From the NCBI RefSeq assembly GCF_003846445.2, contig NZ_CP030139.2, positions 2,149,223-2,213,222 of the forward strand: 64,000 bases of DNA, given 5' to 3'. Positions 1-64,000 of the stretch are shown in pieces. The stretch's first letter is position 1. Each line of letters starts with the position of its first letter. A program made the position numbers and the translations under genes. The notes under the pieces were generated by a model. That model was not told the origin of the DNA. It worked only from the letters and a program-made list of their open reading frames with translations, and made no database searches. This stretch comes from Synechococcus elongatus PCC 11801 (GTDB taxonomy: Bacteria; Cyanobacteriota; Cyanobacteriia; Synechococcales; Synechococcaceae).

Positions 1-1201
1 TGGCGGTCGCCCTGCTGCTCAAGGCTTTGGGTCGCCCAACGGTCAAAAGCCGCGCAAAACTTGGAAAGCGTCGTCGGATATTTTTCCGGCGGAACTGAGT
101 TCTGAGGCCGAAAAACTGCTGAAGGCAGCGGTTGATCTCGGGGTGAAAACCTACGGCGGCAATAGCCTGTCGGAACTGGCAGCCGAAGACAAGATCGCCA
201 CGGCGGCTGAGAAGGCGCCGACGGACGATCCGGTGATTCAAAAACTGCGGGAAGCCTACCAGAAAGTCCGCCAGGAATACGAAGCCGTCACCAAGCAGGA
301 GCAAGCCGAGGTGGTTGAACTCGGTGGTCTGCATGTGATTGGCACGGAGCGCCACGAGTCGCGGCGGGTCGATAACCAATTGCGCGGTCGGGCAGGTCGC
401 CAAGGAGACCCTGGATCCACGCGCTTCTTCCTGAGTTTGGAAGACAACCTGCTACGCATCTTTGGCGGCGATCGCGTGGCCAAGCTGATGAATGCCTTCC
501 GCGTTGAAGAAGACATGCCGATTGAATCAGGCATGCTGACGCGATCGCTAGAAGGGGCTCAGAAAAAAGTCGAGACCTACTACTACGACATCCGTAAGCA
601 GGTGTTTGAGTACGACGAGGTGATGAATAATCAGCGTCGTGCCATCTACGCTGAACGCCGCCGTGTGCTGGAAGGGCTTGAGCTGAAAGAACAGGTGATT
701 CAGTACGGCGAACGGACGATGGATGAAATCGTTGATGCTCACATCAACGTCGATTTGCCGTCGGAAGAGTGGGATCTGGAAAAACTGGTTGATAAGGTCA
801 AGCAGTTTGTCTATCTGCTCGCAGACCTTGAGGCCAAACAACTGGAAGACTTGTCTCCTGAGGCGATCAAAATCTTCCTCCACGAACAACTACGGATTGC
901 CTACGATCTCAAGGAATCTCAGATCGATCAGATTCAGCCAGGCTTGATGCGACAGGCTGAGCGCTACTTCATCCTGCAGCAGATCGATACGCTTTGGCGG
1001 GAGCATCTGCAGGCGATGGAAGCCTTGCGCGAATCCGTCGGTCTGCGGGGCTATGGGCAAAAAGATCCACTGCTGGAGTACAAGAGCGAAGGCTACGAGC
1101 TGTTCTTGGAGATGATGACGGCGATTCGTCGCAACGTGATCTACTCGATGTTCATGTTCGATCCGCAGCCCCAAGCTCGCCAACAAGCTGAGGTGGTCTA
1201 G
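1..1201 (+). CDS. secA: Preprotein translocase ATPase SecA, 3' part (5' truncated by window edge)
   Basis: SecA is the motor ATPase that drives unfolded preproteins through SecYEG; cyanobacteria use it at both plasma and thylakoid membranes. The frame is open from base 2, so the gene begins upstream and only about 400 C-terminal residues are visible. The second nucleotide-binding domain is recognised by [20 protein letters not shown] at about 346-405, followed by the helical scaffold and wing regions. The protein ends in [15 protein letters not shown], so the cysteine-rich zinc-binding SecA tail found in many proteobacteria is absent. pyrD starts 8 bases after the stop, which suggests co-transcription. 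Identification is secure; length cannot be judged. Confidence 0.97.
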
Positions 1202-1209
1202 GTCCGCCA

Positions 1210-2346
1210 GTGGATTTCTATCGCCCGCTGCTGCGGCCGCTCTTGCTGTCGCAACTCAACGTTGACCCTGAGTGGCTGACGCGTAATGCGCTGGGGTTCT
1301 TGGCAGCTCTGGCACGATCGCGATCGCCCCTTGCCCTTGGATTTCGCCGCTACCTCCGCCAGACCTACGGATTCCAAGATCCCCGCTTGGCTATGTCCCT
1401 CTGGGGCTTGACCTTTGCAACGCCGGTCGGCTTGGCTGCAGGGTTTGATAAGGATGGTGTTGCTGCTCCGCTCTGGGCCGATCTTGGGTTTGGCTTTGCC
1501 GAGTTAGGCACGGTCACCGCCTTAGCCCAACCGGGAAATCCGCGGCCTCGCCTGTTCCGCATCCCACAAGACTTGGCTGCTTTTAACCGGATGGGCTTCA
1601 ACAATGCCGGTGCAGAAGCCTTGGCGAAGACGCTACGCGGCTACTTCCCCGAGGGACAGCGATCGATTCCAATCGGTATCAACCTCGGCAAGTCGAAGCT
1701 GACGCCACTGAGTGGCGCGGTTTCCGACTACGTCACCAGCTTCCGGACTTTGCGATCGCTCGGTGATTACTTCGTCGTCAATGTTTCCTCTCCGAATACG
1801 CCCGGATTGCGATCGCTACAAGCGGTGACGGAATTGGAGCCGATTCTGGCGGCTCTGCAGACGGAGAACACAGATCAGCGGCCACTCCTCTTGAAAATTG
1901 CGCCGGATTTGGCGGACGAAGAGGTTGTCGCGATCGCCCAGCTCGCCCAGCGTCAGCAGTTGGCAGGCATCATCGCCACCAACACGACGATCGATAAGTC
2001 CCTTCTCTCGGTTGCCCATCTACCGGGACGGCGAGAACCTCTAGCAACAGAAGCGGGAGGTATTAGCGGTGCTCCCCTGCGATCGCGATCGACGGAAGTG
2101 ATTCGGCTGCTCTACCGCACCACTCAAGGACAGTTGCCGATTATTGGTATCGGCGGCATTTTTAGTGCAGAAGACGCTTGGCAGAAGATTACGGCTGGGG
2201 CGAGTCTTGTGCAGGTTTACACGGGCTGGGTCTATGAAGGGCCGTTGCTTGTTGCCGATATTCAGCGCGGTTTACTAGAGCGACTCGATGTGGCTGGCCT
2301 GCCAAACCTTGCAGCGGCAGTTGGCTCAGCACACGCCAACTCTTAA
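1210..2346 (+). CDS. pyrD: Dihydroorotate dehydrogenase (quinone), class 2
   Basis: Catalyses dihydroorotate to orotate, the fourth step of de novo UMP synthesis, passing electrons through FMN to membrane quinone. The 378-residue length and an N-terminal helical extension before the barrel fit the membrane-associated class 2 enzymes. NVSSPNTPGL near residues 191-200 holds the catalytic serine; GIGGIFSAEDA and the AGASLVQVYTG segment form the C-terminal FMN phosphate site. The start is GTG at 1210, just behind secA. Well conserved and without anomalies. Confidence 0.97.
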   Translation: MDFYRPLLRPLLLSQLNVDPEWLTRNALGFLAALARSRSPLALGFRRYLRQTYGFQDPRLAMSLWGLTFATPVGLAAGFDKDGVAAPLWADLGFGFAELGTVTALAQPGNPRPRLFRIPQDLAAFNRMGFNNAGAEALAKTLRGYFPEGQRSIPIGINLGKSKLTPLSGAVSDYVTSFRTLRSLGDYFVVNVSSPNTPGLRSLQAVTELEPILAALQTENTDQRPLLLKIAPDLADEEVVAIAQLAQRQQLAGIIATNTTIDKSLLSVAHLPGRREPLATEAGGISGAPLRSRSTEVIRLLYRTTQGQLPIIGIGGIFSAEDAWQKITAGASLVQVYTGWVYEGPLLVADIQRGLLERLDVAGLPNLAAAVGSAHANS

Positions 2347-2364
2347 TTCAAACAGGTGAGTCGA

Positions 2365-2437
2365 TGGAGCTAAGGGGATTCGAACCCCTGGCCTTACGGG
2401 TGCGATCCGTACGCTCTACCAACTGAGCTATAGCCCC
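2365..2437 (-). tRNA. tRNA-Ala (anticodon CGC)
   Basis: Read on the minus strand, a 73-nt cloverleaf folds. It has a 7-bp acceptor stem (GGGGCTA with TAGCTCC, one G-U), a D-arm with AGTTGGTAGA, and the anticodon stem TACGG/CCGTA around the loop ATCGCAC. The T-arm has AGGGG/CCCCT around TTCGAAT, and the discriminator base is A. The anticodon CGC reads the alanine codon GCG. CCA is not encoded. It lies opposite to pyrD, between pyrD and the DUF2555-like gene. Confidence 0.95.
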
Positions 2438-2516
2438 GATTCGGAATGAATCATAACACTGGCCTGGGCTCGATCGCCCTGTGGGACACTGGAGACAGCC
2501 CTTGCGGAGCGGTGCC

Positions 2517-2735
2517 ATGACAGGTTCTGTGCAATCCTTCTCGCCTGAACAGATTGAGCAACTGACCCCGGCGGAGGTAGCGGCTCTGGCAGCGCGGCTT
2601 GAAGCAGATGATTACCAATCACCCTTTGAAGGACTCCAGGATTGGCATTTGCTGCGGGCGATCGCCTTTCAACGGCCTGAGTTAGTGGATGACTACATCC
2701 ATTTGCTCGACCTTGAGGCATTTGACGAGGCCTAA
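2517..2735 (+). CDS. Small conserved cyanobacterial protein, DUF2555-like
   Basis: A 72-residue acidic soluble protein if begun at the ATG at 2517; a longer in-frame reading from 2481 adds poorly conserved residues. The core (EQIEQLTPAEVAALAARLE, then DWHLLRAIAFQRPEL and a C-terminal LLDLEAFDEA) resembles the short cyanobacteria-specific DUF2555 family as I remember it; function unknown. It ends 3 bases before the coaBC start, so the two are probably co-transcribed and perhaps translationally coupled. Family assignment is from memory. Confidence 0.75.
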   Translation: MTGSVQSFSPEQIEQLTPAEVAALAARLEADDYQSPFEGLQDWHLLRAIAFQRPELVDDYIHLLDLEAFDEA

Positions 2736-2738
2736 GCG

Positions 2739-3965
2739 GTGACTGCGATCGCCTCTTTTGCGGGTCGGCGGATTCTGCTGGGTGTTTGCGGTGGCATTGC
2801 GGCCTACAAGCTCTGTGAGGTGGCGTCGCAGCTGGCTCAAGCGGGTGCTGAAGTCCGTGTCATTCTGACGTCTGGCGCTGAGAAATTTGTCTCGCCCCTA
2901 ACCTTCAGTAATCTCTGCCGTCATCCGGCCTATACGGACGCAGATTTTTGGTCAGCTCGCCACGGTCGCCCGCTCCACATTGAGCTGGGTGAATGGGCGG
3001 AGGTGATGCTCATTGCCCCGCTGACCGCCAATACCCTCGCGAAGCTGCGCTACGGGCAAGCCGATAATCTGCTGACTAATACCGTGCTAGCCACGACCGC
3101 GCCACTGTTGCTCGCACCAGCCATGAACACAGATATGTGGCTACAGCCAGTGGTGCAAGAAAACTGGCAAGCACTGCGATCACGGCATCAGGTTTTGGGA
3201 CTAGAGCCCGCTAGTGGCCGTTTAGCCTGCGATCGCGTTGGTAGTGGTCGCCTCCCAGAGCCGATCGCTATCCTCGCGGCACTGGAGTCACTGCTCTGGA
3301 CCAAGGGCAAGGCTGATCTGCAAGGACTGAAGATTTTGGTCAATGCCGGTGGAACTCGCGAGTTTCTCGATCCGGTGCGCTTTATCGGTAATCCCAGCAG
3401 CGGACGTATGGGCGTGATGCTGGCGATCGCAGCCCAACATCGCGGCGCTCAAGTCCAACTGATTCACGCACCGCTGACCAACATCGAGCCGGGGCTGTTA
3501 ACCAGCCTCGATCGCCAAGCGGTAGTCAGCACCGAAGAACTGGCTGAAGCAATGACTGTCGCTGCTCCATCAGCCGATTGGGTGTTACTCGCAGCTGCCG
3601 TGGGTGATGTCCGGCCAGAATTACGTTCCCATCAGAAGCTGAGTAAGGCTGAACTACCGGCGTCACTGCCACTACAACTGCTGCCTGATATTGCGGCTCA
3701 GCTCAGTCAGCAGCGGCATCCCAACCAAAAATTGATCGGATTTGCCGCCCAAACCGGCGAGATTTTGGAACCCGCGATCGCAAAACTGCGGCGCAAAGGA
3801 CTCGATGCGATCATCGCTAATGCGGTTGATCAACCCGGTCAAGGCTTTGGCAGTGCGACCAATGCCGCGATCGCGCTGCGTCCCGATGGCTCATCCCAAC
3901 CCTTGGGGTTCCGTAGCAAACTCAGCTTGGCCCACGCCATCTTAGATTTTGTTAAAAATCTTTAA
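2739..3965 (+). CDS. coaBC: Bifunctional phosphopantothenoylcysteine decarboxylase/synthase
   Basis: Carries out two consecutive coenzyme A steps: CTP-dependent condensation of 4'-phosphopantothenate with cysteine (CoaB) and FMN-dependent decarboxylation to 4'-phosphopantetheine (CoaC). The N-terminal flavoprotein half shows GVCGGIAAYK, PAMNTDMW near residue 127 and the active-site cysteine in ACDRVGSGR near 164. The synthase half starts near 200 with NAGGTREFLDPVRFIGN and carries the lysine-containing HQKLSK segment. Length (408) is normal. The start is GTG at 2739. The 3' end overlaps the convergent gene on the other strand by 4 bases. Confidence 0.96.
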   Translation: MTAIASFAGRRILLGVCGGIAAYKLCEVASQLAQAGAEVRVILTSGAEKFVSPLTFSNLCRHPAYTDADFWSARHGRPLHIELGEWAEVMLIAPLTANTLAKLRYGQADNLLTNTVLATTAPLLLAPAMNTDMWLQPVVQENWQALRSRHQVLGLEPASGRLACDRVGSGRLPEPIAILAALESLLWTKGKADLQGLKILVNAGGTREFLDPVRFIGNPSSGRMGVMLAIAAQHRGAQVQLIHAPLTNIEPGLLTSLDRQAVVSTEELAEAMTVAAPSADWVLLAAAVGDVRPELRSHQKLSKAELPASLPLQLLPDIAAQLSQQRHPNQKLIGFAAQTGEILEPAIAKLRRKGLDAIIANAVDQPGQGFGSATNAAIALRPDGSSQPLGFRSKLSLAHAILDFVKNL

Positions 3966-4315
3966 GCTTTTGCGTCAGAGTTTTCAGATTTCAAGGAAGG
4001 CTGATCGGCTTCTAACAACTCTAGAAAAGTCCGAATTTGTAGACGCGGGATATAGGGCCAACCACCGGCGGTTTCCATATCGCGTAACAGGCCATAGAGG
4101 GCTTGGCGATCGGTGGGCAAAGCCTTGCGAAAAGGACCGTCTTGAATCTCGCGATGGAGATATTCCAATAGGCGTAGCAAGCTCAGGAGTCCTTCGGCAT
4201 CACCTTCCAGTTGTTGTGTCAGTGCCTTTACCTGCTGCTCAAGCGGCAGCAGATCAATCCTGATAGTCTCTGAGGGGCTGGAGCGACGACCCGAATTCAT
4301 GCCTAGACCTTCCAA
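3962..4315 (-). CDS. Conserved cyanobacterial hypothetical protein
   Basis: A 117-residue soluble, leucine-rich protein (or 112 residues from an internal ATG at 4300). The centre LLRLLEYLHREIQDGPFRKALP and GGWPYIPRLQIRTFLELLE look like a conserved helical domain. No catalytic motif is recognisable. It converges on coaBC with a 4-base overlap and lies back-to-back with the psbO upstream region. I prefer it to the overlapping plus-strand frame because its composition is typical of a folded protein and it has no low-complexity stretches. Function unknown. Confidence 0.7.
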   Translation of the reverse strand: MEGLGMNSGRRSSPSETIRIDLLPLEQQVKALTQQLEGDAEGLLSLLRLLEYLHREIQDGPFRKALPTDRQALYGLLRDMETAGGWPYIPRLQIRTFLELLEADQPSLKSENSDAKA

Positions 4316-4597
4316 ATTGGGTCGATTTTAGCGGACCTTGCCGCTAAGTCTAGACAGAACCTTAAGTGTCGGGACCCTGACGTGTAGAATTCTGAGAGGC
4401 ATCCTTGGATGCTGATTGATGGATATCAATACCATTCGCTCTGGCCATGTCTAGGGCAGCTGCAGAGAGTTCTTCTGCGATCGCTGACGCTGGTTGTTGG
4501 CAAGCGAATAGTCCCCGAGGCTCCGCCGCTACGGTCGAACCGTCGGTGCTACTGAGCGCAGGGCGGGGTTGTTTGATACGGACAGTTGAGGACTGAT

Positions 4598-5431
4598 ATG
4601 CGGTATCGCGCGTTTCTGGCTGCATTTTTGGCAGTCTGCCTCGGAGTTCTGACCGCCTGCAGCAGCGGCCCGACGGCAGCAGATTTAGGAACACTGACTT
4701 ACGAGGAAATCAGAAATACGGGCTTGGCCAACAAGTGCCTCAGCCTCAAAGAGACTGCTCGGGGCACCATCCCCTTGGAAGCAGGTAAAAAATACGCTCT
4801 GACCGATCTGTGTCTCGAGCCCCAAGAGTTCTTTGTTAAAGAAGAACCGGGCAACAAGCGCCAAAAAGCAGAATTTGTACCGGGTAAAGTTCTGACCCGC
4901 TACACCTCCAGCTTGGATCAGGTCTATGGTGACCTCGCGCTGAAAGCTGATGGCACCCTGAGCTTTACCGAAAAAGGTGGCATTGACTTCCAAGCCATCA
5001 CGGTTCTGCTGCCCGGTGGTGAAGAAGTACCCTTCCTGTTCACGGTCAAAGGGCTTGTGGCCAACACCAGTGAGCCGACCAACAGCATCAACACCTCGAC
5101 CGACTTGCGGGGTGGCTATCGCGTGCCTTCCTACCGCACCTCGAACTTCCTTGATCCCAAAGCTCGTGGTCTGACCACGGGCTACGAAAGCGCGGTGGCG
5201 ATTCCTTCGGCAGGTGATGCGGAAGACCTGACCAAAGAAAACGTCAAGCGTTTCGTGACTGGTCAAGGTGAAATCTCCTTGGCTGTCTCGAAAGTGGACA
5301 GCGAAACGGGTGAGATTGCTGGTGTGTTCACGGCTATCCAGCCTTCGGATACGGATATGGGCGGCAAAGAAGCGGTTGACGTCAAGCTCGTCGGCCAGTT
5401 CTATGGCCGCATTGAACCGGCTGATGCCTAG
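4598..5431 (+). CDS. psbO: Photosystem II manganese-stabilizing protein PsbO
   Basis: Extrinsic 33-kDa subunit on the lumenal face of photosystem II that stabilises the Mn4CaO5 cluster. 277 residues from the ATG at 4598. The mature part carries LTYEEIRNTGLANKC and LTDLCLEPQEFFVKEE, with the disulfide pair Cys47-Cys72 (precursor numbering), plus KGLVAN, GFxxP-type loops and the C-terminal VKLVGQFYGRIEP. The leader ends L18-T19-A20-C21, a consensus lipobox, so lipid anchoring is possible. About 280 gene-free bases lie upstream, and a strong intrinsic terminator follows at 5461. Identification is secure; lipidation is inference. Confidence 0.98.
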   Translation: MRYRAFLAAFLAVCLGVLTACSSGPTAADLGTLTYEEIRNTGLANKCLSLKETARGTIPLEAGKKYALTDLCLEPQEFFVKEEPGNKRQKAEFVPGKVLTRYTSSLDQVYGDLALKADGTLSFTEKGGIDFQAITVLLPGGEEVPFLFTVKGLVANTSEPTNSINTSTDLRGGYRVPSYRTSNFLDPKARGLTTGYESAVAIPSAGDAEDLTKENVKRFVTGQGEISLAVSKVDSETGEIAGVFTAIQPSDTDMGGKEAVDVKLVGQFYGRIEPADA

Positions 5432-5460
5432 AGCGAAAGGTCTTAGCTGAATCCTAATGA

Positions 5461-5491
5461 AGAGCACTGGGCGATCGCTCAGTGCTCTTTT
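5461..5491 (+). terminator. Intrinsic terminator of psbO
   Basis: A perfect 9-bp stem, AGAGCACTG (5461-5469) with CAGTGCTCT (5480-5488), closes a loop containing the HIP1 octamer GCGATCGC and is followed by T residues. It lies 30 bases after the psbO stop and before sat. Confidence 0.88.
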
Positions 5492-5584
5492 GTTGGGTGC
5501 CCGCTTCGGACTAGGATCGAAAGCCTGCACTCTAGGCATTCACCTCGGATCAGTCTGGGTGGATCAATCGTTGGGAGAGATGTC

Positions 5585-6772
5585 GTGACGCAAGTTGTTC
5601 CAGGAATTACCCCCCATGGGGGCCAGCTGATTCAGCGGATTGCTACCCCGGCTGAGCGCCAAGAATTTTTAGCCCAAGCGGATCATCTGCCGCGGGTGCA
5701 ATTAGATGAGCGGGCGTTCTCTGACCTTGTCATGATTGCGATCGGGGGGTTCAGTCCGCTCAATGGCTTCATGGGCCAAGCCGACTACGAGTCGGTGGTG
5801 GACGATATGCGCTTGGCCAATGGCCTGCCCTGGTCCGTGCCCATTACCCTCTCCGTCAGCGAAGAAGTTGCAGAACCGCTGAAAGAGGGTGGCTGGGTTC
5901 GCTTGGATGATGCCCAAGGTCGCTTTGTGGGCGTTCTGGAGCTGACCCAGAAGTATCGCTACAACAAAGTCCACGAAGCCACCAACGTCTACCGCACCGA
6001 TGAGGAGCAGCATCCCGGCGTTGCAGTGGTCTATGCCCAAGGGCCAATCAACCTAGCTGGCCCAATTTGGTTGCTGCAGCGGGACGCTCATCCGCTGTTC
6101 CCGAGCTACCAAATTGACCCGATTGTGTCGCGTCAGCAGTTTGCCGATCGCGGTTGGAAAACAGTCGTTGGCTTCCAAACCCGCAATCCTATCCACCGGG
6201 CCCACGAGTACATCATCAAATGTGCATTGGAAACCGTGGATGGCTTGTTCCTGCATCCGTTGGTAGGCGCCACGAAGTCGGATGATATTCCGGCAGACGT
6301 GCGGATGCGCTGCTACGAAATCATGTTGGAGCACTACTTCCCACAGGACCGCGTCATTCTGGCGATTAACCCCTCAGCGATGCGTTACGCCGGACCGCGA
6401 GAAGCAATCTTCCATGCCCTGATTCGCAAAAACTATGGCTGCACCCACTTCATCGTGGGTCGTGACCATGCGGGCGTCGGCAACTACTACGGCACCTATG
6501 ATGCTCAGCATCTCTTCGACGAGTTCAAGCCGGAAGAGCTCGGCATCCTCCCGATGAAGTTTGAGCACGCTTTCTACTGCACTCGCACACAGTCGATGGC
6601 CTCGACCAAAACCAGTCCCAGCAGTCCTGAAGAGCGTATTCACCTCTCGGGGACCAAAGTCCGCGAACTGCTGCGCAAGGGCGAGCTTCCCCCGCCGGAA
6701 TTCTCGCGTCCTGAGGTAGCTGCTGAGTTGATTCGGGCAATGCGCAGCGACAGTGAAGTAGCTGCTGTCTAA
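5585..6772 (+). CDS. sat: ATP sulfurylase (sulfate adenylyltransferase)
   Basis: Makes adenosine 5'-phosphosulfate from ATP and sulfate, the entry step of assimilatory sulfate reduction. At 395 residues it is the single-domain homo-oligomeric type without an APS-kinase extension. The nucleotide-binding motifs are [10 protein letters not shown] at residues 198-207 and GRDHAG near 292-297. The N-terminal PUA-like region ends near residue 165. GTG start at 5585. It is separated from psbO by a terminator and so probably has its own promoter in 5492-5584. Confidence 0.97.
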
Positions 6773-6917
6773 CCCCACGGTTGCAGCACGATATCTGAGG
6801 GTTGGGACTGGATTTAACCACCATGTGTCCGGCCCTCAGGATTGACGACAGCGGGATATCAATCCGCGAAAACACTCAACTTGCCGGTCTAGGATGGTTG
6901 AGGGCTGGGGGCAGAGA

Positions 6918-8936
6918 ATGGCATGGACGCGGCGACAGCTATTACAAACGGGTGGTCTGTTGTGGCTGGGCGGTCAGATTCTGGGGCAGCCACTCCCGCT
7001 GCTAGCAGCACCCGCGCAACGTCGTTTGGCGTTACTAGTCGGCATCAATCAATTTCAATCAGATAGCATTCCGCCGCTGTACGGTGCAGTGCAGGATGTC
7101 CAGCAGCTAGCGGCATTACTCGTTGAGGGCTTCCAGTTTGCACCCAATGACATCCTGATCCTGACTCAAGAGCAAGCGACACGGCACGGCATTGAGTCCG
7201 CCATCTTGGATCACTTGGGGCAGGCTGGTGCTGAAGATGTTGTCTTTCTGCACATCAGTAGCCATGGTCGGCACTGGCAACCAGCAGGTCGCGATCGCGC
7301 TGAGCTGAGTCTGGTTGTGCACGACAGTCGAGCCGCAACTGCCCCTGAGCTAAACGATTTGAGCCTTCAGACCCTGCAACTGCTCCTGCAGAGTTTGACA
7401 ACGACGCGGGGCTGGGTGAGTCTCGATGCTGGTTTTGGCCCGCCCGATCGCCCTAGCGATCGCTTTTTCATGCGAGGTTTGCCGACTGCGACTGCCGAGC
7501 AGTTATCGCCGGAAGCAAAGCTGGTACAAGAGCAACTGCGGCGACGCGTCAGTCAGAGAAACCGATCGGCTTCGACAGGCTGGCCTTTGCCAGTTTTGCT
7601 CGCCAATGGGCAGGCGGCGAGTCCTGAAATCCCGAGCCGTAGTGGGCCTCGCGGACTATTGACCCAATGCTTGTTAGAGCAGGCTTGGCTAGGATCAACG
7701 ACCGACCATGCATCGATCAGCCAACGCTTGGCCAATGCGATCGCGCTGGAACGAGGGCAGGTGATCGAACGGCTGGGTAGTTGGAAAGGACATACGGAGC
7801 TGAGTCGACCGACAGCCGGAGCAGCGCAGGTGCGCGATCGCAACGCTGAGATGGTTCAAGCAGTCAGTTTTGAAGCAAGGCTACAGTCCCCAGAAGCAAT
7901 TGGCAGTCAGTTGCGCAGTCCTCAAGGGGCGCTGCTAACGGTGGTTGATCAGCGCGATCGCCAGATTAGTTTGCGATCGCCCCGGTCAGGACTGAGTTTA
8001 GAACCGGGCACAGTTCTGCAGGAGGCGGTGCGTCATTTGCCGGCAGCGCCTGCGATCGTCCTCGGTTGTTCCCCAGAAATTGAGCGAATTGAACGGGTTG
8101 ATCTCGCGAGTGCCCTTTCAACGCTGCCAACCGTAACCACAGCCTCGGCGCTGGATAGTGCTTGCCAGGGGATTCTCCTCCATAGCGATCGCGATGGCTA
8201 TCGCTTGGTGGATGCCCAGCGGCGTGATCAGTTGCAGTGCACGGGCAAAACCCTCAAAGATCTTGGCCATGCCCTCAAGCAGCAATTACCGCTTTGGCAA
8301 GCGAGGCAGCGTCTCAGCCAGCTCCACAATGATGGGCCCGAAAGTTTTCCTCTGCGCTGGAGTTGGCGATCGGGCGATCGCAAAAAGCAATTAGCCCAGC
8401 GCCAAACCACATCGGTACCTCTCCCCAATCCGGGTTCAGACGCGGCGATCGTCCCGGTCACGACTACCACTCAGTCTTGGAGTTTGCGTAGCTATAGCGA
8501 TCGCACAGCGGAACTGCTGCTGCTCCTAGAAGATCGCCAAGGTCGCTGGTGGGTTTGGGGCTGGCCTGCAGCTGTGGCTCCTTCAGAAGAAGCTGAAGCC
8601 GAGGCAGAAACGATGCCGGTCTTACCGGCAATCATGCTAGGAGCTGGACAGGAGATGACCTTGACAAGCGAGCTGGCCATTCCGGGGGTTGCCAGTGGTG
8701 TGGTCTGGGCGATCGCCAGTGCGGCACCACTATTGCAGTGTCGTCAGGTGATGACCAAGCTGCAATCGACTGCCACCGGACTATTCCAGCCGTTGGAAAA
8801 TCCGAGTCAGCTCCTCGAAGCGCTGATGGCTGATTTGCAAGCTGCTAGCCCCAATGAAGGAGTCTCAACAAGTGGAGATCTATTGTTACCGCTATCGCTT
8901 TGGGCAACTTTGGCGATCGCTTGGCAACAAAGCTGA
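6918..8936 (+). CDS. Tat-targeted caspase-fold protein lacking the catalytic cysteine (pseudo-caspase)
   Basis: 672 residues from the ATG at 6918 (an upstream in-frame start at 6894 exists). The N-terminus TRRQLLQTGGLLWLGG followed by AAPAQ looks like a twin-arginine export signal. Residues about 30-180 resemble a caspase/metacaspase p20 domain: LALLVGIN, GAVQDVQQLAALL, then the histidine motif HISSHGRH (His116). Where caspases have D-A/S-C, this protein has LDAGFGP (Asp170, Ala171, Gly172), so the nucleophile is missing. The long C-terminal half (about 300-670) is beta-rich and may be a DUF4384-like ligand-binding region; that part is a guess. It is likely a non-proteolytic binding or scaffold protein outside the cytoplasm. 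Confidence 0.8.
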   Translation: MAWTRRQLLQTGGLLWLGGQILGQPLPLLAAPAQRRLALLVGINQFQSDSIPPLYGAVQDVQQLAALLVEGFQFAPNDILILTQEQATRHGIESAILDHLGQAGAEDVVFLHISSHGRHWQPAGRDRAELSLVVHDSRAATAPELNDLSLQTLQLLLQSLTTTRGWVSLDAGFGPPDRPSDRFFMRGLPTATAEQLSPEAKLVQEQLRRRVSQRNRSASTGWPLPVLLANGQAASPEIPSRSGPRGLLTQCLLEQAWLGSTTDHASISQRLANAIALERGQVIERLGSWKGHTELSRPTAGAAQVRDRNAEMVQAVSFEARLQSPEAIGSQLRSPQGALLTVVDQRDRQISLRSPRSGLSLEPGTVLQEAVRHLPAAPAIVLGCSPEIERIERVDLASALSTLPTVTTASALDSACQGILLHSDRDGYRLVDAQRRDQLQCTGKTLKDLGHALKQQLPLWQARQRLSQLHNDGPESFPLRWSWRSGDRKKQLAQRQTTSVPLPNPGSDAAIVPVTTTTQSWSLRSYSDRTAELLLLLEDRQGRWWVWGWPAAVAPSEEAEAEAETMPVLPAIMLGAGQEMTLTSELAIPGVASGVVWAIASAAPLLQCRQVMTKLQSTATGLFQPLENPSQLLEALMADLQAASPNEGVSTSGDLLLPLSLWATLAIAWQQS

Positions 8937-9042
8937 TCCGACTTTTCTGAAAGTAGTTAATATTAATTAACACTTCCCCTCGTTACACTGACGAGTTAGC
9001 CCCTTTACATCCGCCGAGACGATCCAAGGAGGATTGGCCCCT

Positions 9043-10884
9043 GTGAAGAAACGATGGAAAAATGCCGGCCTCTATGCGCTACTAGCGATCGTGGTGATCG
9101 CTTTGGGGACCGCTTTACTGGATCAACGCGGGACGGAAACCGTGGCGACCTGGCGCTACAGCGAGTTTGTCCAGCGCGTGGAAAACAAGCAAGTCGCTAA
9201 GGTTATCCTCAGCCCCGATCGCAGTTCGGCGCTGGTTCAAGCCGAAGACGGCGACAAAGTGCAGGTCAATCTTCCCAACGACCCGCAGTTGCTGAAGATT
9301 CTGACCGATAACAACGTTGATATCTCCGTTCGTCCTCAGAACCAAGACAGCGTTTGGCTGCGGGCTCTGAGCAGCCTCTTCTTCCCAATTCTCTTGCTCG
9401 TCGGTCTGTTCTTCATCCTGCGCCGTGCCCAAGGTGGCCCTGGCAACCAGGCGATGAACTTTGGCAAGAGCAAAGCGCGCGTCCAAATGGAGCCCCAAAC
9501 CCAAGTCACCTTTAACGATGTGGCTGGGATTGATCAGGCCAAATTGGAGCTGACCGAAGTCGTTGACTTCCTCAAAAATGCCGATCGCTTCACCGCCGTC
9601 GGTGCTCAAATTCCCAAAGGCGTGCTGCTGGTTGGCCCTCCGGGTACCGGTAAAACTCTGCTGGCGAAAGCCGTGGCTGGCGAAGCGGGCGTGCCCTTCT
9701 TCAGCATCTCTGGCTCTGAGTTTGTGGAAATGTTCGTCGGTGTCGGCGCTAGCCGTGTCCGCGACCTGTTTGAACAAGCAAAAGCGAGCGCTCCTTGCAT
9801 CGTCTTCATCGACGAGATCGACGCTGTTGGCCGCCAGCGCGGTGCTGGTCTTGGCGGTGGCAATGATGAGCGCGAACAAACCCTCAACCAGTTGCTGACC
9901 GAAATGGATGGCTTTGAGGGCAACAGCGGCATCATCATCGTTGCGGCAACCAACCGTCCCGACGTCTTAGATGCGGCCTTGATGCGTCCCGGTCGTTTCG
10001 ATCGCCAAGTGGTGGTCGATCGCCCTGACTACAACGGTCGTCTGGAAATCCTGCGCGTTCATGCTCGCGGCAAGAGCCTCAGCAAAGATATTGACCTCGA
10101 CAAAATCGCGCGTCGGACACCTGGCTTCACCGGTGCTGACCTGTCTAACCTGTTGAACGAAGCAGCCATTCTGGCAGCTCGCCGCAGCTTGGCTGAGATC
10201 TCGATGGATGAAGTCAACGATGCGATCGATCGCGTCTTGGCCGGCCCCGAGAAGAAAGACCGCGTCATGAGCGAAAAACGTAAGGTCTTGGTGGCTTACC
10301 ACGAGGCGGGTCACGCCCTGGTCGGTGCCTTGATGCCCGACTACGACCCTGTCCAAAAAATCAGCATCATCCCGCGCGGACGTGCCGGTGGTCTGACCTG
10401 GTTCACCCCTAGCGAAGAGCGGATGGAATCGGGTCTCTACTCCCGCACCTATCTGCAAAACCAAATGGCGGTTGCCCTCGGCGGCCGTTTGGCGGAAGAG
10501 ATCGTCTTCGGTGAAGAAGAAGTGACCACTGGTGCTTCTAACGACTTGCAGCAGGTGGCTCGCGTGGCCCGTCAGATGGTGACTCGTTTCGGGATGAGCG
10601 ATCGCCTTGGCCCTGTCGCCCTCGGTCGCCAGCAAGGCAACATGTTCCTCGGTCGCGATATTGCTGCAGAGCGGGACTTCTCGGAAGATACTGCTGCCAC
10701 GATTGACGACGAAGTGCGTCAGTTGGTCGATACGGCCTACCATCGTGCCAAGCAAGTGCTCGTCGAAAACCGTTCGATTCTGGATCAGCTTGCCAAGATG
10801 CTGGTTGAGAAAGAAACGGTCGATGCAGAAGAACTGCAAGACCTGCTCAACAACAATGAAGTGCGGATGGCCGCGATCGCCTAA
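9043..10884 (+). CDS. ftsH: ATP-dependent zinc metalloprotease FtsH
   Basis: Membrane-bound AAA protease. In cyanobacteria FtsH hexamers remove damaged D1 and other thylakoid proteins. 613 residues from the GTG at 9043, chosen because AAGGAGG lies about 10 bases upstream; the TTG at 9034 almost touches that site. The order is TM helix near 7-27, lumenal loop, TM helix near 103-122, Walker A GPPGTGKT (198-205), Walker B IVFIDEID, the second region of homology ([20 protein letters not shown]) and the zinc motif HEAGH (420-424). A terminator follows at 10910. Several ftsH paralogues exist in this group; which one this is cannot be settled here. Confidence 0.97.
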
Positions 10885-10909
10885 GCACTGATTCAATCAC
10901 TGCTTGAAC

Positions 10910-10935
10910 GGGAGTCCTGTGGGGCTCCCTTTTTT
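10910..10935 (+). terminator. Intrinsic terminator of ftsH
   Basis: GGGAGTCC (10910-10917) pairs with GGGCTCCC (10922-10929) across a TGTG loop, 8 bp with one G-U pair, followed by six T. It lies 25 bases after the ftsH stop. Confidence 0.9.
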
Positions 10936-11000
10936 GTGTTCCGCTGTGATCGCTTGGCAATGGGCGGGTAGGAGTTGTTGCTGGTGCCGTTAGTTCAATG

Positions 11001-11108
11001 GGTGGAGGGCGACGAATATTGGATGTTGTCGTCAGAAAGCCTCAATTGCTCTGGGAGGCTAGGGAAAGGCGATCGCGACTGTTGTGACGTAATTGAAAAC
11101 CCTCCACC
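11001..11108. other. Intergenic nested inverted repeats, possible structured RNA
   Basis: Between the ftsH terminator and the convergent ychF gene, GGTGGAGGG (11001-11009) is exactly complementary to CCCTCCACC (11100-11108). Inside it AGCCTC (11038-11043) pairs with GAGGCT (11055-11060), and a CGTC/GACG pair can form between. This would fold a hairpin of about 108 nt. No plausible protein is encoded. It could be the 3' UTR of ychF, a small RNA or chance; the strand is undetermined. Confidence 0.35.
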
Positions 11109-11153
11109 GACAAAGAGTAGAGGGTCAGAGAGTCAGGGGATATTGAGCGATCG

Positions 11154-12245
11154 CTACACGTTGAAGCGGAAGAGCATTACATCCCCCTCTTGAACGACAT
11201 ACTCCTTGCCTTCACTACGCACCAGACCTTTTTCTTTGGCTGCCGTCATCGAGCCTGTGGAAACAAGGTCAGCGTAGGCCACAGTTTCTGCCCGGATGAA
11301 GCCGCGCTCAAAATCTGAGTGAATGACGCCCGCTGCTTGCGGTGCCGTCATGCCAGCGCGAATCGTCCAAGCGCGAGTTTCTTTCGGCCCCGTCGTGAAG
11401 TAGGTGCGCAGACCGAGCAGCGCATAGGTCGCCCGAATCAAGGATTGCAAGCCACCTTCTTCCACCCCCAGCGAAGCAAGGTAATCCGCCCGCTCTTCCT
11501 CCGGCAGTTCCACCAGCTCTGCTTCGACTTGCGCCGAGATGATCACCACCTGCGCATTTTCAGCAGCAGCTAGCGATCGCACCTGCTCCACATAATCATT
11601 GCCGGTTGCTAGCTCGCCTTCTGAGACATTGGCACCGTAGATCAACGGTTTGCGTGTCAGCAGATCCAAGGGCGCAATCAGCGCTTCCTCTTCTTCCGTC
11701 AGTTCAAACTGCCGTACTGATTTGCCTGCGTCTAGGTGGGGTTGCAAGCGCTCCAGTACAGCGAGTTCGGCTGCTGCTTCCTTATTGGTACGGGCTTGCT
11801 TACGCAGACGCTCTATGCGGCGCTCAATCTGACCCAAATCGGCGAGGGCAAGTTCGAGGTTGATGATTTCGATGTCCCGTGCAGGATCGACGGAACCCGC
11901 CACGTGGATGATGTCGTCATCATCAAAGCAGCGCACCACCTGAACGATGGCATCGACTTGGCGAATGTGCGAGAGGAACTGGTTACCCAGCCCTTCGCCT
12001 TGGCTTGCCCCTTTGACTAAGCCCGCGATATCGACAAACTCGATGCGCGTGGGCACCGTCTGTTCAGAGCTGGAGATCGTCGTCAGAGCAGCCAGCCGAG
12101 CATCCGGCACGGCCACAACCCCGACGTTTGGCTCAATCGTACAGAACGGAAAATTAGCGGCTTGGGCCTTCGCGTTGGCCACAAGCGCGTTGAACAACGT
12201 GGATTTGCCTACATTGGGTAGGCCAACAATACCGGCTCTAAGCAT
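11154..12245 (-). CDS. ychF: Redox-regulated ATPase/GTPase YchF (Obg-like ATPase family)
   Basis: Ribosome-associated P-loop NTPase of the OLA1/YchF family that prefers ATP. 363 residues, normal length. G1 is GLPNVGKSTLFNAL at residues 8-21, then the DxxG motif in DIAGLVKGASQGEGLGN. A coiled-coil insertion lies near 130-200, and a TGS domain forms the C-terminus (AWTIRAG, then HSDFERGFIRAETV and KEYVVQEGDVMLFRFNV). It is transcribed convergently to ftsH and divergently from the adaptor gene at 12305 with about 60 bases between starts, so the two promoters must lie close together. Confidence 0.97.
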   Translation of the reverse strand: MLRAGIVGLPNVGKSTLFNALVANAKAQAANFPFCTIEPNVGVVAVPDARLAALTTISSSEQTVPTRIEFVDIAGLVKGASQGEGLGNQFLSHIRQVDAIVQVVRCFDDDDIIHVAGSVDPARDIEIINLELALADLGQIERRIERLRKQARTNKEAAAELAVLERLQPHLDAGKSVRQFELTEEEEALIAPLDLLTRKPLIYGANVSEGELATGNDYVEQVRSLAAAENAQVVIISAQVEAELVELPEEERADYLASLGVEEGGLQSLIRATYALLGLRTYFTTGPKETRAWTIRAGMTAPQAAGVIHSDFERGFIRAETVAYADLVSTGSMTAAKEKGLVRSEGKEYVVQEGDVMLFRFNV

Positions 12246-12304
12246 GGCATCTACTTTACCGCGCTGCTGCTCTCCCCTCTCTCGTTAGAATCAGAATTTC
12301 TCGC

Positions 12305-13657
12305 ATGACTTCCTCAACACCCATGAAAGTGAAATGGCTGGAGCCAATTCGGCAGGTTCACCCGTGGGTGCTGACTCTGATTGCGATCGCGGTGATCGGC
12401 AGTGGAACAGGTGTGTGGTGGCTGCTGCGATCGCGCGCCAGTGAAGCTGTTCTCGATCGCTACACCGTCCCAGTCAAGGTTGAAACGCTACAGGAAACTG
12501 TGACGGCCAGTGGCAGCATTGTCCCGGTCCGGACCGTTAACCTCAGCCCCAAAACCGCTGGCCTCTTAGTAGAAGTGTTGGTAGAGCAGGGGCAGCGGGT
12601 GGAGCAGGGGCAATTGATCGCCCGTATGGACAACCGCGATCTCCGTGCCCAGCAAACTCAGGCGCGAGCTTCTCTGGCAGCGGCCCAAGCCCAACTACAA
12701 GAACTACGCAATGGCACGCGGCCTGAAGTCTTGGAGCAAGCCCGTGAATCCGTTCGCCAAGCCCAGGCTGCTGCTCAACAGGCTGCTGCTCGTCGAGCCT
12801 TAGCCCAGCAAGAATTGAAACGGCAGGAAGCCCTGGTGGGAGAAGGGGCGATCGCCCGCCAAACCTTTGATCGTGCCTTGACGGATGCGGCGGAAACCGA
12901 TGCCGCTCTCCAGCAGGCAATCGGGCGGCTGCGGGAAACGGAACGGCGTTTGCAAGAACTGCAAAATGGCCCCCGCCCTGAAACCATTCAGCAGGCTGAA
13001 GCCCGCGTCGGGGAAGCGATCGGTCGCCTGCAAGCGGTGGAAGTACAGTTAGCCGACACCGAAATCCGGGCACCTTTCGCTGGCATCATCACCCAGCGCT
13101 ACGCCGACCCTGGTGCGTTTGTCACGCCAACGACCTCTGCCTCCGCTACCGCAAGCGCCACTTCCACCTCGATCGTCGCCCTAGCCGAAGGGCTAGAAGT
13201 TCTGGCGCAGGTGCCTGAAGTTGATATCAGCCGCATTCGCGTCGGCCAGTCGGTGCAAGTGCGGGTTGATGCCTTTCCAGCCGAGACGTTTGAGGGCAAA
13301 GTGCGTCTCGTTGCACCAGAAGCTGTGGAAGAGCAAAACGTCACTTCCTTCCAGGTCCGCGTGGCCCTACAGACTGGCCAGAACCAGCTGGGATCGGGCA
13401 TGAATGCAGACTTAGATTTCATCGGGCGATCGCTGCCCCAAGCGTTGGTGATTCCCACCGTTGCGATCGTCACCCGTGAGGGCAAAAGTGGCGTATTGAT
13501 TCCAGATTCAGCGGGCAAACCTGAATTTCGGCCAGTCACTCTCGGGGCTGCCGTAGGCAACGAAACCCAAATTCTGCAAGGGCTGCAGCGCGACGAACGG
13601 ATCTTTATTGACCTGCCACCGGGGCAAACTTGGAACCCTGAAACCAGCGATCGCTAA
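12305..13657 (+). CDS. HlyD/RND-type periplasmic adaptor (membrane fusion protein)
   Basis: 450 residues with one N-terminal membrane anchor (VLTLIAIAVIGSGTGVWWLL near 22-41), a split lipoyl/barrel-sandwich domain (VTASGSIVPVRTVNLSP and later IRAPFAGIITQRYADPGAFV), a long alanine/glutamine-rich coiled-coil hairpin (about 115-260) and a beta-barrel (VPEVDISRIRVGQSVQV). This is the architecture of MacA/HlyD-like adaptors that link an inner-membrane transporter to an outer-membrane channel. The coiled coil contains an internal repeat (ELRNGTRPEVLEQA and ELQNGPRPETIQQA). No transporter gene is adjacent. It ends 4 bases into the convergent wecB. Confidence 0.88.
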   Translation: MTSSTPMKVKWLEPIRQVHPWVLTLIAIAVIGSGTGVWWLLRSRASEAVLDRYTVPVKVETLQETVTASGSIVPVRTVNLSPKTAGLLVEVLVEQGQRVEQGQLIARMDNRDLRAQQTQARASLAAAQAQLQELRNGTRPEVLEQARESVRQAQAAAQQAAARRALAQQELKRQEALVGEGAIARQTFDRALTDAAETDAALQQAIGRLRETERRLQELQNGPRPETIQQAEARVGEAIGRLQAVEVQLADTEIRAPFAGIITQRYADPGAFVTPTTSASATASATSTSIVALAEGLEVLAQVPEVDISRIRVGQSVQVRVDAFPAETFEGKVRLVAPEAVEEQNVTSFQVRVALQTGQNQLGSGMNADLDFIGRSLPQALVIPTVAIVTREGKSGVLIPDSAGKPEFRPVTLGAAVGNETQILQGLQRDERIFIDLPPGQTWNPETSDR

Positions 13658-14772
13658 GCCAATCCCAAAAACTGGCGACTGAGCTGCACAATCCGACCAG
13701 ACGCCTGACCATCGCCAAAGGGGTTAGCAGCATTCGCCATGGCGGCATAGGTTGCCGGATCTTGGAGTAGCGTTAGGGCTTCTTGGGCAATGCGATCGGA
13801 TTGAGTGCCAATCAATTTGGCTGTGCCTGCTGTCACCGCTTCGGGACGTTCCGTCGTTTCGCGCAGAACCAAAACTGGCTTACCCAAACTGGGGGCTTCT
13901 TCCTGCAAGCCACCGGAGTCTGTGAGCAGCAAGGTCGATCGCTGAATCGCTCCGACCAATTCGCTGTAGTCCAACGGCTCAGTCAAAAAGACGCGAGGAT
14001 GTTGACCCAGCAGCGCTTGCAGCGGTTCTCGCACCGTGGGGTTGCGGTGTAGCGGCAGCAGCAATGCGGCATCCGGCGCGGCTTCGAGGATCGACAAGAA
14101 ACCTTGGGCAATGTCCTGCAGGGGTTCGCCCCAATTTTCACGACGATGCACCGTTGCCAATAGCACTCGATAGCGCGACCAATCTAAACCGGCGATCGGG
14201 CAGTCGGGCTGGCGATCGGCCACCGTCAGCAATGCATCGATCACCGTGTTGCCAGTCAGATGGACTTCACCGACGACCCCCGAAGCCCTCAGGTTGTCGA
14301 CAGCAAGCGGCGTTGGGGCAAAGTGCAACTGAGCAATTTGCGAAATCAGCCGCCGGTTAGCTTCTTCGGGATAGGGATTAAAAAGGTTGTCGGTACGTAG
14401 CCCAGCTTCGACGTGACCAACGGGAAGTTTTTGATAGAAGGCGGCCAAGGCTGCTGCAAAGGCGGTGGTCGTGTCGCCTTGAACCAACACCAATTGCGGC
14501 TCTAACTCTTGGAACAGTTTTTCGAGACCTTCCAAACTGCGGCTGGTGATGCTGGTCAGGGTTTGCCGCGGCTGCATGATCGCCAAGTCGCGATCGGCTT
14601 GCAGATCAAACAGGTGCATCACTTGCTCGACCATTTCGCGGTGTTGCCCCGTCAGCACCACCTGCGTTTGAAAAGCGGGGTCCTGCTGAAAGGCTCGAAT
14701 CACCGGCGCCAACTTAATCGCTTCGGGGCGAGTGCCTAAGGTGATGCAGACGCGAATCGGAGCCTGAGTCAT
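13654..14772 (-). CDS. wecB: UDP-N-acetylglucosamine 2-epimerase (non-hydrolysing)
   Basis: Interconverts UDP-GlcNAc and UDP-ManNAc for surface polysaccharide synthesis. 372 residues. Landmarks are the N-terminal LGTRPEAIKLAPVI, GQHREM, VQGDTTTAFAAALAAF, HVEAGLRT, EEANRRLI, TVHRRENWG and the C-terminal LLTDSGGLQEEAPSLGKPVLVLRETTERPE, all diagnostic of this GT-B-fold family. It overlaps the adaptor gene by 4 bases tail to tail. No other ManNAc pathway gene is adjacent. Confidence 0.96.
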   Translation of the reverse strand: MTQAPIRVCITLGTRPEAIKLAPVIRAFQQDPAFQTQVVLTGQHREMVEQVMHLFDLQADRDLAIMQPRQTLTSITSRSLEGLEKLFQELEPQLVLVQGDTTTAFAAALAAFYQKLPVGHVEAGLRTDNLFNPYPEEANRRLISQIAQLHFAPTPLAVDNLRASGVVGEVHLTGNTVIDALLTVADRQPDCPIAGLDWSRYRVLLATVHRRENWGEPLQDIAQGFLSILEAAPDAALLLPLHRNPTVREPLQALLGQHPRVFLTEPLDYSELVGAIQRSTLLLTDSGGLQEEAPSLGKPVLVLRETTERPEAVTAGTAKLIGTQSDRIAQEALTLLQDPATYAAMANAANPFGDGQASGRIVQLSRQFLGLA

Positions 14773-14829
14773 GGCCGGTACAGGATCGACCCACCCATCC
14801 TATAGCGATCGCTGCCGCAACATCCCCAC

Positions 14830-14854
14830 AAAAAACCCGGCCTTTACGACCGGG
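14830..14854 (-). terminator. Intrinsic terminator (minus strand)
   Basis: Read on the minus strand, CCCGG and CCGGG form a 5-bp GC stem with a 9-base loop followed by six T. It sits 40 bases after the stop of the membrane-protein gene at 14895-15266 and separates it from wecB. Confidence 0.75.
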
Positions 14855-14894
14855 ATTCAAACCTGAAAGACACCCTAGAGAACGCTGAATTGAC

Positions 14895-15266
14895 TTAGCT
14901 ATCGAGCTCGCAAGTCAAAGGGCAAGCGGCAAATCGCGAAGTCACCGTGATTTCAGTGTTGCCATTCAACCAAGGCAACCAAGTGACCTCTTGAGGATGC
15001 ACGCCGCGCAAGGTTAGGAGCGCTGACGGGATCACACTACCGAGGATCAAACCACCGAAGACTAAGCCGCTGACCAGTAAAACTGCACTGATAGGCATCA
15101 CTGCTTGCAACACCACCGATGCCAAGGCGGCGATCGCAGTTAGGACGACCACTGCCGGAAAGCCCACGACCAGGAAGCAGACCAAGAAGGTAAACATCCA
15201 GAGCAAAAAGCCCCGAATCCAGAATTGCGAACCCCGTGCGGGGACGGACAGCTGAGCTGCGACCAT
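14895..15266 (-). CDS. Small membrane protein, hypothetical
   Basis: 123 residues from the ATG at 15266, chosen because GGAG precedes it at good spacing; the longer frame to 15338 adds residues without membrane character. Two to three hydrophobic helices are visible: LLWMFTFLVCFLVVGFPAVV, then VVLTAIAALASVVLQAV, then AVLLVSGLVFGGLILG. The tail TVTSRFAACPLTCELDS contains two cysteines. No family is recognised. A terminator follows immediately. Confidence 0.65.
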   Translation of the reverse strand: MVAAQLSVPARGSQFWIRGFLLWMFTFLVCFLVVGFPAVVVLTAIAALASVVLQAVMPISAVLLVSGLVFGGLILGSVIPSALLTLRGVHPQEVTWLPWLNGNTEITVTSRFAACPLTCELDS

Positions 15267-15805
15267 GACCCTAGCTCCTGAACAGTCGTGATAGGTGAGA
15301 AAGCTTTGCCTGCGGGATGGCTGCAGGCTTGGACACATCCTAAGAGATGAATTTTAGGATTATGAACACTGTTCACAAAAGTTTGTTTTAGCGTCAGTTA
15401 ATCCGTGGCGATTCAGTATAAATTCCTAGTCCAATCCACTCAGGCAAACTCCGCAAAATCACCTAAGTATAAATACACAGACACCACTAGTAGACCCTCA
15501 TAACCTTGTTGTGGCTTGGTATTTAGACTTGTTTTTGGAATAGTTTTGCAGATGCTTCAAATGCCTGAAATAGGCTCTGACGTTATCTTTTAGGAAGTCT
15601 GGATCTGAGCAGAATAAATATTTCTTTCGGAAAGAAAATGATGTTACGACAATTCTCAGATTTCTCCGGCGATCGCTCTCAGTTGGCGATCGCTCGGGAC
15701 TCATTGCTATCAACCTCTCCAGTTGCCTAGAAGCACTGCCGAATCACTGCTGGAGTCATCGAGCGTCAGCGTCTGAAGAGAACAGGAGCGGCCTGATCAG
15801 AGCGT
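15267..15805. other. Long intergenic region, AT-rich
   Basis: About 540 bases without a convincing large gene. It holds the upstream region of the membrane-protein gene, the short inverted repeat GAACA-C-TGTTC near 15364, a TTTCTTT/AAAGAAA hairpin near 15623-15639, two closely spaced HIP1 sites near 15668-15694 and a possible 68-codon ORF on the minus strand, listed separately. Confidence 0.6.
15498..15704 (-). CDS. Possible small basic protein (uncertain ORF)
   Basis: A 68-codon minus-strand frame beginning at the ATG at 15704, preceded by GGAGAGG at about 9 bases, a good ribosome-binding site. The product is basic and rich in Lys/Arg/Phe/Tyr (RKKYLFCSDPDFLKDNVRAY) with an ERSPTESDRRR start encoded by two HIP1 sites. 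No homologue is recognised. It could equally be a gene remnant or a chance frame in AT-rich DNA. Confidence 0.3.
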   Translation of the reverse strand: MSPERSPTESDRRRNLRIVVTSFSFRKKYLFCSDPDFLKDNVRAYFRHLKHLQNYSKNKSKYQATTRL

Positions 15806-16189
15806 TCAGATATTGGTTTCAGGCGATCGCGCTTCATAGCTGCGGCAACCCGCACAAGGCCCTTCGGGATGAACGGCACAGCGCAACAGTTCTGAATGGG
15901 CGTTGTAGAGACAGCTACTATCACCAATCACCCAGCGTCCCTGCCAGAAACTGCGCTCATTCGGGCGGGCAGCTGCCTGAACGTAGAGCGACATCTGACT
16001 GAGGCGATAGGCTCCCGCTCGATATTGGTAGCGGTGACGACGCTCTAAGACGGCATAGGTGCGATCGGCAACTTCAACATGGCTACCCGGCTGCGGAAGC
16101 CAGTCCAGCTGCAGCGAGCCGAGGTGTTGCTGATTCTTGGCAAGGAAAACATCCGTGGGCAGACCGGCATGCAGCCAAAGTTCTGTCAT
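15806..16189 (-). CDS. Conserved cyanobacterial protein, DUF6464-like
   Basis: 127 residues. The C-terminal block WVIGDSSCLYNAHSELLRC, then AVHPEGPCAGCRSYE, matches from memory the cysteine-bearing signature of the cyanobacterial DUF6464 family. Three of the cysteines (RCAVHPEGPCAGC) could bind metal. The N-terminal half (PGSHVEVADRTYAVLERRHRYQY) is beta-rich. It lies 8 bases after the TerC-family gene on the same strand and is probably co-transcribed with it. Function unknown. Confidence 0.72.
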   Translation of the reverse strand: MTELWLHAGLPTDVFLAKNQQHLGSLQLDWLPQPGSHVEVADRTYAVLERRHRYQYRAGAYRLSQMSLYVQAAARPNERSFWQGRWVIGDSSCLYNAHSELLRCAVHPEGPCAGCRSYEARSPETNI

Positions 16190-16197
16190 GACTGCAA

Positions 16198-16935
16198 CTA
16201 GAGACTGAGAGGATCTTTCGTGACTTCTACCGCTTCCTCAGGTTCAGCGACGAGGGGCAGAGTCTTTTTGGAGAATCCCCAGATAAACAAAATGGCAATG
16301 CAGCTGACCATTACCCATTCTGGGGGCGTCAAGGATTCATTGATCGATCGCACCAACAGGCGCAAACCGACAAGCGCTACTGCACCGTAACCGGCTGACT
16401 CGAGGTTGTCGTATTCCTTCAACCAACGGATGAACAAGCCTGCCAAGAAGCGCAGGGTAATCACGCCAATCGTGCCGCCCAACAGAACTAACCAAGTTTC
16501 TCGCGAAACCGCGATCGCGGTCGTCACACTATCTAAGGAGAACGCTAGGTCAGTCAGTGCGATCGTAGGGATGGCAGCCCAAAGACTCGTGAAGCGGTGA
16601 TGGTGCTTTCCCTCATCCGTATCACTACTGTCAGGCCGGAAGTAGTTAAAAGCCAGCCACAACAAATAGAGGGCACCGGCCAACTCTGCCAGTTGAAACT
16701 GAGTGACCCAAGAAGCTGTCAAAATCAACAGCATCCGCAGGACATAGGCCACCACCAAGCCCAGATTCAGGGCTTTCCGTTGCTGCTCTGGATTCTCGAT
16801 CCCGCGCGCGATCGCAGCCAAAGCCACCGCATTGTCTGCAGACAAGACGGCTTCCAAAACCACGAGTAGCGGCAGCAGTAGCAATAAGTCACTACTAAAG
16901 TGTGGGGTTCCGAACAATTCAGTGAGCATGATCAA
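16198..16935 (-). CDS. TerC family integral membrane protein
   Basis: 245 residues (an ATG two codons downstream of the first is also possible) with about seven hydrophobic helices. The family signature is seen in VLEAVLSADNAVALAAIA near residue 27 and the repeat-like ALTDLAFSLDSVTTAIAVS, whose acidic residues are thought to bind metal. TerC/Alx/MntX-type proteins are linked to Mn2+ or Ca2+ export; in oxygenic phototrophs relatives help load manganese at photosystem II or export excess Mn. Substrate is inferred from the family only. Confidence 0.88.
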   Translation of the reverse strand: MIMLTELFGTPHFSSDLLLLLPLLVVLEAVLSADNAVALAAIARGIENPEQQRKALNLGLVVAYVLRMLLILTASWVTQFQLAELAGALYLLWLAFNYFRPDSSDTDEGKHHHRFTSLWAAIPTIALTDLAFSLDSVTTAIAVSRETWLVLLGGTIGVITLRFLAGLFIRWLKEYDNLESAGYGAVALVGLRLLVRSINESLTPPEWVMVSCIAILFIWGFSKKTLPLVAEPEEAVEVTKDPLSL

Positions 16936-17060
16936 GGGTGATTGCCGAAGCAGCCAGCATCCAAGGCGAGAGTAGGCCTAAATTCTAGCCCAGTCTGCTG
17001 AGCGGGCGAGGGCAGCCCAAGTGCAGCGGTACAATCAGTCGGCTTGCCGAGCCGCTTAGA

Positions 17061-18221
17061 ATGAACCCAACCGGAACCGCGATCGCTGTCCAAGTCCGTC
17101 ATCAAACTGCCATGGACGCTGACTTCGCACACCGCAATCATCCACTGGCGTTGGCAACGACTGTTCAAGCCCGTTTACAGGTCTACCAACAGCTGCGCCA
17201 GCAGTATCCCAATGCCAGCCTGACAGCAGAGTTAGTCAGCGTCCAAGGTGAGCAATTTGTGGTTCGGGCGCAAGTAGAAATTGCAGGGCAAACACTGGCC
17301 ACGGGGTTGGGAGCTGCCACCCAAATTGAAGAGGCTGAAGATCGCGCCCGGCTGAGGGTGTTAGAGCTGTTGGGGCTCAGCCCCGAGCGAATTGCCCCCA
17401 CCCAATGGGAAGTTCAAGTTGTGGCCCAGGCTACGCCGGTTCTATCGGCGACAGCCAACGATCGCGTCTTGGAAGCTGCCAGCACTTCGATGACAGCCCC
17501 TGCAGCCCCGGCGATCGCTTCAGAACTCGAGTCCGAGATCCCTGCTTTCGACGCAGTTGAAGCAGAGCTGGAGGAAGTTACTCCAGCCCCGCGCGTTGTC
17601 AAAACGCCACCTGTTGAGCGCGATCGCCCTAAACCCTCACAACCCCAACCGGCAGCGACACCGGCTGAGCTGCCCTTGCTGGATCTCGAGCCAGCGCCAA
17701 CGGCTCCCTTATCCACCGTGCCAACCGACTGGTCAGAAGACCTAGCGGAAATTGAAGTCGAGCTGAAGCGACTGATGTGGACGGAAGCCGAGGAGCAAGC
17801 TTACCTGTTGCAACACTTCGGTAAGCGATCGCGTGCCCTGATTGCTGACTACGATCAGCTTTTGCTCTTCCTCGATCACTTGCGATCGCTGCCAACTCCG
17901 GGGCTAACTCCTGCAACACCCGTCGCTGCCGAACCTGAGCCAGTCCGAAGCGTTTCCTTGCCACCAGTACCCACTCCTGAACCGGCGGCACCCCCCGTGA
18001 TCGCCCCGCCAGAGGTACAGCCCAATCGCAGTGAGGCGATGGAGCTCACCAGTGCTGCAGTGAAACGACTGGGTTGGACGAATCGCCAAGGCAGCGATCA
18101 TCTACGCCAGACCTACGGAAAGGCCAGTCGCCAACAGTTGACGACTGAAGAGCTACTGGATTTCTTGCACTATCTGCATCGACTTTCGCCCCCTCCCAGT
18201 ACCGAAGCTGTACCGTTTTAA
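17061..18221 (+). CDS. Modular protein: possible Rad52-like N-terminal domain plus duplicated helical module
   Basis: 386 residues. Residues about 30-105 (ARLQVYQQLRQQYPNASLTAE, then VRAQVEI and TGLGAATQIEEAEDRARLRVLELLGL) resemble the core of phage/cyanobacterial Rad52-type or related annealing proteins, by pattern only. Residues 105-220 are a Pro/Ala/Glu-rich linker. Two copies of a 55-residue helical module follow at 223-279 and 322-376, sharing RL-W-T, a Tyr-Leu or His-Leu pair, (F/Y)GK-SR and ELL/LLL-FL--L, with another proline-rich linker between. It begins divergently from the TerC gene and precedes a hypothetical gene by about 55 bases. Function unproven; DNA binding or recombination mediation is inference. 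Confidence 0.7.
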   Translation: MNPTGTAIAVQVRHQTAMDADFAHRNHPLALATTVQARLQVYQQLRQQYPNASLTAELVSVQGEQFVVRAQVEIAGQTLATGLGAATQIEEAEDRARLRVLELLGLSPERIAPTQWEVQVVAQATPVLSATANDRVLEAASTSMTAPAAPAIASELESEIPAFDAVEAELEEVTPAPRVVKTPPVERDRPKPSQPQPAATPAELPLLDLEPAPTAPLSTVPTDWSEDLAEIEVELKRLMWTEAEEQAYLLQHFGKRSRALIADYDQLLLFLDHLRSLPTPGLTPATPVAAEPEPVRSVSLPPVPTPEPAAPPVIAPPEVQPNRSEAMELTSAAVKRLGWTNRQGSDHLRQTYGKASRQQLTTEELLDFLHYLHRLSPPPSTEAVPF

Positions 18222-18277
18222 GCCTTGAGGATGCAGCCATGCTGACCCAACTATTGACGGAGAGAGGCTGGAGTTGA

Positions 18278-18808
18278 ATGGGACGACTCGTCTCGCTGGA
18301 AATTGTGACGCCGATTGAGCAAGCCCCCGCGTTATTTGAGCTGATTATTCAAAAGACGACGCCCTCAACTGAACCGGAACTGCGATCAATTCTGGCAACC
18401 AAAACTGCACCTCCAGATATTTGTCTCTGTTTTGTGGTGGCCTTGGATGAGGTGGTTAAAACGCTCGATACACAAGCGATTGAACAAACTGATCATGTTG
18501 CGATTGGTTGTGTTTGGACAGCGTTTCGGTTCGGCGATCGCTATCTGCTTACGAGCGCCACTTCGTCCTACTCAGCGATGGCAAAAGCCTTTGAAGAAAG
18601 TCAGTCTATTCAATCCTTATTCACTGACATTGCCCAGCAAAGTGCTTCCGAAGCGCTCTTCCTACTCGATGACTGGAATCAGTCTCAATTACTCTGGCGT
18701 AGCGATCGCCCTATGATTCAAAATGACAAGGAATATTCCAATCCAGTGGATCGGCTCTGCCAAGAAATAATGATGCCTTTCAGCTCTACACAAGACCGTC
18801 GAAATTAG
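18278..18808 (+). CDS. Hypothetical protein
   Basis: 176 residues, soluble, mixed alpha/beta. It contains IVTPIEQAPALFELIIQ, CLCFVVALDEVVKTLD, VAIGCVWTAFRFGDRYLLTSATS and a low-similarity tail. It follows the modular gene by about 55 bases on the same strand and may share its transcript. Its 3' end faces the CPA2 antiporter gene with 3 bases between stops. No family recognised. Confidence 0.6.
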   Translation: MGRLVSLEIVTPIEQAPALFELIIQKTTPSTEPELRSILATKTAPPDICLCFVVALDEVVKTLDTQAIEQTDHVAIGCVWTAFRFGDRYLLTSATSSYSAMAKAFEESQSIQSLFTDIAQQSASEALFLLDDWNQSQLLWRSDRPMIQNDKEYSNPVDRLCQEIMMPFSSTQDRRN

Positions 18809-18811
18809 CCT

Positions 18812-20968
18812 TCAACTCTCCGACTGTATGGTCGCGAGGGACAGCGTTTGTGGGCTGAGGTGCCGACTCATTGCGGTGTAGCGGCGCGTCACAATTAAGG
18901 ACGAGTGACAGGCTTCGACCAGGCGATCGGGATAGAACCCCAGGGTCTTACGCGCCAAACCCCAAGAACGACTCGTGCCCACTAAGGTGAGATCAGCCTC
19001 AGCCGTCGCCTCAATGAGAAAGTCCAAGGGATCTTGCTGCCACAGGCATTCGTAGCGAATGCGATCGCGCAGTTCAGGACTGAGCTGATCCAATAAGGCT
19101 CTCGCTTCTGCACTGAGCTCCGCCCCTGCGATCGCCTCAAATTGCAACAGTCGTAGTTGTCGTTGTGGCTGCCCCAGCAAGAGCCGCAATGCTAATTCCA
19201 AACTGAGGTCATCATGGGATGAACCGCCATAGGGTACAAGCAGATGTCGCCGCGATGAATCGCTGTCTTTGTTAACGTAAATTGCTACATCAGTCGGAGC
19301 ATGATTGAGCAGATATCCCACCCGTCCCCCAAGGCGACTATCACCCACTGTTGAGCGGTGCCAGCCTGCCAAAACTAAATCGACTCGGGCTTGATCTGCT
19401 AACTGACAGAGGTCACGACCAACGTTGCCCGACGAGCGGATAATTGGCAGCACTGCTGTTGGCGGAAAGCGCATTCCAGCCAGCAGACGATCCATGCCTT
19501 GTTGCAAGCTCTGCAGTTCAGCTTCGACTTCCACGGGCATGTCATTGAAGCCATAGTCGTTGTTAATTTCCAGCAAATTGGTGGGATAAATCACCCCCAT
19601 GCCTCGATCGCTCAGGGCTAAATCGGTCGCCACACTGAGTAGTTCGCGCTGCGTGCGTGGATTGGCCAAGGGCACGAGTACCTGATAGGCCGATTCAGCA
19701 TTAGCCAATTGAGGCTGGGGCAGCGAGAGAATGCGCCGCTGCGGATAAAGACGATTGAGCAGTGGGGTCGTCATCACCGTCGTTACCAAAGCCATAATCA
19801 CCAGCAAGGTGAACAACTCCGACGAAATTACTCCCAAGCTCAAGCCAATGTTGAGAACGACTAGTTCCGTCAAGCCCCGCGTATTCATCAACCAGCCGAG
19901 GGTTTGTGCTTCGCGGGAGGATAGTTTGCCCCAGCGCGCTGCAAGGTAAGCCCCACCGACTTTGCCCGCGATCGCGACGACCAAAATCAGTACACCAATG
20001 AACCAAAGTGCCGGTTGATTGAGACGGCTGAGATCAGTGCGCAACCCGCTATAGGCAAAGAAAACCGGCAGCAAAATCGTCAATACAAAGTCTTCGGTGC
20101 GCAGGGCTAAATCCCGTGTCAGCTCCTGATTCTTGGGCAAGACTACGCCCAGTAAAAAGGCACCGAAGATGAAGTGAATACCAATCAGCTCAGTTAGCAG
20201 TGCCGAAACCAGCACCCCCATGTAGATCGTGGCTAGCAGCACTTGGGAGAGTTCCCCGCTGCGGGCATACCAACGGCTGATCACGTTGCCCAGCCAGCGT
20301 CGCCCCAGCGTCAACATCCCCCCGCAGAAAAGGATCGCCAGAATGATCGTGGGAATGGCCGCCACCATGCTGTTGGTGCGGGTCACCGCGATCGCGATCG
20401 CCAACAGACACCAAGCCGTGAGGTCATCGATCGCAGCACAGGTCAGCGCCAAACTTCCCAGCGGCGTGCGCTGTAGGTTGCGCTCAGTGAGGATGCGCGC
20501 CAGCACCGGAAAGGCGGTAATCGACAGCGCCACACCCAGAAATAAACTGACGGGTAACAGACCGACACCCTGAACCAAAATCGCTGGATAGAAGCGCTGC
20601 AACCCAATCGCGAGGCCAATGCCCAAACCAAACGGCAGCAACACACTCAGGTTAGAAACCCAGAGGGCAAGCCGCAATCGCCCTTGCAAATACTGGGGAT
20701 TGAGTTCCAGCCCAATCAAAAACATGAAGAAGATCAGGCCGACTTGAGCCAGTAGCTCAAGGTAAGACCCACTCGCCTGCGGAAAAATCGCTAGCTCTAA
20801 TTTCGGAGCGATCGCCCCCAGGAAGGACGGCCCTAGCAGAATTCCCGCCGCAATCTCACCGACCACGAGGGGCTGGCCAAACCGGTGCACCAAGGAGCCC
20901 AATAACCGCGAGCAGAGGATGACGACCAGAATTTCGATCAGGACGACCACAACGTGACTGAAGTGCAT
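18812..20968 (-). CDS. CPA2-family cation/proton antiporter with C-terminal UspA-like domains
   Basis: 718 residues. Residues 1-400 hold about 12 transmembrane helices of the KefB/NapA type (HRFGQPLVVGEIAAGILLGP, GLIFFMFLIGLELNP, LTCAAIDDLTAWCLLAIAIA with the paired acidic site Asp-Asp, NTRGLTELVVLNIGL). Residues 430-700 form a soluble cytoplasmic part resembling universal stress protein units (LVPLANPRTQRELLSVATDLAL, ADLTLVGTSRSWGLARKTLG). It exchanges Na+ or K+ for H+; the cation is not decided by sequence. Cyanobacteria use such antiporters in salt and pH adaptation. Confidence 0.92.
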   Translation of the reverse strand: MHFSHVVVVLIEILVVILCSRLLGSLVHRFGQPLVVGEIAAGILLGPSFLGAIAPKLELAIFPQASGSYLELLAQVGLIFFMFLIGLELNPQYLQGRLRLALWVSNLSVLLPFGLGIGLAIGLQRFYPAILVQGVGLLPVSLFLGVALSITAFPVLARILTERNLQRTPLGSLALTCAAIDDLTAWCLLAIAIAVTRTNSMVAAIPTIILAILFCGGMLTLGRRWLGNVISRWYARSGELSQVLLATIYMGVLVSALLTELIGIHFIFGAFLLGVVLPKNQELTRDLALRTEDFVLTILLPVFFAYSGLRTDLSRLNQPALWFIGVLILVVAIAGKVGGAYLAARWGKLSSREAQTLGWLMNTRGLTELVVLNIGLSLGVISSELFTLLVIMALVTTVMTTPLLNRLYPQRRILSLPQPQLANAESAYQVLVPLANPRTQRELLSVATDLALSDRGMGVIYPTNLLEINNDYGFNDMPVEVEAELQSLQQGMDRLLAGMRFPPTAVLPIIRSSGNVGRDLCQLADQARVDLVLAGWHRSTVGDSRLGGRVGYLLNHAPTDVAIYVNKDSDSSRRHLLVPYGGSSHDDLSLELALRLLLGQPQRQLRLLQFEAIAGAELSAEARALLDQLSPELRDRIRYECLWQQDPLDFLIEATAEADLTLVGTSRSWGLARKTLGFYPDRLVEACHSSLIVTRRYTAMSRHLSPQTLSLATIQSES

Positions 20969-21008
20969 GGCGGCCTCAGGTGCACGATGTTCCTATGGCA
21001 GCACGATT

Positions 21009-21701
21009 TCAGGAAATTGCAGCCGCTGTCGCCTCATCGCTTGCAGACAAGGGTTTGGCCGTCGGCAAGGGGAAGCGCCAGCCTTGATAAATCACCGCAC
21101 CCAGCAACGGCAGGAAACCAATCCATGCCCAAAAACGACGGCGATCGCCACGGCGGTACGCATCCTCCAGCAGGAGTACGGGGAACAGCAGCGTCAGGCA
21201 AGCAAAGTCCAAGGTCATCACGTGGATGAAGCGACTGCTCTGAAATTGCTGCACAAAGTCCGCTGGATCACCTTGCAGCGCTAGGGCTCCTAAGAGGGCA
21301 ATCGCCCCTGCCAAAGGCAGAGCTAACCAGCGGCGATCGAGCTTCTGGAGGAACGGCGGCCAACTAGCGGGTTGTGCGCCAGGCTGCAGCGGACGAAAGA
21401 CAAAGTAGGGCAGCAGCGCAAAGGCACCCGCCCCAAAACTGGCGATCGCAAAGGGCCAAGCTCGCCAGCCCCGCTGATGGCCATCGATCAGCAAGAGCGG
21501 GCCGTAGAGCAGCGGCCATAACCCCATGGCGTTAAACAGCGCCACAATCAACGGGTTAATCCCTTGCCACTGCCCCAGCGATAGCCGACGAATTAAATCC
21601 CAGGTCTGCGGATCGTCGGGTGGAGAGAATAGAACCGTGTAACTCACGAGTGCGAGCCACGCGATCGCTGCTAGCCATCGCTTCAGAAGGCTTGAATCCA
21701 C
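21009..21701 (-). CDS. Multi-spanning membrane protein, conserved in phototrophs
   Basis: 230 residues with about six hydrophobic helices (LAAIAWLALVSYTVLFSPP, LIVALFNAMGLWPLLYGPLLL, WPFAIASFGAGAFALLPYFVF, LALPLAGAIALLGALAL, FACLTLLFPVLLLEDAY, FWAWIGFLPLLGAVIYQGW). Similar proteins are, from memory, annotated only as cyanobacterial/plastid membrane proteins of unknown function. Its ATG lies inside the 3' end of the YciI-like gene (19-base overlap), so the two are translationally linked. Confidence 0.7.
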   Translation of the reverse strand: MDSSLLKRWLAAIAWLALVSYTVLFSPPDDPQTWDLIRRLSLGQWQGINPLIVALFNAMGLWPLLYGPLLLIDGHQRGWRAWPFAIASFGAGAFALLPYFVFRPLQPGAQPASWPPFLQKLDRRWLALPLAGAIALLGALALQGDPADFVQQFQSSRFIHVMTLDFACLTLLFPVLLLEDAYRRGDRRRFWAWIGFLPLLGAVIYQGWRFPLPTAKPLSASDEATAAAIS

Positions 21702-21952
21702 TCGCGCACCTCATATTCGGTCCAGATGCCATTTTGCCAGTAGGGATCGGCTTCGATCGCCTGTTTGACGGTTTCGATCGCGTCTGCTTCGTAAATCCCA
21801 AACACATGGGTGAGATCTTGGGTGGGGCCGAGGGTAATCAGAAGCCCTTGCTCTTTTTGCACCGCCAGCCCGGCGAGGTGCGCTTCTCGGTGGGGAGCCC
21901 GTTTTTCCAGAACGTCCTCGCAGTAGCGACCCCAGAGAACAAACTTGGCCAT
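21683..21952 (-). CDS. YciI family protein
   Basis: 89 residues from the ATG at 21952; longer in-frame starts reach 21982 and 22006, and no clear ribosome-binding site decides among them. The fold is a dimeric alpha/beta ferredoxin-like barrel: KFVLWGRYCEDVLEKRAPHREAHLA with the conserved His/Asp pair region, GLLITLGPT, then IEADPYWQNGIW. Function is generally unknown; relatives have dehydrochlorinase-like or heme-interacting roles. It is the first gene of an overlapping pair with the membrane protein downstream. Confidence 0.8.
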   Translation of the reverse strand: MAKFVLWGRYCEDVLEKRAPHREAHLAGLAVQKEQGLLITLGPTQDLTHVFGIYEADAIETVKQAIEADPYWQNGIWTEYEVREWIQAF

Positions 21953-22030
21953 TTTGTCAGTGTAGTGAGACTTCTCAGGCATTATCGATGCTGCCGCTAT
22001 GCTCAATCACAGGAGCCTCTTGATTTAGCC

Positions 22031-22594
22031 ATGGTCAAAGTCTTGGCCTTCTCCGGCAGTGGCCGTCGTCAGTCCTACAACCAACGCTTGGTGGCGATCG
22101 CGGCGGCGGGTGCCCATCGAGCGGGAGCAGAAGTCACCCTGATCAATCTGCAGGATCTCAATCTGCCGATCTTTAACGAGGATGAGGAAGCCGAGCAGGG
22201 TTTACCGCCGGGTGCTGTTGGCTTCAAGCGCTTACTGCGACAGCATGACGGCTGGCTGATTGCTTGCCCGGAATACAACAGTTCAATCACGCCGCTACTG
22301 AAGAATGCGATCGACTGGGCCTCCCGGCCAGAACCGAACGGTGCAGCCAGTCCCTTCCGAGGCAAAACCACGATCTTGATGTCAGCTTCGCCGGGGCAGT
22401 TGGGCGGACTGCGGGGACTCTTTCACGTCCGCGACATCCTCTACAATCTCGGCACGATTATCCTGCCCCAGCAACGATCGCTAACCCACGCTGATCTCGC
22501 TTTTAACGATCACGATCAGCTGCAGGATGAGGCTCAACAGGAGGCTTTCCTCAACCTGGGGCGAACGCTCGTCAGCTATTTGGAACGGACTTAG
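22031..22594 (+). CDS. NAD(P)H-dependent FMN reductase family protein
   Basis: 187 residues from the ATG at 22031; the frame is open upstream, but conservation begins with [17 protein letters not shown]. The flavodoxin-like fold is shown by this phosphate loop and by [21 protein letters not shown], the hallmark of the YieF/ChrR/ArsH-like group that reduces quinones, azo dyes or chromate using FMN. The start lies opposite the YciI gene with about 80 bases between. It overlaps the end of lipA by 4 bases, tail to tail. Confidence 0.9.
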
Positions 22595-23589
22595 TTCAGC
22601 GCGATCGCTGGGCGCTGGCGTGGGTATTCCTGCATCAAGCGCCGCACTTCTTCTGCGTGATAGGAGCTGCGGGTTAGGGGCGAGGCTACGACTTGTAGGA
22701 AGCCGAGCTCACTGCCTTGCTGTTGCCAAGCATCGAACTCAGCGGGTGTGACAAAGCGATCAACACCCAAATGTTTTTGGGTGGGCTGCAGGTACTGCCC
22801 GATCGTGACGATGTCACAGTCGACGCTGCGCAGATCCACCAGAACCTGTTGGACTTCTTCCGCACTTTCGCCCAAACCGACCATCAGCCCGGACTTGGTG
22901 TAGATCCACGGTGCCTGTTCACGACTGCGGCGCAACAGTTCCAGCGATCGCTGGTAGTCGCCTTGGGGTCGCACTCGCCGGTAGAGCCGCGAGACGGTTT
23001 CGATGTTGTGGTTCAGCACCTCGGGCGCAGCGGACAAAATGATTTCCAGTGCCTGCCAATTGCCACAGAGGTCAGGAATCAAAACCTCGATTGTGGTCTG
23101 AGGCGATCGCGATCGCACAGCCTCGATGCAGCGTTTGAATTGTTCAGCACCGCCATCCGGCAAATCATCGCGATTGACCGAGGTGATCACGACGTGATTG
23201 AGATTGAGCCGCCCCACGGCTTCTGCAAGACGCTGTGGCTCAGTCGGATCGAGTGCCTTGGGTTTCTTCTCAAAGTCAATATCGCAGTAGGGGCAAGCCC
23301 GCGTGCAAGCCGGACCCATGATCAAAAAGGTGGCCGTCCCAGCGTTAAAGCATTCACCAATGTTGGGGCAGGATGCCTCTTCGCAAACGGTATTCAGCCC
23401 CAGATCTGCCAAGACTTGCTTGACGTTGCCGACGCGTTGCCACTGCGGTGCTTTGACTCGCAGCCATTCCGGTTTGACGACCAAGAGACGCTCCTCAGTT
23501 CGGGGCTCGTGAGTGCAGAGATAGCGGCGATCACAGTCGCTGACAGGGTGCTTTAAAGGCAGCGATCGCAACTTTTCGAATTGTGACAC
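22591..23589 (-). CDS. lipA: Lipoyl synthase
   Basis: Radical-SAM enzyme that inserts two sulfurs into octanoyl groups on lipoyl domains (2-oxoacid dehydrogenases, glycine cleavage H protein). 332 residues. The auxiliary-cluster cysteines are in [12 protein letters not shown] and the SAM-cluster cysteines in CTRACPYC; further landmarks are [23 protein letters not shown] and SGLMVGLGE, plus the essential C-terminal RSSYHAEE serine. The N-terminal 40 residues are less conserved, so translation may start further inside. Cyanobacteria often have two lipA copies; which this is remains open. Confidence 0.96.
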
Positions 23590-23659
23590 ACTGCCCCATA
23601 GGACTTGAGCGCTATCATCACCGAATCTTCAGTGCCATAAGCAGCGATCGCTTTTCACC

Positions 23660-23767
23660 ATGCCCGACGATCTTTTTCCCTTCCTACTGGGCGTTGCCGT
23701 TCTCATCCTCTACCTCTGTTGGTCAGCTGCGACCGAAATGGGAACTCGCTGGCCTTGGAAGAAGTAA
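23660..23767 (+). CDS. Putative 35-residue single-span membrane protein
   Basis: ATG at 23660 to TAA at 23767 encodes 35 residues: a short acidic start (MPDDLFPF), one hydrophobic helix (LLGVAVLILYLCW) and a charged end (WSAATEMGTRWPWKK). Length and layout are those of small subunits of photosynthetic or NDH-1 complexes, but it does not match PsaM, PetM, PetN, Psb30 or PsbX as I know them. It starts about 70 bases from the divergent lipA start. Weak upstream ribosome-binding site; coding status is a proposal. Confidence 0.45.
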   Translation: MPDDLFPFLLGVAVLILYLCWSAATEMGTRWPWKK

Positions 23768-23821
23768 GGGCAGGCCACGATCGAGCTTAGCCATCGGTCA
23801 TGTGAGTGGCGATCGCCCCCC

Positions 23822-24571
23822 TCAGCCCTGAAGAATCGCCAACGCGAGGTGGACGACCCAGTGGGCAACGATCGCGGCTTCTAGTCCATAGCGCCAATAG
23901 AGATAGCCTGCAACGAGGCCAAACAGCCCGTTTTGCAGCAGTAGATAGCCAGTCAGCACTGGCGTCAGCGGTAGCCCGATCGCAGCAGCATAGGGTAAGT
24001 GCGCTGCTGCAAAGACAAAAGCAGAAAGAGCAATCGCGATCGCGACCCAGCGTTTTTGAGGCAAGCCCTGACGTCGTTGTCCCCAGCGCCAGCCTAGCCA
24101 GAGCAGCAAGGTCATCAAACCCCAGCGCAGTAAAATTTCCTCCGTAATTCCGCCATAGAGGAAGCGCAGGAGTAGCGGCGGAGCAGCCATGCTAGCCAGT
24201 TCTAGCGGAAGCAGAAACTGACCGACCCCCGCGATCGCCCAGAGCAAGACACCACTGAGCAGTCCAGCTAACAATGCAGGCCAAAGTTGCGGTTGAAGCA
24301 GTGACCAGCCATTCTGACGATTGCTACAGGCAACTACAGCTGGTGCTTGCAAACCCACCGCAGGCGCGAGGCGAGCACCGATTAGAACCGCGATCGTGAG
24401 CAAAATCGTTGGCTGAATCAGCACTAAGACTCGCAGAGCCATCGGGGGTATCGGAGCTTCACCCAGTGGCGGCAAAGGCAGCAGCAACAGCGAGAGAACG
24501 CCCATCATCCCCAGCAGCCAAAGCAGGAGGTGCAATCGCCATGAAATGGCTGCATCAACAGGCTGACCCAC
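23822..24571 (-). CDS. CPBP (CAAX-type) intramembrane metalloprotease family protein
   Basis: 249 residues, about seven hydrophobic helices. The Abi/CPBP motifs are present: TEEILLRWG (the EExxxR motif), FAAAHLPYA (second motif histidine) and AHWVVH near the C-terminus. Family members range from prenyl-protein proteases to bacteriocin-immunity proteins; in cyanobacteria most have no known substrate. It lies downstream of tkt on the same strand but behind a terminator. Confidence 0.88.
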   Translation of the reverse strand: MGQPVDAAISWRLHLLLWLLGMMGVLSLLLLPLPPLGEAPIPPMALRVLVLIQPTILLTIAVLIGARLAPAVGLQAPAVVACSNRQNGWSLLQPQLWPALLAGLLSGVLLWAIAGVGQFLLPLELASMAAPPLLLRFLYGGITEEILLRWGLMTLLLWLGWRWGQRRQGLPQKRWVAIAIALSAFVFAAAHLPYAAAIGLPLTPVLTGYLLLQNGLFGLVAGYLYWRYGLEAAIVAHWVVHLALAILQG

Positions 24572-24595
24572 AATGCTCCTCCTCGGACACCAAAG

Positions 24596-24627
24596 AAAAA
24601 TCCCCTTCCGTCAGCTTACGAAAGGGG
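24596..24627 (-). terminator. Intrinsic terminator of tkt
   Basis: On the minus strand CCCCTT (24627-24622 side) pairs with AAGGGG, extended by a mismatch and a further 3-bp CGT/ACG stem, and is followed by a T run. It is about 40 bases beyond the tkt stop. Confidence 0.85.
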
Positions 24628-24667
24628 AGTCGATTCAAGCTTTAGTGGTCAGCCAGAAGGCGATCGC

Positions 24668-26674
24668 CTAGCCGAGCACTGCTTTCGCTTTAGCAACAAC
24701 GTTGTCGACGGTGAAGCCAAATTTCTCGAACATGACGTTGCCCGGAGCCGAAGCACCGAAGGTATCGGTCGAGATCGTGGCACCTGCGTCACCGGTGTAG
24801 CGATGCCAGCCGAAGGAAGAACCTGCTTCCACAGCCAGACGCGCGGTCACAGCTTTCGGCAGCACGGACTCTTTGTACTCAGCAGACTGTTCGTCGAACA
24901 GTTCCCAGCAAGGCATGGAGACGATACGGACTTTCTTGCCTTCTGCCCGCAGTTGTTTCGCTGCTTCCACGCAGAGCGAGACTTCGCTACCGGTGGCCAG
25001 CAGGATCAGGTCCGGCGTGCCTTCGTCATCGGAGAGCACATAGGCACCCTTAGCGACGATGTCGATGCTGGAACCTTCCAAGTTGGGCAGGTTTTGGCGC
25101 GACATTGCCAAGACCGACGGACGCTTGCGATTTTCCACCGCAACTTTGTAGGCTCCGCTGGCTTCATTACCGTCCGCCGGACGGAAGACCAGCATGTTGG
25201 GGATAATCCGTAGCGAGGCGATCGTTTCCACCGGTTGGTGGGTCGGGCCATCTTCGCCCAAGCCGATCGAGTCGTGGGTGAGGACGTAGATGACGCCCAC
25301 TTCCGACAGCGCCGACAGACGCATCGCGCCGCGCATGTAGTCTGCGAAGACCAAGAAGGTCGCAGCGTAAGGAATTAAGCCGCTGTTGTGCAAGGCAATG
25401 CCGTTGGCGATCGCCGCCATCGCATGCTCACGCACCCCAAAGTGGACGTTGCGGTTTTCGTAAGCGCCTTTCTGGAAGTCGCCCGAGACATGCAACTCCG
25501 TCAGGTTGGAGTGGGTCAAGTCAGCCGAGCCACCGATCAGTTCCGGCAGCACCGGAGCCAAGGCATTCAGACAGATTTCCGAGTGCTTACGGGTAGCAAC
25601 CGCTTTGTCCGCCGGAGTGTAGCTCGGCAGTGCATCGGCCCAGCCGGTCGGCAATTCGCCGCGCAACATCCGCTCGAATTCAGCCGCTTCAGCAGGGTAG
25701 TTGGCTTTGTACTGAGCTAGGGTTTCATTCCAGCTCGATTCCAGTGCAGCACCGCGCTCGATCGCTTTACGCCAGTGCGCCAGCGCATCCTCGGGCACCA
25801 CGAAGGGTTCGTAATCCCAGCCGAGGTTTTCGCGAGTCAGCTTGATTTCAGCTTCACCCAGCGCCGCACCGTGAACGCCAGCAGTATTGGCTTTGTTGGG
25901 CGAGCCGTAGCCAATCGTCGTGGTGACTTTGATCAGGGTCGGCTTGTCGGTCACGGCTTTCGCATCCGCGATCGCTTTCTCGATCGCTGCTAGATCGGTG
26001 TTGCCGTTCTCGACGTGCAGGACATGCCAGCCGTAGGCTTCAAAGCGCTTGCTGACATCTTCCGTGAAGGCAACATCAGTCGAGCCGTCGATGGAGATGT
26101 GGTTGTCGTCGTAGAGGGCGATCAGTTTGCCTAGGCCCCAGTGACCCGCCAGTGAAGCGGCTTCACCGGAGATCCCCTCCATGTTGCAGCCGTCGCCCAG
26201 GATCACATAGGTGTAGTGATCAACCAGCTTGGCATCGGGCTTGTTGAAGCGAGCCGCCAAGTGAGCTTCTGCTAGCGCCAGACCCACCGCGTTAGCGATG
26301 CCTTGACCCAAGGGTCCAGTGGTCACTTCCACGCCCGGGGTTTCAAAGTTCTCAGGGTGACCCGGAGTCGGCGAACCCCACTGACGGAAGTTCTTGATGT
26401 CGTCAATGCTGACGCTGTCGTAGCCGCTCAGGTGCAGCAGCGCGTACTGCAGCATGCAGCCGTGGCCGGCCGAGAGGACGAAGCGATCGCGATTGAACCA
26501 AGCAGGGTTTTTGGGATTGAAGCGCAGGAAGCGGTCCCAAAGGACGTAGGCCATCGGCGCTGCCCCCATGGGCAGACCGGGGTGACCCGACTTTGCTTTT
26601 TCGACCGCATCAATGGCAAGAAAACGGATCGAATTAATACAAAGTTCGTCGAGGGATTGAGCCGCAACAACCAT
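24668..26674 (-). CDS. tkt: Transketolase
   Basis: Thiamine-diphosphate enzyme that moves two-carbon units in the Calvin-Benson cycle and pentose phosphate pathway. 668 residues, standard length. Features are the N-terminal [14 protein letters not shown], the ThDP site [20 protein letters not shown], the transketolase-specific segment [15 protein letters not shown] near residue 460 and the C-terminal domain [10 protein letters not shown]. Clear start at 26674. It is followed by its own terminator. Fits the carbon-fixation genes elsewhere in the window (glpX, ccmP). Confidence 0.98.
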
Positions 26675-26820
26675 AATCTCTACCTAACTGACAAAATTGA
26701 CTCGGGCTTACAGCCCCCACAGGGTCAACCCAAGCGGGTGAGGCAGCAGACTTCGCCACTGACCCATCATTTCATCCTCCGGTGATCCCCATCAAGATGC
26801 GAAGGATACCTGCAGGAAAT

Positions 26821-28074
26821 CTAAGGATGGAATTTCCGGAAGGCCAGCGTGACGTTGTGCCCACCGAAGCCGAAGGAATTGGACAAGGCCACTTCCACCG
26901 GTAGCGATCGCGCCTGATTGGGGACATAGTCCAAGTCGCAATCAGGATCAGGATCTTCCAAGTTGATCGTCGGCGGCACTTTGTCTTCGGCGATCGCCAA
27001 AGTTGTAGCGACCGCTTCAATCCCGCCCGATCCGCCCAGGAGGTGGCCGGTCATCGACTTGGTGGAGCTGATGACCAGCTTGTAGGCATGCTCACCCAAG
27101 GCTTTTTTAATTGCCGCCGTCTCCGTACTGTCATTGGCTGGCGTGCTGGTGCCATGGGCATTGATGTAGCTGACTTGGCTGGGCTGCAGATTCGCATCCC
27201 GCAAGGCCAGCTCGATCGCCCGCGCAGCACCTAAACCACCTGGCACCGGCGAGGTGATGTGATAGGCGTCGCAAGTCATGCCATAGCCGACAATCTCGCC
27301 ATAGATGCGAGCGCCCCGCGCTTGGGCATGTTCCAAGGATTCCAGCACCAAAATGCCAGCCCCTTCACCCATAACAAAGCCATCACGGCCCTTATCAAAG
27401 GGACGGCAGGCATGGGCTGGGTCGTCATTGCGCAACGACAGTGCCTTACAAGCGGCAAAGCCAGCCATGGCCAACGGCGTCACGCAGGACTCAGTGCCGC
27501 CACAAACCATGGCCTTGGCATAACCGTACTGAATCAAGCGAAAGGCTTCACCAACTGCATTCGAACCCGCTGCACAGGCTGTGACTGTGACGTTACAAGG
27601 ACCTTTGGCACCCAACTGGATTGCCGTCAGCCCTGCCGCCATGTTGGCGATCATCATCGGCACCATGAAGGGGCTGCAGCGATCGGGCCCTTTCTCCAGC
27701 AAAACTGTCTGCTGGTCTTCCATCACCTTGAGACCGCCAATACCGGAGCCGATCAGCACCCCAATCGAATCCGCATTGAGTTCAGTGATCTCTAGCTTGG
27801 CGTCACTCACGGCTTGGCGACTGGCCGCTACCGCGAGTTGCGCAAAGCGATCCATGCGCTTAGCATCCTTGCGATCCATGTACTGGTTCGGGTCAAAGTC
27901 CTTGACCTCACCCGCAATCTTGCAAGCATGGCGGGACGCATCAAAGCCCCGAATCAGGTCGATGCCATTGCGACCAGCAAGCAGTCCTTGCCAATATTCC
28001 GTTGGATCATTTCCGATCGGGGTAATTGCTCCCAGACCGGTAATAACAACACGCTGGCGTCCGGATTCAGTCAT
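26821..28074 (-). CDS. fabF: Beta-ketoacyl-ACP synthase II
   Basis: Condenses malonyl-ACP with acyl-ACP in fatty-acid elongation. 417 residues from the ATG at 28074; the frame extends to 28092 through a GTG, but VVITGLGAITPIGND sits correctly behind 28074. The catalytic triad is Cys in VTACAAGSNAVGEA, His in NAHGTSTPANDSTE and His in KSMTGHLLGGSGG. acpP lies 67 bases upstream on the same strand, the classic acpP-fabF arrangement. Confidence 0.97.
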   Translation of the reverse strand: MTESGRQRVVITGLGAITPIGNDPTEYWQGLLAGRNGIDLIRGFDASRHACKIAGEVKDFDPNQYMDRKDAKRMDRFAQLAVAASRQAVSDAKLEITELNADSIGVLIGSGIGGLKVMEDQQTVLLEKGPDRCSPFMVPMMIANMAAGLTAIQLGAKGPCNVTVTACAAGSNAVGEAFRLIQYGYAKAMVCGGTESCVTPLAMAGFAACKALSLRNDDPAHACRPFDKGRDGFVMGEGAGILVLESLEHAQARGARIYGEIVGYGMTCDAYHITSPVPGGLGAARAIELALRDANLQPSQVSYINAHGTSTPANDSTETAAIKKALGEHAYKLVISSTKSMTGHLLGGSGGIEAVATTLAIAEDKVPPTINLEDPDPDCDLDYVPNQARSLPVEVALSNSFGFGGHNVTLAFRKFHP

Positions 28075-28141
28075 GGATGCGTCTCTGCACAAACGATGGT
28101 CAGCAACAGCAGGCTCGGTTGAGCCCCAGTGACTTCATCCC

Positions 28142-28384
28142 CTAGGCAGCTTTGCTGGCGATGAAATCGACGGCATCTTGAACGGTCGCAATGCCTTCAG
28201 CGGCTTCGTCAGGAATTTCGATATCAAATGCTTCTTCCAGAGCCATCACCAGTTCCACGGTGTCCAGTGAGTCCGCTCCCAGATCATTTTGGAAGCTGGA
28301 TTCTGGCTTGACTTCAGCCACATCCACACTCAGCTGCTCGGCCACGATGTCCTTGACTTTGCTGAAGATGTCTTCTTGGCTCAT
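28142..28384 (-). CDS. acpP: Acyl carrier protein
   Basis: 80 residues, acidic, four-helix ACP. The phosphopantetheine attachment serine is in [17 protein letters not shown]. It carries intermediates for FabF and the rest of fatty-acid synthesis. It is the first gene of the acpP-fabF unit, divergent from psaC across a 445-base region that must hold both promoters. Confidence 0.98.
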
Positions 28385-29075
<691 letters not shown>

Positions 29076-29112
29076 AGCCACGTCAACGGTCAAGATCCAG
29101 GCTTGTGGTTTA

Positions 29113-29134
29113 GGGGGCGATCGCCCCCTTTTTT
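29113..29134 (+). terminator. Intrinsic terminator of psaC, built around a HIP1 site
   Basis: GGGGGC-GATC-GCCCCC (29113-29128) is a perfect palindrome whose core is the HIP1 octamer, followed by six T. Confidence 0.88.
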
Positions 29135-29221
29135 GTGACCTCTTTCTGCGGCGATCGCCCTTGAAGGGGACAGACTTTCCGCTACGATGGCTGCCATTGA
29201 TCCCTGCTGGGAGTTCAGTCC

Positions 29222-31147
29222 ATGTGCGGCATCGTTGGCTATATCGGCACTCAGCCTGCCAGTCACATCCTCTTGGATGGTCTGCGGCAGCTGGAGTATC
29301 GCGGCTACGATTCAGCCGGTATTGCAACCCTGTGGGATCATCAGCTCCAAATTGTGCGGGCGGAAGGCAAGCTCCACAATCTGCAAGCTGCACTGCAAAA
29401 CCATGACAGTCCTGCCCACCTCGGCATTGGGCATACCCGCTGGGCAACCCACGGCAAACCGGAAGTCCGGAACGCCCACCCCCACAAAGACATGAGTGGC
29501 TTAGTGGCGGTTGTTCAGAATGGCATCGTCGAAAACTACCGTGAGCTGCGTGAGGCACTGCAGGCGGAAGGAATCGAGTTTGTCTCAGACACCGACACGG
29601 AAGTTATCCCCAATTTGATTGCGCGTCACTTCCGGCAATTGGAAGCGGCAGGCAGTGCGCCTGACTCGCGACTACTGGAGGCGGTACGCCTGGCGGTACA
29701 GGAGTTAGAGGGAGCCTACGCGATCGCGGTGCTCTGTATCGATGCTCCCGATGAGATCGTGGTGGCGCGCCAGCAAGCACCTCTGGTGATTGGCTTTGGT
29801 CAAGGGGAGTTTTTCTGCGCTTCAGATACGCCGGCAATCATCAACCACACTCGAGCCGTGGTGACGCTTGAGAATGGCGAGATGGCCCGACTAACGCCGC
29901 TGGGGGTTGAGATCTTTAACTTCCAAGGCGATCGCCTGCGTAAGCAACCACGGTTGTTGAGCGGTACCTCTCTGTTGGCGGAAAAACAGGGCTTCCGCCA
30001 CTACATGCTCAAGGAGATTTACGACCAACCGGGCGTGGTGCGCAGTTGGTTGAGCACTCACCTCAATGACAATTGGCGTGCTGATGCCGCCGATGAACCA
30101 GCCCAAGTGGCACCCTATCCCCATGCGCAAACGCCGGTCATCCTCAATTTGCCCGACGAGCTGCTCAATGACCTTGAGCAAATTCAGATTCTGGCTTGTG
30201 GCACTAGCTGGCATGCCAGCCTTGTCGGACGCTACTTGCTCGAAACGTTGGCAGGCGTGCCTACACAGGTTTACTACGCTTCGGAGTTTCGCTATGCTCC
30301 TGCGCCGCTGGTGCGCAACACCCTCACGATTGGGGTGACGCAGTCTGGCGAGACCGCAGACACGCTGGCCGCTTTGGAGAAAGAAGGCGAACGGCGATCG
30401 GGCTTGGGCGCTGAGTTTGCACCGCGTTTGCTGGGGATTACCAACCGCTCGGAAAGTACGCTGGCCCACGTGGTGCCGCACATTCTCGATATCCAAGCAG
30501 GAATTGAGGTGGGCGTTGCAGCCACAAAGACCTTTTTAGGACAGGTGCTGGCTTTCTATGGTCTGGCGATCGATTTGGCCTATCGGCGCGGCAGTCAGTC
30601 GCACGAAAAACTTGAAGCCTTAATCGCAGGACTGAAACGGATTCCAGATCAGATTGAGCAGCTGTTGCGGGAACAAGATGGGGCAATTGAGTCGCTCGCC
30701 CATCAGTTCACCGAAACCCAAGACTTCATCTTTATGGGGCGTGGGATTAACTTCCCGATCGCCCTCGAAGGGGCGCTAAAGCTGAAGGAGATTAGCTACA
30801 TCCATGCTGAGGGCTATCCGGCAGGTGAGATGAAGCACGGCCCGATCGCGCTGCTCGATTCGAAGGTGCCGGTGGTTGCGATCGCAGTTCCAGGTTCTGT
30901 GTACGACAAGGTGCTCTCAAACGCCCAAGAAGCGAAAGCCCGAGATGCGCGAATGATTGGCGTACTCCCAGATGGCCCTGATGCTAATGTTTTTGACTAT
31001 CACCTCTGGGTGCCAATTGTGGATGAACTGCTCTCGCCGCTACTGACGGTTATCCCACTGCAATTGCTGAGCTATCATATCGCTGCACTGCGGGGTTTGG
31101 ACGTCGACCAACCTCGAAATCTTGCCAAATCTGTCACTGTCGAGTAG
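29222..31147 (+). CDS. glmS: Glutamine:fructose-6-phosphate aminotransferase (isomerizing)
   Basis: Makes glucosamine-6-phosphate, the first committed step toward UDP-GlcNAc for peptidoglycan and lipid A. 641 residues. Catalytic Cys follows the initiator Met (MCGIVGYIG); the glutaminase half includes GHTRWATHGKPE and NGIVENYREL. The two SIS isomerase domains follow from about residue 310 (ACGTSWHASLVGRYLLE, TQSGETADTLAAL, RGINFPIALEGALKLKE). It ends with DQPRNLAKSVTVE. It converges on the AT-rich DarT1/NADAR pair. Confidence 0.98.
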   Translation: MCGIVGYIGTQPASHILLDGLRQLEYRGYDSAGIATLWDHQLQIVRAEGKLHNLQAALQNHDSPAHLGIGHTRWATHGKPEVRNAHPHKDMSGLVAVVQNGIVENYRELREALQAEGIEFVSDTDTEVIPNLIARHFRQLEAAGSAPDSRLLEAVRLAVQELEGAYAIAVLCIDAPDEIVVARQQAPLVIGFGQGEFFCASDTPAIINHTRAVVTLENGEMARLTPLGVEIFNFQGDRLRKQPRLLSGTSLLAEKQGFRHYMLKEIYDQPGVVRSWLSTHLNDNWRADAADEPAQVAPYPHAQTPVILNLPDELLNDLEQIQILACGTSWHASLVGRYLLETLAGVPTQVYYASEFRYAPAPLVRNTLTIGVTQSGETADTLAALEKEGERRSGLGAEFAPRLLGITNRSESTLAHVVPHILDIQAGIEVGVAATKTFLGQVLAFYGLAIDLAYRRGSQSHEKLEALIAGLKRIPDQIEQLLREQDGAIESLAHQFTETQDFIFMGRGINFPIALEGALKLKEISYIHAEGYPAGEMKHGPIALLDSKVPVVAIAVPGSVYDKVLSNAQEAKARDARMIGVLPDGPDANVFDYHLWVPIVDELLSPLLTVIPLQLLSYHIAALRGLDVDQPRNLAKSVTVE

Positions 31148-31218
31148 ACAAAGAAGAAAACTGACTCTAAATCACTAGTGAAGTTCTAATAGTGCTTTGA
31201 ATTTCTTGTGTTTGTAGA

Positions 31219-31917
31219 CTATTGTAAATCAAGCAGTAGTTGCTGATCCTTAATTTTTACTTCTCTTCCTGAGACTAAAGCAAGGTAGTAGTTTTTATCA
31301 GCTAAAACTTGTTCTAGGTGTTTGCACCTTGTAAGAGCAACAAATAATGCAGCAGCTCTAGCCTGGCAATTCAAGGACTTTGCAGGATTGAATGCAATGT
31401 CTGAAAATCCCTGAAACTCAAAAAGCTGTTCGGAAAGACTTGTATTTTGAGAGAGAGCTTGTAAATAAAGCCAATCATAAAATGCTGTTACTGGTTGGCA
31501 AGGAAAATCCTCACCAAAAAAAGAGTATTTGACAAAGTGACCAGAACTACGTAACCTTTCGTCAACCTTAGCATCTCTGCTAGAAACATAATAAAGATCT
31601 GTATAAGGTCCACCGCTAGCAAATACTTTGCTACCTTGATAAGCACACTCAACAGAGAGTTTTATTTCTTGGCTTGGTAGTGCTACCTCTAACATGAGAT
31701 TGAAAGCACTCAGTGATATACCAAGATGGCTAACTGACTTAGAGGAGATTTCTAGGATAGGCCAAATATTTTTTTTTGCTGCTTCTGTATGTAGAGAAAC
31801 AATAGATTTTTGAGCTTGAACTTTTGATAGTCCTGAATACCATGTAAATTCAATTGGTATTTCTTTAACGAAAGTATCTTCTAAAGAAGATGGAATAAAG
31901 ACTGGACGTATAGCCAT
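31219..31917 (-). CDS. NADAR-family DNA ADP-ribosylglycohydrolase, antitoxin of DarT1
   Basis: 232 residues. I recognise the pattern of NADAR-type antitoxins of DarT1 systems: VFIPSS, then WYSGLSKVQAQKSIVSLH (residues 26-43), LEISSKS (55-61), SAFNL (70-74) and the VECAYQGSKVFASGGPYTDL core (89-108). YDWLYLQAL and GFSDIAFNPAKSLNCQARA follow. NADAR enzymes remove ADP-ribose from guanine bases of DNA and so reverse the toxin. The start is 7 bases after the toxin stop, implying an operon in toxin-antitoxin order. The DNA is AT-rich and free of HIP1 sites, suggesting acquisition. The function is inferred from motifs and neighbour. Confidence 0.8.
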   Translation of the reverse strand: MAIRPVFIPSSLEDTFVKEIPIEFTWYSGLSKVQAQKSIVSLHTEAAKKNIWPILEISSKSVSHLGISLSAFNLMLEVALPSQEIKLSVECAYQGSKVFASGGPYTDLYYVSSRDAKVDERLRSSGHFVKYSFFGEDFPCQPVTAFYDWLYLQALSQNTSLSEQLFEFQGFSDIAFNPAKSLNCQARAAALFVALTRCKHLEQVLADKNYYLALVSGREVKIKDQQLLLDLQ

Positions 31918-31924
31918 TTTAGTC

Positions 31925-32521
31925 TCACAAATTTCTAATATAAGCTGCTGGGATATGTTCTTTTACTAGCACTTCAGCTTGCCAATAATATTTCTCATCT
32001 TCACTTGTCCATTCTGGCTTCCTCAATACATCAAAGCGAATGCGCTTGAAGTCATTCAATTGATCGCCTATTAAAGCTCGATTTGCTGTAGCATTGCCAT
32101 CGCTAAATAGTGTGTCTCTCCAAAAGATAACTTCGGGATCTATTTCTAGTATGTATGGCTTCATTAATCGTCCATCTGAACGTGCGACATAAAACATTGG
32201 AGTGTATTTGGCAAAACTTACACGAACATAGTTGCCTAGGCTTCTTCTGCGATCAAGGTCACGTGATAAAGAATTACCACCAGGTCGAGGGACTGTAATT
32301 TGACGATTTTCGCAGTACTCCCAGCTATATAGACCCCCGCAGCGGCGAATAGAGTCCAGATTGGCTTGGTCGGTAAAGTGATAGAGGGTAGTAACACTGT
32401 TTGTTCGAACAAGTTGCTCTAAATATTGCCACTCAGCTTTTCGTGGATGTTGTGTGAGTGTAGCAGTAGAAGAGACTCGCTTCCCTGTAAATGCTCTAAG
32501 CAAATCATCAAAAAATCCCAT
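31925..32521 (-). CDS. darT: DarT1-like DNA ADP-ribosyltransferase toxin
   Basis: 198 residues. The DarT (formerly DUF4433) pattern is seen as LYHFTDQANLDSIRRCGGLYS (residues 46-66, beginning at the NAD-binding His48), GNYVRVSFAKYTPMFYV near 96-112 (the usual aromatic/Pro-Met-hydrophobic segment) and YWQAEVLVKEHIPAAYI near 179-195. Glu183 there is the probable catalytic glutamate. DarT enzymes use NAD+ to ADP-ribosylate DNA bases; DarT1 forms act on guanosine. It is the first gene of a two-gene operon with the NADAR antitoxin. AT-rich, with no good Shine-Dalgarno, which would hold toxin output low. Activity not shown. Confidence 0.82.
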   Translation of the reverse strand: MGFFDDLLRAFTGKRVSSTATLTQHPRKAEWQYLEQLVRTNSVTTLYHFTDQANLDSIRRCGGLYSWEYCENRQITVPRPGGNSLSRDLDRRRSLGNYVRVSFAKYTPMFYVARSDGRLMKPYILEIDPEVIFWRDTLFSDGNATANRALIGDQLNDFKRIRFDVLRKPEWTSEDEKYYWQAEVLVKEHIPAAYIRNL

Positions 32522-32623
32522 AGCTTTAAAAAGCCACTACGCTTTATTAGAACAAGCGACACTGGGATTGCTCTAGTCTTCTCTATATTTTTATTTTTAG
32601 ATTTTAAACACTCAGCAATGAGC

Positions 32624-33487
32624 CTATGGGTTTTGGGCACGTTGACGTGCTTCAAGGAGTGTTGCTTGCATCGCAGGCGCTTGAAAGAGCTGATTCGTGT
32701 CAGCTAAAAGGCGATCGCCCCACAACTGTTCTTTCAGGAAATCCACGCTGACATACTGACTATCCTTACCCAAAGCTTGCTGGGCAAGTTGGATAGCTTC
32801 TGCTGTTTGTCCTTTTTGATAGAGCAAGACTGCTTTTGCTAGCACCGGCTCAGCAGCACTTTTACTCAACTCAATCGCACGATTCCAATAATTTAAGGCT
32901 TGTTGGCGATCGCCCTGTTCATAACTGACCAAGCCCAAGTTATTGATCGCTTCCCAGAAATCTGGCTTGACTTGAATCGCTTTTTGGAAAGCTGCGATCG
33001 CGGGCGGATATTGCTTCTGAATGAGATAGACATTGCCGAGATCAAACAGTGCGCCGGATGAATCAGGTTTAATGGCCAGTCCCCGCTGCAGGAAGCTCGC
33101 CGCCTCGCTGTAATTTCCCTGCCGGAAGCGGGCTGAGCCCAGCGCAAACAGGATCGCTGGTTCGCGGGGCGCTAACTTCTGTGCTTTATCTAGTGCCTCG
33201 ATCGCGGGTTCGAGCTGATTGAGTCTCAAGCTCGCATCGGCTAAAACCAACCACACTCGAAAATCATTCGGTGCCAACTGGGCAGCCAAAGCAGCCTGCC
33301 GCTGGGCAAACTCCACCTGCTGGAACTGTAAGAGCTGAGCAGCTTCCTGCGCCAGTGCCAAACCCTGCTCTTGTAGATAGCTCGGATCGATATCGGGCAC
33401 ATAAGGCGTGAAGGCTCGGGCAGGTGAGAGCGCCGTTCCACTGCAACTGAGTGCGGCAATCAAGGCAATTAGAGCAGTTCGCTTCAC
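32624..33487 (-). CDS. Exported tetratricopeptide-repeat protein
   Basis: 287 residues. The N-terminus MKRTALIALIAALSCSGTAL followed by SPARAF is a signal peptide cleaved near residue 25. About five to six TPR units run from residue 60 to 250, for example RVWLVLADASLRLNQLEPAI, PAILFALGSARFRQGNYSEA, SGALFDLGNVYLIQKQYPPA and WEAINNLGLVSYEQGDRQQA. TPR proteins of this sort assemble envelope or photosystem complexes; no partner is indicated. It lies 23 bases after queG on the same strand, so it may be the last gene of a pgl-queG-TPR unit. Confidence 0.88.
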   Translation of the reverse strand: MKRTALIALIAALSCSGTALSPARAFTPYVPDIDPSYLQEQGLALAQEAAQLLQFQQVEFAQRQAALAAQLAPNDFRVWLVLADASLRLNQLEPAIEALDKAQKLAPREPAILFALGSARFRQGNYSEAASFLQRGLAIKPDSSGALFDLGNVYLIQKQYPPAIAAFQKAIQVKPDFWEAINNLGLVSYEQGDRQQALNYWNRAIELSKSAAEPVLAKAVLLYQKGQTAEAIQLAQQALGKDSQYVSVDFLKEQLWGDRLLADTNQLFQAPAMQATLLEARQRAQNP

Positions 33488-33511
33488 AGATCAGCCGGAG
33501 AGCAGTCATCG

Positions 33512-34468
33512 CTAGCTTAGCGGATTCCCTTCAGGCTGCTGGGCTAAGTTCGCCCGACTATTGCGCTGCCACATCGCAGGTTTGATGCGTCGCAGTGCTG
33601 ACCCCTGAAACTGCTGATCCCATGCTTCCTCTGAAAGTATCGCTAGCTTAGCCAGATCCGGTGCCAGCAACTCTGGTCGCGGCTGCAGCTCTGGCAGAGT
33701 GGTTTGCTGAGCAAAGCGCTGGTTCCAAGGACAGACCTCTTGGCAGATATCGCAGCCTGCCACCCAGCCGTGGAGATTCTGGGCGATCGCTTCGGGTAAC
33801 TCTGTCGCTCGGTTCTCGATCGTGTGATAGGCAATGCAGCGATTGGCATCCACCACGTAAGGTTCAACGATCGCTTGGGTCGGGCAAGCGTCTAGACAGC
33901 GGCTACAGGTGCCACAGTGGGCAGTGTGCGGACGATCGGCGGGCAATGCGAGATCCGTCACCAGTTCCCCTAGAAAGATCCAGGAGCCAAACTCACGACT
34001 AATGACATTGCTGTTTTTGGCAATCCAGCCCAAGCCCGCTCGTTGAGCCCAGACCTTATCCGCGATCGGTCCGCTATCCACATACCAGCGACATTCGCAG
34101 CCCGGCTGCTGGGTTTGTAGCCAGCGCGCCAAGGCTTTCAGGCGCTTTTCGAGCACGCGATGGTAGTCGCGCCCCCAAGCGTAGCGAGCAATTTTGCCCA
34201 CATCCGGTGTTGATTCTGGATGATCGCCGGTGTAGTAGTTCAGTGCGACACAGATGACTGACTGAGCACTGGGGAGCAGATTGCGGACATCTCGACGGCG
34301 ATCGCTCGCCATCCAGCCCATCTCAGCTTGATAGCCCTTCTCCAACCAGCGATCGAGCGCAGCTAACGCTGCAGTATCGGGTGGATCGACACTGGCAATC
34401 CCCACTTTGTCAAAACCAAGGGCGATTGCTTCTGCCTTAATCTGCTCCGCAAGCGTTGGGGTCATCAC
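33512..34468 (-). CDS. queG: Epoxyqueuosine reductase
   Basis: Cobalamin- and Fe-S-dependent enzyme that converts epoxyqueuosine to queuosine in the wobble position of GUN-reading tRNAs. 318 residues. KVGIAS near the start, the central [18 protein letters not shown], and the two ferredoxin-like cluster motifs [16 protein letters not shown] and [11 protein letters not shown] identify it. The start is GTG or the next ATG, essentially touching the pgl stop, so the two are co-transcribed. Confidence 0.95.
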
Positions 34469-35185
34469 TTAAAGCAATGCAGCCGCATCGCGATCGAGCA
34501 GCCAATAGAGTTGTCCCGCTGGCTGAATCAAACGAGCGGGCGTTTGTTGACTATCCCCCTCAGCTGCCAAGGCACATTGCAGCGCTTCTTGCTTGGCGGC
34601 ACCGCTGACGAGAAACACTACCGTTCGTGCTCGATTGATCAACGGGGCCGTAAACGTGAGGCGCGGTTGTCCGTCGCGATCACCAACCGTGACCAAGCGG
34701 GTTTGTTCGTCTAGCGCTGCTGTTCTCGGGAAGAGAGAAGCCGTATGCCCGTCATCCCCTAAGCCCAAGAGAATCAGATCAAATACCGGCCAGTCCTCTT
34801 CCGAAACTTGAAAGGCTCGTCGCAGATCTGCTTCTGCGATCGCGGCATCCTGCCAAGGATCTGCGGACTGGGTCGGTAGCGGGTGGATCTGCTCAGCTGG
34901 AATCGGCACTCGATTCAGCCAAGCTTGGCGAGCCATCCGTTCATTGCTATCGGGATGATCGTTAGGAACATAGCGCTCATCACCCCAGAAAATTTGCCAG
35001 TGAGCCCAGTCGGCAGCGCTATCCGCAAACTGTTCATAGAGCGCTTTTGGTGTACTCCCACCTGACAGTGCGAGGCGAAATGTCCCTCGTTCCGCGATCG
35101 CTTGGCTAGCAGTTTCCAACACCAGCGATCGGGCAGCGGCCACCACCGCTGCGAAATCAGCCACAACAGATTGATGAACGGACAT
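34469..35185 (-). CDS. pgl: 6-phosphogluconolactonase
   Basis: Hydrolyses 6-phosphogluconolactone in the oxidative pentose phosphate pathway, the main dark NADPH route in this group. 238 residues from the ATG at 35185; the frame is open to 35269, but the added residues are not conserved. Typical motifs are LALSGGSTPKALYE, FWGDERYVPNDHPDSNERMA, FDLILLGLGDDGHTASLFP and RLTFTAPLINRARTVVFLV. queG follows directly. Confidence 0.95.
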   Translation of the reverse strand: MSVHQSVVADFAAVVAAARSLVLETASQAIAERGTFRLALSGGSTPKALYEQFADSAADWAHWQIFWGDERYVPNDHPDSNERMARQAWLNRVPIPAEQIHPLPTQSADPWQDAAIAEADLRRAFQVSEEDWPVFDLILLGLGDDGHTASLFPRTAALDEQTRLVTVGDRDGQPRLTFTAPLINRARTVVFLVSGAAKQEALQCALAAEGDSQQTPARLIQPAGQLYWLLDRDAAALL

Positions 35186-35335
35186 CTCAGGCTCTCTGCA
35201 CTGGCTCCATTCTGGCTGATGGTTATTGTGCAGGTTCAGCTCGTGCCTACTGACAGCTCTTCTGAGCACCAGAGCACGTTAGGGTAAGGAACCGCAGCGG
35301 CGTCACTCTGCGCCCTGTTTTATGAGACTGCCGCC

Positions 35336-36205
35336 ATGACGCTGGACATTGTTCTTGGACTCAATCAAGCGATTGACTTCACCTTGCCAGTGGTCATCAA
35401 TTCGGCGGTTCAAAATAGTCCGCAACCTGAGACTTTACGGTTCAATATCGTCATTCCCGTCGGTCAAACTGAGCATTTTCAAGCTCTGCTAGAAACCACG
35501 TTCCCCAATCCCAGCTTTCAGTGGCGGCTCGGTACGTTTCAGCCATCTGCTGATCTCGCGGATTACCTCGCCCACAAATACAGCCGCGATCGCGGTGAAC
35601 GGCTGCTGGGGCGCTACATGCAGTTTTCTCGCGTTTGGATCCCTCAGGTATTCCCAGACCTAACGCGCGTCCTCTACTTCGATACTGATGTCGTGCTGCT
35701 CGACGATCCGGGCCAGTTGAGTCAGCAAGCCGGTGAATTTCGCCCCGACCTCTTCTTCGCAGCGGTACCTCATGCCCGTCCGGCTTGGATGTACTTCAAG
35801 AAGCCATGGCGAGCAAGCCGGTATCTGAAGATCATGGGCAAAACCTTTAACAGCGGGGTGATGGTCACCGATCTTCGCTTTTGGACGGAGTCGGTCTATC
35901 AACGCATTCAAGCCGTTCTCGATCGCGATCGCCAATTCCGCTACCGCTTTCTAGAAGGCGGAGATGAAGCCTTACTCAACGCCTGTTTCCCGTCCTACCA
36001 GGCTCTACCGAAGCGCTGGAATCGCTGTGGCTACGGCAATGCCCGACCAGTTGCTCGGTTGTTGGCCTGTGACCCCCAAGAAGCCGGGGTCATTCACTGG
36101 AGCGGCGGTCATCACAAGCCCTGGAATACCAGCGACATCATCTACGGTGACCTCTGGCGCCGCTACGCGAATTTGCCTGGACTGCCCCTGCCGAAGCTGG
36201 CCTAG
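35336..36205 (+). CDS. Family 8 glycosyltransferase
   Basis: 289 residues. The GT8 fold is seen in LGLNQAIDFTLPVVINSAVQ, GRYMQFSRVWIPQVFPDLTRVLYFDTDVVLLDD (the DxD motif in FDTDV binds Mn2+ and the nucleotide sugar), FNSGVMVTDLRFW, EGGDEALLNA and VIHWSGGHHKPW. It probably adds glucose or galactose to a surface polysaccharide, lipid or glycoside; the acceptor is unknown. Monocistronic, divergent from pgl with about 150 bases between. Confidence 0.92.
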   Translation: MTLDIVLGLNQAIDFTLPVVINSAVQNSPQPETLRFNIVIPVGQTEHFQALLETTFPNPSFQWRLGTFQPSADLADYLAHKYSRDRGERLLGRYMQFSRVWIPQVFPDLTRVLYFDTDVVLLDDPGQLSQQAGEFRPDLFFAAVPHARPAWMYFKKPWRASRYLKIMGKTFNSGVMVTDLRFWTESVYQRIQAVLDRDRQFRYRFLEGGDEALLNACFPSYQALPKRWNRCGYGNARPVARLLACDPQEAGVIHWSGGHHKPWNTSDIIYGDLWRRYANLPGLPLPKLA

Positions 36206-36592
36206 CTCGGTAGTCGCTCATGCTAATCCTTAAATCCCTGACCCTCACCAAGAATTCGACTGTTAAATCAATGGGGTGAGAGTAGGGTCTCGTCGTTTTA
36301 ATTGCTCAGTCATCGCGGACAGGAAGTTGAGCATTGCTGAATGTTGAGACTTGTGAATATCAAAACGAGTGTTACTTAATCTCAAGACAGTCGTAACGAT
36401 CTTCAGTTGTGCCTCTAGTGGACAGATTGTTCTGAAGATGCCATCTGAAGATTAAGAAAGGCATCAAGATTTTCCCACTTCCACGCTTTCTTGAAAACAA
36501 TCAGAGCACAGTCAAACCTCAAGACTGTTGTTTGTCGCCTGCATGTGCAGTGATAACTGGTTTCGTAGCCTACCAAGCACTTTGGGGTGAAG
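36206..36592 (+). promoter_or_regulatory. RND operon upstream region with repeated CTGAAGAT and CTCAAGAC motifs
   Basis: About 385 bases without a credible gene. CTGAAGAT occurs at 36432-36439 and 36445-36452 (13-base period), and its reverse complement ATCTTCAG at 36399-36406. A second word, CTCAAGACAGTCGT (36381-36394), recurs as CTCAAGACTGTTGT (36518-36531) with two mismatches. Near 36241-36290 CCCTCACC can pair with GGGTGAG and may end GT8 transcription. Candidate operators for the pump gene downstream. Confidence 0.4.
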
Positions 36593-39500
36593 ATGAGCCT
36601 TTCTGACAAGTTTATCCGTAACCCAGTGCTGACTACGGTCTGCTCTCTTGTCATCCTATTGCTGGGCGGCATTGCAATTCCGTTGCTACCACTCGAAAAG
36701 CTTCCCCAGATGGCACCGACCCAAATTGCAGTTACTGCAACTAATTTGGGTGCAGATGCCAAGACTACTGTAGATACAGTAACCAGCGTTCTAGAAACAG
36801 AAATTAATGGTGTTGAGGACATGAAATATATGTCTTCAACCACTGACTCAGGTGGGATTGCCAATATCAAAGTCTCATTCCCAGTTGCGGTTAATCGCAA
36901 TATTGCTCAGGTCAATGTCACTAACAGAGTGAACCAAGCGCTGCCTAGTATGCCTGAGGTGGTCAAGCAGACTGGAATCACGGTTGAAGCAGCCTCACCG
37001 AGTTTGCTACTGGCCTATGGCTTTTATTCAGAGCTAGGAGCTGATGGAAAGCCGCTCTATGACACTGAGTTTATGAGTAACTATCTTGATCAGTTTGTCG
37101 TTGATGAGCTGAAGCGCATTCCAGGAATTGGCAGCCTTCTCATCCTGGGAGAACGAAAATATGCACTACGTATTTGGTTAGATCCCAATAAATTAGCAGG
37201 CCGTAACCTTACTGCCTCTGATGTAGAGCGGGCTTTGAAAGAGCAGAATATTCAAACTGGGGCTGGACGGATTGGACAGGAGCCCTCTCAACCGGGTCAA
37301 ACATTTGCCATTCCACTTCGCGCTGACAGCCGCTTTATCAGTGTTGAAGATGCCGAGAACTTAGTGATTCAAGTCAGTGAGAATGGTCAGCTGACAAAAA
37401 TTCGAGATATTGGTCGAGCGGAGCTAGGAGCTGAAAATTATGACGTTAGTACGATTGTGAGTGGTAAGCCAACTGCTGGCTTGGCACTGTATCAGTTGCC
37501 TGGTGCTAACGCGCTGGATACTGGCAATCGTATTAAGGCAAAGATTGAAGAACTGTCAGCTGATTTTCCGCCAGGATTAAGGTATGAAATTCCCTATGAC
37601 TCTACCCTCTTTGTCGTGACATCACTCCAAGATGTCACCTCGAACTTGATGCAAGCCATTGTGATGGCTGTATTAACAATTTTGATCTTTTTACAAGATT
37701 GGCGCTCAACGATCGTTCCTGCTTTGGCGATGCCCGTCGCCATGATCGGTGCAATGTCGGTACTGCTGGGATTTGGTTTTAGCATCAACCAGCTGACTAT
37801 GTTCGGCATCATTTTGGCGATCGGAACAGTGACGGATGATGCCGTCGTAATCGTTCAATCGATTAAGAGCAAAATGAGTCAGGGTATGCGACCAATGCAA
37901 GCAGCTCTGGACTCTATGAATGAGCTAGCGACTCCTTCAATTACAGCTGCCTTAGTGCAGCTAGCTGTTTTCATCCCAGTCATGTTCTTCCCAGGAACAA
38001 CTGGGATTGTTTACCGACAGTTTGCAATTACTTTATCAGCAGCGATTATCTTCTCCACGTTTAATGCTTTAACTTTCTCGCCAACGATGGCAGCGTTGTT
38101 CTTGAAGCCAGAAGGTACTGCTCCAGAAAAAATTGATAGAGCAGTTAATTTTCTGATGGGCTGGTTTTTTAGGTTATTCAATTCTGGATTTGGTCAACTT
38201 GAGCGGTGGTATAGCCGAGTCATTGAGATACTCAAATCATCACGCTATCTCATTTTAGCAATTTTTGTTGTGGGTCTATTAGCAACAGTCTGGATGCTAA
38301 GAGTGACCCCAACAGGTTTTATCCCTGAAGAGGATCAAGGTTTGATGATTCTTGTGGGTGAAGCACCGCCGATGTCTTCCCTACAGTATACAGATGGGGA
38401 GGTCGCTAAGGTTGGGAAAGTCTTAGATGATTATCCAGAAATTGAAAGCTATCTTGGGGCTGCTGGCTTTGGTTTTGATGGTAATGCTTACAATAAATAT
38501 GCTTTCTTTGTCAAGCTAACAGACTGGTCGCAACGTACTCAAAAGAGTCAGTCAGTCTTTAGCCTAATACAAACAATCAATAAAAGACTGAGAACAGAAA
38601 TAACTGGATCCATTGCGATCGTCACCAATATTCCTCCGATTGATGGAGTTGGAGCCACAGGTGGCTTGGAGTTTCAATTGCAAAATCGTGGAGGGTTGCC
38701 TTCGGAAGCACTGTGGAAAAATGCTCAGGCAATGATTGTGACAGCGAATGAACGACCTGAGCTAGAAGGAGTACGGACTACTTTCACGCCTGGAGTCCCA
38801 CAAATCGCAATTCAGATCGATCGTAATCAAACTAAGGCACTGGGTATCGACATCAATGAGGCTTTTGGAACTTTACAAACTTACTTAGGGGGCCGCTATA
38901 TTAATGATTTTATTCTTGATGGTGATCAGTATCGAGTCTATGCACAAGCTGATGTAGCCTTTCGCAGCACTCCAGAAGACATTAATTCCTTCTATGTGCG
39001 ATCGCGATCGGGAAGTCTAGTTCCATTAGGTAAGTTGGTCACATTCCAAGAGTTTATTGCGCCACCGATTATTACCCGCTACAACGTCTATGATTCAATC
39101 AAAATTCAAGCAGTTCCAGCACCGGGATTTAGCTCTGGACAAGGAATTGCTGCTATAGAATCAGTCGCAAAAGAAGTTTTAGATCCAGGTTTTGGTTATG
39201 AGTGGACGGGGTTGAGCCTAGAAGAAATTTCAGCAGGAGGAGCGACTGGGGCTATTTTTGGACTAGCGATCGTCCTAGTCTTTCTGGTCATGGCAGCTCA
39301 ATATGGTAGCTACATTGACCCTCTTATTATTCTCTTGACAGTTCCTTTAGCAATTTTAGGCGCCATGGGAGCTATTTGGATTCGCGCTAATCTCTTTCAA
39401 GTGGGAAGTGTTTTCCCTGTGATTAACAATGATATTTATGCTCAAGTAGGACTGCTTATGCTGATTGGCATGGCTAGTAAAAATGCCATTTTGATTGTGG

Positions 39501-39802
39501 AGCAGGCTAATGAGTTTCTTCGTCAAGGGATGGATATTGGAAAAGCAGCAGTGGAAGCAGCAAAATCTCGTTTTCAGCCTATCTTGATGACTGCCTCCTC
39601 TGGTTTAGTTGGCTATATCCCGTTGATGACAGCCGCAGGTGCAGGCGCAATTAGCCGCTGGTCAATTGGGACAGTCAGCTTTGGTGGTTACCTAGTCGCA
39701 ACAGTTTTAAGCTTAGGCATCGCGCCAATTATTTACATTATTATCAAGACCTTAGAGAAAGAGTTTTTACTAGACTCAAAACCTAAGAATCAGCCTAGAT
39801 AA
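36593..39802 (+). CDS. RND multidrug-type efflux pump (HAE1/AcrB family)
   Basis: 1069 residues from the ATG at 36593 (GTG at 36587 is the alternative). It begins with SLSDKFIRNPVLTTVCSLVI and the first transmembrane helix, followed by porter domains with PQMAPTQIAVTATNLGADAK. The proton-relay aspartates are in GTVTDDAVV (Asp415/Asp416) and the relay lysine in GMASKNAILIVEQ. A second half of similar layout ends at about residue 1050. It exports drugs, lipids or pigments across the envelope with proton influx; substrate unknown. Codon use is AT-rich with few HIP1 sites, unlike glmS or pgl nearby. Its adaptor is probably the gene at 41235. Confidence 0.95.
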   Translation: MSLSDKFIRNPVLTTVCSLVILLLGGIAIPLLPLEKLPQMAPTQIAVTATNLGADAKTTVDTVTSVLETEINGVEDMKYMSSTTDSGGIANIKVSFPVAVNRNIAQVNVTNRVNQALPSMPEVVKQTGITVEAASPSLLLAYGFYSELGADGKPLYDTEFMSNYLDQFVVDELKRIPGIGSLLILGERKYALRIWLDPNKLAGRNLTASDVERALKEQNIQTGAGRIGQEPSQPGQTFAIPLRADSRFISVEDAENLVIQVSENGQLTKIRDIGRAELGAENYDVSTIVSGKPTAGLALYQLPGANALDTGNRIKAKIEELSADFPPGLRYEIPYDSTLFVVTSLQDVTSNLMQAIVMAVLTILIFLQDWRSTIVPALAMPVAMIGAMSVLLGFGFSINQLTMFGIILAIGTVTDDAVVIVQSIKSKMSQGMRPMQAALDSMNELATPSITAALVQLAVFIPVMFFPGTTGIVYRQFAITLSAAIIFSTFNALTFSPTMAALFLKPEGTAPEKIDRAVNFLMGWFFRLFNSGFGQLERWYSRVIEILKSSRYLILAIFVVGLLATVWMLRVTPTGFIPEEDQGLMILVGEAPPMSSLQYTDGEVAKVGKVLDDYPEIESYLGAAGFGFDGNAYNKYAFFVKLTDWSQRTQKSQSVFSLIQTINKRLRTEITGSIAIVTNIPPIDGVGATGGLEFQLQNRGGLPSEALWKNAQAMIVTANERPELEGVRTTFTPGVPQIAIQIDRNQTKALGIDINEAFGTLQTYLGGRYINDFILDGDQYRVYAQADVAFRSTPEDINSFYVRSRSGSLVPLGKLVTFQEFIAPPIITRYNVYDSIKIQAVPAPGFSSGQGIAAIESVAKEVLDPGFGYEWTGLSLEEISAGGATGAIFGLAIVLVFLVMAAQYGSYIDPLIILLTVPLAILGAMGAIWIRANLFQVGSVFPVINNDIYAQVGLLMLIGMASKNAILIVEQANEFLRQGMDIGKAAVEAAKSRFQPILMTASSGLVGYIPLMTAAGAGAISRWSIGTVSFGGYLVATVLSLGIAPIIYIIIKTLEKEFLLDSKPKNQPR

Positions 39803-39895
39803 AGTATCTATTTTACTCCAGATATTGCAAGAGTTGACTGTCAAGAAAATTAACTAGAGTACTTGAAAGGTGTATTTATATGAGGCGGCTTCATC

Positions 39896-40123
39896 ATGAA
39901 CTATCGATCGATCATTTTTTCAGCATTCATGACATCTATTCTTGGAGCTATTGCAGGTTTTTCTTTCACCTATATTGGTCAGCCAGACTTGGAACTAAGG
40001 CGCTATCAGAGTGAGTTTTACCAGACTCTTTATCATCGCTATCCTCTTCTTGGAGCTGGGCTGGGATTTATGGTTGGTGCTGGCTTTGCAACTGTCAGCC
40101 AAGCAAATAAAAGACGTAGCTAG
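39896..40123 (+). CDS. Small two-span membrane protein
   Basis: 75 residues: one hydrophobic helix near 7-28 (IFSAFMTSILGAIAGFSFTY), a polar loop with LELRRYQSEFYQTLYHRYP and a second glycine-rich helix (LLGAGLGFMVGAGFATVS), ending in KRRS. It lies 93 bases after the RND pump on the same strand and may share its transcript; size and place recall small accessory subunits of RND pumps (as AcrZ for AcrB), though there is no sequence similarity that I can claim. Confidence 0.6.
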   Translation: MNYRSIIFSAFMTSILGAIAGFSFTYIGQPDLELRRYQSEFYQTLYHRYPLLGAGLGFMVGAGFATVSQANKRRS

Positions 40124-40146
40124 ATTCAATATTAGATCCTGAAACT

Positions 40147-40863
40147 CTAGAATCCAAGCTTAATGAGTCGAGCTAAAATAAAGTTGCCAATCTTGAGGCC
40201 GTAGGGAGTGATCCACCAAGATAAAGGCAAGAAACCTGTTGGAGATGAGGAATCAACTTGCCAATCTTGATGAAAGATGAACTCACCCTTTTGGCGCCAA
40301 CCAATACGGTCAAAGAACTGAAACATTAAATCTTGATCTTGGGCAATGAGTGTGTTGAGACTACCTCCAAGGTCACGATAGCTCTGTAGCTGGACACTAA
40401 ATCCAAATTTGCCATTACTATACTTTTGCCAAAGCCTATCAGTAATTCTTAGAGGCCCAAGAGGATATTTTTCAATGTCTTCAGGAGAAATAGTGTCTGA
40501 ATTTTTGTTGATAATATTCATTAATATTTTTGCAGTTTCTTGGTCTGCCTCTTTAAACTCTCTTCTCTTGAGAAAATTCTGAAGTCTTTGAAAAGTGTCA
40601 ATATCAGAAATCATTAGTAAATCATCTTGTAGATTCTCGATTGAAGCTTCTAGATGAGAGAGGACAGACTGTTCTTGTTGAACTTCTTGCTGAAGTTCTT
40701 GAATAGATCGTGTTATCGATTTAAGATAATTTAGCTGCTCTTTAATGCTGTTGACAGCCTGTTCAAGCCTTTCAATTCTGCTTGATAGTTGATTGTAACT
40801 ATTAATTCTCGCCTCAAGAGCTGCTAGACGTTGATCTAAATCACGATCGCTCTTGTCATCCAT
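40147..40863 (-). CDS. Coiled-coil protein with C-terminal GUN4 domain
   Basis: 238 residues. Residues 1-90 form a heptad-rich coiled coil (RLAALEARINSYNQLSSRIE, then QELQQEVQQEQ). From about 95 a GUN4 domain follows: LQNFLKRREFKEADQETAKILM, EDIEKYPLGPLRITDRLWQK, GKFGFSVQLQSYRDLGG, FDRIGWRQKGEF and TGFLPLSWW. GUN4 binds porphyrins and stimulates Mg-chelatase in chlorophyll synthesis; such fusion variants are common in cyanobacteria and mostly uncharacterised. It sits opposite the two efflux genes, between pump and adaptor. Confidence 0.85.
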   Translation of the reverse strand: MDDKSDRDLDQRLAALEARINSYNQLSSRIERLEQAVNSIKEQLNYLKSITRSIQELQQEVQQEQSVLSHLEASIENLQDDLLMISDIDTFQRLQNFLKRREFKEADQETAKILMNIINKNSDTISPEDIEKYPLGPLRITDRLWQKYSNGKFGFSVQLQSYRDLGGSLNTLIAQDQDLMFQFFDRIGWRQKGEFIFHQDWQVDSSSPTGFLPLSWWITPYGLKIGNFILARLIKLGF

Positions 40864-41234
40864 AGTATTTACCTGCTAGAAATTCATAGCCATACTAGCG
40901 GATAGAGGTATTGCTATGACCTTTAGGGAACTTGGATTAAAGAGTTTCTAAAGAAACAGATGTCTATGTTCAATGTCTAGGATGTCACTTTTCAAGTGAT
41001 TTAACGGTAAGAGTCGCTTTTAAGATGAAAGCTATAGTCTGAAATTAAAGGCTTTAACGCCCGAAGGATATCACTACGATACCGTAGAAGCTTAAATCAG
41101 TTGAAGTTTATCTTGAAAGAGCAAAAACTATGACTATAGTTTAGAAGGAGTTGTCAGTTCTTATTTTAGATGTTTTAGATTTGCAGAGTTTGCTTTTGCT
41201 CTCCTGAGAGTTCAGGAACAAGGAGTTAGGAGTA
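40864..41234. other. Intergenic region between the GUN4-domain gene and the RND adaptor
   Basis: 370 AT-rich bases with no convincing ORF, holding two divergent promoters. A short TCACTT/AAGTGA hairpin lies near 40985-40999. AAGGAG followed by TTAGGAGTA immediately precedes the adaptor ATG at 41235 and is its ribosome-binding site. Confidence 0.6.
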
Positions 41235-42479
41235 ATGAAAAATTCTAAATCTCTTTTATCTCAGCACTCTTTCCCTTTTCTGCTTGGTGTGGTTCTTGCT
41301 CTGCCGATCTTTAGTACATCCTGTCGGCCAGTGCTTGAGGCCGATGCTCAAACTCCAAGTATTGCTACAGAGATAATTACTTTACAGACAAATCTCACTA
41401 AAAATAGTACTGAGTTTGTGGGTAGCTTAGAAGCGGCTCAGATTGCCGAAGTTCGACCTGAGATTCAGGGGCGAGTTGAGCGTATTATTGTTTCACCAGG
41501 GCAAAGTGTAGATGTTGGGAGATCGCTGCTAGTTTTGAAAGCAGACGAAACACTTCCTCAGTTGCAAGGGTCCTTAGCTGCTCTTGATGTGGCTATTGGT
41601 GGTCGAGAAAATGCTCTAAAAGCCCTAGATATTGCAAGAGCACAGCGAGATACTGCTCGCTCTGATTTGAATCTCAAAATTATTAATACTAAACGGGTTC
41701 AGCAACTGGTTGCAGATGGAGCACTTGCGCAAATTTATTTAGATGAAGTGTTAGCTAAACAAGATGCGGCTCGTAACAGCCTAAAAGCAGCTGAAGAGCA
41801 GGTTGCCGCAGCACAAGTCGCTATTACACAAGCTGATGCAAAAATTCGAGAGGCTCGTGCTCAGGCACAATCTTCTGGAGTCAGTCTTGGTTTTAAGAAC
41901 GTCGTTGCTCCAATTGCTGGAGTAGTTGATGACATTCTAGTAAAAGTAGGAGATTACGTCACTACAGGTCAACCAGTCACTCGGATAACGCAGACAGATA
42001 TGTTTTATCTGAATATTGAAGTACCTGCTGAAAAGGCCAATCAACTGAAGATAGGATTAGCAGTAGAGTTGCTAGATCCTAGTAATGGACAGCAGTTGGC
42101 AACAGGTAGCTTAGTCTTTATTTCTCCAACGGTTAAATTTAATGCTCAAGGTATTTTAACAAAAGCTCAGTTTCAAAATGTTAATAGTAAGCTGAGAGAT
42201 GGTCAATTTGTTGCTGCGCGTTTGATCTGGGGAGTTCAACCTGGTATCTTGGTGCCGACAGGAGCAATTTCCCGAATTAGTGGTAAGAGCTTCGTATTCG
42301 TAGTTGATAAAAAGCCTAATCAAAAAGGCCAGCCAGTTGTCCGATTACAGCCTGTTGAACTAGGTCCAATTCAGGGCAATCAATATCAAATCAAATCTGG
42401 CCTTAAAACGGGCGATCGCATTGCAGTAACAAATGTTTTGAGACTGAGAGATGGTGCGGTAATCCAATCCCACAATTAA
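41235..42479 (+). CDS. RND-type periplasmic adaptor lipoprotein (membrane fusion protein)
   Basis: 414 residues. A hydrophobic leader (FLLGVVLALPIF) ends in STSC at Cys30, a lipobox-like site with a non-consensus -3 residue. The adaptor domains follow: NSTEFVGSLEAAQIAEVRPEIQGRVERIIV (barrel-sandwich), a helical hairpin near 95-215 and a beta-barrel (VPAEKANQLKIGLAVELL). A membrane-proximal domain ends with LKTGDRIAVTNVLRLRDGAV. Most likely partner is the RND pump at 36593. No outer-membrane channel gene is present. Confidence 0.92.
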   Translation: MKNSKSLLSQHSFPFLLGVVLALPIFSTSCRPVLEADAQTPSIATEIITLQTNLTKNSTEFVGSLEAAQIAEVRPEIQGRVERIIVSPGQSVDVGRSLLVLKADETLPQLQGSLAALDVAIGGRENALKALDIARAQRDTARSDLNLKIINTKRVQQLVADGALAQIYLDEVLAKQDAARNSLKAAEEQVAAAQVAITQADAKIREARAQAQSSGVSLGFKNVVAPIAGVVDDILVKVGDYVTTGQPVTRITQTDMFYLNIEVPAEKANQLKIGLAVELLDPSNGQQLATGSLVFISPTVKFNAQGILTKAQFQNVNSKLRDGQFVAARLIWGVQPGILVPTGAISRISGKSFVFVVDKKPNQKGQPVVRLQPVELGPIQGNQYQIKSGLKTGDRIAVTNVLRLRDGAVIQSHN

Positions 42480-42611
42480 CAGTTGTTGCGATATAACACT
42501 GTTTAGTAGTGGGACTAAAGCTGTTAAAATAAGTAAATTAATTAAGTTTACTTCCCGAAAGAATTTATTGATTGACCTTTCGCCATTTTTTATGCGTAGA
42601 TTCTATATACT

Positions 42612-42627
42612 CTCAACACGTGTTGAG
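42612..42627. promoter_or_regulatory. Perfect 16-bp palindrome, possible operator or bidirectional stop
   Basis: CTCAACACGTGTTGAG is a perfect 16-bp palindrome in the AT-rich gap between the RND adaptor and the convergent sugar-ABC permease. No T run follows on either strand, so a terminator is less likely than a protein-binding site, but its convergent position is unusual for an operator. Confidence 0.35.
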
Positions 42628-42679
42628 GGACTCTGCTGCACTTAATAACTTATGAATTATCACTCTGCCTGCAGCAGAT

Positions 42680-43561
42680 TTATAGGACTGGATCGCTAGC
42701 CCCAAAGCGAAGGCGCAGCAGGGATAACGTCAAAACAACTAAAAAGAGCGCTAGACCCACGGTGCAGGCATAACTCACTTCCAGCTTTTGAAAGGCCTGT
42801 TGGTAGACGTAATAGACAACCGTTTTGGAACTATTCAGTGGGCCACCTTGGGTCATGATGAAGACTTCTTCAAAGACCTTAGTGGCAGAAATTGCCGAAA
42901 TCACTGCCACTAAGACCAAGTAGGGGCGCATCAGCGGCAGCGTGATATCCCAATGGCGACGCCAACCATCCGAGCCATCCAAAGCAGCGGCTTCGTAGAG
43001 TTCGCCGGGGATCCCTTGCAGTCCTGCCAGATAGATCACCATGTAATAGCCCAGACCTTTCCAGACGGTGACTGCCATAACGCTGAAGAGGGCTAGCGCT
43101 GGACTCGTCAGCCAAGGAATCGGTTGGAATCGTTCACCAAACACCAGTTGCCCTAGTTGGTTGAGTAGCCCTGTTTCGGCATAGAGCCACCGCCAAGCAA
43201 TTCCCGCCACCACGATCGAGACGATCACGGGGGTGTAGTAGGCCAAGCGAAAGAGGGTAATGCCGCGCAGTGGGCGATTGACCAAGATCGCCAGTCCCAA
43301 GGGCAGAAAGACCAGCAGCGGCACAACACCAATGAGATAGATAAACGTGTTGCCAAGGGTTTTCCAGAAGACGGCATCGTTGATCAGTCGCTGGAAATTT
43401 TCTAGGCCGACCCACTGGGGCGATCGCGTCAAGTTGTAGTCGAAGCGGGTGAAGCTGAAATAAAAAGCCTGCAGCGCTGGCCAAAATACTGTCAGACCCA
43501 AAATTGTCAGCGCCGGTGCCAAGAACAGATAGGGAGACAGGCGATCGCGCAATGCAGTCAT
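42680..43561 (-). CDS. Carbohydrate ABC transporter permease, MalF/UgpA type
   Basis: 293 residues from the ATG at 43561, preceded by GAGGTG; the frame continues to 43582. Six hydrophobic helices and the cytoplasmic EAA loop EAAALDGSDGWRRHWDITLP, which contacts the ATPase, place it in the CUT1 sugar/glycerol-phosphate/compatible-solute permeases. The second permease, binding protein and ATPase are not adjacent, so the transporter must be assembled from genes elsewhere. It is divergent from aroB, with only 79 bases between starts. Confidence 0.92.
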   Translation of the reverse strand: MTALRDRLSPYLFLAPALTILGLTVFWPALQAFYFSFTRFDYNLTRSPQWVGLENFQRLINDAVFWKTLGNTFIYLIGVVPLLVFLPLGLAILVNRPLRGITLFRLAYYTPVIVSIVVAGIAWRWLYAETGLLNQLGQLVFGERFQPIPWLTSPALALFSVMAVTVWKGLGYYMVIYLAGLQGIPGELYEAAALDGSDGWRRHWDITLPLMRPYLVLVAVISAISATKVFEEVFIMTQGGPLNSSKTVVYYVYQQAFQKLEVSYACTVGLALFLVVLTLSLLRLRFGASDPVL

Positions 43562-43640
43562 GGACACCTCTGGCACAGACAACCGAGGGCGAAGGCCCCG
43601 AAGGTAAAATACTGGTTTCCCCGCTCGGCGTCAGCTTGCC

Positions 43641-44741
43641 ATGTCCGTTCAAATCCCTGTTGCTCTGCCGCAAAACGCCTACGAGATTGCGATCGCTCAC
43701 GGGGGACTGGCAGCAGCGGGCAGTTGGCTGCAACAAGCAGGTCTGAAGGCTGGCACCAAACTTCTGGTCGTCACCAACCCCGCGATCGGGCGGCGCTATG
43801 GCGATCGCCTCGTAGCAGCACTGAAAGAAGCAGGCTTTATCGTCAACTGCCTCACCCTACCGGCTGGCGAGCGCTACAAAACGCCAGCAACGGTTCAACG
43901 CATCTATGACAAAGCCCTAGAACTCCGGCTGGAGCGCCGTTCGGCTTTGGTCGCCTTAGGTGGCGGCGTGATTGGCGACATGACCGGATTTGCAGCGGCA
44001 ACCTGGCTGCGCGGGATTAGCTTTGTGCAGATTCCAACTTCACTGCTGGCGATGGTTGATGCTTCGATTGGTGGTAAAACCGGCGTCAATCATCCCCGTG
44101 GCAAGAACCTGATCGGGGCGTTTCATCAACCCAAGCTGGTGTTGATCGATCCAGAAACGCTACAGACCCTGCCCGTACGGGAGTTCCGTGCCGGCATGGC
44201 TGAGGTGATTAAGTACGGTGTGATCTGGGATCGGGATCTGTTTGAACGGTTGGAAGCGAGCCCCCGTCTCGATCGCCCGCGATCACTACCGGCTGATTTG
44301 CTGACCCTAATCTTGGAGCGCTCCTGTCGTGCCAAAGCAGAAGTGGTTGCGAAGGATGAGAAAGAGTCAGGTTTGCGGGCCATCCTCAACTACGGCCATA
44401 CGATTGGCCACGCAGTCGAAAGTCTGACGGGCTATCGCGTCGTTAACCATGGCGAAGCTGTGGCGATCGGTATGGTTGCTGCAGGACGGCTGGCTGTGGC
44501 GCTAGGGCTCTGGAATCAAGAGGAATGCGATCGCCAAGAAGCCGTGATTGCTAAAGCAGGCTTGCCGACCCGATTACCTGAGGGCTTGGATCAAGCGGCG
44601 ATCGTTGATGCTTTGCAACTCGACAAAAAAGTGCAGGCAGGCAAGGTACGGTTCATTCTGCCGACGACGCTCGGTCACGTCACGATTACCGATCAAGTCC
44701 CTAGCCAAACCCTGCAAGAGGTTCTGCAGGCGATCGCTTAA
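43641..44741 (+). CDS. aroB: 3-dehydroquinate synthase
   Basis: Second enzyme of the shikimate pathway, NAD- and metal-dependent. 366 residues. Motifs are [20 protein letters not shown]-like glycine-rich NAD site, [30 protein letters not shown] and the metal-binding [12 protein letters not shown] and [10 protein letters not shown] histidines. Normal length and no anomalies. Confidence 0.97.
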
Positions 44742-44829
44742 TTGTCCCTGAATGCGGGTCTGAGCCGAAGGCTATGCCAGACTGATTCAGGCTAATTCCT
44801 GCCCCTCAACAGACTCAAGCGAACCTACT

Positions 44830-45219
44830 GTGACCACTGATTTACTCTGCCTGCTGATTCTGGCGCTGTGGACCCTACCGCTGAACCACATCCCTGCTAT
44901 TGGACGAGCCAGCAAAGCCGGTCTGGATTGGGCGTTGAGCAATCGCGATCGCCAGCCAGAAGTGCCGGAGTGGGTCGGTCGTGCCGATCGCGCTCAACGC
45001 AATCATCTCGACAATCTGGCGATGATCGCTAGCGTGATTTTGATTGCCCAGATCAGTGGCAAAGCCGATGGCACCACTGCGATCGCCTCGATTGTGCTGC
45101 TGTTGGCCCGCATCGCCCACAGCCTTACCTATTTGGCCGGATTGGGCTTGCCGCGATCGCTCAGTTACCTCGTCTCTGTCGCTGCATTATTAGTGATTGT
45201 TTGGCGTCTGTTTGCCTGA
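44830..45219 (+). CDS. MAPEG family membrane protein
   Basis: 129 residues with four hydrophobic helices and the family landmarks RADRAQRNHLDNLAMIASVI (Arg/Asn/Glu-type glutathione-binding helix), LLLARIAHSLTYLAG and a C-terminal helix. MAPEG proteins act on glutathione conjugates or lipid hydroperoxides; bacterial members are mostly uncharacterised. Converges on a small secreted-protein gene with one base between stops. Confidence 0.85.
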   Translation: MTTDLLCLLILALWTLPLNHIPAIGRASKAGLDWALSNRDRQPEVPEWVGRADRAQRNHLDNLAMIASVILIAQISGKADGTTAIASIVLLLARIAHSLTYLAGLGLPRSLSYLVSVAALLVIVWRLFA

Positions 45220-45220
45220 G

Positions 45221-45592
45221 TTAGTAGGCACAAACTTCGAAGTCATCGCCAACCCAACAAGCGCGATCGCGGTTAGAACGCTCGGTGATGCCCCAGCGCG
45301 AATTGATGCCCTCTGGTGTCAGTCCTCGCACTTCAGCAACTCCTGGCGACACAATCGTGACGGTAATCACAGAGCGACCGGCAATCCAATTGGACTGCAG
45401 CGAGGTTACTGTAAAGCTGCCATTGCTGCCAAATTGCTTGAAATCGCAGGCACCGTTAAACGTGGTGCGACCGGCTTCTTTAATGACACAGCGAGCCGGT
45501 GTTGCTAATCCAGGCAGAGCGAAGGCTGTTGCTAGCCCGAGTCCCAAGAGGCTACTGGTCATCCATTGCATCAACAAGTTTGACTTTTGCAT
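45221..45592 (-). CDS. Small secreted protein with two Cys pairs (CWV/CAY motif)
   Basis: 123 residues from the ATG at 45592 (frame open to 45652). The signal peptide is WMTSSLLGLGLATAFALPGL followed by ATPA. The mature part of about 90 residues is beta-rich (GSFTVTSLQSNWIAGRSVITVTIV) and has four cysteines: ARCVIKEAGRTTFNGACDF, and the end CWVGDDFEVCAY. The last motif recurs in the secreted peptide at 45813. Unknown family; two disulfides are likely. Confidence 0.6.
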   Translation of the reverse strand: MQKSNLLMQWMTSSLLGLGLATAFALPGLATPARCVIKEAGRTTFNGACDFKQFGSNGSFTVTSLQSNWIAGRSVITVTIVSPGVAEVRGLTPEGINSRWGITERSNRDRACWVGDDFEVCAY

Positions 45593-45748
45593 CTTGGTTA
45601 CTGGGTAGAACGCCTCTGGACTAGATTGCCCAGAAAGGTTCTGCGATCGCAAGCCATGATTCAGAACTTGAGAAATGTCAGCAATCGATTGTAGGCAAGA
45701 CTAACTCTAATGCAATCAATTCTCTTGTCCCGAGAGATTCAATAGAGA

Positions 45749-45779
45749 AACAGATGTCACTGGTTAGGCAACATCTGTT
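45749..45779 (-). terminator. Hairpin downstream of the 45813 gene, probable terminator
   Basis: AACAGATGT and ACATCTGTT form a perfect 9-bp stem with a 13-base loop; on the minus strand it is followed by TCTCT, a weak T tract. It lies 34 bases past the stop of the small secreted-protein gene. Confidence 0.5.
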
Positions 45780-45812
45780 CTTACAAAAATATTCAGTTAG
45801 AACCGATTAGCT

Positions 45813-46022
45813 CTAGCGAGTTCCGAGTTGTAGCGATCCATTGCTATTTTGATAGGCGCACATTTGTTGCTTGGTGACTCGATCAACCCAACAGCGAACA
45901 GGCTTTCCTTTTTGATTGGCCTCAGCAGCTTCCGGCAAGCTCAGCAGCATTGAGGTCGTGCTGAACAGAGCGATCGCTGTTAAGAGTGCAGCAGTGAACG
46001 AACGGTTATTGATGGAAGTCAT
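45813..46022 (-). CDS. Tiny secreted protein with CWV/CAY motif
   Basis: 69 residues. Signal peptide FTAALLTAIALFSTTSMLLS followed by LPEAAEA, leaving a mature peptide of about 35 residues, NQKGKPVRCWVDRVTKQQM then CAYQNSNGS. The two cysteines could form one disulfide. It shares C-W-V-(6 to 8 residues)-C-A-Y with the protein at 45221. No homologue recognised. The start has a moderate upstream purine run. Confidence 0.6.
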   Translation of the reverse strand: MTSINNRSFTAALLTAIALFSTTSMLLSLPEAAEANQKGKPVRCWVDRVTKQQMCAYQNSNGSLQLGTR

Positions 46023-46148
46023 GGTTCAGAACAGAATCACTGACTTCTTTACGATCGCTCTGAGTTAAGAGACTCCTCGTGATCTAATCGTGTTTGAGTG
46101 TGTGAGATTGATCACACATTGCAGACGAAATTGATTAATGCGCGATCG

Positions 46149-46736
46149 CTATTCGATAAAGACTGAATGGGTTGAGTGAGTGCGGCTCCAAGCCCAGCGT
46201 TCATGCTCAGCGAGATCCGTGCCGGGACGACTCCAGCGGCGATCGGTATGGCTGAGATCCACACCCGTAAAGTTCACGTCGTAGATGAAGGCATGACTGA
46301 GGTCAGCTTCATGCAGATCGGCAGCCGTGAAGTCAGTCCGATAGAGAATGGCGCGCACCAAATCAGCTTGCTGCAAGCAGGCTTGCCGGCAATTAGCCTC
46401 GGCCAAAATGCTGTCGTTAAGCATTGCCCGCCGTAAATTTGCACCCACGAGTTGCGATCGACAGAGATCAGCGCGCAGCAAATCAGCTCCGAGGAGATTC
46501 GCGCCGCTACAGTCGGCTTCCCTGAGGATTGCTCCCCGCAGCCAAGCCCGCCGCAGATCTGCCCCAACCAGAATTGCGCCCGTCAGATCAGCATTTTCGA
46601 GATCAACATTGACGAGATCGACAAACGAGAGATCTGCTTGGCGCAAGTCGGGAATAATCGTCGGATTTTGCGATCGCCAGCGACTCCAGACAGCTGTGCC
46701 TCGCCGTAGAAATGCCAGATGTTCGGCATTTGCCAT
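46149..46736 (-). CDS. Pentapeptide-repeat protein
   Basis: 195 residues from the ATG at 46736. From residue 35 to 165 the A(D/N)LxxA-type repeat runs almost without break (for example ADLTGAILVGADLRRAWLRG, GANLLGADLLRADLCRSQ), giving a right-handed quadrilateral beta helix. The C-terminus is basic and aromatic. Such proteins mimic DNA or act as scaffolds; cyanobacteria have many, some in the thylakoid lumen, but this one lacks a signal peptide. The start codon is 4 bases after the ccmP stop, so the two are translationally linked. Confidence 0.88.
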   Translation of the reverse strand: MANAEHLAFLRRGTAVWSRWRSQNPTIIPDLRQADLSFVDLVNVDLENADLTGAILVGADLRRAWLRGAILREADCSGANLLGADLLRADLCRSQLVGANLRRAMLNDSILAEANCRQACLQQADLVRAILYRTDFTAADLHEADLSHAFIYDVNFTGVDLSHTDRRWSRPGTDLAEHERWAWSRTHSTHSVFIE

Positions 46737-46740
46737 ATCG

Positions 46741-47382
46741 CTACTCCCGAGAGCGATCGCCGGGATGCTCACGTCCCGACAAATTTTCGAGTGCCGCTAA
46801 GGCAGCCTGCGAGCCAGCAATGATGTCGCGTTCTTCCCCACCTAAAAAGAGTCGGCCAAAACTACCGATCGCACTGACTTGCAGGATGTTGATCAACGCT
46901 GCTTTTTCGGCTTCGTTGGCTGCTAGCGCTGCATACGCCGCCGGTTGGACCTCAAGGACGTAGAGGGTTTCACCGGCCAGCAGCATTTGGCCACGGCGCT
47001 GCCGGTTGATCAGCTGCGCTTGGTGAGCATCAATATTACGGATGATTTGGCTGGAGACAATTTTGGGTTTGAGGCGATCGCGTTCCGTCAGTCCCAGAGC
47101 GGAGAGGACTGCACGTCCGGCTTCACGCACTTCGCCCTGATTGCTGGCATGGACTTCCATCAAGCCATAGAGGCGCTCAATAAATTGCACGCCGGGTCGC
47201 ACCACTGCCGACTTGAGCGCGATGTCCATCATCCGGTTGATTTCAATGCCTGGGGAGATTTCAATCCAGACCGAAGCATCCCCTGGCAGTGTCAAAAAGC
47301 CTGTGGCGACTGTACCGATATAGGAGGCGTGTTGCCGTTGCAAATTGTCGAGGTAGACGTAACTGCGCAGCTCAACGCCCAA
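46741..47382 (-). CDS. ccmP: Carboxysome shell protein CcmP (tandem BMC domain)
   Basis: 213 residues with two bacterial-microcompartment domains in tandem, approximately 1-100 ([38 protein letters not shown]) and 105-205 ([40 protein letters not shown]). Length and sequence match my memory of S. elongatus CcmP, the pseudohexameric BMC-T protein. It stacks as a double layer with gated pores and is proposed to pass larger metabolites such as RuBP and 3-PGA through the beta-carboxysome shell. It lies apart from the main ccm operon; the pentapeptide gene follows 4 bases downstream. Confidence 0.93.
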
Positions 47383-47431
47383 AACAACATCCTTGTAAAG
47401 CCAAATTTGAGTCTACCGCGCAGACTTGGCC

Positions 47432-47950
47432 TCAATCGAGCAAGGGCGCGATCGCACCGGCAATCGCTGCGCGTTGTTCGGCGTCATAGCCCCAGCGATC
47501 GAGAAAGTCTGTAAACGCTCCCGCACCCGTCAAACTCTGCTGCAAGTCCTGCAAAAGCTGGCGTAGGCTTGGACTCTCTAATTGCCGCAGGTGTTCTGCC
47601 GATCGCCGACTGACTCGCTGGGATTGAGCTGCCATTGCTGGGTCGGCATTGCGCTCGTGAGTCAGCACCATCGCCGTAGACATCGCCAGATTGCGCACCA
47701 TCAAGTCTTCGACATACGTCGATTGCGATCGCAGGGCTGCAATCAAAGCAGGAGAGGGTTGATCGGCCCATGGCTCCTCGCTGGTGAGATAGGTGACGAA
47801 AAAGCCCCGCGCTCCATCCCGGCTAGCCACCAACTGGGCGATCGCTTGCGCCACAGCGTCTGTTGGCTCCAAGGCTAAAAGCTGCTGGGCTAAGGCGATC
47901 GCAGTCCCAAAGTCAGGATTTTCGGGAATGTTCGGCAGAGAATCCGGCAT
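47432..47950 (-). CDS. Conserved cyanobacterial hypothetical protein
   Basis: 172 residues, alpha-helical, soluble. Conserved-looking blocks are RDGARGFFVTYLTSEEPWAD, VEDLMVRNLAMSTAMVLTHERN and GAGAFTDFLDRWGYDAEQR. No catalytic motif is apparent. It lies about 50 bases upstream of ccmP on the same strand and downstream of the AI-2E transporter, so it could share the ccmP transcript. Function unknown. Confidence 0.75.
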   Translation of the reverse strand: MPDSLPNIPENPDFGTAIALAQQLLALEPTDAVAQAIAQLVASRDGARGFFVTYLTSEEPWADQPSPALIAALRSQSTYVEDLMVRNLAMSTAMVLTHERNADPAMAAQSQRVSRRSAEHLRQLESPSLRQLLQDLQQSLTGAGAFTDFLDRWGYDAEQRAAIAGAIAPLLD

Positions 47951-48010
47951 CGCTGGCGACTAGAAGGCTGTGGTTGATCTTAGAAGGCTGAGCCCAGCCC
48001 CAAGCAGGAG

Positions 48011-49180
48011 CTAGAAAGTCTCTTCCTCTGCCTCTGCGATCGCCGCCTGTTCCGATTCAGGATGAGGGCCAATCCATTCGGGATGCTTGAAGTAGTGCAG
48101 ATGCTGCCAGCGATCGAGGACATCGTGGATCAACACTTGCTCGAAAAAGACCTTAGCAACCACAGCTAAAGGCAGCGCTAAAATCAGGCCGGCTAGCCCA
48201 AAAATACTAGCGAAGACAATCTGAGCAATCAGCGTTAGTGCAGGTAAAAGTGAAACCTGCCGCGCCATAATTGTCGGCGTCAGCCAGTAGCTTTCAAGTT
48301 GTTGAATGATGATGTAAAGGACTAAAACTGCCCAAGCTTTCCAAGGCTCATCTAAAAGAACCACTGAGATAGGAAAAACAGCGCTCAGGGTTGGGCCAAG
48401 GTTAGGGATTAAATTGAGGAAGCCCGCAATGATTGCATTCACTAGAGCGAGCTTAACACCAAGAATCATCAAACCAACCCAGCTGAAGAGTGCGATCGCA
48501 CTTGAGCTAATCAAAATTCCAAGGAACCAATCGCTCAGTGAAATTTCGCAGGCATTGAGAATCTCATCAGCTCGTCGCCGATAGAAGGAGGGCAGCAACC
48601 GCAAGAAAGTTTGCCGATAGGATTGGGGGTTGCTCAGCATCATTAGTGTCAGAACGACGATCAGAAGCAACTGAGCAGCAGCGACGACTGTGTTGTTAAA
48701 GACAGACAGAAAATTGCGCGCCAGTGGACCTAGCTGCTGAGAGAAGGAAGTCCAATTGCGGCGATCGCCAAAACTTTGAATGAGGTCACGAATCGCCGAA
48801 TCAACAAAGAGGCGGGCACTGCGATCATCACTAAACCCTGGCAGCAGTTGCACGATGTCAACCAGTCGTTCTTCGACCCAGTCCAGTAACTTGGCAAACC
48901 CCTGGGGTGCCAACTCGAGTAGGTCTTGAAACTGCACCAGTAGGGGTGGCATAAGCAGGGCAACCAGCAAGCCACCCACCACGGTCAACCCCAACAGCGT
49001 TACGGTCAGTGAGAGGCGACGCGACCAGCGCAACCGCTGCTGAAGCTGGCGGGCGAGGTGGTTAATGATCACCGCAAGGACCACCGCCGCAAAGAGGAGT
49101 AGCATCACCTGCCGCAACTGCCAGAGAATATAGGCGGCTGCTAGGATGCCGGTGAAACCAAGCCACTGCCCGAGGCGCAT
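48011..49180 (-). CDS. AI-2E family (TqsA/PerM-like) transporter
   Basis: 389 residues, about eight hydrophobic helices arranged as in the family: two at the N-terminus (FTGILAAAYILWQL, VMLLLFAAVVLAVIINHLA), a long soluble central region and a C-terminal bundle with FLNLIPNLGPTLSAVFPISV, the family signature, and VLYIIIQQLESYWLTPTIMARQVSLLPALTLIA. Members export diverse small molecules or exchange Na+/H+; a signalling role cannot be assumed. Divergent from recJ with 59 bases between starts. Confidence 0.9.
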   Translation of the reverse strand: MRLGQWLGFTGILAAAYILWQLRQVMLLLFAAVVLAVIINHLARQLQQRLRWSRRLSLTVTLLGLTVVGGLLVALLMPPLLVQFQDLLELAPQGFAKLLDWVEERLVDIVQLLPGFSDDRSARLFVDSAIRDLIQSFGDRRNWTSFSQQLGPLARNFLSVFNNTVVAAAQLLLIVVLTLMMLSNPQSYRQTFLRLLPSFYRRRADEILNACEISLSDWFLGILISSSAIALFSWVGLMILGVKLALVNAIIAGFLNLIPNLGPTLSAVFPISVVLLDEPWKAWAVLVLYIIIQQLESYWLTPTIMARQVSLLPALTLIAQIVFASIFGLAGLILALPLAVVAKVFFEQVLIHDVLDRWQHLHYFKHPEWIGPHPESEQAAIAEAEEETF

Positions 49181-49239
49181 GGTCGAGAATCCTTTCCGTT
49201 GACCTCACTCAGTATGCGGCACTGTTTTGGAGGACTAGC

Positions 49240-51567
49240 ATGCAGCGGACTTGGCGATCGCCTGCTCGGGTCGATCTACCGTTTGGCTGGCTCCAGCAGG
49301 TCAAGCAGGTCTATCCCAAACCCTACGCTCACATCCTTGCCCAGCTGATTTGGCAGCGACAACTGGCCACGCCAGCGTCGCTCGCAGGATTCCTTGAACC
49401 CGATCGCTATCAGCCAACAGGCCCTGAAGCTTTTGGCATCGAAATGGAGTGGGCGATCGCCCGGTTGCAGCAAGCCTATGGCAATCCTGACGATCGCCTT
49501 TTGATCTGGGGCGATTTTGATGCAGATGGACTGACCGCTACGGCAGTGCTTTGGGAAGGACTAGGGCAATACTTCCCGCAATCGGAACGTCTGTTTTGGA
49601 CGATTCCCGATCGCCTCCAGCAATCCCATGGTTTGAACATTGAGGGACTAGAGCAGGCGATCGCTGACGGCACCACCCTCGTGATTACCTGTGACACGGG
49701 CTGCGGCGATGCAGAGCTGTTGGAGTGGGCCCACGATCGTGGATTGGATGTGATCATCACCGATCACCACACGCTGCTGCCCGAACGACCACCAGTCACA
49801 GCTCTGATCAATCCCCGTCAGTTCCCGACCGATCATCCGCTCGCGACCCTCTCCGGGGTTGCCGTTGCGTACAAACTTGTGGAAGCACTCTACACAGCTC
49901 TACCACTACCTGACGTACAGCCTTTAGAACACTTGCTCGATCTCGTGGCGATCGGTTTGATTGCGGATCTCGTTGAGCTAAGAGGCGACTGTCGCTATCT
50001 CGCGCAGCAGGGATTGCAGCAGCTTCAGCAACTCTCCCAAGTGCGGCCTCAAGCTAGTCGACGTCCTGGCATCACGGAACTTCTGAATTGCTGCAAACGC
50101 CAAGGCGATCGCCCCAGTGATATCCGCTTTGGCATCGGGCCGCGATTGAATGCGGTCAGCCGTTTGCAGGGCAAGGCCGATTTGGCGCTGCAACTGCTCA
50201 CCGGTTGTGATCCACAGGCAGGCATTCGCCTTGCTCATCAAGTTGAAGAACTCAACCAACGGCGGCAACGGTTACAACGCGATTTGCTGCGGGAGTTAGA
50301 GCCACAAATTCAGCAACAGCGCGATCGCACTGCCCTAGTCCTTGTCGGAGAAGGGTGGCATGGAGGTCTTTTGGGGCTAGTGGCTGGTCAGGTAGCTCAC
50401 CGCGAAGAGAAGCCGACCCTTGTGCTGAGCCTCGATCCACCAGGAACAGAACCTCGGCTAGCTCGGGGATCGGCGCGTTCGATCCCCGGTCTCAACCTTT
50501 ATGAATTGCTCGCTGATCAGCGATCGCTCTTGCTTCGCTTTGGTGGGCACCCCCAAGCAGCGGGTCTTAGCCTAGCCAACGAACATCTGCCCATTCTGAG
50601 AGATGCACTGGAGCAACGCCTGCACCTGCATCCGCCCGATCGCCACTTAGCCGCGATCGCCCCAGAGGTCACGGTCACGGTAGCCGATCTCGATCGCCCG
50701 CTGTTCCGTGCCCTCTATGCCTTAGAACCCTGCGATCGTCTGCCGCAATTAGAAATCCGGCGTTGCCGCTTGCAACAACAACGACCAAGTTACGTTGGTT
50801 CAGGACTCTACCGCCGCCAGTATTGGATCTTTCAGATCACCGATGACAGCGGCGCGATCGCTGCAGGCCAGTACTGGCCAGAGAGCAATGCCGAGACCTT
50901 ACCTCCAGAAGGCGATCGCTGCGACCTTGTAATTGAGCTAGATCTCCGCACTGCTGCCGGTGATCAAAGCCGGCGGGAATTGGTTGCGCGTTTGCTGGCT
51001 TGGCGACCGCACCAGACTGCTCCGTCAGATCCAGAACCGATGCTGTTGGACTGGCGATCGCAGCGACCTGATTCGGCGATCGCAGCTCATGTAGTCACTA
51101 CCTGTCCGTGGAGCTGGGAGGAGCTTGCCTTGCAGTGGCAACAAGCCCAACGACTGCAGCAGCCTTTAGCGCTGGCTTATCCACCGCCTGAAGTGGAAGA
51201 TCTCGAGCGCGCTTGGCGACAATGGCTGGGGGTGTTGCGGTCTCTGGCTCAGCGATCGCAACCCGTCAGCTGGTCAAGTTTGAGCGATCGCCTCGGCTGG
51301 CCGATCGATTTCCTCAAAAAGAGCTTGCAGATCGGTGAACCCTTGGGCTATCACTGGCAAATCAGTTCAGAGGGTGTGCTGCTTACTTGGCCTAACTGGG
51401 CGCAGTTAGATTGGCAAACTCCCCAAGTCCGCCAGACTCACCACCAGTGGCAGCGACTCCTGCGAGAATGGCAGAGACAGCGGCAGTTCTTCGGCGAGGC
51501 TTCCTTGCAGACGCTAGCCGCAGGACTTCACGATCGCTATAATCTCCGCACTTCCGAGCCGGCCTAG
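49240..51567 (+). CDS. recJ: Single-stranded-DNA-specific exonuclease RecJ
   Basis: 5'-3' ssDNA exonuclease in recombination and mismatch repair. 775 residues, longer than typical RecJ (about 570), because of a C-terminal extension after the OB domain. Catalytic motifs of the DHH superfamily are GDFDADGLTATAVL, TCDTGCGD, ITDHHTL and DLVAIGLIADLVEL. The DHHA1 part shows RFGGHPQAAGLSL. The last 180 residues (WRQWLGVLRSLAQRSQPVSW, DRLGWPIDFLKKSLQIGEPL) look like a winged-helix extension known from cyanobacterial RecJ. Normal composition with many HIP1 sites. Confidence 0.94.
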   Translation: MQRTWRSPARVDLPFGWLQQVKQVYPKPYAHILAQLIWQRQLATPASLAGFLEPDRYQPTGPEAFGIEMEWAIARLQQAYGNPDDRLLIWGDFDADGLTATAVLWEGLGQYFPQSERLFWTIPDRLQQSHGLNIEGLEQAIADGTTLVITCDTGCGDAELLEWAHDRGLDVIITDHHTLLPERPPVTALINPRQFPTDHPLATLSGVAVAYKLVEALYTALPLPDVQPLEHLLDLVAIGLIADLVELRGDCRYLAQQGLQQLQQLSQVRPQASRRPGITELLNCCKRQGDRPSDIRFGIGPRLNAVSRLQGKADLALQLLTGCDPQAGIRLAHQVEELNQRRQRLQRDLLRELEPQIQQQRDRTALVLVGEGWHGGLLGLVAGQVAHREEKPTLVLSLDPPGTEPRLARGSARSIPGLNLYELLADQRSLLLRFGGHPQAAGLSLANEHLPILRDALEQRLHLHPPDRHLAAIAPEVTVTVADLDRPLFRALYALEPCDRLPQLEIRRCRLQQQRPSYVGSGLYRRQYWIFQITDDSGAIAAGQYWPESNAETLPPEGDRCDLVIELDLRTAAGDQSRRELVARLLAWRPHQTAPSDPEPMLLDWRSQRPDSAIAAHVVTTCPWSWEELALQWQQAQRLQQPLALAYPPPEVEDLERAWRQWLGVLRSLAQRSQPVSWSSLSDRLGWPIDFLKKSLQIGEPLGYHWQISSEGVLLTWPNWAQLDWQTPQVRQTHHQWQRLLREWQRQRQFFGEASLQTLAAGLHDRYNLRTSEPA

Positions 51568-51594
51568 CTTGTCTTGACCGACAGCGGAACCGCC

Positions 51595-51655
51595 GGGACA
51601 ACTGGCACAGTTGCCCTGGGAACTGTCCCAAGCCCTTGCCTAGGCTGAGCCTAGG
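51595..51655. other. Hairpin cluster between recJ and ctpA
   Basis: GGGACA (51595-51600) pairs with TGTCCC (51624-51629) and encloses CAACTG-GCA-CAGTTG (51599-51613, an alternative fold). CCTAGGC-TGA-GCCTAGG (51639-51655) is a perfect 7-bp hairpin about 30 bases before the ctpA start. There is no T run, so a leader structure or processing site is as likely as a terminator. Confidence 0.4.
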
Positions 51656-51688
51656 GTTTCCCGCTTCTGGCTTCTAGGAGCCTCGACC

Positions 51689-53011
51689 ATGTCGCTGTTC
51701 AGTCGCCTTCGTGTTTCGGTTTACGGTTCGGCTCTGTTGGCTGCTAGTGGTGCTGTCTGCATCGGAGTTTCAGCGGAACATGCCCGAGCTTTTCCTTGGC
51801 AGGACAGTCCTAAGGTCGTGCTCGACCAAGCTTGGCAGTTGATCGACCGCGAATATGTCGACCCGACTTTCAATCGCCAAGATTGGCAGGCTGTGCGGCG
51901 CGAACTACTCAGTCGCAACTATGGCTCCAGTGAAGAAGCCTATGCAGCCTTGAGATCGGCTCTGCGTCGCCTTGATGATCCCTACACGCGTTTCCTGCCG
52001 CCCGAACAATTCAAAACTTTGACGGAGCAAACAGCTGGCGAATCCTCGGGCATTGGCATTGAGATTGTGCCCGACAGCAAAGATAGTCGTCCGCAGATTC
52101 GGGCCATTCTGGATAATTCACCAGCGAGCCAAAGCGATCTCCGTGTCGGCGATCGCATTTTGTCAGTCAACGATGAATCCACGCGTGAGCTGACCTTAGA
52201 TGAAGTCAGAAACCGGCTGCAGGGCAGTGTCGGGAGTGAACTGAGTCTTAAACTGCAGCGGGGCGATCGCATCTTTTCAGTCAAACTAGTCCGCGCCCAA
52301 ATTGAAATTCCCAGTGTCAACGCAGAACTTCGGCAACATGGCGGGCGGGCTGTTGGCTACATCCAGCTCAAGGAGTTTACGGCTCATGCGGCCCGTGAAA
52401 TGCGGACAGCCATCCGCGACCTTGACGACAAAGGTGTCGATTCCTATGTGCTGGATCTGCGAGGCAACCCGGGTGGACTGCTCTACTCCAGCATCGAAAT
52501 TGCCCGCATGTGGCTGAACAATGGCGCAATCGTCAAAACTGTCGATCGCAATGGCAAATCAGAGACGATCAACGCCAATAACAGTGCCCTGACCAACAAA
52601 CCCCTCGCAGTCTTGGTCGATCAGAACTCTGCTAGCTCCAGCGAAATCCTCGTTGGCGCTCTGAAAGACAACAATCGAGCCGTGGTCATTGGCCGTCAGA
52701 CCTTCGGAAAAGCGCTCGTGCAATCTGTGCATACCCTTGCCGATGGCTCGGGCTTAGCGGTGACAGTTGCCCACTATTACACGCCCAATGGCACTGATCT
52801 GGGCAATCGCGGCATTCAGCCGGATGTCGAAGTCCGGCTTAACCAACGGCAGCAAGCCCTGCAGCGTAGTGATCCCAGCTTCCTCGGCTCCAACCAAGAT
52901 CCCACCTATGGGCAAGCGATCGCGACCTTGGAGCGCCGGACTGCAGAGACGACTCCCACGCCAGCCGTGCCTTCGCAGTTGAGCCAGCGTCCCAGCGAGA
53001 TCCAGCCTTGA
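51689..53011 (+). CDS. ctpA: Carboxyl-terminal processing protease CtpA/B family
   Basis: Serine protease of the S41 family. In cyanobacteria CtpA matures the D1 precursor (PsbA), a step needed for the Mn cluster. 440 residues with a signal peptide (VYGSALLAASGAVCIGVSAEHARA). A PDZ domain near 105-190 shows SGIGIEI and GDRILSVNDEST, and the catalytic domain carries DLRGNPGGLLYS, NSASSSEILVGALKDN (Ser) and GRQTFGKALVQ (Lys). The C-terminal 50 residues are Pro/Gln-rich. Several Ctp paralogues exist; whether this is the D1-specific one is not decided. The DUF309 gene starts inside its stop. Confidence 0.93.
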   Translation: MSLFSRLRVSVYGSALLAASGAVCIGVSAEHARAFPWQDSPKVVLDQAWQLIDREYVDPTFNRQDWQAVRRELLSRNYGSSEEAYAALRSALRRLDDPYTRFLPPEQFKTLTEQTAGESSGIGIEIVPDSKDSRPQIRAILDNSPASQSDLRVGDRILSVNDESTRELTLDEVRNRLQGSVGSELSLKLQRGDRIFSVKLVRAQIEIPSVNAELRQHGGRAVGYIQLKEFTAHAAREMRTAIRDLDDKGVDSYVLDLRGNPGGLLYSSIEIARMWLNNGAIVKTVDRNGKSETINANNSALTNKPLAVLVDQNSASSSEILVGALKDNNRAVVIGRQTFGKALVQSVHTLADGSGLAVTVAHYYTPNGTDLGNRGIQPDVEVRLNQRQQALQRSDPSFLGSNQDPTYGQAIATLERRTAETTPTPAVPSQLSQRPSEIQP

Positions 53012-53430
53012 GCGACTTGCTGGCCGATCCCCGCTATCACGAGGGGATCGCGCTCTTTAATCAGCGGCAATTCTACGCCTGTCACGACATCTTCGAAGCC
53101 CTCTGGCATGAGGCGATCGAGCCCGATCGCACCTTTTTGCAAGGTATTTTGCAAATTGCGGTGGGACTACATCATCTTTCGAACCTGAACCGGCGCGGTG
53201 CTACGATTCTGCTTGGGGAAGGGGGTGCCCGACTGCAGGACTATCAGCCGGACTATGCTGCGGTTGATGTCAGCGACCTAATGGCTCACAGTGAACCAAT
53301 TCTGCAATCCCTACAAGCCCTGCCTGACGGGGATTCTGGTGAAGCGATCGCGATCGGTTTGGGACTGCGCCCAGGGAACGCGCCCAACCTGAGCTGTCCT
53401 CGGCTCCGTCTACAAACGAGCGGGGTATGA
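53008..53430 (+). CDS. DUF309 family protein
   Basis: 140 residues. The helical signature GIALFNQRQFYACHDIFEALWHEA and TFLQGILQIAVGLHHLSN is typical of DUF309, with the conserved His and Glu residues. The start is TTG in the sequence TTGA that overlaps the ctpA stop by 4 bases, so translation is coupled. Function of the family is unknown. The C-terminal half is weakly conserved. Confidence 0.85.
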   Translation: MSDLLADPRYHEGIALFNQRQFYACHDIFEALWHEAIEPDRTFLQGILQIAVGLHHLSNLNRRGATILLGEGGARLQDYQPDYAAVDVSDLMAHSEPILQSLQALPDGDSGEAIAIGLGLRPGNAPNLSCPRLRLQTSGV

Positions 53431-53467
53431 TTGGGGCGATCGTGCCCGTGTGACAAGGACGACAGCA

Positions 53468-53890
53468 ATGACAGCGGCAATTCGGCGACTGTTTTGGGGT
53501 GTGAGCCTGCTTGCGGCGATCGCGCCTGCAAGCTGGAGCTTTGCGCAAACGCCGAGTAGTCCTGCGCCCGCTCAGCAAGATCAAAGCCTCACGCTGCTGT
53601 CAGACATTCAAGAAGCTAACTCTAAAACCGGCGTTGTTACTGCTCGTGGCAACGTGGTGATTCTCTATCCTGCCCGTCAACTGCGGGCGACAGCCGCTCA
53701 AGCCCAGTATTTCTCACGGGAGCGACGCATTATCTTGACCGGTAATGTCTACGTCCAGCAGGAAGGGGGCAACTCGCTGCGGGGCGAAACGGTGACCTAT
53801 TTGATCGAAACCGGCAAGTTTGTTGCCCTGCCCACTCCCCAAGGACAGGTGCAATCGATCTATAACCTCGATAGTGCTGAGTCTCCCTAG
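53468..53890 (+). CDS. lptA: LptA/OstA-like periplasmic protein
   Basis: 140 residues from the ATG at 53468 (the frame opens at 53450). Signal peptide LFWGVSLLAAIAPASWSFAQ. The mature part has the OstA beta-jellyroll pattern, NSKTGVVTARGNVVILYPAR, ATAAQAQYFSRERRIILTGN and VYVQQEGGNSLRGETVTYLI, as in proteins bridging LPS through the periplasm. It is followed by LptB-like and LptF/G-like genes, which supports the assignment. It could also be named only as an OstA-domain protein. Confidence 0.85.
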   Translation: MTAAIRRLFWGVSLLAAIAPASWSFAQTPSSPAPAQQDQSLTLLSDIQEANSKTGVVTARGNVVILYPARQLRATAAQAQYFSRERRIILTGNVYVQQEGGNSLRGETVTYLIETGKFVALPTPQGQVQSIYNLDSAESP

Positions 53891-53943
53891 GTCACCGCTG
53901 GCCCATAAGATGAGAACGTTTGCCGAGTACCGCTGCGATCGCT

Positions 53944-54672
53944 GTGAAGATTCGCTTAGAAAATGTACGGAAGTCCTACGGCAAGCGCCTGATTGTGAAC
54001 CGCGTCAGCTTGTCTGTTGCCCAAGGTGAGGTCGTTGGCCTGCTGGGCCCCAATGGTGCTGGCAAAACCACAACGTTCTATATGACCACCGGCCTTGAAC
54101 GGCCCGATGAAGGGCATGTCTGGCTGGATGACACTGAACTCACCCGTCTGCCCATGACCCAACGGGCGCGGCTGGGGATTGGCTATTTGGCCCAAGAGGC
54201 CAGTATTTTTCGGCATCTGACAGTACTAGAGAATTTACTGCTAGTTCTGCAGCAGACCGGTATTCGTGGCAAACAACAACGCCAGCGCGTGGAACAGTTG
54301 CTGAGTGAATTTCGCCTCGAAAAGGTGGCGCATACCCAAGGAATTCGTGTCTCCGGTGGCGAGCGTCGCCGCACTGAGATTGCCCGCGCCTTAGCCGTCG
54401 GGTCCCAAGGACCAAAATTTCTGCTGCTGGATGAGCCCTTTGCGGGAATTGACCCGATCGCGGTTGCCGAAGTGCAAGACATCATTGCTCGACTGCGCGA
54501 TCAACAGATGGGGATTTTGATCACTGACCATAACGTGCGCGAGACGCTGAAGATTACCGATCGCGCTTACATTCTTCGGGATGGAGAAATTCTGGCCGCT
54601 GGTTCCGCCGAGGAGTTAGCAGCCAATCCCCTTGTCCGCCAATATTATTTGGGTGAAGACTTCGTTTTCTAG
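53944..54672 (+). CDS. lptB: LPS export ABC transporter ATPase LptB
   Basis: 242 residues from the GTG at 53944; a TTG at 53920 in frame would add eight residues. Walker A GPNGAGKTTTFYM, Q-loop, signature VSGGERRRTEIARAL, Walker B FLLLDEPFAGIDPIAVAEVQ and H-loop ILITDHNVRETL are all complete. FAGIDPIAV and the C-terminal AAGSAEELAANPLVRQYYLG are typical of LptB. It powers LPS extraction together with an LptF/G permease, here the next gene. Confidence 0.94.
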   Translation: MKIRLENVRKSYGKRLIVNRVSLSVAQGEVVGLLGPNGAGKTTTFYMTTGLERPDEGHVWLDDTELTRLPMTQRARLGIGYLAQEASIFRHLTVLENLLLVLQQTGIRGKQQRQRVEQLLSEFRLEKVAHTQGIRVSGGERRRTEIARALAVGSQGPKFLLLDEPFAGIDPIAVAEVQDIIARLRDQQMGILITDHNVRETLKITDRAYILRDGEILAAGSAEELAANPLVRQYYLGEDFVF

Positions 54673-54767
54673 CCCTCACCGCGATCGCGACTACCCTGCG
54701 CAGCATGCCCGTAGGATGGACTAGCGCAGCAGACGGCGCCTCCCAGCGAACCGCTACACTTGGCAGC

Positions 54768-55952
54768 ATGACTACTCCAGATCTCAGTCTTGCGGCACCG
54801 CCAACCCGGTCTAAGCCGAGCTTTCGACTGCCTTGGTGGGATCGAATCTCGATCATGGACCGCTACATCCTGCGGGAGATGTTGGGGCCCTTTCTGTTTG
54901 GGGTCGGAGCCTTCACCTCCGTTGGGCTTTCCATTGGTGTTGTCTTTGAGCTGGTGCGGCAAGTCACCGAAGCTGGGCTCCCCCTTGCGGTTGCCGGTCA
55001 GGTCTTTTTGCTGAAAATGCCAGACTTTCTAGTCTTGGCATTTCCGATGTCGATGCTGCTGTCAGCTTTGATGGCCTACAACCGGCTGTCGAGCGACAGT
55101 GAACTGATTGCACTGCGCAGCTGTGGCATCAGCAGCTACCGGTTTATTTTGCCGGGGATCCTGATGAGTATTGTGGTCACGGGTATTACCTTTGCTTTTT
55201 ATGAGTCCGTGGTGCCGGCCGCCAACTTTCAGGCGCAAGTGACGCTGCAAACAGCGCTCAACCAGACGCGGCCTCAGCTCGAAGAAAAAAACAACATTGT
55301 CTATCAGCAATTCGATCGTGAAACCTCGGAACTAGCACGGATCTTCTATGCCCGCCGCTACGATGGCGAGCGGATGCGAGGTCTGACGATTCTGGATTTT
55401 ACCCGTGGGGAACTGAGTCAGATCATCTCTGCGGAGACAGGGGTTTGGCATCCCGAGGATCAACTCTGGGAGTTTCGGGACGGCACTATCTACGGCGTTG
55501 CTCCAGATGGTTCCTACAGCGGTATCGCTACTTTCAAGTCACAGGAGTTCACGATTCCAGAGACACCGCTCAGTATCGCCAGCCAAAGCCGCGACGAGAC
55601 TCAGATGAATGCAACGCAAATCTGGCAATATTTGCGCGTTCTTCGCCAGACCAATAACACTGCTGATATTCGCAAGTGGGAAGTACGCTTGCAGCAGAAA
55701 TTGGCATTACCTTTCGTCTGTATCGCCTTTGGATTGATTGGTGCGAGTTTGGGAACTGCACCTAACCAACGCACGGGCCGTGCGACGGGCTTTGGTATCA
55801 GCGTGCTGATTATCTTTTCCTACTACCTCCTTGCCTTTGTCACCGGCGCTCTGGGCATCAATGGCACATTGCCGACGATTCTGGCAGGCTGGTTCCCGTG
55901 GCTCTTGGGGATGGGTGTGGGGATTTACCTACTGCGTCAAACGGCACGCTAG
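54768..55952 (+). CDS. LptF/LptG family permease (YjgP/YjgQ)
   Basis: 394 residues from the ATG at 54768 (ATG at 54705 also in frame). The N-terminal helices begin with MDRYILREMLGPFLFGVGAF and further helices near 60-130. A large periplasmic beta-jellyroll lies in the middle (VYQQFDRETSELARIFYAR, LTILDFTRGELSQIISAETG) and three C-terminal helices contain LPFVCIAFGLIGASLGTAPN. A single gene of this family is the usual cyanobacterial case, forming a homodimer or pairing with a distant paralogue. It follows lptB by about 95 bases. Confidence 0.9.
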   Translation: MTTPDLSLAAPPTRSKPSFRLPWWDRISIMDRYILREMLGPFLFGVGAFTSVGLSIGVVFELVRQVTEAGLPLAVAGQVFLLKMPDFLVLAFPMSMLLSALMAYNRLSSDSELIALRSCGISSYRFILPGILMSIVVTGITFAFYESVVPAANFQAQVTLQTALNQTRPQLEEKNNIVYQQFDRETSELARIFYARRYDGERMRGLTILDFTRGELSQIISAETGVWHPEDQLWEFRDGTIYGVAPDGSYSGIATFKSQEFTIPETPLSIASQSRDETQMNATQIWQYLRVLRQTNNTADIRKWEVRLQQKLALPFVCIAFGLIGASLGTAPNQRTGRATGFGISVLIIFSYYLLAFVTGALGINGTLPTILAGWFPWLLGMGVGIYLLRQTAR

Positions 55953-55997
55953 CGACCACCAGCCCTTAGGATCAAAAACAACTGCGACGCCAATGCC

Positions 55998-56975
55998 ATG
56001 AACCTGGTCAGTCTTCAGAACAGTCTGGATAACGCGACGTTTGCCGTGTTATTACCTACGTTGCTCTGCTACTGGACGGCAGTGGCTTTCCCGAATCTCA
56101 AAGCACTACCAGCGATCGGGACGGCTGGCATGGCGATCGCGAATCTCTGCATGGCAGCTCTCCTTGGTGCGCGCTGGATTGAAGCAGGCTACTTCCCGAT
56201 CAGCAACCTGTATGAGTCACTCTTCTTTTTGGCTTGGGGACTGACGGCGGTTCATCTGCTGGCCGAAAAGCTAAGCGGCAGCCGCTTAGTGGGTGCGGCG
56301 ACCTCACCGCTGGCACTTGGAATCGTGGCTTTTGCTGCTTTCACGCTGCCGACCGACATGCGGCAGGCTGAGCCGCTGGTGCCGGCGCTGAAATCGAACT
56401 GGCTGATGATGCATGTCAGCGTGATGATGGTTAGCTACGCCGCATTGCTCGTGGGTTCGCTGCTGAGCGTGGCTTTTCTGGTCGTGACCCGTGGGCAGGC
56501 GATCGAATTGCGGGGCAGTTCCGTCGGCACGGGCAGTTTCCGGCAGGTCAAGCTCAATCGAGCCAGTGAACTCGCGATCGCTTCTGCAGAGTCTGCTGGT
56601 AATGGGGGCACGGCAGTCCTTGAGAAACCTGTTCTTCAACTTGCGCCTGAACAGCTCAGCTTGGCCGACACCCTCGACAACGTCAGCTATCGCGTCATTG
56701 GTCTAGGCTTCCCGCTGCTGACGATCGGGATTATCGCCGGTGCGGTTTGGGCGAATGAAGCCTGGGGTTCCTATTGGAGCTGGGATCCGAAAGAGACATG
56801 GGCTTTGATCACTTGGTTGGTGTTTGCCGCCTACCTGCACGCTCGCATTACCCGCGGTTGGCAGGGTCGCCGTCCAGCGGTTTTAGCAACGATCGGTTTT
56901 GGCGTGGTCTGGGTCTGCTATTTGGGTGTGAACTTGCTTGGTAAGGGCTTGCACAGTTACGGTTGGTTCTTCTAA
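55998..56975 (+). CDS. ccsA: Cytochrome c biogenesis protein CcsA (Ycf5, heme transfer, system II)
   Basis: 325 residues with about eight hydrophobic helices. The WWD-type heme-handling motif is in [19 protein letters not shown], with conserved histidines ([16 protein letters not shown] and LHARITRGW, and HSYGWFF at the end). It brings heme to apocytochromes f and c6 on the lumen side, working with Ccs1/CcsB. Some databases call this family CcsB. A loop of about 60 residues near 175-230 is variable. Follows lptF/G by 45 bases. Confidence 0.94.
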
Positions 56976-56995
56976 CCCAGACAGACGTTGCCGAC

Positions 56996-57643
56996 ATGTC
57001 CGATCGCGCTCCTGAACAGGCTGTTTTTTGTGACTTTGACGGCACGATCACCACAGAAGACACCTTTATCCGCGTCCTCGAAGCTTTTGCTCCCGAAGCT
57101 TGGGCAGCAGTATGCGAAGACCTCTTTGCCTTCCGGATCAGCCTGCGCCAGAGTATTCGCCAAGTGATGGCGACGATTCCCTGCGATCGCCTACCGGAGA
57201 TGCAGTCCTTGGTCGCAACCTATCCGGTGCGACCTGGCTTTGTGGAACTGCTGGATGAGTTGGAAGCGCGATCGATTCCCTTCTACGTGGTCTCGGGTGG
57301 CCTGCGGTGTTTAGTGGAAGCAGTCTTGCACCCTTGGCGATCGCGTCTGGCTGGTCTCTATGCAGCTGAAGTTGATACCAGCGGTCCCACGATTCAGGTC
57401 TATTCACACTTCGAATCTGACCAAGAGTTAGTCGCCAAAGTCCAAGTTCTTGATAAGGTCGGGGCTTCTCAGGCGATCGCGATCGGTGACTCGATCACCG
57501 ACGTGAATTTAGGCATGGCTGCCGATTTGGTGTTTGCGCGTCCTCACCTTGCAGACTATTTGCGCGATCGCAACAAGGCTTCAATCCCGTGGGATACCTT
57601 CCACGATGTTCGTCAGGAGCTGCAGCGCCACTGGTCACACTAG
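56996..57643 (+). CDS. mtnX: HAD phosphatase, MtnX-like
   Basis: 215 residues from the ATG at 56996. HAD motif I is FCDFDGTITTEDTF, motif II is FYVVSGG and motif III/IV is AIAIGDSITDVNLGMAADLVFAR, with an insertion cap typical of the HAD-IB MtnX family. MtnX removes the phosphate from 2-hydroxy-3-keto-5-methylthiopentenyl-1-phosphate in methionine salvage. The partner genes are not in the window, so the specific substrate is inferred. It overlaps the next gene tail to tail by 4 bases. Confidence 0.82.
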   Translation: MSDRAPEQAVFCDFDGTITTEDTFIRVLEAFAPEAWAAVCEDLFAFRISLRQSIRQVMATIPCDRLPEMQSLVATYPVRPGFVELLDELEARSIPFYVVSGGLRCLVEAVLHPWRSRLAGLYAAEVDTSGPTIQVYSHFESDQELVAKVQVLDKVGASQAIAIGDSITDVNLGMAADLVFARPHLADYLRDRNKASIPWDTFHDVRQELQRHWSH

Positions 57644-58110
57644 CGGGGCTTGCAGTACTGATTGAGTAGCCGTTGCACCTCTGTGAGGCGATCGCTGCGG
57701 GCTTGGACTGCGTAGGCTTCGGCTTCAAGCTGTTGACGGCGAGGGTCGCGGTAGCGCAAAAAGGCTCGTCGCACTTGGGGTGGCGGATCGTAGGGTAGCC
57801 CCAGCACCCGCAGCTGAGTGCGACCCGCACAAAACTGAGCTGCATGAACAGCTTCGTGGACTAGGGTCGCTTCAGCAATTCCCAGTTCAAAGACGACGGG
57901 ATTGATTACAATCAGGCGTTCAGCTGGTGCTAGGTAGCCGTAGAGTCCATCTTGTCTAGGGCGTTGTAGGCGCACTTGAAAGCCAAAGCGAGTCAGAGAT
58001 TGGACTAGGGGTTGAAGGCTAGCGGGCCAAGGTAACGCGATCGCGGGCTGAGGCAGCAACGAGAGTCCTGCGATCGCGATCGCCAGCTTCAGGTTTGCAA
58101 GTCGTCCCAT
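57640..58110 (-). CDS. Secreted protein with HExxH metallopeptidase-like motif
   Basis: 156 residues. Signal peptide LAIAIAGLSLLPQPAIAL. HEAVH at residues 85-89 and an acidic helix QQLEAEAYAVQ at 127-137 (Glu129/Glu131) resemble a minimal gluzincin site. The active helix lies behind LIVINPVVFELGIAEATLV. Cysteines 94 and near 153 could form a disulfide. It is rather short for a peptidase, so an inactive or inhibitor-type domain is possible. Convergent with mtnX. No exact family name is claimed. Confidence 0.65.
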   Translation of the reverse strand: MGRLANLKLAIAIAGLSLLPQPAIALPWPASLQPLVQSLTRFGFQVRLQRPRQDGLYGYLAPAERLIVINPVVFELGIAEATLVHEAVHAAQFCAGRTQLRVLGLPYDPPPQVRRAFLRYRDPRRQQLEAEAYAVQARSDRLTEVQRLLNQYCKPR

Positions 58111-58143
58111 GCAGATTCCTGCTGCGCCTCACTCGCTGGCAGA

Positions 58144-59274
58144 CTAGCGCATCCCGGGCAGAAAACCGGTCGTCAACCGTCGAATTACCCGCGTGGCAAT
58201 ATCGCTGTAATCCAGCTCACCCACAAGGATTTGTGCCATCCTCTGGGGTGCCGTTGGGCGCTTAATCCCGATTTGATAGCCGAGATTAGGAACGCGATAG
58301 AAGACGCTGGAAATCCGTTTCGCCCAAGCCATACTGTCGCCCCACTCCTGCTGGATGGTGCGGCTATAGCCAGCCAGTGCCTTGCTCTCACCCGCGATCG
58401 CGCGATCGATAGCCTCAGCTGCCCGCATACCACTGAGCAGTGCCGGACGAATCCCTTCAGCTGTGAAGGGATCAGTCAGAGATGCTGCTTCGCCCACGAG
58501 CAGAGCAGAGCCTCGGTGGAGCGGCTGGGATCCATCCCAAATGCAGAGCGGGTGGGGAAGAATGCGATCGAGATCCGCACTTAGACCAAAGCCGTCGAGA
58601 TAAGTAGCGAGCAGTCCGCGAAAGTCGGTTTCTTCGTTGCCGCGAAAGGTGCCAATCCCAATCGAGTAGCCGTCAGATTTAGGAAAGACCCAGATGTAAC
58701 CGTTCCGGACAAGCCCGAACTCAAAGTGAGCCGTGCTATCGGGGCGCTCAGTTAGCGGAATATCCAGCTCGCAGGCCTGGGCATAGCGGCGCTTTTGACT
58801 CGGGAAGCCCAACCATTGCGCCAGCGATCCCTTGGCGCCATCCGCTGCGATCAAATAGCGACAGCGATAGGCGCGATCGCCCAAGGAAACCAACCATCCA
58901 TCTCCTTCAGCCGAGACTGCCGTGACGGTTGCGCCATCTTCCACTCGCGCCCCGAGGTTAGCCGCTTGCTCCACTAAAAAGTGATCGAAGCGATCGCGCC
59001 GCACCATCCAGAATGGTTCAGCACTCGGTAGTTCAGCCTCAACAGGATCGCCGAGCTTCCAAGTAAACCGCAGGCGATCGACGCCGTGATCGACCACCGA
59101 TCGCAAATCGCAATCGAACCAGCGGGCGACTTGGGGCGAAACTCCACCAGCACAGGCTTTTAGCCGTGGCAACTTAGCTTGCTCTAACAGGAGCACTTGG
59201 CGATCGCGTCGCGCCAAATGATAGGCCGCACTGCCGCCTGCAGGACCAGCCCCAACAACAATGCAGTCCAGCAT
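58144..59274 (-). CDS. Geranylgeranyl reductase family FAD-dependent protein
   Basis: 376 residues. FAD-binding GxGxxG as VVGAGPAGGSAAYHLARR at the N-terminus, then ACAGGVSPQ, DRFDHFLVEQA, LIAADGAKGSLAQWLG, FGLVRNGYIWVFPKSDGYSIGIG and LVGEAASLTDPFTAEGIRPAL, which match the GGR family (ChlP relatives). It saturates isoprenoid chains or oxidises lipids; the true chlorophyll-phytyl ChlP is probably another gene, so substrate is open. It lies 6 bases after frr on the same strand, an odd partner for a translation gene. Confidence 0.88.
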   Translation of the reverse strand: MLDCIVVGAGPAGGSAAYHLARRDRQVLLLEQAKLPRLKACAGGVSPQVARWFDCDLRSVVDHGVDRLRFTWKLGDPVEAELPSAEPFWMVRRDRFDHFLVEQAANLGARVEDGATVTAVSAEGDGWLVSLGDRAYRCRYLIAADGAKGSLAQWLGFPSQKRRYAQACELDIPLTERPDSTAHFEFGLVRNGYIWVFPKSDGYSIGIGTFRGNEETDFRGLLATYLDGFGLSADLDRILPHPLCIWDGSQPLHRGSALLVGEAASLTDPFTAEGIRPALLSGMRAAEAIDRAIAGESKALAGYSRTIQQEWGDSMAWAKRISSVFYRVPNLGYQIGIKRPTAPQRMAQILVGELDYSDIATRVIRRLTTGFLPGMR

Positions 59275-59280
59275 GACGGC

Positions 59281-60589
<1,309 letters not shown>

Positions 60590-60697
60590 TCACCGCGATC
60601 GCAACTAAAGCCACAGATGTCAGGAGGGGATCCGCCCTTTGGTAGACTCAACTGTTGGAATCCCTAGAAGCAATCATCCGTAAGGAGTCAGGTAGGC

Positions 60698-61735
60698 GTG
60701 GAGAAGACGATCGGTCTCGAGATTATTGAAGTTGTCGAGCAGGCAGCGATCGCCTCGGCCCGCCTGATGGGCAAAGGCGAAAAAAATGAAGCCGATCGCG
60801 TCGCGGTGGAAGCGATGCGGGTGCGGATGAACCAAGTCGAAATGCTCGGCCGCATCGTCATCGGTGAAGGCGAACGTGACGAAGCACCGATGCTCTACAT
60901 CGGGGAAGAAGTCGGCATCTACCGCGATGCAGACAAGCGAGCCGGTGTCCCTGCTGGCAAGCTGGTGGAAATCGACATCGCTGTTGACCCCTGCGAAGGC
61001 ACCAACCTCTGCGCCTACGGTCAGCCTGGCTCGATGGCGGTCTTGGCCATCTCCGAGAAAGGTGGTCTGTTTGCCGCTCCTGACTTCTACATGAAGAAAC
61101 TGGCTGCGCCCCCAGCAGCCAAAGGCAAAGTGGACATCAACAAGTCCGCCACCGAGAACCTGAAAATTCTGTCGGAATGCCTCGATCGCGCCATCGATGA
61201 GCTGGTGGTTGTGGTCATGGATCGTCCTCGCCACAAAGAGCTGATCCAAGAGATCCGCCAAGCCGGTGCTCGCGTCCGTCTGATCAGCGACGGTGACGTT
61301 TCGGCCGCCATCTCCTGCGGTTTTTCTGGCACCAACACCCACGCCTTGATGGGCATCGGTGCAGCTCCCGAGGGCGTGATTTCGGCAGCAGCAATGCGTT
61401 GCCTCGGCGGTCACTTCCAAGGTCAATTGATCTACGACCCGGAAGTTGTCAAAACCGGTCTGATCGGTGAAAGCCGCGAGAGCAACATCGCGCGTCTGCA
61501 AGAAATGGGCATCACCGATCCCGATCGCGTTTATGACGCTGAAGAACTGGCTTCGGGTCAAGAAGTGCTGTTCGCTGCTTGCGGTATCACCTCGGGCTTG
61601 CTGATGGAAGGCGTGCGCTTCTTCAAAGGCGGCGCTCGCACTCAAAGCTTGGTGATCTCCAGCCAGTCGCGCACTGCTCGTTTTGTCGACACGATTCACA
61701 TGTTCGACGATGTCAAAACGGTTAGCCTCCGTTAA
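60698..61735 (+). CDS. glpX: Fructose-1,6-/sedoheptulose-1,7-bisphosphatase, class II (GlpX type)
   Basis: Dual-function Calvin-Benson cycle phosphatase of cyanobacteria, tetrameric, redox-regulated by thioredoxin. 345 residues from the GTG at 60698, with AAGGAG about 11 bases upstream. Motifs are [18 protein letters not shown] (metal site), [31 protein letters not shown] and the tail [16 protein letters not shown]. It stands alone with its own terminator. Confidence 0.97.
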
Positions 61736-61752
61736 TTCCTGATCCCAAATGG

Positions 61753-61803
61753 CGGCCGGAGCGGTAGAACGGGTATAGCTCGATCGCTTCGGCCGTTGTT
61801 TTT
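61753..61803 (+). terminator. Probable intrinsic terminator of glpX
   Basis: CGGCCGGAGCG (61753-61763) pairs with CGCTTCGGCCG (61785-61795), 11 bp with one G-U, across a 21-base loop, followed by TTGTTTTT. It lies 18 bases after the glpX stop, before the hemA leader. Confidence 0.7.
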
Positions 61804-61865
61804 CAGCGACTCCATTGGCGATCGCTTTTCAAAATTCTTTAGTCAACCTTCTTTAAACGCCCCTC

Positions 61866-63182
61866 ATGCATCTCGCAGTTGTCGGCCTCAGCCATCGGAC
61901 AGCACCGGTTGCCGTGCGCGAGAAGCTGAGCATTCCTGAACAGCAAGTTGAAGCCGCGATTCAGCAGCTCAAAAGTTATCCGCACATTGAAGAGGTGGCG
62001 ATCCTCAGCACTTGCAACCGCCTCGAAATCTACTGTGTCACCCGCGCCACCGAACCCGGCGTGCGCGAGATCACTCAATTTCTGTCTGAGCACAGCCACC
62101 TGCCCCTAGCGGAGTTGCGGCCTCACCTGTTTGTCCTGCTTCATCAAGATGCGGTGATGCACCTGATGCGGGTGGCAGCGGGTCTCGACAGTTTGGTGCT
62201 GGGAGAAGGCCAGATTCTGTCCCAAGTCAAAACCATGTACAAGCTGGGGCAGCAGTACGAAGGTGTCGGTCGCATTCTCAATCGCCTGCTCAAGCAAGCA
62301 GTGACGGCAGGCAAGCGCGTCCGCACTGAAACCAGTATTGGCACTGGCGCTGTTTCGATCAGCTCTGCTGCGGTGGAACTAGCGCAGCTCAAGGTCATGG
62401 CACGGGGCGATCGCAATGATGGCAACCTCGCGGGCCAGCGAGTACTGATTCTCGGTGCAGGCAAAATGTCGCGCCTGTTGGTGCAGCACCTGATCGCCAA
62501 AGGAGCCGACACGATTCAGATCCTCAACCGCACCTTGGGACGGGCCGAAGAATTGGCCAAACAGTACGGTGGCGATCTGCAAATTCAGGTCGGGTTGCTC
62601 TCGGGCTTGATGGGAGCGATCGTTGAGGCCGATATTGTCTTCACCAGTACCTCCTCTACCGATCCAATTCTCGATCGCGCCAAGCTAGAGATGGTGCTGG
62701 CGCCCGAACAACAGCTGATGCTGATCGATATTGCGGTGCCGCGGAACGTGGCAGCCGATGTGGTCGAGCTGACGGCGGTTGAGTCCTACAACGTCGATGA
62801 CCTCCGCGAGGTTGTGGCGCAAAACCAAGAGAGTCGCCGCAAGCTGGCTGAAGAAGCAGAAGCACTTTTGGAAGAAGAGGTCGACGCCTTCGACAACTGG
62901 TGGCAGTCCCTCGATACGGTGCCGACGATTAACTGCCTGCGGGACAAGATTGAGATGATTCGCGAGCAAGAGCTAGAAAAAGCCCTGTCGCGACTCGGCA
63001 CGGAATTTGGCGACAAGCACCAAGCGGTGGTGGAAGCGCTAACCCGCGGCATCGTCAACAAAATCCTGCATGACCCGATGGTGCAGCTGCGATCGCAGCA
63101 GGATATCGAAGCCCGCCGTCGTGCTGTGGATGCCCTGCAAATGTTGTTCAACCTCGACCCACAGGAACAGTTGAGCAGCTGA
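61866..63182 (+). CDS. hemA: Glutamyl-tRNA reductase
   Basis: Reduces glutamyl-tRNA to glutamate-1-semialdehyde, the committed, regulated step of tetrapyrrole (heme, chlorophyll, phycobilin) synthesis. 438 residues. Catalytic Cys50 lies in [28 protein letters not shown] and the NADPH site [17 protein letters not shown] follow, and the C-terminal dimerisation helices end near 430. Its stop shares a base with the start of the next gene, so the two are coupled. Confidence 0.98.
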
Positions 63183-63490
63183 TGGTGGTTGAGTGGCTCA
63201 AATTCGCCGTTCCTGAAGCTGAACAAGCGGCTTTTCTGGCTGCCGATGCGGCAATTTGGACGCCCCTTCTCAGTCACTATCCGGGTTACTTGCGCAAAGA
63301 AATCTGGCGGGATCCCGGCGATCGCGATCGGGTTGTGCTCGTCATTCACTGGCAAAGTCGCGAGCAGTGGAAGAGTATTCCTGAGGATGTGTTGATCGAG
63401 GGCGATCGCCGGTTTCAGGAACAGCTTGGCCGTGAATATCCGATCGTCGAAGCCCAAGAATTTGCGATCGTTCCCCAGCCTGAACCCTAA
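63182..63490 (+). CDS. TIGR03792-like cyanobacterial protein
   Basis: 102 residues with a ferredoxin-like (ABM-type) look: VVEWLKFAVPEAEQAAFLAA, then YPGYLRKEIWRDPGDRDRVV, VIHWQSREQW. Resembles from memory the cyanobacterial TIGR03792 family of unknown function. It overlaps the hemA stop by one base (TGATG). Linkage to hemA could hint at a tetrapyrrole link but does not prove it. Confidence 0.72.
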   Translation: MVVEWLKFAVPEAEQAAFLAADAAIWTPLLSHYPGYLRKEIWRDPGDRDRVVLVIHWQSREQWKSIPEDVLIEGDRRFQEQLGREYPIVEAQEFAIVPQPEP

Positions 63491-63492
63491 CC

Positions 63493-64000
63493 ATGGCCAC
63501 AATTGCTGAACTCGAAACCGATCGCTTACGCCTGCGGGCATGGCAAGAGAGCGATCGCGAGCCCTTTGCGGCACTCAATGCCGATCCCTTGGTGATGGAG
63601 CATTTTCCTGCCTGCCTGAGTCGGGCCGAGAGTGATGCCTTCATCGATCGCATCGAAGCGCATTGGCAGCAGTTGGGATTTGGCCTCTGGGCGGTTGAAC
63701 AAAAGAGCGATCGCGCCTTCATTGGGTTTATTGGCCTGAAGCAAGTCCCCTTTGAAGCTGCATTTACACCGGCCATTGAAATTGGTTGGCGACTCGCACA
63801 ACTCTACTGGGGGCAAGGGCTGGCGTCTGAAGGAGCAAAGGCTGCCCTGCAATTTGGCTTTGAGCAGCTTCAGCTCGAAACAATCGTCAGCTTTACCGCT
63901 GTCTGTAACCAGCGATCGCAGCGGTTAATGCAACGGCTGGGGCTACAACCCGTTGGGACGTTCGAGCATCCGGCATTGCCAGAGGGCGATCGCCTGCGGA
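63493..64000 (+). CDS. GNAT family N-acetyltransferase, 5' part (truncated by window edge)
   Basis: The reading frame opens with ATG at 63493, two bases after the previous stop, and is still open at the window end (169 codons visible). It begins METD-type (LETDRLRLRAWQESDREPFA), then AIEIGWRLAQLYWGQGLASE, the acetyl-CoA-binding helix region, and NQRSQRLMQRLGLQPVG. The family acetylates ribosomal-protein or small-molecule amines (RimJ/RimL type). Only a few tens of residues are probably missing. Likely in the hemA operon. Confidence 0.85.
   Translation, partial: MATIAELETDRLRLRAWQESDREPFAALNADPLVMEHFPACLSRAESDAFIDRIEAHWQQLGFGLWAVEQKSDRAFIGFIGLKQVPFEAAFTPAIEIGWRLAQLYWGQGLASEGAKAALQFGFEQLQLETIVSFTAVCNQRSQRLMQRLGLQPVGTFEHPALPEGDRLR

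Follow-up and report, generated by a model that had tools for sequence, protein, structure and literature searches.

A two-module slr1353-family protein of Synechococcus elongatus as a candidate SSB-docked, annealase-like accessory factor

To our knowledge, no chromosomal annealing factor of the Rad52 or RecT type has been described for cyanobacteria. A described system of comparable plan is phage lambda Red-beta, in which an annealase-type core is followed by a flexible three-helix C-terminal domain (CTD). The Red-beta CTD (residues 193-261) is a three-helix bundle like lambda Orf whose partners are lambda exonuclease and E. coli SSB rather than DNA; SSB binding is lost in the K253A mutant and believed to be affected in K214A, and the isolated annealing domain is active in vitro while recombination in vivo requires the SSB interaction (PMC8303780). 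In the Rad52 superfamily the core (elements i-iii, PMC9870868) is a three-stranded sheet with a helix lying across it, followed by another helix. A beta-hairpin and helix alpha1 before this core have been described as characteristic (PMC11783212) and as variable (PMC9870868). The slr1353 family (NCBIfam NF058667) typically combines an N-terminal domain (N-domain) with one C-terminal module. A single paper naming slr1353 was found and its topic is antisense RNA: the 40 most abundant transcripts of Synechocystis include just two antisense RNAs, one of them directed against slr1353 (PMC3516471). A review of cyanobacterial recombination genes (PMC5101192) mentions neither slr1353 nor any annealing protein, and a search in general terms of the main text of a genome-wide S. 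elongatus transformation screen (PMC7125226) did not find the gene.

The S. elongatus PCC 11801 family member considered here has the same N-domain and module plan with two modules, separated by a 40-residue linker, where the NF058667 model has one. It shares the two-part plan of Red-beta. Its N-domain is half the size and lacks the beta-hairpin, it carries two CTD-like modules, its locus has no nearby exonuclease partner and there is no sequence match to Red-beta. Modelling and profile comparison suggest an accessory role on single-stranded DNA (ssDNA): the protein may be an annealase-like, chromosomally encoded factor docked on SSB, a reading to which we give a probability of about one in two.

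The gene and its surroundings

The window, meaning the whole 64,000-nucleotide stretch of DNA that was analysed, contains an ATG-initiated open reading frame (ORF) of 386 amino acids at exactly 17061-18221 on the forward strand. Its product matches NF058667 over residues 53-278 (E 2.4e-56; 191.8 bits against a curated cut-off of 100) and is a member of a real, conserved and uncharacterised family. An earlier note, made from the sequence alone, had placed an ORF with a duplicated module here, and both hold: when the modules are cut out singly, module 1 (E 7.2e-17) and module 2 (E 3e-18) match the same end of the independent model NF058667 (about positions 183-239 of 239), which makes a chance likeness untenable. 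The modules are 33% identical and contain the motifs that the note had named, as RLMWT/FGKRSR/LLLFLDHL in module 1 (residues 236-276) and RLGWT/YGKASR/LLDFLHYL in module 2 (residues 336-372). The linkers, which it had called proline-rich, are Pro/Ala/Glu-rich and have low pLDDT in an AlphaFold2 (AF2) model built on 30 family sequences. The features of the locus are as follows.

16198..16935, reverse strand: divergent TerC-like membrane protein gene, named from sequence; upstream in the genus and at most loci of family f19
17031..17210, no strand assigned: block 90-100% identical to the sister species, spanning promoter/leader and first codons
17061..18221, forward strand: slr1353-family gene, 386 amino acids, single copy in the genome
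17151..17378, forward strand: N-domain (residues 31-106), alpha-beta-beta-beta-alpha with a predicted Rad52/dsRBD-like core; pLDDT mostly 88-98
17334..17375, forward strand: helix motif AEDRARLRVLELLG (residues 92-105), pairing with RMAETRAKARAL of a phage/plasmid family
17379..17726, forward strand: linker 1 (residues 107-222), disordered, Pro/Ala/Glu-rich; net charge -10 over residues 111-217
17727..17897, forward strand: module 1 (residues 223-279), three-helix, Red-beta-CTD-like; 'DWS..L..I..EL.R..W....E..YL' version common to f19
17898..18023, forward strand: linker 2 (residues 280-321), Pro-rich
18024..18188, forward strand: module 2 (residues 322-376), three-helix, Red-beta-CTD-like; R336, W339, K354 and R357 invariant or nearly so
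18189..18218, forward strand: C-terminal tail ...STEAVPF, SSB-tip-like
18278-18808: downstream ORF of 176 amino acids without a Pfam or NCBIfam match

Pfam and PHROG scans of the protein gave sub-threshold matches only (GemA, phrog_286, phrog_11717), and PDB sequence searches with the whole protein, the N-domain profile and the module profile gave nothing notable. A scan of genome contigs with the window protein found no close relative, a module-profile search found no further copy of the module in the genome, and direct tblastn of the slr1353 family and of the module against phage records found none.

Relatives in the family begin near residue 41, so the true start may lie 3' of 17061. Between the two genus members, the 180 nt of 17031-17210 are 90-100% identical per 30 nt against mostly 73-90% in the flanks, and dS is 0.05 in the first 30 codons against 1.1-2.1 in the domains and linkers. 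Such conservation could reflect a true start further downstream, a leader with a regulatory function or an antisense transcript. A structured RNA was rejected for this block (folding z of 0.68 and 0.63, no Rfam family). Neighbours in other genomes are an RNB exoribonuclease, ClpP or UbiX gene, mostly divergent or distant, and the downstream ORF was matched, among the loci compared, only in the sister species (78% identity). A conserved neighbourhood was rejected as a functional clue, with no DNA-repair partner at the loci compared.

The N-domain, its fold and its relatives

In the AF2 model the N-domain consists of a helix (28-48), three strands (52-62, 65-74 and 77-86) and a last helix (89-103). 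The three-stranded sheet, the helix across it and the second helix expected of Rad52-type single-strand annealing proteins are all present, as they also are in double-stranded RNA-binding domains (dsRBDs; RNase III, Loquacious), which share this alpha-beta-beta-beta-alpha fold. The model has no strands outside 52-86 and so lacks the beta-hairpin, as well as alpha1, of Rad52-type annealases. VIA-align gives human RAD52 in complex with ssDNA a Z of 7.9 (76 residues, 13% identity), tied with dsRBDs at 7.7-7.8, and Foldseek lists dsRBDs first; the RNase III dsRBD superposes at 1.6 A over 63 residues with 25% identity. The tie fits the SCOP classification, in which dsRBDs share a superfamily with the Rad52 pairing domain. 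Profile scores of the N-domain against Rad52 (15.0) and Erf (15.7) are not significant, which says little because an Erf versus Rad52 control also fails. Against cyanobacterial dsRBDs the N-domain profile scores 21.2 (shuffle maximum 17.5). P50, A92, E93, D94, A96 and R99 are invariant across the family.

The nearest profile relative is a phage and plasmid family, RM (phrog_22961). Three proteins from other classes of the phylum join a true module, as the window protein has, to an N-domain of the RM form 'GIGDASPxNV...RMAETRAKARALRDAVNIG', and in a scan of bacterial genomes the family turned up, on plasmids as well, in Chloroflexi, Rubrobacter, Armatimonadetes and other groups. Built without members from the phylum itself, the RM N-domain profile scores 30.2 against the slr1353-family N-domain, where two sets of 100 column shuffles reached at most 18.9. 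In the matched helix, R89 of RM, itself invariant, aligns with the invariant R99. RM scores 22.9 against Erf (1 of 100 shuffles as high) and 12.1 against dsRBDs (22 of 100). Among its phage relatives, those of Thermus phages (24% identity, E 2e-3) carry the annotation 'RecT-like ssDNA annealing protein' and others 'DNA repair and recombination protein'; the RM gene of Paenibacillus phage API480 sits between a host-nuclease inhibitor and SSB, and a Terrisporobacter phage Erf has an RM C-terminal domain at 61% identity. RM is therefore probably an annealase family. It has the same order of parts as the window protein and differs from it by an insert between strand 3 and the last helix and in its C-terminal domains; RM is often found on mobile elements, whereas the window gene is a conserved chromosomal gene.

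The earlier note had likened the N-domain to Rad52-like annealing proteins. That likeness stands for the predicted core fold and for the kinship with an annealase-like phage and plasmid family; it does not extend to a significant Rad52 or Erf profile match, and for this reason the proposal that the protein anneals ssDNA is not supported. Because it lacks the hairpin and showed no profile link, we do not file the protein in the Rad52 superfamily.

The main rival is that the N-domain is a degenerate dsRBD-type domain, type-B-like, which serves dimerisation or protein contacts; the protein would then be an SSB-docking scaffold or adaptor that tethers partners to SSB-coated DNA with neither DNA contact nor annealing. 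The dsRBD fold fits the N-domain as well as or better than an annealase core, and the domain is net acidic (family mean -1.8), which is odd for a DNA binder. Both the GPxH loop and the KKxAK helix start that contact dsRNA are absent, as in non-binding dsRBDs: strands 52-62 and 65-74 are joined by a two-residue turn, the last helix begins IEEAED, and neither the whole protein nor the N-domain matches Pfam dsrm. However, the RM match is far stronger than the dsRBD match, RM itself has no dsRBD match, and RAD52 fits equally by fold, so that we regard the scaffold as unlikely, though the most serious of the alternatives.

The modules and the proteins that carry them

Folded alone, the module is modelled with a pLDDT of 91.6 as a compact three-helix bundle with the topology of the Red-beta CTD (TM 0.75-0.77). 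Red-beta CTD structures take ranks 1, 2 and 4 of the PDB in Foldseek (TM 0.72-0.77), with probabilities of 0.80-0.92 against 0.20 or less for all others. Their Z scores are 8.2, 8.1 and 7.8 against 4.8 and 4.7 for the next folds, XRE and POU domains. The Foldseek E of 1.5 is not significant alone, as one would expect of a helical domain of just 60 residues, and the match carries weight through the gap to the next matches rather than through the E-value. There is no notable sequence match to Red-beta (0 bits). The module profile scores 19.2 against the C-termini of the Rad52-family alignment (shuffle maximum 17.7) and 22.6 against those of RM (shuffle maximum 19.7), with 100 column shuffles each. 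In the full-length model the helices span 225-237, 242-253 and 264-276 in module 1, which has lower confidence, and 323-337, 341-352 and 362-375 in module 2. Residues W339, L348, R357, L360, E364, L365, F368 and L372 are invariant across the family. R336 lies near the position of Red-beta K214, and K253, when matched by range, would correspond to L375, which is not basic.

The tails had been proposed to bind DNA or protein; since the Red-beta CTD binds proteins and not DNA, protein binding is the likelier half of that proposal. An improbable alternative keeps the other half, with the modules as HTH-like DNA-binding domains and the protein as a DNA-bridging factor with two DNA-binding tails. 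The XRE and POU matches accord with it, as does an McrB-like fusion whose module occupies the N-terminal place of McrB's DNA-recognition domain, but the Red-beta CTD fits far better and the modules carry a net acidic charge (mean -2.0).

Other cyanobacterial proteins have the module fused to their C- or N-terminus: DuOB proteins, a UvrD/helicase-IV-like helicase, retron-type reverse transcriptases (RTs), CyRepA1 plasmid replication proteins, an McrB-like ATPase and DUF5895-type plasmid proteins. Most of these partners act on DNA. Among individual cases, two retron-type RTs have N-terminal TPR and a C-terminal module (L077:2265-4034 and L078:2884-4737, both reverse strand), an McrB-like AAA ATPase has an N-terminal module (L072:1830-3146, forward strand), and an ORF adjoining an slr1353 gene (L013:1288-2151, reverse strand) has four modules in a row without an N-domain. 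A third alternative, in which structured RNA is the ligand of the N-domain and the modules work in RNA-associated complexes, draws on the dsRBD-like fold and on a divergent upstream RNB-type exoribonuclease gene in 11 genomes, and is the least probable of all given that dsRNA-contact motifs are absent, the neighbours are divergent and form no operon, and the module's other hosts act on DNA.

The SSB of this genome ends in ...RDPDSDLF and its SSB-like protein in ...YDDIPF, which would be suitable acidic-aromatic docking tips. The window protein itself ends in ...AVPF; 16 of 30 relatives end in Phe and none of the f19 proteins does. A self-binding or competing SSB-like tip is possible. Similar C-termini occur in the module-bearing retron RTs (TDDPPF and LDEPPF; L077, L078) and in a DuOB-type protein (DDIPY; L066).

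Distribution and proposed role

Of 291 genomes spread over the phylum, 131 match the slr1353 family; the class to which the window belongs, with 138 genomes sampled, accounts for 124 of these. By our own tally from the genome listing, 11 of the 14 class genomes without it belong to genus g31, which has genomes of 1.6-1.7 Mb. The typical plan is an N-domain, a disordered linker of variable length and one C-terminal module. Both genus members have two modules, as does each of the 14 f19 genomes read. In a tree of 59 modules the 16 first modules of the S. elongatus/f19 lineage group together as a single clade (98/86; recovered in 100% of 200 bootstrap trees), which makes the doubling older than the separation of S. 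elongatus and f19; the second modules are not resolved as one group. A duplication unique to S. elongatus was rejected on the same grounds. In two-module proteins of three other loci (L006, L083, L084) the modules stand in direct tandem without a linker, and these duplications appear independent. The family spans the whole class and its members usually have one module, so the special link to the natural recombination of this species that had been suggested is not supported. Between the two genus members dN/dS is 0.03 in the N-domain, 0.02 in module 1 and about 0 in module 2, against 0.10 and 0.27 in the linkers; purifying selection on the N-domain and on each module is strong.

The protein most likely works with SSB on ssDNA. 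As an annealase-like accessory factor, it would use its N-domain, with a predicted minimal Rad52-type core fold, to oligomerise, to contact ssDNA or both, while the two flexibly tethered modules, whose fold is also predicted, may dock on the acidic C-terminal tips of SSB. If the core is oligomeric and every chain brings two docking modules, tetrameric SSB-ssDNA could be bound multivalently; the N-domain would thereby be brought to gaps, forks or incoming ssDNA and may assist annealing or remodelling there. Against this role speak the acidic N-domain with its equally good or better dsRBD fit, the absent hairpin and alpha1, the non-basic counterpart of Red-beta K253, the shortness of the helical domain behind the Red-beta CTD match, and the neighbours of the window gene, which are not DNA genes.

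More broadly, and tentatively, nearly all cyanobacteria may carry a domesticated, minimal chromosomal relative of phage annealing proteins that is tethered to SSB and doubled in the S. elongatus/f19 lineage, with the module acting as a cyanobacterial 'SSB plug' that retron RTs, helicases, restriction-type ATPases and plasmid replication proteins also carry; we hold this to be somewhat less probable than the role proposed for the protein itself. If these readings are true, the family would offer a candidate, open to experiment, for the SSB-linked handling of ssDNA in S. elongatus, a polyploid model species with natural transformation, and its module would help to predict which proteins of the phylum, among them defence proteins, are docked on SSB.
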